Below, piece after piece: positions 1 through 13,873 of a DNA stretch of 13,873 bases. Below the pieces are notes generated by a model. The model did not search any database, was not told the origin of the DNA, and saw only the letters and a program-made list of their open reading frames with translations. Each line of letters opens with the position of its first letter. Positions within the stretch are counted from its first letter, which is position 1. This stretch comes from a bacterium (GTDB lineage Bacteria > 4484-113 > JALSIF01). Made by a program: the position numbers and the translations under genes. The stretch spans positions 1 to 13,873 of the forward strand of contig JALSIF010000217.1 in the NCBI GenBank assembly GCA_026981635.1, in the 5' to 3' direction.

Positions 1-1
1 C

Positions 2-238
2 GTGGTTCGCCTTGGCATCCTGGAGGGCGACTTCCACTGGCACAAGCACGAGGAGGAGGACGAGTTCTTTCTGGTGCTAGAGGGGAGGCTTCTGGTGGAC
101 CTCAAGGGGAAGACGGTAGAGCTTGGGCCGGGGCAGGGGCTGGTGGTACCCCGCGGGGTCATTCACCGCACCCGGGCCCCGGAGCGCACCGTGGTGTTGA
201 TGGTGGAGGGGGCCGGGGTGGTCCCTACCGGTGATTAG
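2..238 (+). CDS. Small single-domain cupin protein (5' end cut by window)
   Basis: This is the C-terminal part of a small metal-binding cupin, about 78 residues in view. Cupin motif 1 is visible as HxH, four residues, E, six residues, G (HKH...E...G, about residues 14-28). Motif 2 is visible as G(x5)PxG(x2)H (about residues 44-55). The His, His, Glu and His of these motifs are the usual metal ligands of the family; the last motif-2 Asn is not conserved. Related single-domain cupins are usually about 110-120 residues with an extra N-terminal strand region, so the gene very probably begins before base 1 and the GTG at base 2 is not its start. The substrate cannot be told from the sequence: the family includes enzymes, sugar-binding proteins and storage-type proteins. 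A 66-base gap separates it from the toxin-antitoxin pair downstream, so co-transcription is possible but unproven. Confidence 0.85.
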   Translation: MVRLGILEGDFHWHKHEEEDEFFLVLEGRLLVDLKGKTVELGPGQGLVVPRGVIHRTRAPERTVVLMVEGAGVVPTGD

Positions 239-304
239 AGGAGAAGACCGTTAGGTGGGCTGGCAGAGGTGCCAAACTGGGCTCGGGGGGTGGAATGGGG
301 GCAG

Positions 305-634
305 ATGGGAAGGGCTGCTACCCTTGGCGCAGAGCGCATCCGGCAGATCCTCCGGGAGCACAGCGGGGAGCTTAGCCGCCTGGGGGTGCGCCGCCTTTGC
401 CTGTTTGGCTCCTACGCCCGGGGCGAGGCCGGCCCGGAGAGTGATGTGGACATGGTGGTGGAGTTTGAGAGGCCCACTTTTGACAACTTCATGGAGCTTA
501 GTGAGCTTCTGGAGGAGATCCTAGGAACTGGGGTGGATCTGATTACCTTTTCTGGGCTCAAACCGAGAATCCTGGCTCGGGTCAAGGAAGAGGGGATTGA
601 CATCTATGTCTCGCAGGGATCTGCTTTATCTTGA
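305..634 (+). CDS. mntA: MntA-type minimal nucleotidyltransferase (antitoxin of a HEPN-MNT pair)
   Basis: This is a minimal nucleotidyltransferase of the DNA polymerase beta fold, 109 residues from the chosen start. The signature GSYARG (residues 35-40) is followed by SDVD (46-49), giving the metal-binding Asp47 and Asp49. A third acidic residue is Asp78 in VDLI. In characterised pairs MntA-like antitoxins transfer AMP to a tyrosine of the partner HEPN RNase and silence it. The next gene is exactly such a partner and overlaps this one by 29 bases, which implies translational coupling. I chose ATG at 305 because it gives a length close to the family norm (about 95-110). An upstream in-frame GTG at 269 would add 12 residues with no family resemblance. 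No clear ribosome binding site supports either start, so the start is uncertain. The nucleotide donor is inferred from the family. Confidence 0.88.
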   Translation: MGRAATLGAERIRQILREHSGELSRLGVRRLCLFGSYARGEAGPESDVDMVVEFERPTFDNFMELSELLEEILGTGVDLITFSGLKPRILARVKEEGIDIYVSQGSALS

Positions 635-959
635 GGACATCATTGAAGCCTGTGAAAAGATACAAGAGTATGTTCAGGGTTACTCTTACGAGACGTTTTT
701 GGCCGACAGCAAGACCAGGGATGCCGTAGCACGAAACCTGCAGATTATCGGGGAGGCAGCCAGGCGGTTGAGTCCTGAGCTTAAGGATGCCCACTCAGAG
801 GTTGAGTGGAATCGTATAGCCGGGCTTAGAAACCGGATAGTTCATGAATATTCCGGAATTGACTGGCAGATTGTTTGGGATGTAATCGTGGCCAGGTTGC
901 CTGAGCTTAGGGACCAGGCAGAGATGATCCTCCGAACCGAGTTCGGTGAAGAGGGCTAG
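606..959 (+). CDS. hepT: HepT-like HEPN ribonuclease toxin (DUF86)
   Basis: This is a 117-residue, all-helical HEPN-domain protein. The catalytic RX4HXY motif is complete: Arg75, His80 and Tyr82 in RNRIVHEY. Known HepT toxins cleave RNA with the Arg and His, and the Tyr is the residue adenylylated by MntA. The upstream block NLQIIGEAARRL (about 44-55) is typical of DUF86. ATG at 606 is preferred over TTG at 597, because the purine-rich stretch at about 582-595 lies at a workable distance for ribosome binding. The gene overlaps mntA by 29 bases in another frame. Its 3' end meets the convergent crotonase gene, and both use one CTAG (956-959) as stop. Codons are more AT-rich than in the metabolic genes (ATA, AGA, GAA and ATT are common), which fits horizontal arrival. 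That is an inference, as is the toxin activity. Confidence 0.9.
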   Translation: MSRRDLLYLEDIIEACEKIQEYVQGYSYETFLADSKTRDAVARNLQIIGEAARRLSPELKDAHSEVEWNRIAGLRNRIVHEYSGIDWQIVWDVIVARLPELRDQAEMILRTEFGEEG

Positions 960-1891
960 GAGGGAGTCTCGGTCTCCTTTTTGTCTTCCCCCATTGCCTC
1001 CTCAAAGTCCTGCGGGGTCCAGGCGAAGGGGTAGGTGGGTTCTCTCAGCATCTCCCACAGACCCTGGTAGTCGGGGCGGCGCTTCATCACGAAGGCGGAG
1101 ATGGCCTCGCGCACCTCGGGACTCAGGTTGTGGATGGCAAGCCAGTCGCGGGCGTGGTGGACGGTGAGGGCCTCGGAAAGCTCGCGCCAGAAGTTTAGCT
1201 GGGCCTTGGTGTAGCGCAGACACTCGGGGAGCTTCTGGCGGAGCTGCTCGGCCAGCTCCAGCACTGCCTGGTCCAGCTTCTCGTAGGGAACCACCCGGTT
1301 CACCCAGCCCCACTCCAGGGCCTTCGTGGCCGGGATGGGCTGGTTGAGGAAGAGGATCTCGCGGGCGCGCCGGTCGCCCACGATGAGGGGGAGCCACTGG
1401 GTGGCCCCGCCCGCCGCCACGCTGCCGTTGGAGGCGCCGATCTGGCGCAGGGTCACATGCTCCGCCGCCACCGCCAGGTCGCAGGCGATGTTCAGCTCGT
1501 TGCCCCCTCCCACCACCATGCCGTTTAGGCGGGCGATGGTGGGCTTGCCGCAGTTTCTGATCCACCAGTGGAGGTGGATGAAGGCGCTCATCCACTTGAA
1601 GTAGTCCTGGGGGCGCCTGATGAACTGGCGCTGCTCCTTGAGGTCGGCGCCGGTGGAGAAGGCCTCCCGGCCGGCACCGGTGAGCACGATGACCGAGATG
1701 GCATCGTCAAAGGAGGCGTCGCGGAAGGCCTCGGTCAGCTCCAGTAGGGTCTGGTGGTTGAAGCAGTTGAGCACCTCGGGGCGGTTGATGGTTATCCAGG
1801 CAACATAGTCGCGCTTCTCGAAGATGACGAAGCGGAACTGAAAGTCGGCCGGATCGCGGCCGGCAAGGGGGGAGCTGGTCTTGCTCTCCAT
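956..1891 (-). CDS. Crotonase-superfamily enzyme, MenB/BamA-like branch
   Basis: This is a 311-residue enoyl-CoA hydratase/isomerase fold acting on a CoA thioester. The oxyanion-hole region FSTGADL is at 78-84. GGGNEL (128-133) carries Glu132, which corresponds to the first catalytic Glu of crotonase. The second catalytic Glu position is Gly152 (QIGASNG). That substitution, with the following GGATQWLPLIVG stretch and a late VMKRRPDY segment (268-275), resembles MenB (dihydroxynaphthoyl-CoA synthase) and BamA (6-oxocyclohexene-carbonyl-CoA hydrolase) rather than classical beta-oxidation hydratases. No men or benzoyl-CoA genes are nearby, so the substrate is unknown. The ORF extends upstream to 1984, but ATG at 1891 has a GGAGG (1900-1904) eight bases before it and is where homology begins. 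It lies 112 bases after the antiporter gene and may be co-transcribed or use its own promoter near 1990. Confidence 0.85.
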   Translation of the reverse strand: MESKTSSPLAGRDPADFQFRFVIFEKRDYVAWITINRPEVLNCFNHQTLLELTEAFRDASFDDAISVIVLTGAGREAFSTGADLKEQRQFIRRPQDYFKWMSAFIHLHWWIRNCGKPTIARLNGMVVGGGNELNIACDLAVAAEHVTLRQIGASNGSVAAGGATQWLPLIVGDRRAREILFLNQPIPATKALEWGWVNRVVPYEKLDQAVLELAEQLRQKLPECLRYTKAQLNFWRELSEALTVHHARDWLAIHNLSPEVREAISAFVMKRRPDYQGLWEMLREPTYPFAWTPQDFEEAMGEDKKETETPS

Positions 1892-1899
1892 TGGTGGGT

Positions 1900-1904
1900 C
1901 CTCC
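1900..1904 (-). promoter_or_regulatory. Ribosome binding site deciding the crotonase start
   Basis: GGAGG on the minus strand lies 8 bases before ATG 1891-1889. It selects this start over the upstream in-frame codons of the longer reading frame, which have no such site. Confidence 0.75.
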
Positions 1905-1987
1905 CTGGCTGGGTTTTCTTTTCCTTCTGTTTTCCTCTCTGCCTGTCCCGGGGGGGACGGGCCAAAATGAAGTCTGGCTGGCAACCA

Positions 1988-1993
1988 TTCTAG
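1988..1993 (-). promoter_or_regulatory. Possible -10 element for the crotonase gene
   Basis: TAGAAT on the minus strand lies in the 112-base gap between the antiporter stop and the crotonase start. It matches the TAGAAT seen before two other genes in this window. It would give a leader of about 90 bases. No -35 element is recognisable, so the call is weak. The rest of the gap shows no strong hairpin or terminator. Confidence 0.3.
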
Positions 1994-2003
1994 GCGGGCG
2001 GGC

Positions 2004-3224
2004 CTAGCGGGCAGGGGCAGGGGCAGGCTCGGCCACCTGCGGCTTTTTCTGGGCGGGGTAGATCAGGCGGAAGAGGAGGGGGAAGACGGTGCAGGAGAGG
2101 AGGGCCAGCAGAATGAGGGCGGCATAGACCTGCTCCTGGCGGGCAGGCTCTGCCGCCAGCAGGCCCGCCTCACGCCCGATCTCGGCGGCGGCGATGATCA
2201 GGGCGAGGCGACTGGATAGCAGCACCCCTGCCCCCAGCACCTGGCGGAAGCTGCGGCCGGTAATGAGCAGGATGAAGGCGGGAACCACCTTGATGAGCAG
2301 GGCGAGGGCAAACAGGGCGGCCACCATGAGCAGGGCCTGGGGGGAGAGGAGGGTCTTTAGGTCAACGCTCATTCCCACCCAGATGTAGAAGAGGGGGATG
2401 AAGAAGCCGTAGCCGAAGCCGGCCAGCTTCTCCTCCAGGGCGCCCCGGCGGTGGAAGACAAAGCCGGCTACCGCACCGGCCAGAAAGCTTCCCAGGATGG
2501 CCTCCACCCCAAAGAAGGCGGCCAGCACCACAAAGGCAAACATGAGCGCCATGGCGCTTCTTACCCCAAGCTCATCGGGGTCCTCCCCCAGAAGCAGGCG
2601 CTGGAAGAAGTGGGGGTGCCACCAGATGAGCAGGCGGAGAAGATAGAGGGCCAGGCCGCCCCCGATGAAGAGGCCAAGGAAAAGGAGCATTCCGAGGCTG
2701 AATCCGGAGTGGATGTAGATCTCGTAGAGCACGATGCCCAAAAGGGCGATGAAGTCGGCCACCAGGGCGACCACCAGCATGGTCTGGCCGAAGGGCTGCT
2801 GGAGGTGACCCCCGGAGCGGAGCACCCTGAGGATTACGTCGGCCGAAGAGGTGGAGAGGACCAGGGCGAGAAAGACAGGCAGGCCCATCATCCGGATGCC
2901 CCAGAAGGAGAGGAGCAGGGTCCCCCCCATAATTAGCGTGCCCAGGATGACCGAGACGATCCCCTGGCGCTTGAGCTCAACGAAGTCCAGCTCCAGGCCG
3001 GCCAGGAAGAGAATGAGCAGCAGGCCTACGTTGGCTACATGGTTGAGGAAGCTAAGATCGGCCACCCCAAGGTAGTTGGGCAGGTCCAGCAGGGTGGGGC
3101 CAATGAGCACCCCAAAAACGAGCTCTCCTACTACTGGGGCAAGACCGAGGCGGCGGGCCAAGGGGGGGATGGCAAAGGCACCCGCCATGACGATGAAGAG
3201 GAGGATGGAGAGGCGAACGTCCAT
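2004..3224 (-). CDS. CPA2-family cation/proton antiporter (Kef/Nap-type membrane subunit)
   Basis: This 406-residue, highly hydrophobic protein of the Na+/H+ exchanger fold has about 12 membrane segments, without the C-terminal RCK domain found in KefB/C. Typical landmarks are FLAGLELD (73-80), STSSADV (124-130) and the core aspartate Asp157 in VADFIA. The residue before Asp157 is Ala, where electrogenic antiporters have Asp and Kef-type proteins have Gln, so ion selectivity and stoichiometry cannot be predicted. The tail is rich in Pro and Ala, encoded by a short GCAGGG-type repeat (about 2009-2030). The gene starts two bases after the stop of the RCK-USP gene, so the two are almost certainly one operon. 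The RCK protein is the probable cytosolic gating subunit. Likely roles are K+ or Na+ efflux and pH homeostasis (inference). Confidence 0.9.
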   Translation of the reverse strand: MDVRLSILLFIVMAGAFAIPPLARRLGLAPVVGELVFGVLIGPTLLDLPNYLGVADLSFLNHVANVGLLLILFLAGLELDFVELKRQGIVSVILGTLIMGGTLLLSFWGIRMMGLPVFLALVLSTSSADVILRVLRSGGHLQQPFGQTMLVVALVADFIALLGIVLYEIYIHSGFSLGMLLFLGLFIGGGLALYLLRLLIWWHPHFFQRLLLGEDPDELGVRSAMALMFAFVVLAAFFGVEAILGSFLAGAVAGFVFHRRGALEEKLAGFGYGFFIPLFYIWVGMSVDLKTLLSPQALLMVAALFALALLIKVVPAFILLITGRSFRQVLGAGVLLSSRLALIIAAAEIGREAGLLAAEPARQEQVYAALILLALLSCTVFPLLFRLIYPAQKKPQVAEPAPAPAR

Positions 3225-3226
3225 GG

Positions 3227-4687
3227 CTACTCGTGTCCCACCAGCAGTGTGGTTATGGGAGAGTGATGGGCAACAAAGGCGGCTAAATCGGGAGAAAAGA
3301 AACTTAGCGGTCTGAGTCGGTCCACGCCCAGCACAATCAGATCATGGTTGCGCGCGGCCTTGACCAGCTCCATGACTGGGTTACCGGTAAGTTGCAGCTC
3401 CTCAAAACCCACATGCCGCAAGCGTGCTTGGTGACGGGCTCTACTTAGAATGGGAGCTTGGGTTTTCTCTTCTTCCTGAGTGAGTAAGTGGGGACGGCTG
3501 ACCACCGCGGCGGTCACACTAGCGCCCAGTTGGCGGGCGAGGGAGATGGCGATATGGATGGCCAGCTCCCCGTGGACCCCTTCGCTGAGAGGGACCAGCA
3601 GGCGGCGCCAGGGGTGGGTGCCGCGCAGGATTATGAGAGGTATGGAAGTCAGGCGGGAGACCTTAGTTACTACCGTTTCGCGGCGGACGACCATTAGGCT
3701 ACCGGCGGGTGGAGGCGGAAAGACAATTAATCCGTATTTGTCTTTAGATAGCATAATTTTATGAGCTTCAACAGGGTCTTCTTTTAGGATGGTTGTAGAA
3801 TAGGCTTCCTGTGGTAGTGTAGTGTGCTGATCTATGAGGCGCTCTAATCCAAATGAATGAGATCTGCCAAAGAGAAGCTCTACAAAGTCAATTCTCTTCA
3901 CTTTTGTGTGGTGATAGATCCAGTCCAGCTCGGCTAAGACCAGCTCTACCGGATCTTTAGCTCGGATAGTTACGAGCATTAACTCGCCATATTGGAGAGG
4001 AAACTCAATGTCCTCCCCTCTAAAACCTCCTACAATGGTAGGCAGAATACGTTTATCTCCCACCAATAGAACCCGGTCTTCTGCCAAGATGACTGTCTCC
4101 TTATCTGGCACAATAAGTTTGTTATTCCGGTAGACAGCTGCAACTATCCAGGAAAGTGGGGAGAGTTCGCGAAGTTTGCGACCCACATACGGGGAGTCGG
4201 GGGCAACCGTCACCTCAATTATCTCACCTTCTCCCAGGCCAATTCCCTCGGGGTGGCGACCACGCAGTTCTATCTCGTTCTGTATCAGGGTGGCAAGAGC
4301 GGCGGAGCGGAAAACCACCTTTACGTTTTCCCCTAGCTTTTGGAAACTTTCCAGGTTGCTTCGTTCCCTGACCAGCGCAACCACCTGGGGGACACTGTGG
4401 ATCTGACTGGCCAGGCGGGCTATTTCCAAGTTTTCCTCATCACTCTCGGTCAAGGCAAGGGCCACTTCAGCTTGCTCAATTCCAGCCCGGCGCAGCACCA
4501 GGTCACTGGTTGCATCACCTACCACCGCTGCTACCACGCGGGGGTTTTCACGCAGACGCTCAATCAATTCAGCCTTTTCATCAACCAGGGCAAATTCCCA
4601 GCTTTCACCCAACCGGTAAATCAGCTCTACGCCGGTCTGCCCCACTCCGGCGATGAGCATGCGCACTCTACGCTCTTTTTTTTCCAC
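3227..4687 (-). CDS. RCK (TrkA-N/TrkA-C) protein fused to universal-stress-type domains
   Basis: This 486-residue cytosolic regulatory protein has an N-terminal Rossmann RCK_N domain with GVGQTG (14-19) and an acidic residue at the end of strand 2 (Asp36), as in NAD(H)-binding RCK domains. A TrkA_C/RCK_C domain follows (about 145-225; EIIEVTV..., then RVLLVGD). The C-terminal half (about 235-486) looks like two alpha/beta USP-type units. The last one reads RRLLVPLSEG, then DLIVLGVD, and ends LLVGHE. The G-x2-G-x9-G(S/T) ATP loop of UspA is not visible, so nucleotide binding there is doubtful. The start is GTG at 4687; a later ATG at 4660 is an alternative, and neither has a clean ribosome binding site. 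Roughly 3700-4700 is much more AT-rich than its neighbours (for example 38% GC at 3841-3900 against 63% at 3061-3120, counted by eye). It probably senses dinucleotides or adenylates and gates the downstream antiporter. Confidence 0.88.
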   Translation of the reverse strand: MEKKERRVRMLIAGVGQTGVELIYRLGESWEFALVDEKAELIERLRENPRVVAAVVGDATSDLVLRRAGIEQAEVALALTESDEENLEIARLASQIHSVPQVVALVRERSNLESFQKLGENVKVVFRSAALATLIQNEIELRGRHPEGIGLGEGEIIEVTVAPDSPYVGRKLRELSPLSWIVAAVYRNNKLIVPDKETVILAEDRVLLVGDKRILPTIVGGFRGEDIEFPLQYGELMLVTIRAKDPVELVLAELDWIYHHTKVKRIDFVELLFGRSHSFGLERLIDQHTTLPQEAYSTTILKEDPVEAHKIMLSKDKYGLIVFPPPPAGSLMVVRRETVVTKVSRLTSIPLIILRGTHPWRRLLVPLSEGVHGELAIHIAISLARQLGASVTAAVVSRPHLLTQEEEKTQAPILSRARHQARLRHVGFEELQLTGNPVMELVKAARNHDLIVLGVDRLRPLSFFSPDLAAFVAHHSPITTLLVGHE

Positions 4688-4745
4688 CCTTCCCGCCTGG
4701 TTCCTTCCCCGCCAGGTTTACCTAAGGCTAGATTTGTGAAGCACG

Positions 4746-4751
4746 ATTATA
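4746..4751 (-). promoter_or_regulatory. -10 element (TATAAT) before the RCK-antiporter pair
   Basis: A perfect TATAAT on the minus strand lies 58 bases before the RCK GTG start. It sits inside an 11-base word, GCCTATAATCG (4744-4754), that is identical to the one before the glycosyltransferase gene (12664-12674). No good -35 hexamer is visible. It lies just past the stop of the iron-sulfur gene, so it could make the ion-transport pair independent of the upstream two genes. Confidence 0.55.
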
Positions 4752-4760
4752 GGCAGATTC

Positions 4761-6053
4761 CTATACCGTACTCAGCCAGTGAAGGAGCTGGCTGGGGAGG
4801 AGGACCGGCAGATCGGCTCCCTCCCTGAGCAGGGAGGCCTTCAGGCTCAGGGCGCAGGCGGGGTTGGTGGAGAGGATGAGATCCGGCTTCAGGCTGAGCA
4901 GCGCTTGGGCGAGCCTTCTTCCCATCGTCTCGGCCTGGGCAGGAAAGTCAAGCAAGAATGAGCCCCCAAAGCCGCAGCAGGCCCGATCGGGAAGAAGCCC
5001 AGGCTGAAGCAGGTCTACCCTCCTCCCCAGCAGGGGAGCAAGCTTGTCACCGGAGGGAATGAAGTTCCTGCGGTGGCAGGCGTCGTGGAGGGCCACCCGG
5101 AGGGGGAGGCGGCGGCCAAAGGCGGGGTTTGCAGAGTGGTCCAGGATGAGCTTGAGGCCATAGACCGTGCGGCTGGCAAAGCGCTCCCCCGCCCTGCCGG
5201 CCAGCCGGGGATACCAGCTGCGGATGACCTCCAGGCAGGTGGGGTTGTCCACCACGATGGGGGTATCCCCCTCCCCGAAGAGGGCCAGGTTACGGGCGAT
5301 GGCTCGCTGCAAAAAATCTAGGTCTCCCACCCCCAGGCCGGCCGCCCCGCAGCAGGCGCTTCCCCTAACCGGCCTGAGCCGGATACCCAGCTTGGCTGCG
5401 AGGCCCACCAGGCAGTCAAGCGCCTGGGGAAATAGGGACGTCTGCACACAGTCGGAAAAGAGAAGCATGGGGACCGCCCCCGAACTTGGGGGGGCGTCAC
5501 CACCCTGGCAGGCGGGAGTGGGAGGTGACCCGCAAGCGGCCTGGACAAGGGAGGCAGCGATCCTTCTGTCCGGCCGGGGGGAGCCGGCGAGCCAGCGGGT
5601 GAGAGGGAGCAGGGGTCGGGCTAGCCGGAGCAGAGGAGGGAGGCGCCGGTGGGGGTCAAGCAGGGTCCAGCGGGCCAGCCGCCACCAGGGGGGACGGCTC
5701 CGGGGGTGGGAGACGACCATGCGGGCCACCTCAAAGAGGGCCACGGTAGGGATGTGGCTGGGGCAGACGGTGGCGCAGTTGCCACACCGCAGGCAGTCAA
5801 AGAGCAGTTCCCTGAAGCGGGCGGTGGGCGGTGGGAGAGAACCCTGGTCCTCCCCCGGCTTTGCGTGCAAAAGTCGGTCAATGAGCAGAAGGTGGCCACG
5901 GGCGGTGTGTCCCTCGTGGCGGGTGAGGGTGAAGACCGGACACACGGTGGTGCAGGCCCCGCAGGCGGAGCAGGCCGAGAGCCAGTGGGAGAGAGAAGAG
6001 AGCAGCTCACTGGGAGAGGGGTCTGCCGGTCGGCTGTGGCCGTCGGCGGACAA
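4761..6053 (-). CDS. GlcF/LutA-like iron-sulfur protein (two 4Fe-4S motifs, two CCG domains)
   Basis: This 430-residue cytosolic or membrane-associated electron-transfer protein begins with two ferredoxin-type motifs, CxxCxxCxxxCP, with cysteines at 28/31/34/38 and 87/90/93/97. Two cysteine-rich CCG domains follow. The first has Cys202 and CCG at 234-236; the second has CH at 326-327 and CCG at 359-361. This is the layout of glycolate oxidase subunit GlcF and of related LutA/HdrB-type proteins. A Pro/Gly-rich linker lies at about 173-193. No GlcD-like flavoprotein partner is in the window, so the electron donor is unknown. The start is TTG at 6053 and comes one codon after the stop of the PLP enzyme, in the same reading frame (TAG ACC TTG). 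The ribosome binding site is weak, suggesting translational coupling. No earlier in-frame start is possible, and the first Cys motif begins only 28 residues in. Confidence 0.88.
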   Translation of the reverse strand: MSADGHSRPADPSPSELLSSLSHWLSACSACGACTTVCPVFTLTRHEGHTARGHLLLIDRLLHAKPGEDQGSLPPPTARFRELLFDCLRCGNCATVCPSHIPTVALFEVARMVVSHPRSRPPWWRLARWTLLDPHRRLPPLLRLARPLLPLTRWLAGSPRPDRRIAASLVQAACGSPPTPACQGGDAPPSSGAVPMLLFSDCVQTSLFPQALDCLVGLAAKLGIRLRPVRGSACCGAAGLGVGDLDFLQRAIARNLALFGEGDTPIVVDNPTCLEVIRSWYPRLAGRAGERFASRTVYGLKLILDHSANPAFGRRLPLRVALHDACHRRNFIPSGDKLAPLLGRRVDLLQPGLLPDRACCGFGGSFLLDFPAQAETMGRRLAQALLSLKPDLILSTNPACALSLKASLLREGADLPVLLPSQLLHWLSTV

Positions 6054-6056
6054 GGT

Positions 6057-7421
6057 CTAACCCGACCGGCGCTGGGGGGATAGGGTGCGCTCCCCCAGCT
6101 CCGCCCTGAGCCAGTCAAAACCCCGCTCAAAGTCGCGGATGAGGTCGTCGGGGTTTTCCAGCCCCACTGAGAGGCGGATGCCCCCCGGCTCCAGGCCGCC
6201 CTCGGTGATCCCCTCCTCGCCCAGGGCGGCGTGGGTCATGGCGCTGGGCAGCTCAATGAGGGTCTTTACCTGGCCTAGGCTCACCGCCAGGGTGATGGAG
6301 TAGGCCTCGCGGGCAAGGAAGTCCAGCAGGGCACGGGCTGGCTCCAGGCCGCCGTGGAGGGTGAAGTAGATGAGAAAGCCGGGCATGTAGTCTCCGTCGG
6401 GGGAGACCATCTGGCGCTTGGCCACCTCCAGGTCGGGGAAGGAGGCGAGGCCGGGATAGCGCACCTCCCTCACCAGGGGGTGGTTCTCCAGCCAGGTGGC
6501 CACCTTGCGGGCAGTCTCCTGCTGGGCGTGCAGCCTTACCGGCAGGGTGGGAAGGCCGTAGACCAGGATGTTCCAGGCGCTCATCGGGGCCATCACCCCG
6601 CCGAAGTCCTTGCGGAAGATGCGAAGATCGTCGTAGAGCTCCCGCGGCGCCACCACTACTCCCCCCATCACAGTGCCAAAGCCCCCCACGTCCTTGGTTA
6701 GTGACTCCACCACCATATGGGCGCCGTGGCGAAGGGGCTGCTGGCCGTAGGGGGTGGCGAAGGTGTTGTCCACGATGAGATAGGCCCGCTCCTCGGGTGC
6801 GCGGTCGGCGTTGTACTCGTCAACCACCGCCCTGAGGGCGGCGATGTCTATCACGTCAAGGTCGGGGTTGACCGGCGTCTCCAGGTAGACTGCCCGGGTG
6901 CGGTGGTTGAGGGCCTGGTCAAGTTCATCGGGACTGTTAAGGTCAACCCTGACCACCTCAACCCCCAGCCGAGGGAGCCAGTTCTCCAGCAGGGAGTGGG
7001 TGCATCCGTAGAGCAGGCGGTGGGCGATGATGCGGTCGCCGGCCCTGACCAACACTCCGAGGGCGGCGGCGATGGCCGCCATTCCGCTGGCAAAACAGAC
7101 CGCCACCTCCCCGCCGTGGGCGAAGGCGAGGTTCTCCTCCAGCATGGCCCGGGTGGGCTCGTCCAGGCGGTCATAGATGTAGACTGGCGGCTCACCCTCC
7201 TTGGGCTCGGGGAAGCGTTCAAAACCCATTGCCCCCCTGGAGCTGGAGTACAACCGATAGGTAACGCTCTGAGAGATGGGCGGGACCACATGGTGGCGAA
7301 AGTCCCACTTCCAGGACATCATCCGCCCGTGGATGTAGTGGCTCTGGTGAGTGTATTCCTTCTCCCTCCCCTCGGGTAGGCCGGCTCCCATGCCGCTCTT
7401 GTCTTTGCCCCGCTCGGCCAT
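6057..7421 (-). CDS. PLP-dependent trans-sulfuration enzyme (Cys/Met metabolism family)
   Basis: This 454-residue enzyme is of the cystathionine gamma-synthase / methionine gamma-lyase / O-acylhomoserine sulfhydrylase family. Visible landmarks are the YDRLDEPTR segment (83-91), FASGMAA with the phosphate-binding Ser112-Gly113, the PLP-ring aspartate Asp218 in VDNTFATP, the Schiff-base Lys243 in ESLTKDVGG, and the C-terminal RLSVGLENPDDL. In the usual Y-x-R-x-x-N-P-T motif the Asn is Glu here. The N-terminal extension before the first family landmark is longer than usual. The reaction (lyase, synthase or sulfhydrylase) cannot be assigned from these motifs. The start ATG 7421 is chosen because AGGTGA lies five bases upstream (7427-7432); a GTG at 7430 would overlap that site. 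It heads the minus-strand run and is directly followed by the iron-sulfur gene. Confidence 0.9.
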   Translation of the reverse strand: MAERGKDKSGMGAGLPEGREKEYTHQSHYIHGRMMSWKWDFRHHVVPPISQSVTYRLYSSSRGAMGFERFPEPKEGEPPVYIYDRLDEPTRAMLEENLAFAHGGEVAVCFASGMAAIAAALGVLVRAGDRIIAHRLLYGCTHSLLENWLPRLGVEVVRVDLNSPDELDQALNHRTRAVYLETPVNPDLDVIDIAALRAVVDEYNADRAPEERAYLIVDNTFATPYGQQPLRHGAHMVVESLTKDVGGFGTVMGGVVVAPRELYDDLRIFRKDFGGVMAPMSAWNILVYGLPTLPVRLHAQQETARKVATWLENHPLVREVRYPGLASFPDLEVAKRQMVSPDGDYMPGFLIYFTLHGGLEPARALLDFLAREAYSITLAVSLGQVKTLIELPSAMTHAALGEEGITEGGLEPGGIRLSVGLENPDDLIRDFERGFDWLRAELGERTLSPQRRSG

Positions 7422-7426
7422 GTCGC

Positions 7427-7432
7427 TCACCT
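7427..7432 (-). promoter_or_regulatory. Ribosome binding site of the PLP enzyme
   Basis: AGGTGA on the minus strand is five bases before ATG 7421. It overlaps the alternative GTG codon at 7430-7428, so it argues for the shorter protein. A TAAGAT (7445-7440) just upstream is a possible -10 box but has no convincing -35 partner. Confidence 0.6.
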
Positions 7433-7516
7433 CGCCCCAATCTTAACCCAAGGTCATCGTGGGAACGCAAATGGGTTTCTGGGGTCAGGAGTGGGGAAAA
7501 GGATTTGGCTTCCCGG

Positions 7517-7546
7517 TTGACAATTTCATAAATTTCTAGGTATAAA
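7517..7546 (+). promoter_or_regulatory. Sigma70-type promoter giving a leaderless yqgF-like transcript
   Basis: TTGACA (7517-7522), an 18-base spacer and TATAAA (7541-7546) form the best promoter in the window. The start codon begins only six bases after the -10 box, where transcription would be expected to start, and there is no Shine-Dalgarno sequence. The spacer contains a small perfect inverted repeat, AATTT-CAT-AAATT (7522-7534), which could be an operator or could be chance in an AT-rich stretch. Confidence 0.75.
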
Positions 7547-7551
7547 TACAA

Positions 7552-7986
7552 ATGGTGGTCCTGGCGCTGGATGTGGGACGCCGCAGGGTAGGCATTGCCC
7601 TAGTGGACGAAGGCGGTCGTCCCTGGATCCTTCGCCGGGTGAACCTTGACAGCCTGGTCCGTGAGGTGGAGGAGATCCTCGCCCACTTTCCGGTTCGCCG
7701 GATCCTCATCGGACGGGGCACCGGATACCGGCAGGTGCGCGAGATGATAGCTCCGCTCCTTGCGGACAGGAGAGTTGAGGTGTTTGGGGTAGACGAGGAA
7801 GGAACCACGATCAGGGGCAGGCAGAGGTTCGTAAGGAATCGGCCGTGGTATCTGAGGCCATTTGCTCTGCTACTGATCATCCTTGGCTACCCCGTGGACC
7901 ACTATGCGGCGCTGGAGATGGCGCTGAGCTATAATGGCATGGTTAACCTACCTAGTGAGGTTGCTAGCGGCGGGAGCGGCTGTTAG
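7552..7986 (+). CDS. YqgF/RuvX-like RNase H-fold protein
   Basis: This 144-residue protein begins with the RNase H-like strand LALDVGRRRVGIAL, carrying Asp7. VDEEGTT (80-86) matches the DE-x-x-TT motif of YqgF, and a last acidic residue is Asp116 in PVDHYAALEMAL, where YqgF has a D-x-x-AA helix. Authentic YqgF/RuvX matures the 5' end of 16S rRNA. The middle motif is unusual, with IGRGTGY in place of the canonical VGLP. An aromatic and hydrophobic stretch (99-112) replaces the usual charged segment between the second and third motifs. It may therefore be a diverged paralogue rather than the housekeeping enzyme. ATG 7552 is chosen because the promoter places transcription start at or beside it. 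The 3' end contains a TATAAT that may serve the porin. Confidence 0.72.
   Translation: MVVLALDVGRRRVGIALVDEGGRPWILRRVNLDSLVREVEEILAHFPVRRILIGRGTGYRQVREMIAPLLADRRVEVFGVDEEGTTIRGRQRFVRNRPWYLRPFALLLIILGYPVDHYAALEMALSYNGMVNLPSEVASGGSGC
7930..7935 (+). promoter_or_regulatory. Possible -10 element for the SLH porin, inside the yqgF-like gene
   Basis: A perfect TATAAT lies in the 3' part of the preceding coding region, in codons for Tyr-Asn. It would produce a leader of about 220 bases ahead of the porin. No -35 hexamer is recognisable, so this may be coincidence. Confidence 0.35.
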
Positions 7987-8160
7987 ACAAGTGGGGGTGA
8001 GAAGTCCACTCAGGCTGTCGGCCGTGCCCGCAAGCTGGCAGAGGTAAACCCAACAAGAGGGACCCGAGCGATACGGGAGGAAGAAGGCGGAGGAAGGAAA
8101 CCTAGGAGACTTCCCAATGCCGCTTCCTCACGGGGAGCGAGGGTCCACAAGGAGGAAGGC
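7987..8160 (+). promoter_or_regulatory. Structured 5' leader of the SLH porin with alternative pairings
   Basis: This 174-base stretch has no gene and can form several helices. CTGTCGGC (8015-8022) pairs with GCTGGCAG (8034-8041), with two G-U pairs. CCCG (8063-8066) pairs with CGGG (8074-8077). GGACCC (8060-8065) can instead pair with GGGTCC (8141-8146), and GGAAG (8092-8096) with CTTCC (8110-8114). CTTCCTC (8123-8129) is fully complementary both to GAGGAAG at 8077-8083 and to GAGGAAG at 8152-8158. The second copy overlaps the ribosome binding site, so the two folds exclude each other. The segment is too short and lacks the conserved cores for RNase P RNA, and I do not see a complete cobalamin-riboswitch consensus. 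A translational switch or a stabilising leader for an abundant envelope protein is plausible but unproven. Confidence 0.5.
8149..8155 (+). promoter_or_regulatory. Strong ribosome binding site of the SLH porin
   Basis: AAGGAGG is a near-perfect Shine-Dalgarno sequence five bases before ATG 8161. It fixes the start and agrees with the high expression expected of a porin. Part of it lies in the complementarity with 8123-8129. Confidence 0.9.
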
Positions 8161-9885
8161 ATGAAGAAGATCGGTCTTCTTCTAACCGCCACGCTGGCCA
8201 TGGTGCTGGTGGTGGCAAGCGTCGCCTTCGCCGGATTCAAGGATGTGCCCGCCAACCACTGGGCCTACGACGAGCTGGAGAAGCTCCAGGAGATGGGCAT
8301 CGTTGAGGGCTACCCCGGCGGCTACTTCAAGGGCGACAACACCCTTACCCGTTACGAGATGGCGGTGCTGGTCTACCGCCTCTACAACCAGCTCAAGAGT
8401 GCGCTGGAGACGGGGAAGGGAGTTGACCCGGAGGCGCGCGCTGCCATTGAGCGCCTGGCCAACGAGTTCCGGGACGAGCTGGAGGACCTGGGCGCCCGCA
8501 TTGACAATCTGGAGGGGCAGGTCCAGGACAACACCAGCGAGATCGCCAAGCTCAAGGAGCTGGTCTCTACCAAGGGCACGGTGGACTACACCGTCATGTA
8601 CAGGGCGGGCTACTTCATTGACACTCCGGACGACAACCTGGCTCAGGACGTCGCCCAGGACTGGGCAATGAACGTTCACAAGTCCTTCAAGCTGGACGAG
8701 TGGACCAGCTTTGACATGAGCCTCACCTACGGTGAGGACCAGGGCTTTGGCATCTCCAGCGTCCCGGGAGGAAACAACGAGTTCGCCAACCCCAACATCA
8801 ACCCTGGCTTTACCAGCCCCAGCTCGGCTAGCTTCATCGTTGACACCTTCTACGCCACCTGGGACCTGCACCGCATCTTCCCCAACTTTGCCGACTCCTT
8901 TACCGCCACCCTGGGCCGTCAGTACTTCAGCCTGGGTGAGTTTGGTCTGGCGGGCGACAACGGCTACCGGTCCAACTACGGTCTGGTGCTGAGCGCCAAC
9001 TGGGATCCCAACTGGGAAGTAAACGTCGGTCTCTTCCGGCTGGAGAGCGCAACCGCTGCGCTGGTCCCGGCGGGAGGCGCAGCCATGAACCAGCCCTACG
9101 GTACCTTTGGCAGCACTGCCCGCTTCGGTCTGGGTGGTTTTGCCTCCAACTCCGATGACTTTGACTACATCCAGATCTCCTATTCCAGCGGTACCGGTAC
9201 CATCCCCGGCCACGAGGACCAGTGGGGAGCTTCGCTGGTCTGGGTACCTGAAGGTGCTGGCTACGAGCACTACATTGACATCTCCGCCCACACCGAGATC
9301 AAGTGGTTTGACGAGAAATGGCTAAACGGCTTCCGCGGTGAGTGGTACTGGATGTTTGAGAACATCAACGACCAGGACCCCAACGACCCTGCCGAGTTCG
9401 TCACCAACCCGCTGGACGGCTTCACCAACAACGGTGGAGTCCTTGAGCTGGATATCTACAACGACGGCAACACCAAGTTCAGCTTTGGCTGGGCTTGGCT
9501 GCCCCAGTTGGAGGGCCTGCCCGCTTTTGCCAACGTGGACAACGACCCCTTTAGCGAGTTTGAGGTCACCACTACCCCGGATGCCCAGAACCTGGCCATT
9601 AACGTCAGCCGCTACGGCAAGAACTACTTCCCGGCCGACTTCGTCGGCGGCGGCATCTCCTGGGAGACCACCTGGAGCAACAAGCTCTACACCCGTCTCA
9701 CCGCCTACCTGGGCAGCCGCATTGACGCCATCGCCGATGACCGTCCGGCGGCGGCTCGCCTGGAGTTCCGCTACCCGTGGACCAAGTCCACCACGCTGGG
9801 CCTTGACATCATCACTGCTGGCACCACCGACAACTTCTCCGATTCTGCCACCCAGCTTCGCGGCTGGGCTCTGCTAAACTGGTAG
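8161..9885 (+). CDS. SLH-domain outer-membrane porin-like protein
   Basis: This 574-residue exported protein starts with a clear signal peptide (1-24, cut after AFA). One SLH domain follows (about 25-78: FKDVPANHWAYDELEKL, then GIVEGYPGG and TRYEMAVLVYRL), which in such proteins binds peptidoglycan-linked polymer. A charged, heptad-like coiled-coil segment is at about 95-135. The rest is rich in alternating Tyr/Trp/Phe, Gly, Asn and Asp, as expected of an outer-membrane beta-barrel, and ends in Leu-Asn-Trp, the usual aromatic C-terminus. Family knowledge: SLH-barrel porins tether the outer membrane to the wall in Thermus, Negativicutes, Synergistota and Cyanobacteria. Codon choice is strongly biased to C-ending codons (AAC, GAC, TAC, TTC), fitting high expression. 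It has a long structured leader and a strong terminator, so it is probably transcribed as a single gene. Confidence 0.92.
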   Translation: MKKIGLLLTATLAMVLVVASVAFAGFKDVPANHWAYDELEKLQEMGIVEGYPGGYFKGDNTLTRYEMAVLVYRLYNQLKSALETGKGVDPEARAAIERLANEFRDELEDLGARIDNLEGQVQDNTSEIAKLKELVSTKGTVDYTVMYRAGYFIDTPDDNLAQDVAQDWAMNVHKSFKLDEWTSFDMSLTYGEDQGFGISSVPGGNNEFANPNINPGFTSPSSASFIVDTFYATWDLHRIFPNFADSFTATLGRQYFSLGEFGLAGDNGYRSNYGLVLSANWDPNWEVNVGLFRLESATAALVPAGGAAMNQPYGTFGSTARFGLGGFASNSDDFDYIQISYSSGTGTIPGHEDQWGASLVWVPEGAGYEHYIDISAHTEIKWFDEKWLNGFRGEWYWMFENINDQDPNDPAEFVTNPLDGFTNNGGVLELDIYNDGNTKFSFGWAWLPQLEGLPAFANVDNDPFSEFEVTTTPDAQNLAINVSRYGKNYFPADFVGGGISWETTWSNKLYTRLTAYLGSRIDAIADDRPAAARLEFRYPWTKSTTLGLDIITAGTTDNFSDSATQLRGWALLNW

Positions 9886-9906
9886 TCCCCCCCACCGTCC
9901 CGTACT

Positions 9907-9952
9907 GGAGGGGGGCCCGGGGAATCTTCCCGGGTCCCCCTCTCCCTTTTTT
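9907..9952 (+). terminator. Rho-independent terminator of the SLH porin
   Basis: A stem of about 15 pairs is formed by 9907-9921 and 9929-9943, with a seven-base loop (GAATCTT). CCC and six T (9947-9952) follow. It begins 21 bases after the porin stop and separates the porin from the LptD-like gene. Confidence 0.92.
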
Positions 9953-9966
9953 AGGGGAGGCGGTCG

Positions 9967-9974
9967 TATAGAAT
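9967..9974 (+). promoter_or_regulatory. -10 element (TATAGAAT) of the LptD-like gene
   Basis: TATAGAAT lies right after the terminator and nine bases before ATG 9984, so the transcript should have almost no leader. The bases before the start (TTCCCCTCCG) contain no Shine-Dalgarno sequence. The ten-base word CGTATAGAAT (9965-9974) recurs exactly before the FabL-like gene (12687-12696). No clear -35 is present. Confidence 0.6.
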
Positions 9975-9983
9975 TCCCCTCCG

Positions 9984-11534
9984 ATGGGTTTTGCTCGCTG
10001 GAAGGGCCGCTGGGGGTGGCTGCTTGGGGTACTGGTGGCGGTTGTTGTGGCCACCCCTGCCTTTGCCACCGAGATTGTCGCTGGCCACACCCGCTATGAG
10101 AGCCGCACCAAGACCTACTACTTCTCCCAGGGGGTACGGCTTACGAGCGATGCCCTGATCCCCGGCGATACCCTGGAGGTGGAGGCTGAGGAGCTGGTCT
10201 TCAGCGCGAGTGCCCTTTCGCTCAGGGTGGTCGGGGAGACTAAGCTGAGGTTGCTTGAGAGCGGGATTGAGCTTACTGGCCAGGACCTGGTCTATGAGGG
10301 ACGGAGTGGGGAGGGAAGGCTCAGTCAGGTTAAGGCGGTGCTACCGGCCAGGCTGGGGGAGGAGATCCGCCGGGGGATCGCCGACACGGCGAGCATCTCT
10401 CCCGCTTCGGCCACTCCAGCCGCCACCGCCGCCCGGCGCTCGCTGGCCATGCGCGGTACCCTCTATGTCCTCTCCGGCGAGCTCCGCTTCAGCCGCCGGT
10501 CAGGTGGGCGAGGGATACTTAACTTTGAGCAGGTAAGGCTCTCCAACACTCCGCGGGAGGAGACTGACATTTTCGTCTCCCTGCGACGGCTTACCCTGGT
10601 GCAGGGGGAGGCCATCTACCTTGAGGGGATCGCCCTCCACTTCCGAGGTATCAAGGTCTTCTCCTGGCCCAGCTACCGGATTAATCTTCGTCCTACCGGG
10701 GGTGGCTTTGACCCCGGCCTGCCCCGCTACCGCTCGGACCGGGTGGTGGGGCGGGAGATCTCCCTCTCCCCCAGCTACTCGGTTGGGGACGGGCGGCTCT
10801 TTGTGGACCTCAACTACACCACCCGCCGCAGCACCTTCGCCGGCTACCGGCTGGTGGTGGGGGAGGCCGAGCGGAGTCTGGGGGAGCTTGCTCTAGCCAC
10901 CGGCCGCTTTACCGTACGCGACCGGGAGGGCGGCTCCATCCTGCTCAGCCGTGACTGGGAGGTTGAGCTGAGGAGGGAGTTTGTGGGCGGGGGGTGGATG
11001 CGGCGGCTGATGCTCCTTGGGGCGGCGGGCAGGCTTACCGAAATCAGCTTCCCCGAGGAGGGGAGGCGCGAGGTGGAGGTGAGCAGGCGCATGCTGGGGG
11101 GAGAGATGGACCTTGCTCCCCTGCCCCTTACTGACCGGCTCAGCCTCAATATGCTTTTGTTTGCTCGCCTGTATGACTACTCGGGGCAGGGGGATGACTA
11201 CCGGGTGGGGGGGGGACGGGTGAGCCTGGACTACCGCACCCCCTATGGCTCAAACTTCGTCGGCTTTACCCTCAGGGAGCGCACCGGCCCCACTCCCCTG
11301 GTGAGCGACCGGAGCTTTCTGGAAAAGGAGCTCAATGTGGGATTGGTGGGCAGGGTTTCCCGCCGCTATCTCTTGGGAATGGACTACCGGCTGGACATGG
11401 AGCGAAACCGCACCGACAAGCTGAAACTTTCCCTCTACTACCTCTTTCCCAACTACAACCTGCAGTTCTTCTATGAGGCGGTGGACCAGACCTTCGGGGT
11501 CACCCTGGGGCTGCTGGGCACCGATCACCTCTGA
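9984..11534 (+). CDS. LptD/OstA-like outer-membrane protein
   Basis: This 516-residue exported protein has a signal peptide at 1-28 (hydrophobic core LLGVLVAVVVA, cut after AFA). Residues about 29-125 look like the OstA/LptA beta-jellyroll of lipopolysaccharide transport proteins (GHTRYESRTKTYYFSQGV, then LEVEAEELVF and ELTGQDLVYEGRSG). An Ala/Pro-rich break is near 135-150. Further OstA-like strands follow, with FRGIKVFSWPSYRINL at about 218-233. The remainder is rich in Arg, Tyr and Gly with alternating strands, suggesting a beta-barrel. Proteobacterial LptD is around 780 residues, so this is a short version. It could alternatively be a barrel protein with an OstA-like N-terminus and a different cargo. 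It appears to be transcribed alone, and it ends seven bases before the stop of the convergent glycosyltransferase gene. The assignment rests on pattern and landmarks, not on a search. Confidence 0.65.
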   Translation: MGFARWKGRWGWLLGVLVAVVVATPAFATEIVAGHTRYESRTKTYYFSQGVRLTSDALIPGDTLEVEAEELVFSASALSLRVVGETKLRLLESGIELTGQDLVYEGRSGEGRLSQVKAVLPARLGEEIRRGIADTASISPASATPAATAARRSLAMRGTLYVLSGELRFSRRSGGRGILNFEQVRLSNTPREETDIFVSLRRLTLVQGEAIYLEGIALHFRGIKVFSWPSYRINLRPTGGGFDPGLPRYRSDRVVGREISLSPSYSVGDGRLFVDLNYTTRRSTFAGYRLVVGEAERSLGELALATGRFTVRDREGGSILLSRDWEVELRREFVGGGWMRRLMLLGAAGRLTEISFPEEGRREVEVSRRMLGGEMDLAPLPLTDRLSLNMLLFARLYDYSGQGDDYRVGGGRVSLDYRTPYGSNFVGFTLRERTGPTPLVSDRSFLEKELNVGLVGRVSRRYLLGMDYRLDMERNRTDKLKLSLYYLFPNYNLQFFYEAVDQTFGVTLGLLGTDHL

Positions 11535-11541
11535 AGGCCAG

Positions 11542-12657
11542 CTAGCCGGCTGGCACCAGCTCCCGGTAGACCTCCACCACCCGGGCAGCACTCCTCCGGA
11601 GGTCAAAGCGCTCCTCCACCACCTCCCGCGCCCTTCTGCCCAGCTCGCTGCGCAGGGTCTCGCTCTCGGCCAGGATGCGCACCTTCTCACAGAGCTCCTC
11701 TTCCGAGCCGGGCTGATAGAGCAGACCGTTTTCTCCGTCCACCACATATTCGGGCACCGATCCCACCCGGCTGGCCACCACCGGCAATCCCACCGCCATA
11801 GCTTCCACCAGGGCATAGCCGAAGCCCTCCCAACGGCTGGCGGAGACGAAGATGTCAAGGGCCCCCAGCACCTCCCAGACCCGCTGGATGAGGCCGGCAA
11901 AGTGGCAGCTCTGGCGGATGCCCAGCCGCTCAGAGGTGAGCTCCAGGGAGCTTAGTGCCTGGCCGTCGCCGATTATCACCAGCCGGAGGCGGGGGTTCTC
12001 GCGCATGAGGGGGGCTAGTGCCCTAAGCAGGATGTCCCACCCCTTGGCATGGGAGATGCGACCCGCGTTGCCCAGGGCGAGGTGATCGGGGGAGAGGCCC
12101 AGCTTGCGGCGCGCTTCCTCCCGCTGGCCGGCCGAGGGAGGATGGAAGCGCTCCAGGTCAATCCCGTTGTAGATCAGGCGCACCCTCTCCTCGGGGGGGT
12201 GGAAGTGGCGCAGGACGTGGCGCCTGACCGCACCGGAGACACAGATCACCCGCTCGCCGCGGGCCATCACCGAGGAGAGGAGGCCGGGCCGGTAGGGGCT
12301 GTGGCAGGTAGTGACCAGGTGGAAGGGGGAGGTGGGGCGGGCGGCGAGGAAGGCGTGCCAGGCGGGAACCCGGCTGTGGGCGTGGACGATCTGAAAGCGG
12401 CCCGAGCGGAGCAGGCGGGCGATCTGGGGCTGGGAGAGGAGGAAGCGCAGGGGGTTCTTGCTGGCTATGGGCAGGGGGATGTGCTCCACTCCCCACTCGG
12501 GCAGCTGCTCGGCCAGCCGTCCGCCGGTGGAGGCCACCGCCACCTTCAGTCCCAGCCTGGCCTGGGCCCGACTCAGGTCGGAGACGTGGCGCTCCACTCC
12601 ACCTAGCTCTAGGGCGGGGAGCAGGTGAAGCACCGACAGCCCTTGGGCATCCCCCAC
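11542..12657 (-). CDS. GT4-family glycosyltransferase (GT-B fold)
   Basis: This 371-residue cytosolic or membrane-peripheral retaining glycosyltransferase has LELGGVERHV (16-25) in the N-terminal acceptor domain, the typical Gly-Gly loop of GT4 enzymes. The donor-binding C-terminal domain shows NAGRISHAKGWDILL (197-211) with Arg200 and Lys205, then VIIGDG (227-232). The EX7E motif is Glu277 and Glu285 (EGFGYALVE), followed by GSVPEYVVDGENGLLY (299-314). Donor and acceptor cannot be predicted; lipopolysaccharide, capsule or glycolipid synthesis would fit the envelope genes nearby. The start is GTG at 12657, which has no Shine-Dalgarno sequence but sits eight bases after a perfect TATAAT, so translation is probably leaderless. 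It is divergent from the FabL-like gene across 58 bases. Confidence 0.92.
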   Translation of the reverse strand: MGDAQGLSVLHLLPALELGGVERHVSDLSRAQARLGLKVAVASTGGRLAEQLPEWGVEHIPLPIASKNPLRFLLSQPQIARLLRSGRFQIVHAHSRVPAWHAFLAARPTSPFHLVTTCHSPYRPGLLSSVMARGERVICVSGAVRRHVLRHFHPPEERVRLIYNGIDLERFHPPSAGQREEARRKLGLSPDHLALGNAGRISHAKGWDILLRALAPLMRENPRLRLVIIGDGQALSSLELTSERLGIRQSCHFAGLIQRVWEVLGALDIFVSASRWEGFGYALVEAMAVGLPVVASRVGSVPEYVVDGENGLLYQPGSEEELCEKVRILAESETLRSELGRRAREVVEERFDLRRSAARVVEVYRELVPAG

Positions 12658-12665
12658 GGCAAGCG

Positions 12666-12671
12666 ATTATA
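12666..12671 (-). promoter_or_regulatory. -10 element (TATAAT) of the glycosyltransferase gene
   Basis: TATAAT on the minus strand ends eight bases before the GTG start codon (12657), so transcription should begin at or beside that codon. It sits in the same 11-base word, GCCTATAATCG, as the RCK promoter. Its -35 region coincides with the opposing -10 box at 12689-12696, 17 bases away. Confidence 0.65.
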
Positions 12672-12688
12672 GGCTCGCCGGCCGGCCG

Positions 12689-12696
12689 TATAGAAT
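12689..12696 (+). promoter_or_regulatory. -10 element (TATAGAAT) of the FabL-like gene
   Basis: TATAGAAT in the word CGTATAGAAT is identical to the element before the LptD-like gene. The leader would be about a dozen bases, just enough to include the GGGAGG ribosome binding site at 12705-12710, five bases before ATG 12716. Between this box and the opposing one lies a ten-base perfect palindrome, CGGCCGGCCG (12679-12688). Confidence 0.6.
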
Positions 12697-12715
12697 CGGG
12701 GCCTGGGAGGAAGCC

Positions 12716-13531
12716 ATGATTGGAAAGCCACTTGCGGGAAAGGTTGCGCTGATTACCGGCTCGTCACGGGGCATCGGGAGGGCCATTGCCCTCCGGATGG
12801 CGGAGCTGGGGGCCGATGTGGCGGTAAACTTCGTCCGCCAGCGCCAGAAGGCGGAGGAGGTGGCGGAGCAGATCCAGTCGCTGGGCCAGCGGGCGGTGGT
12901 GATCAAGGCCAACGTGGCCGACGAGGAGTCGCTCAGGCGCCTCTTTCGGGAGACGGTGGAGGGACTGGGCAGGCTGGACATCTTTGTGGCCAACGCGGCC
13001 ATCGCCCCCTTCGCCCGCACCATTGACTACAAGCCCAAGCACTTTGAGTTTGCCATGCGGGCAAACCCTTTGAGCTTTCTGATCGGCGCCCAGGAGGCGT
13101 TTCGCATCTTCACCCAGCAGTCGGGGCTCACCCTGGAGGAGCTTGACCGGATAGTGGAGGCGGGGGAGAAGCCGCCCCACATCGGCGGCCGCATCATCGC
13201 CATCAGCTCCACCGGGCCCTGGCACTACATCCCCGGCTATGTGGGGGTGGCCACCGCCAAGGCGGCCATCATCACCCTGGCCCGCTACCTGGCCTACGAG
13301 CTGGGCCGCTTCGGCACTACGGTGAACGTGGTAAGCGGTGGCCCCATTGAGACCGAGAACATGAAGTTCTTCCCCGAGGAGATCCGCCGCCAGTGGATCA
13401 AGAATACCCCCATGGGCCGGCTGGGACAGCCCACCGACCTTGCAGGGGTGGTGGCATTTCTGGCCACCCCGGATGCGGACTGGATCAACGGGGAGAACAT
13501 CATCGTTGACGGCGGGCTGGGACTAATCTAG
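12716..13531 (+). CDS. fabL: FabL-type enoyl-[ACP] reductase (short-chain dehydrogenase superfamily)
   Basis: This 271-residue Rossmann-fold reductase has the cofactor-binding TGSSRGIG at 14-21 and NAA at 93-95. The catalytic pair is Tyr175 and Lys182, spaced Y-x6-K as in enoyl-ACP reductases FabI and FabL, not the Y-x3-K of ordinary short-chain dehydrogenases such as FabG. Strong resemblance to Bacillus FabL continues in NVVSGGPIETENMKFFPEE and TPMGRLGQPTDL, and at the C-terminus in IIVDGG. The expected reaction is NADPH-dependent reduction of trans-2-enoyl-ACP in fatty-acid elongation, which suits the envelope genes nearby. Bacillus FabL is 250 residues. The excess here lies mostly in a block of about 20 residues (about 136-157) just before the catalytic SS..Y region. 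ATG 12716 has a good ribosome binding site. The cofactor and activity are inferred. Confidence 0.85.
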   Translation: MIGKPLAGKVALITGSSRGIGRAIALRMAELGADVAVNFVRQRQKAEEVAEQIQSLGQRAVVIKANVADEESLRRLFRETVEGLGRLDIFVANAAIAPFARTIDYKPKHFEFAMRANPLSFLIGAQEAFRIFTQQSGLTLEELDRIVEAGEKPPHIGGRIIAISSTGPWHYIPGYVGVATAKAAIITLARYLAYELGRFGTTVNVVSGGPIETENMKFFPEEIRRQWIKNTPMGRLGQPTDLAGVVAFLATPDADWINGENIIVDGGLGLI

Positions 13532-13554
13532 CCATGCACCGAGTAGTTTGGTAG

Positions 13555-13873
13555 GTGAATCTGCTGGCCAGAAGGGCACTCCTTGCGGCGACCGGCCTCG
13601 CCATGCTAGCGGTGGCGGGGCTGGCGCTTAACTGGTCACTGCGGGAGTTTCAGCAGATTGAGAGCATCCACCGCAAGCTCTCCGCCGTTGCCGTCCAGAC
13701 AGAAAAGCTCAAGAGCGAGGTCATCCTGCTAAGTCAGGCCATTGACCGGGCGGGGGCCGACCGCACCGGAGAGCTCAGCCTGATCAGCGAGGAGGGCCTG
13801 GATTATCGCCGGCTGCTGGGAGCCATTGACCAGGCCTTCCTGATGATGGGGCAGAAGGGAAGCTGGGAGGAGC
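13555..13873 (+). CDS. Membrane-anchored protein of unknown function (3' end cut by window)
   Basis: This reading frame stays open to the window end, with 106 residues in view. From GTG 13555 the protein starts with a short basic segment (LLARRA), then a single membrane helix (about 8-27). A long helical, charged region follows (REFQQIESIHRKLSAVAVQ, then EKLKSEVILLSQAIDRAG). This layout resembles the sensor part of membrane histidine kinases, chemoreceptors or diguanylate cyclases, but nothing in view proves that. The start is uncertain. GTG 13555 has no clear ribosome binding site, and ATG 13604 would cut into the membrane helix. An ATG at 13534 in the same frame opens a six-codon ORF that stops at 13552-13554, directly before the GTG. 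It is 23 bases behind the FabL-like gene and may share its transcript. Confidence 0.6.
   Translation, partial: MNLLARRALLAATGLAMLAVAGLALNWSLREFQQIESIHRKLSAVAVQTEKLKSEVILLSQAIDRAGADRTGELSLISEEGLDYRRLLGAIDQAFLMMGQKGSWEE

What the first reader, a model, noticed from the sequence alone, without database searches (positions are those of the whole stretch)
7987..8160. Porin leader with one CTTCCTC element able to pair with two GAGGAAG copies, one over the ribosome binding site
The 174 bases before the SLH porin contain CTTCCTC (8123-8129). It is perfectly complementary to GAGGAAG at 8077-8083 and also to GAGGAAG at 8152-8158, which covers the Shine-Dalgarno sequence. The first pairing frees the ribosome binding site and the second hides it. 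Upstream helices at 8015-8041 and 8063-8077, and a longer-range GGACCC/GGGTCC pairing (8060-8065 with 8141-8146), could act as a sensing part. This is the layout of a translational switch. Long regulatory leaders are known for Thermus S-layer mRNA, so a leader with a job is plausible. The caveat is that purine-rich repeats arise easily near strong ribosome binding sites.
Basis: partly seen in the sequence, partly recalled or inferred. Interest (0 to 1): 0.6.

Follow-up and report, generated by a model that had tools for sequence, protein, structure and literature searches.

The report
Conserved porin-leader RNA with ribosome-docking loop
The stretch before this outer-membrane porin gene belongs to a previously unlisted structured RNA shared by related uncultured bacteria; it displays a ribosome-binding sequence in a loop and, in five relatives, folds back onto the porin's own start site, so it probably controls how the porin is translated.

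Summary
GAGGAAG occurs three times in the leader, not twice; a 7-bp match to the ribosome binding site (RBS) is near chance; and folding gives the RBS-hiding pairing probability 0.000.

Leaders of orthologous SLH porins (OmpM type, 36-42% identical, same YqgF/RuvX-like gene upstream) in the ten held genomes of this candidate phylum (UBP7, by one record title) show more. In five (L034-L038) an H-type pseudoknot is supported by covariation: 11 of 14 pairs have compensatory changes, 0 of 500 shuffles match. Stem S1 frames a loop with AAAGGAGGTGAY, complementary to the 16S 3' end. Stem S2, abutting S1, pairs the loop with the porin RBS. An arm ends in a hairpin with loop GNAAC-N2-3-GGNNA.

The window keeps the position, a strong S1 (7970-7982 with 8019-8031), GGGGGTGA (7993-8000) and the hairpin (8092-8114), but no detectable S2.

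Best reading: a cis-acting translational leader in which 30S docking in the loop competes with S2 closing the porin RBS. No Rfam match; not found in 279 genomes outside the phylum. Structure well supported; mechanism inferred.

The parts
7552..7986 (+). YqgF/RuvX-like gene; its last bases form the 5' strand of stem S1
   Evidence: Pfam RuvX 29.1 bits, cut-off 29.2; ORF conserved upstream of the porin in all ten genomes
7970..7982 (+). stem S1, 5' strand (core; minimum-energy fold extends it to about 7961)
   Evidence: 12 pairs with one 1x1 mismatch against 8019-8031, position-specific p 0.0085; pairing probability 0.66-1.0 over 7976-7982
7993..8000 (+). GGGGGTGA, counterpart of the relatives' GGAGGTGA loop segment, 168 bases before the ATG
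   Evidence: relatives have it at -158 to -181; can pair with the 16S 3' end of relatives with one G-U pair (16S ends seen; the window's own 16S is not in the assembly)
8019..8031 (+). stem S1, 3' strand (extended to about 8041)
8060..8065 (+). base of the arm, 5' strand GGACCC (pairs 8141-8146)
   Evidence: pairing probability 0.98-1.0
8077..8083 (+). arm, 5' strand GAGGAAG (pairs CTTCCTC 8123-8129)
   Evidence: pairing probability 0.94-1.0
8092..8114 (+). conserved apical hairpin GGAAG-GAAACCTAGGAGA-CTTCC; loop 8097-8109
   Evidence: loop GNAAC-N2-3-GGNNA also in L034-L038 and L042
8141..8146 (+). base of the arm, 3' strand GGGTCC
8150..8160 (+). porin Shine-Dalgarno region AGGAGGAAGGC; predicted to pair with 8174-8183
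8161..9885 (+). SLH-domain porin, OmpM type, 574 aa
   Evidence: Pfam SLH; profile matches to chains of 8bys/8bym/8bz2 and 7zgx over the SLH and stalk region

Best explanation
The leader is a cis-acting translational control RNA of the porin mRNA. In relatives it folds as an H-type pseudoknot: stem S1 holds open a loop carrying AAAGGAGGTGAY, a strong single-stranded docking site for the 3' end of 16S rRNA, and the bases just 3' of it (S2, stacked on S1) pair with the porin RBS. A 30S subunit docked in the loop would cover the S2 5' strand, free the porin RBS and could move to it; without docking, S2 keeps the RBS closed. The arm with its conserved hairpin holds the parts in place or binds a factor. 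In the window S1, the loop segment, the arm and the hairpin persist, but S2 seems lost or moved, so docking may remain without the RBS clamp. Shown: conserved helices, loop sequence, positions, complementarity to 16S rRNA. Inferred: 30S docking, competition with S2, direction of the effect, role of the hairpin.
For: S1+S2 in five relatives: 95.7% of cells paired, 11 of 14 pairs with changes on both sides, 0/500 shuffles, slid controls at most 51%. S2 position-specific p 0.001-0.016 in each genome. S2 lies directly against S1 (0-1 base between) and ends 8-10 bases before the ATG in all five. Loop complementary to 16S 3' ends of four relatives over 11-12 bases; the sequence occurs only 0-4 times per genome. 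Window: same place (-168), S1 p 0.0085, z -4.85, conserved hairpin loop. Precedents: tisB standby pseudoknot (PMC7708055), S. meliloti metA distant SD acting as standby site (PMC9373788), rpsO pseudoknot docked on the 30S platform (PMC3858243).
Against: No S2 in the window at the expected place (p 0.98; wider search 0.71). S1 alone is weak in single genomes (p 0.004-0.37). Only L042 of the four f2 relatives keeps the hairpin and none has a clear anti-16S loop. The porin's own SD looks strong in most genomes, so it may not need help. The alignment for one search was assembled from segments chosen for complementarity. No experiment and no mapped transcript.
Confidence: 0.5

Rival explanations
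1. Factor- or ligand-controlled leader: the conserved hairpin loop GNAAC-N2-3-GGNNA binds a protein or small molecule that decides whether S2 forms. CsrA is the obvious protein candidate, since GGA motifs are common in the leaders and at the SD.
For: Loop conserved across four families; CsrA domains in 9 of 10 genomes, usually two per reading frame; ANGGA enriched in some leaders (L034, L035, L037, L040).
Against: The GGA in the loop is GGC in L035 and L036, and GGA/ANGGA counts are not above chance in L036, L038 or the window. The loop consensus is longer than a CsrA site. No known riboswitch matches.
Confidence: 0.25
2. Leader-peptide control: the strong SD drives a short upstream ORF whose translation opens the leader or couples to the porin start.
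For: A TTG 7-9 bases after GGAGG opens ORFs of 9-50 codons in L034-L036 and L038; in L035 and L036 the ORF ends just past the porin ATG.
Against: No start codon at that place in L037 or the window, and between L035 and L036 the middle of the peptide is frame-shifted, so no peptide is conserved.
Confidence: 0.12
3. One reading: CTTCCTC alternates between GAGGAAG at 8077 and GAGGAAG over the RBS.
For: The sequences exist as described; anti-RBS segments after the hairpin reach p 0.05-0.08 in the window, L035, L036 and L038.
Against: RBS pairing probability 0.000; a 7-base match is near chance; a third copy lies at 8090; nothing comparable above chance in L034 or L037.
Confidence: 0.05
4. A structured but unregulated leader that only stabilises the mRNA of an abundant outer-membrane protein.
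For: Strong folding, abundant class of protein, no sensor identified.
Against: It does not explain the anti-16S loop or the covarying helix at the RBS.
Confidence: 0.08

Closest known systems
E. coli tisB standby site with 5' pseudoknot (PMC7708055)
   Same: A pseudoknot in the leader, about 100 bases or more upstream of a closed RBS, proposed to be needed for 30S loading
   Different: There S1 protein and 30S bind the pseudoknot and a single-stranded region; here the loop itself carries an anti-16S sequence and S2 pairs with the RBS. Different gene, no homology shown
S. meliloti metA leader, distant SD acting as standby site (PMC9373788)
   Same: An SD far upstream of the used start codon is proposed to raise local 30S concentration; a pseudoknot controls its accessibility
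   Different: That pseudoknot is a SAM-II riboswitch and hides the distant SD; here the SD lies in the open loop and the pseudoknot closes the near RBS. No SAM-II match in Rfam searches
E. coli rpsO (S15) pseudoknot docked on the 30S (PMC3858243)
   Same: A folded pseudoknot presents an SD to the 30S platform and must be unfolded before the start codon is reached
   Different: There the SD presented is the gene's own and S15 stabilises the fold; here a second, distant SD is presented and no protein is known
OmpM, SLH porin and outer-membrane tether of diderm Terrabacteria (PMC10628300)
   Same: The downstream gene: signal peptide, SLH domain, long C-terminal region
   Different: The words leader, untranslated and RuvX do not occur in that paper's main text

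Membership tests
Any Rfam 15 family | covariance-model score at or above the family's gathering score | tested here: not met
   No gathering-level match in the window; permissive searches of the window leader and of nine relatives gave only sub-threshold matches
UBP7 porin-leader pseudoknot (defined here from L034-L038) | anti-16S segment about 160-180 bases before the ATG | tested here: met
   window GGGGGTGA at -168; relatives -158 to -181; one G-U in place of A-U
UBP7 porin-leader pseudoknot (defined here from L034-L038) | stem S1 framing that segment | tested here: met
   window 7970-7982 with 8019-8031, p 0.0085
UBP7 porin-leader pseudoknot (defined here from L034-L038) | stem S2 between the loop and the porin RBS | tested here: not met
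   window best 4-5 pairs, p 0.71-0.98; so the window is filed as a divergent relative, not a full member
UBP7 porin-leader pseudoknot (defined here from L034-L038) | apical hairpin loop GNAAC-N2-3-GGNNA 51-64 bases before the ATG | tested here: met
   window loop 8097-8109, 51 bases before the ATG
Standby-site pseudoknot (tisB type) | 30S or S1 binds the leader and this is needed for translation | not testable with these tools
   needs toeprinting or binding assays
CsrA-regulated leader | ANGGA in hairpin loops and at the SD | tested here: inconclusive
   enriched in some leaders only; loop GGA absent in L035 and L036
OmpM-type SLH porin | N-terminal SLH domain followed by a C-terminal barrel | tested here: inconclusive
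   SLH and stalk matched; the barrel was not matched by sequence and no structure was predicted

The most novel reading that the evidence does not exclude
A ribosome-gated leader: a pseudoknot that carries an anti-16S sequence in one loop and clamps the porin RBS with its second stem, so that free 30S subunits themselves switch on synthesis of the outer-membrane tether and porin in a candidate phylum.
Probability: 0.3. Interest if true: 0.75.

Novelty: new variant of a known kind. Interest (0 to 1): 0.55.

Why it matters
It adds a covariation-supported cis-regulatory RNA that is absent from Rfam, in a phylum known here only from metagenome-assembled genomes. It joins two ideas seen apart before, a standby SD and an RBS-clamping pseudoknot, in one compact element. 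If the mechanism holds, it links synthesis of an outer-membrane tether to ribosome availability and gives a clean, mutable test of sequence-specific standby binding.

Tried and rejected
Group II intron or other known RNA: suspected from the sequence, not found by Rfam. DNA-level homology search: nothing convincing beyond the window itself; protein orthology was needed. Hairpin model R1 recovered only the four leaders it was built from and missed the window, L034 and L042, which have 13-base loops. The G009 look-alike L108 lies in an RNase J-like frame (RNase J named by eye). S1/loop model R2 in 289 genomes: outside the phylum only weak hits (best 26.8 bits); those inspected looked like ordinary SDs, coding sequence or chance. 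An ECF sigma-factor leader (L105) in the window's genome looks similar, but no inspected relative shows it. A leader ORF was rejected as the general explanation. Promoter and terminator scan gave nothing useful. A literature search for UBP7 listed no relevant paper.

Full report
Observation. The motifs exist at the stated coordinates, but the leader holds a third GAGGAAG at 8090-8096. A 7-bp RBS complement appears in about 5% of shuffles. In the ensemble CTTCCTC is in the arm (0.94-1.0) and never on the RBS (0.000); the RBS instead pairs with codons 5-8 of the porin. Folding 7960-8190 rather than from 7987 reveals a long helix that begins in the YqgF/RuvX-like gene, and the z-score goes from -2.35 to -4.85 with 0 of 200 shuffles.

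Relatives. The held phylum has ten genomes. Record titles call the relatives Planctomycetales or simply bacterium, and one names UBP7; I use UBP7 as a label only. All ten carry the porin (36-42% identical to the window's) next to a YqgF/RuvX-like ORF (several of these ORFs score below the Pfam cut-off or not at all, but they align across the set). The porin profile matches chains of entries 8bys, 8bym and 8bz2, which I take, without checking, to be the OmpM structures of PMC10628300.

What is conserved. In L034-L038 (two families, f3 and f4) the leader has AAAGGAGGTGAY 158-181 bases before the ATG, framed by stem S1, followed by an S2 strand that abuts S1 (0-1 base between) and pairs with the porin RBS 8-10 bases before the ATG. 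Counted on an alignment assembled from the pairing segments (A4; I chose the pieces and left out the middle and part of the loop): 95.7% of cells paired, 11 of 14 pairs with compensatory changes, 0/500 shuffles; sliding the partner drops it to 51% or less. Because I chose the segments by looking for complementarity, the percentage paired is biased upward; the compensatory changes between families and the fixed place of S2 are the stronger evidence. Position-specific shuffles give p 0.001-0.016 for S2 in each genome and 0.004-0.37 for S1, so in single genomes S2 is the better supported stem, and S1 rests mostly on covariation.

The anti-16S sequence. 16S genes of four relatives end GGATCACCTCCTTT (two full-length 16S genes end at the same places), so the loop is complementary over 11-12 bases. 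AAAGGAGGTGAY occurs 0-4 times per genome, some of these being the 16S gene itself. The same kind of sequence also serves as an ordinary strong SD of pilin-like genes (L131-L133), so its presence alone proves no special role; what is unusual is its place in a pseudoknot loop far from the start codon.

The hairpin. A loop GNAAC-N2-3-GGNNA at the tip of the arm occurs in the window, L034-L038 and L042. With an AG/CU closure and at least three pairs, the only other copy in about 895 kb of scanned strand is a coding look-alike. This figure pools overlapping loci and was made after seeing the motif, so it is an estimate.

The window as a member. It has the position of the G-rich anti-16S-like segment, S1 (p 0.0085), the arm and the hairpin, but S2 at the expected place is absent (p 0.98; 0.71 in a wider search). 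Either S2 was lost, or it uses a helix I cannot recognise, or this family works differently. Of the f2 relatives only L042 keeps the hairpin, and none shows a clear anti-16S loop.

Mechanism. Known leaders support each half: tisB needs a pseudoknot and a distant loading site, metA a distant SD, rpsO a pseudoknot docked on the 30S. I infer that 30S docking in the loop competes with S2. The direction of the effect and the role of the hairpin are open; the CsrA and leader-ORF rivals are weaker for the reasons given.

Distribution. Rfam has no match. Model R2 over 289 genomes, ten of them from the phylum, gives strong hits only in four of the five pseudoknot leaders, and these four trained the model. 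Held-out L038 scored only 15.8 bits and the window leader was not found, so R2 is narrow and its silence elsewhere is weak evidence of absence.

Noticed in passing
   Followed up: yes
L105, minus strand, about 70-110 bases before an ECF sigma-factor ORF (G000:C103): The window's own genome has CTACTCTGCAAAAAGGGGGTGATAACCTTGAGATAG before a sigma-factor gene, with CCTTG able to pair with CAAGG at its RBS: the same design, but seen in one genome only.
   Followed up: partly
L069-L078 (CsrA loci; G000:C68:2404-2730): CsrA domains occur in pairs, apparently two per reading frame, in nine of ten genomes: a tandem CsrA protein.
   Followed up: no
L086 and L096, around position 1501: AAAGGAGGTGAT followed by a tiny ORF ending SEVGEA (MSDLSSEVGEA and MHDCTSEVGEA) in two genera: a possible conserved short peptide or leader.
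   Followed up: no
L131, L132, L133, around position 1500: Pilin-like genes carry AAAAGGGGGTGA as an ordinary SD, so long anti-16S sequences are used elsewhere in the phylum.
   Followed up: partly
7987-8160: The porin reading frame is open without a stop from the end of the YqgF/RuvX-like gene to the ATG (58 codons); no in-frame start codon lies in that stretch.
   Followed up: partly
9984-11534: ORF after the porin, 516 aa with a signal-like start and no Pfam or NCBIfam match; by eye it resembles outer-membrane assembly proteins.
   Followed up: no
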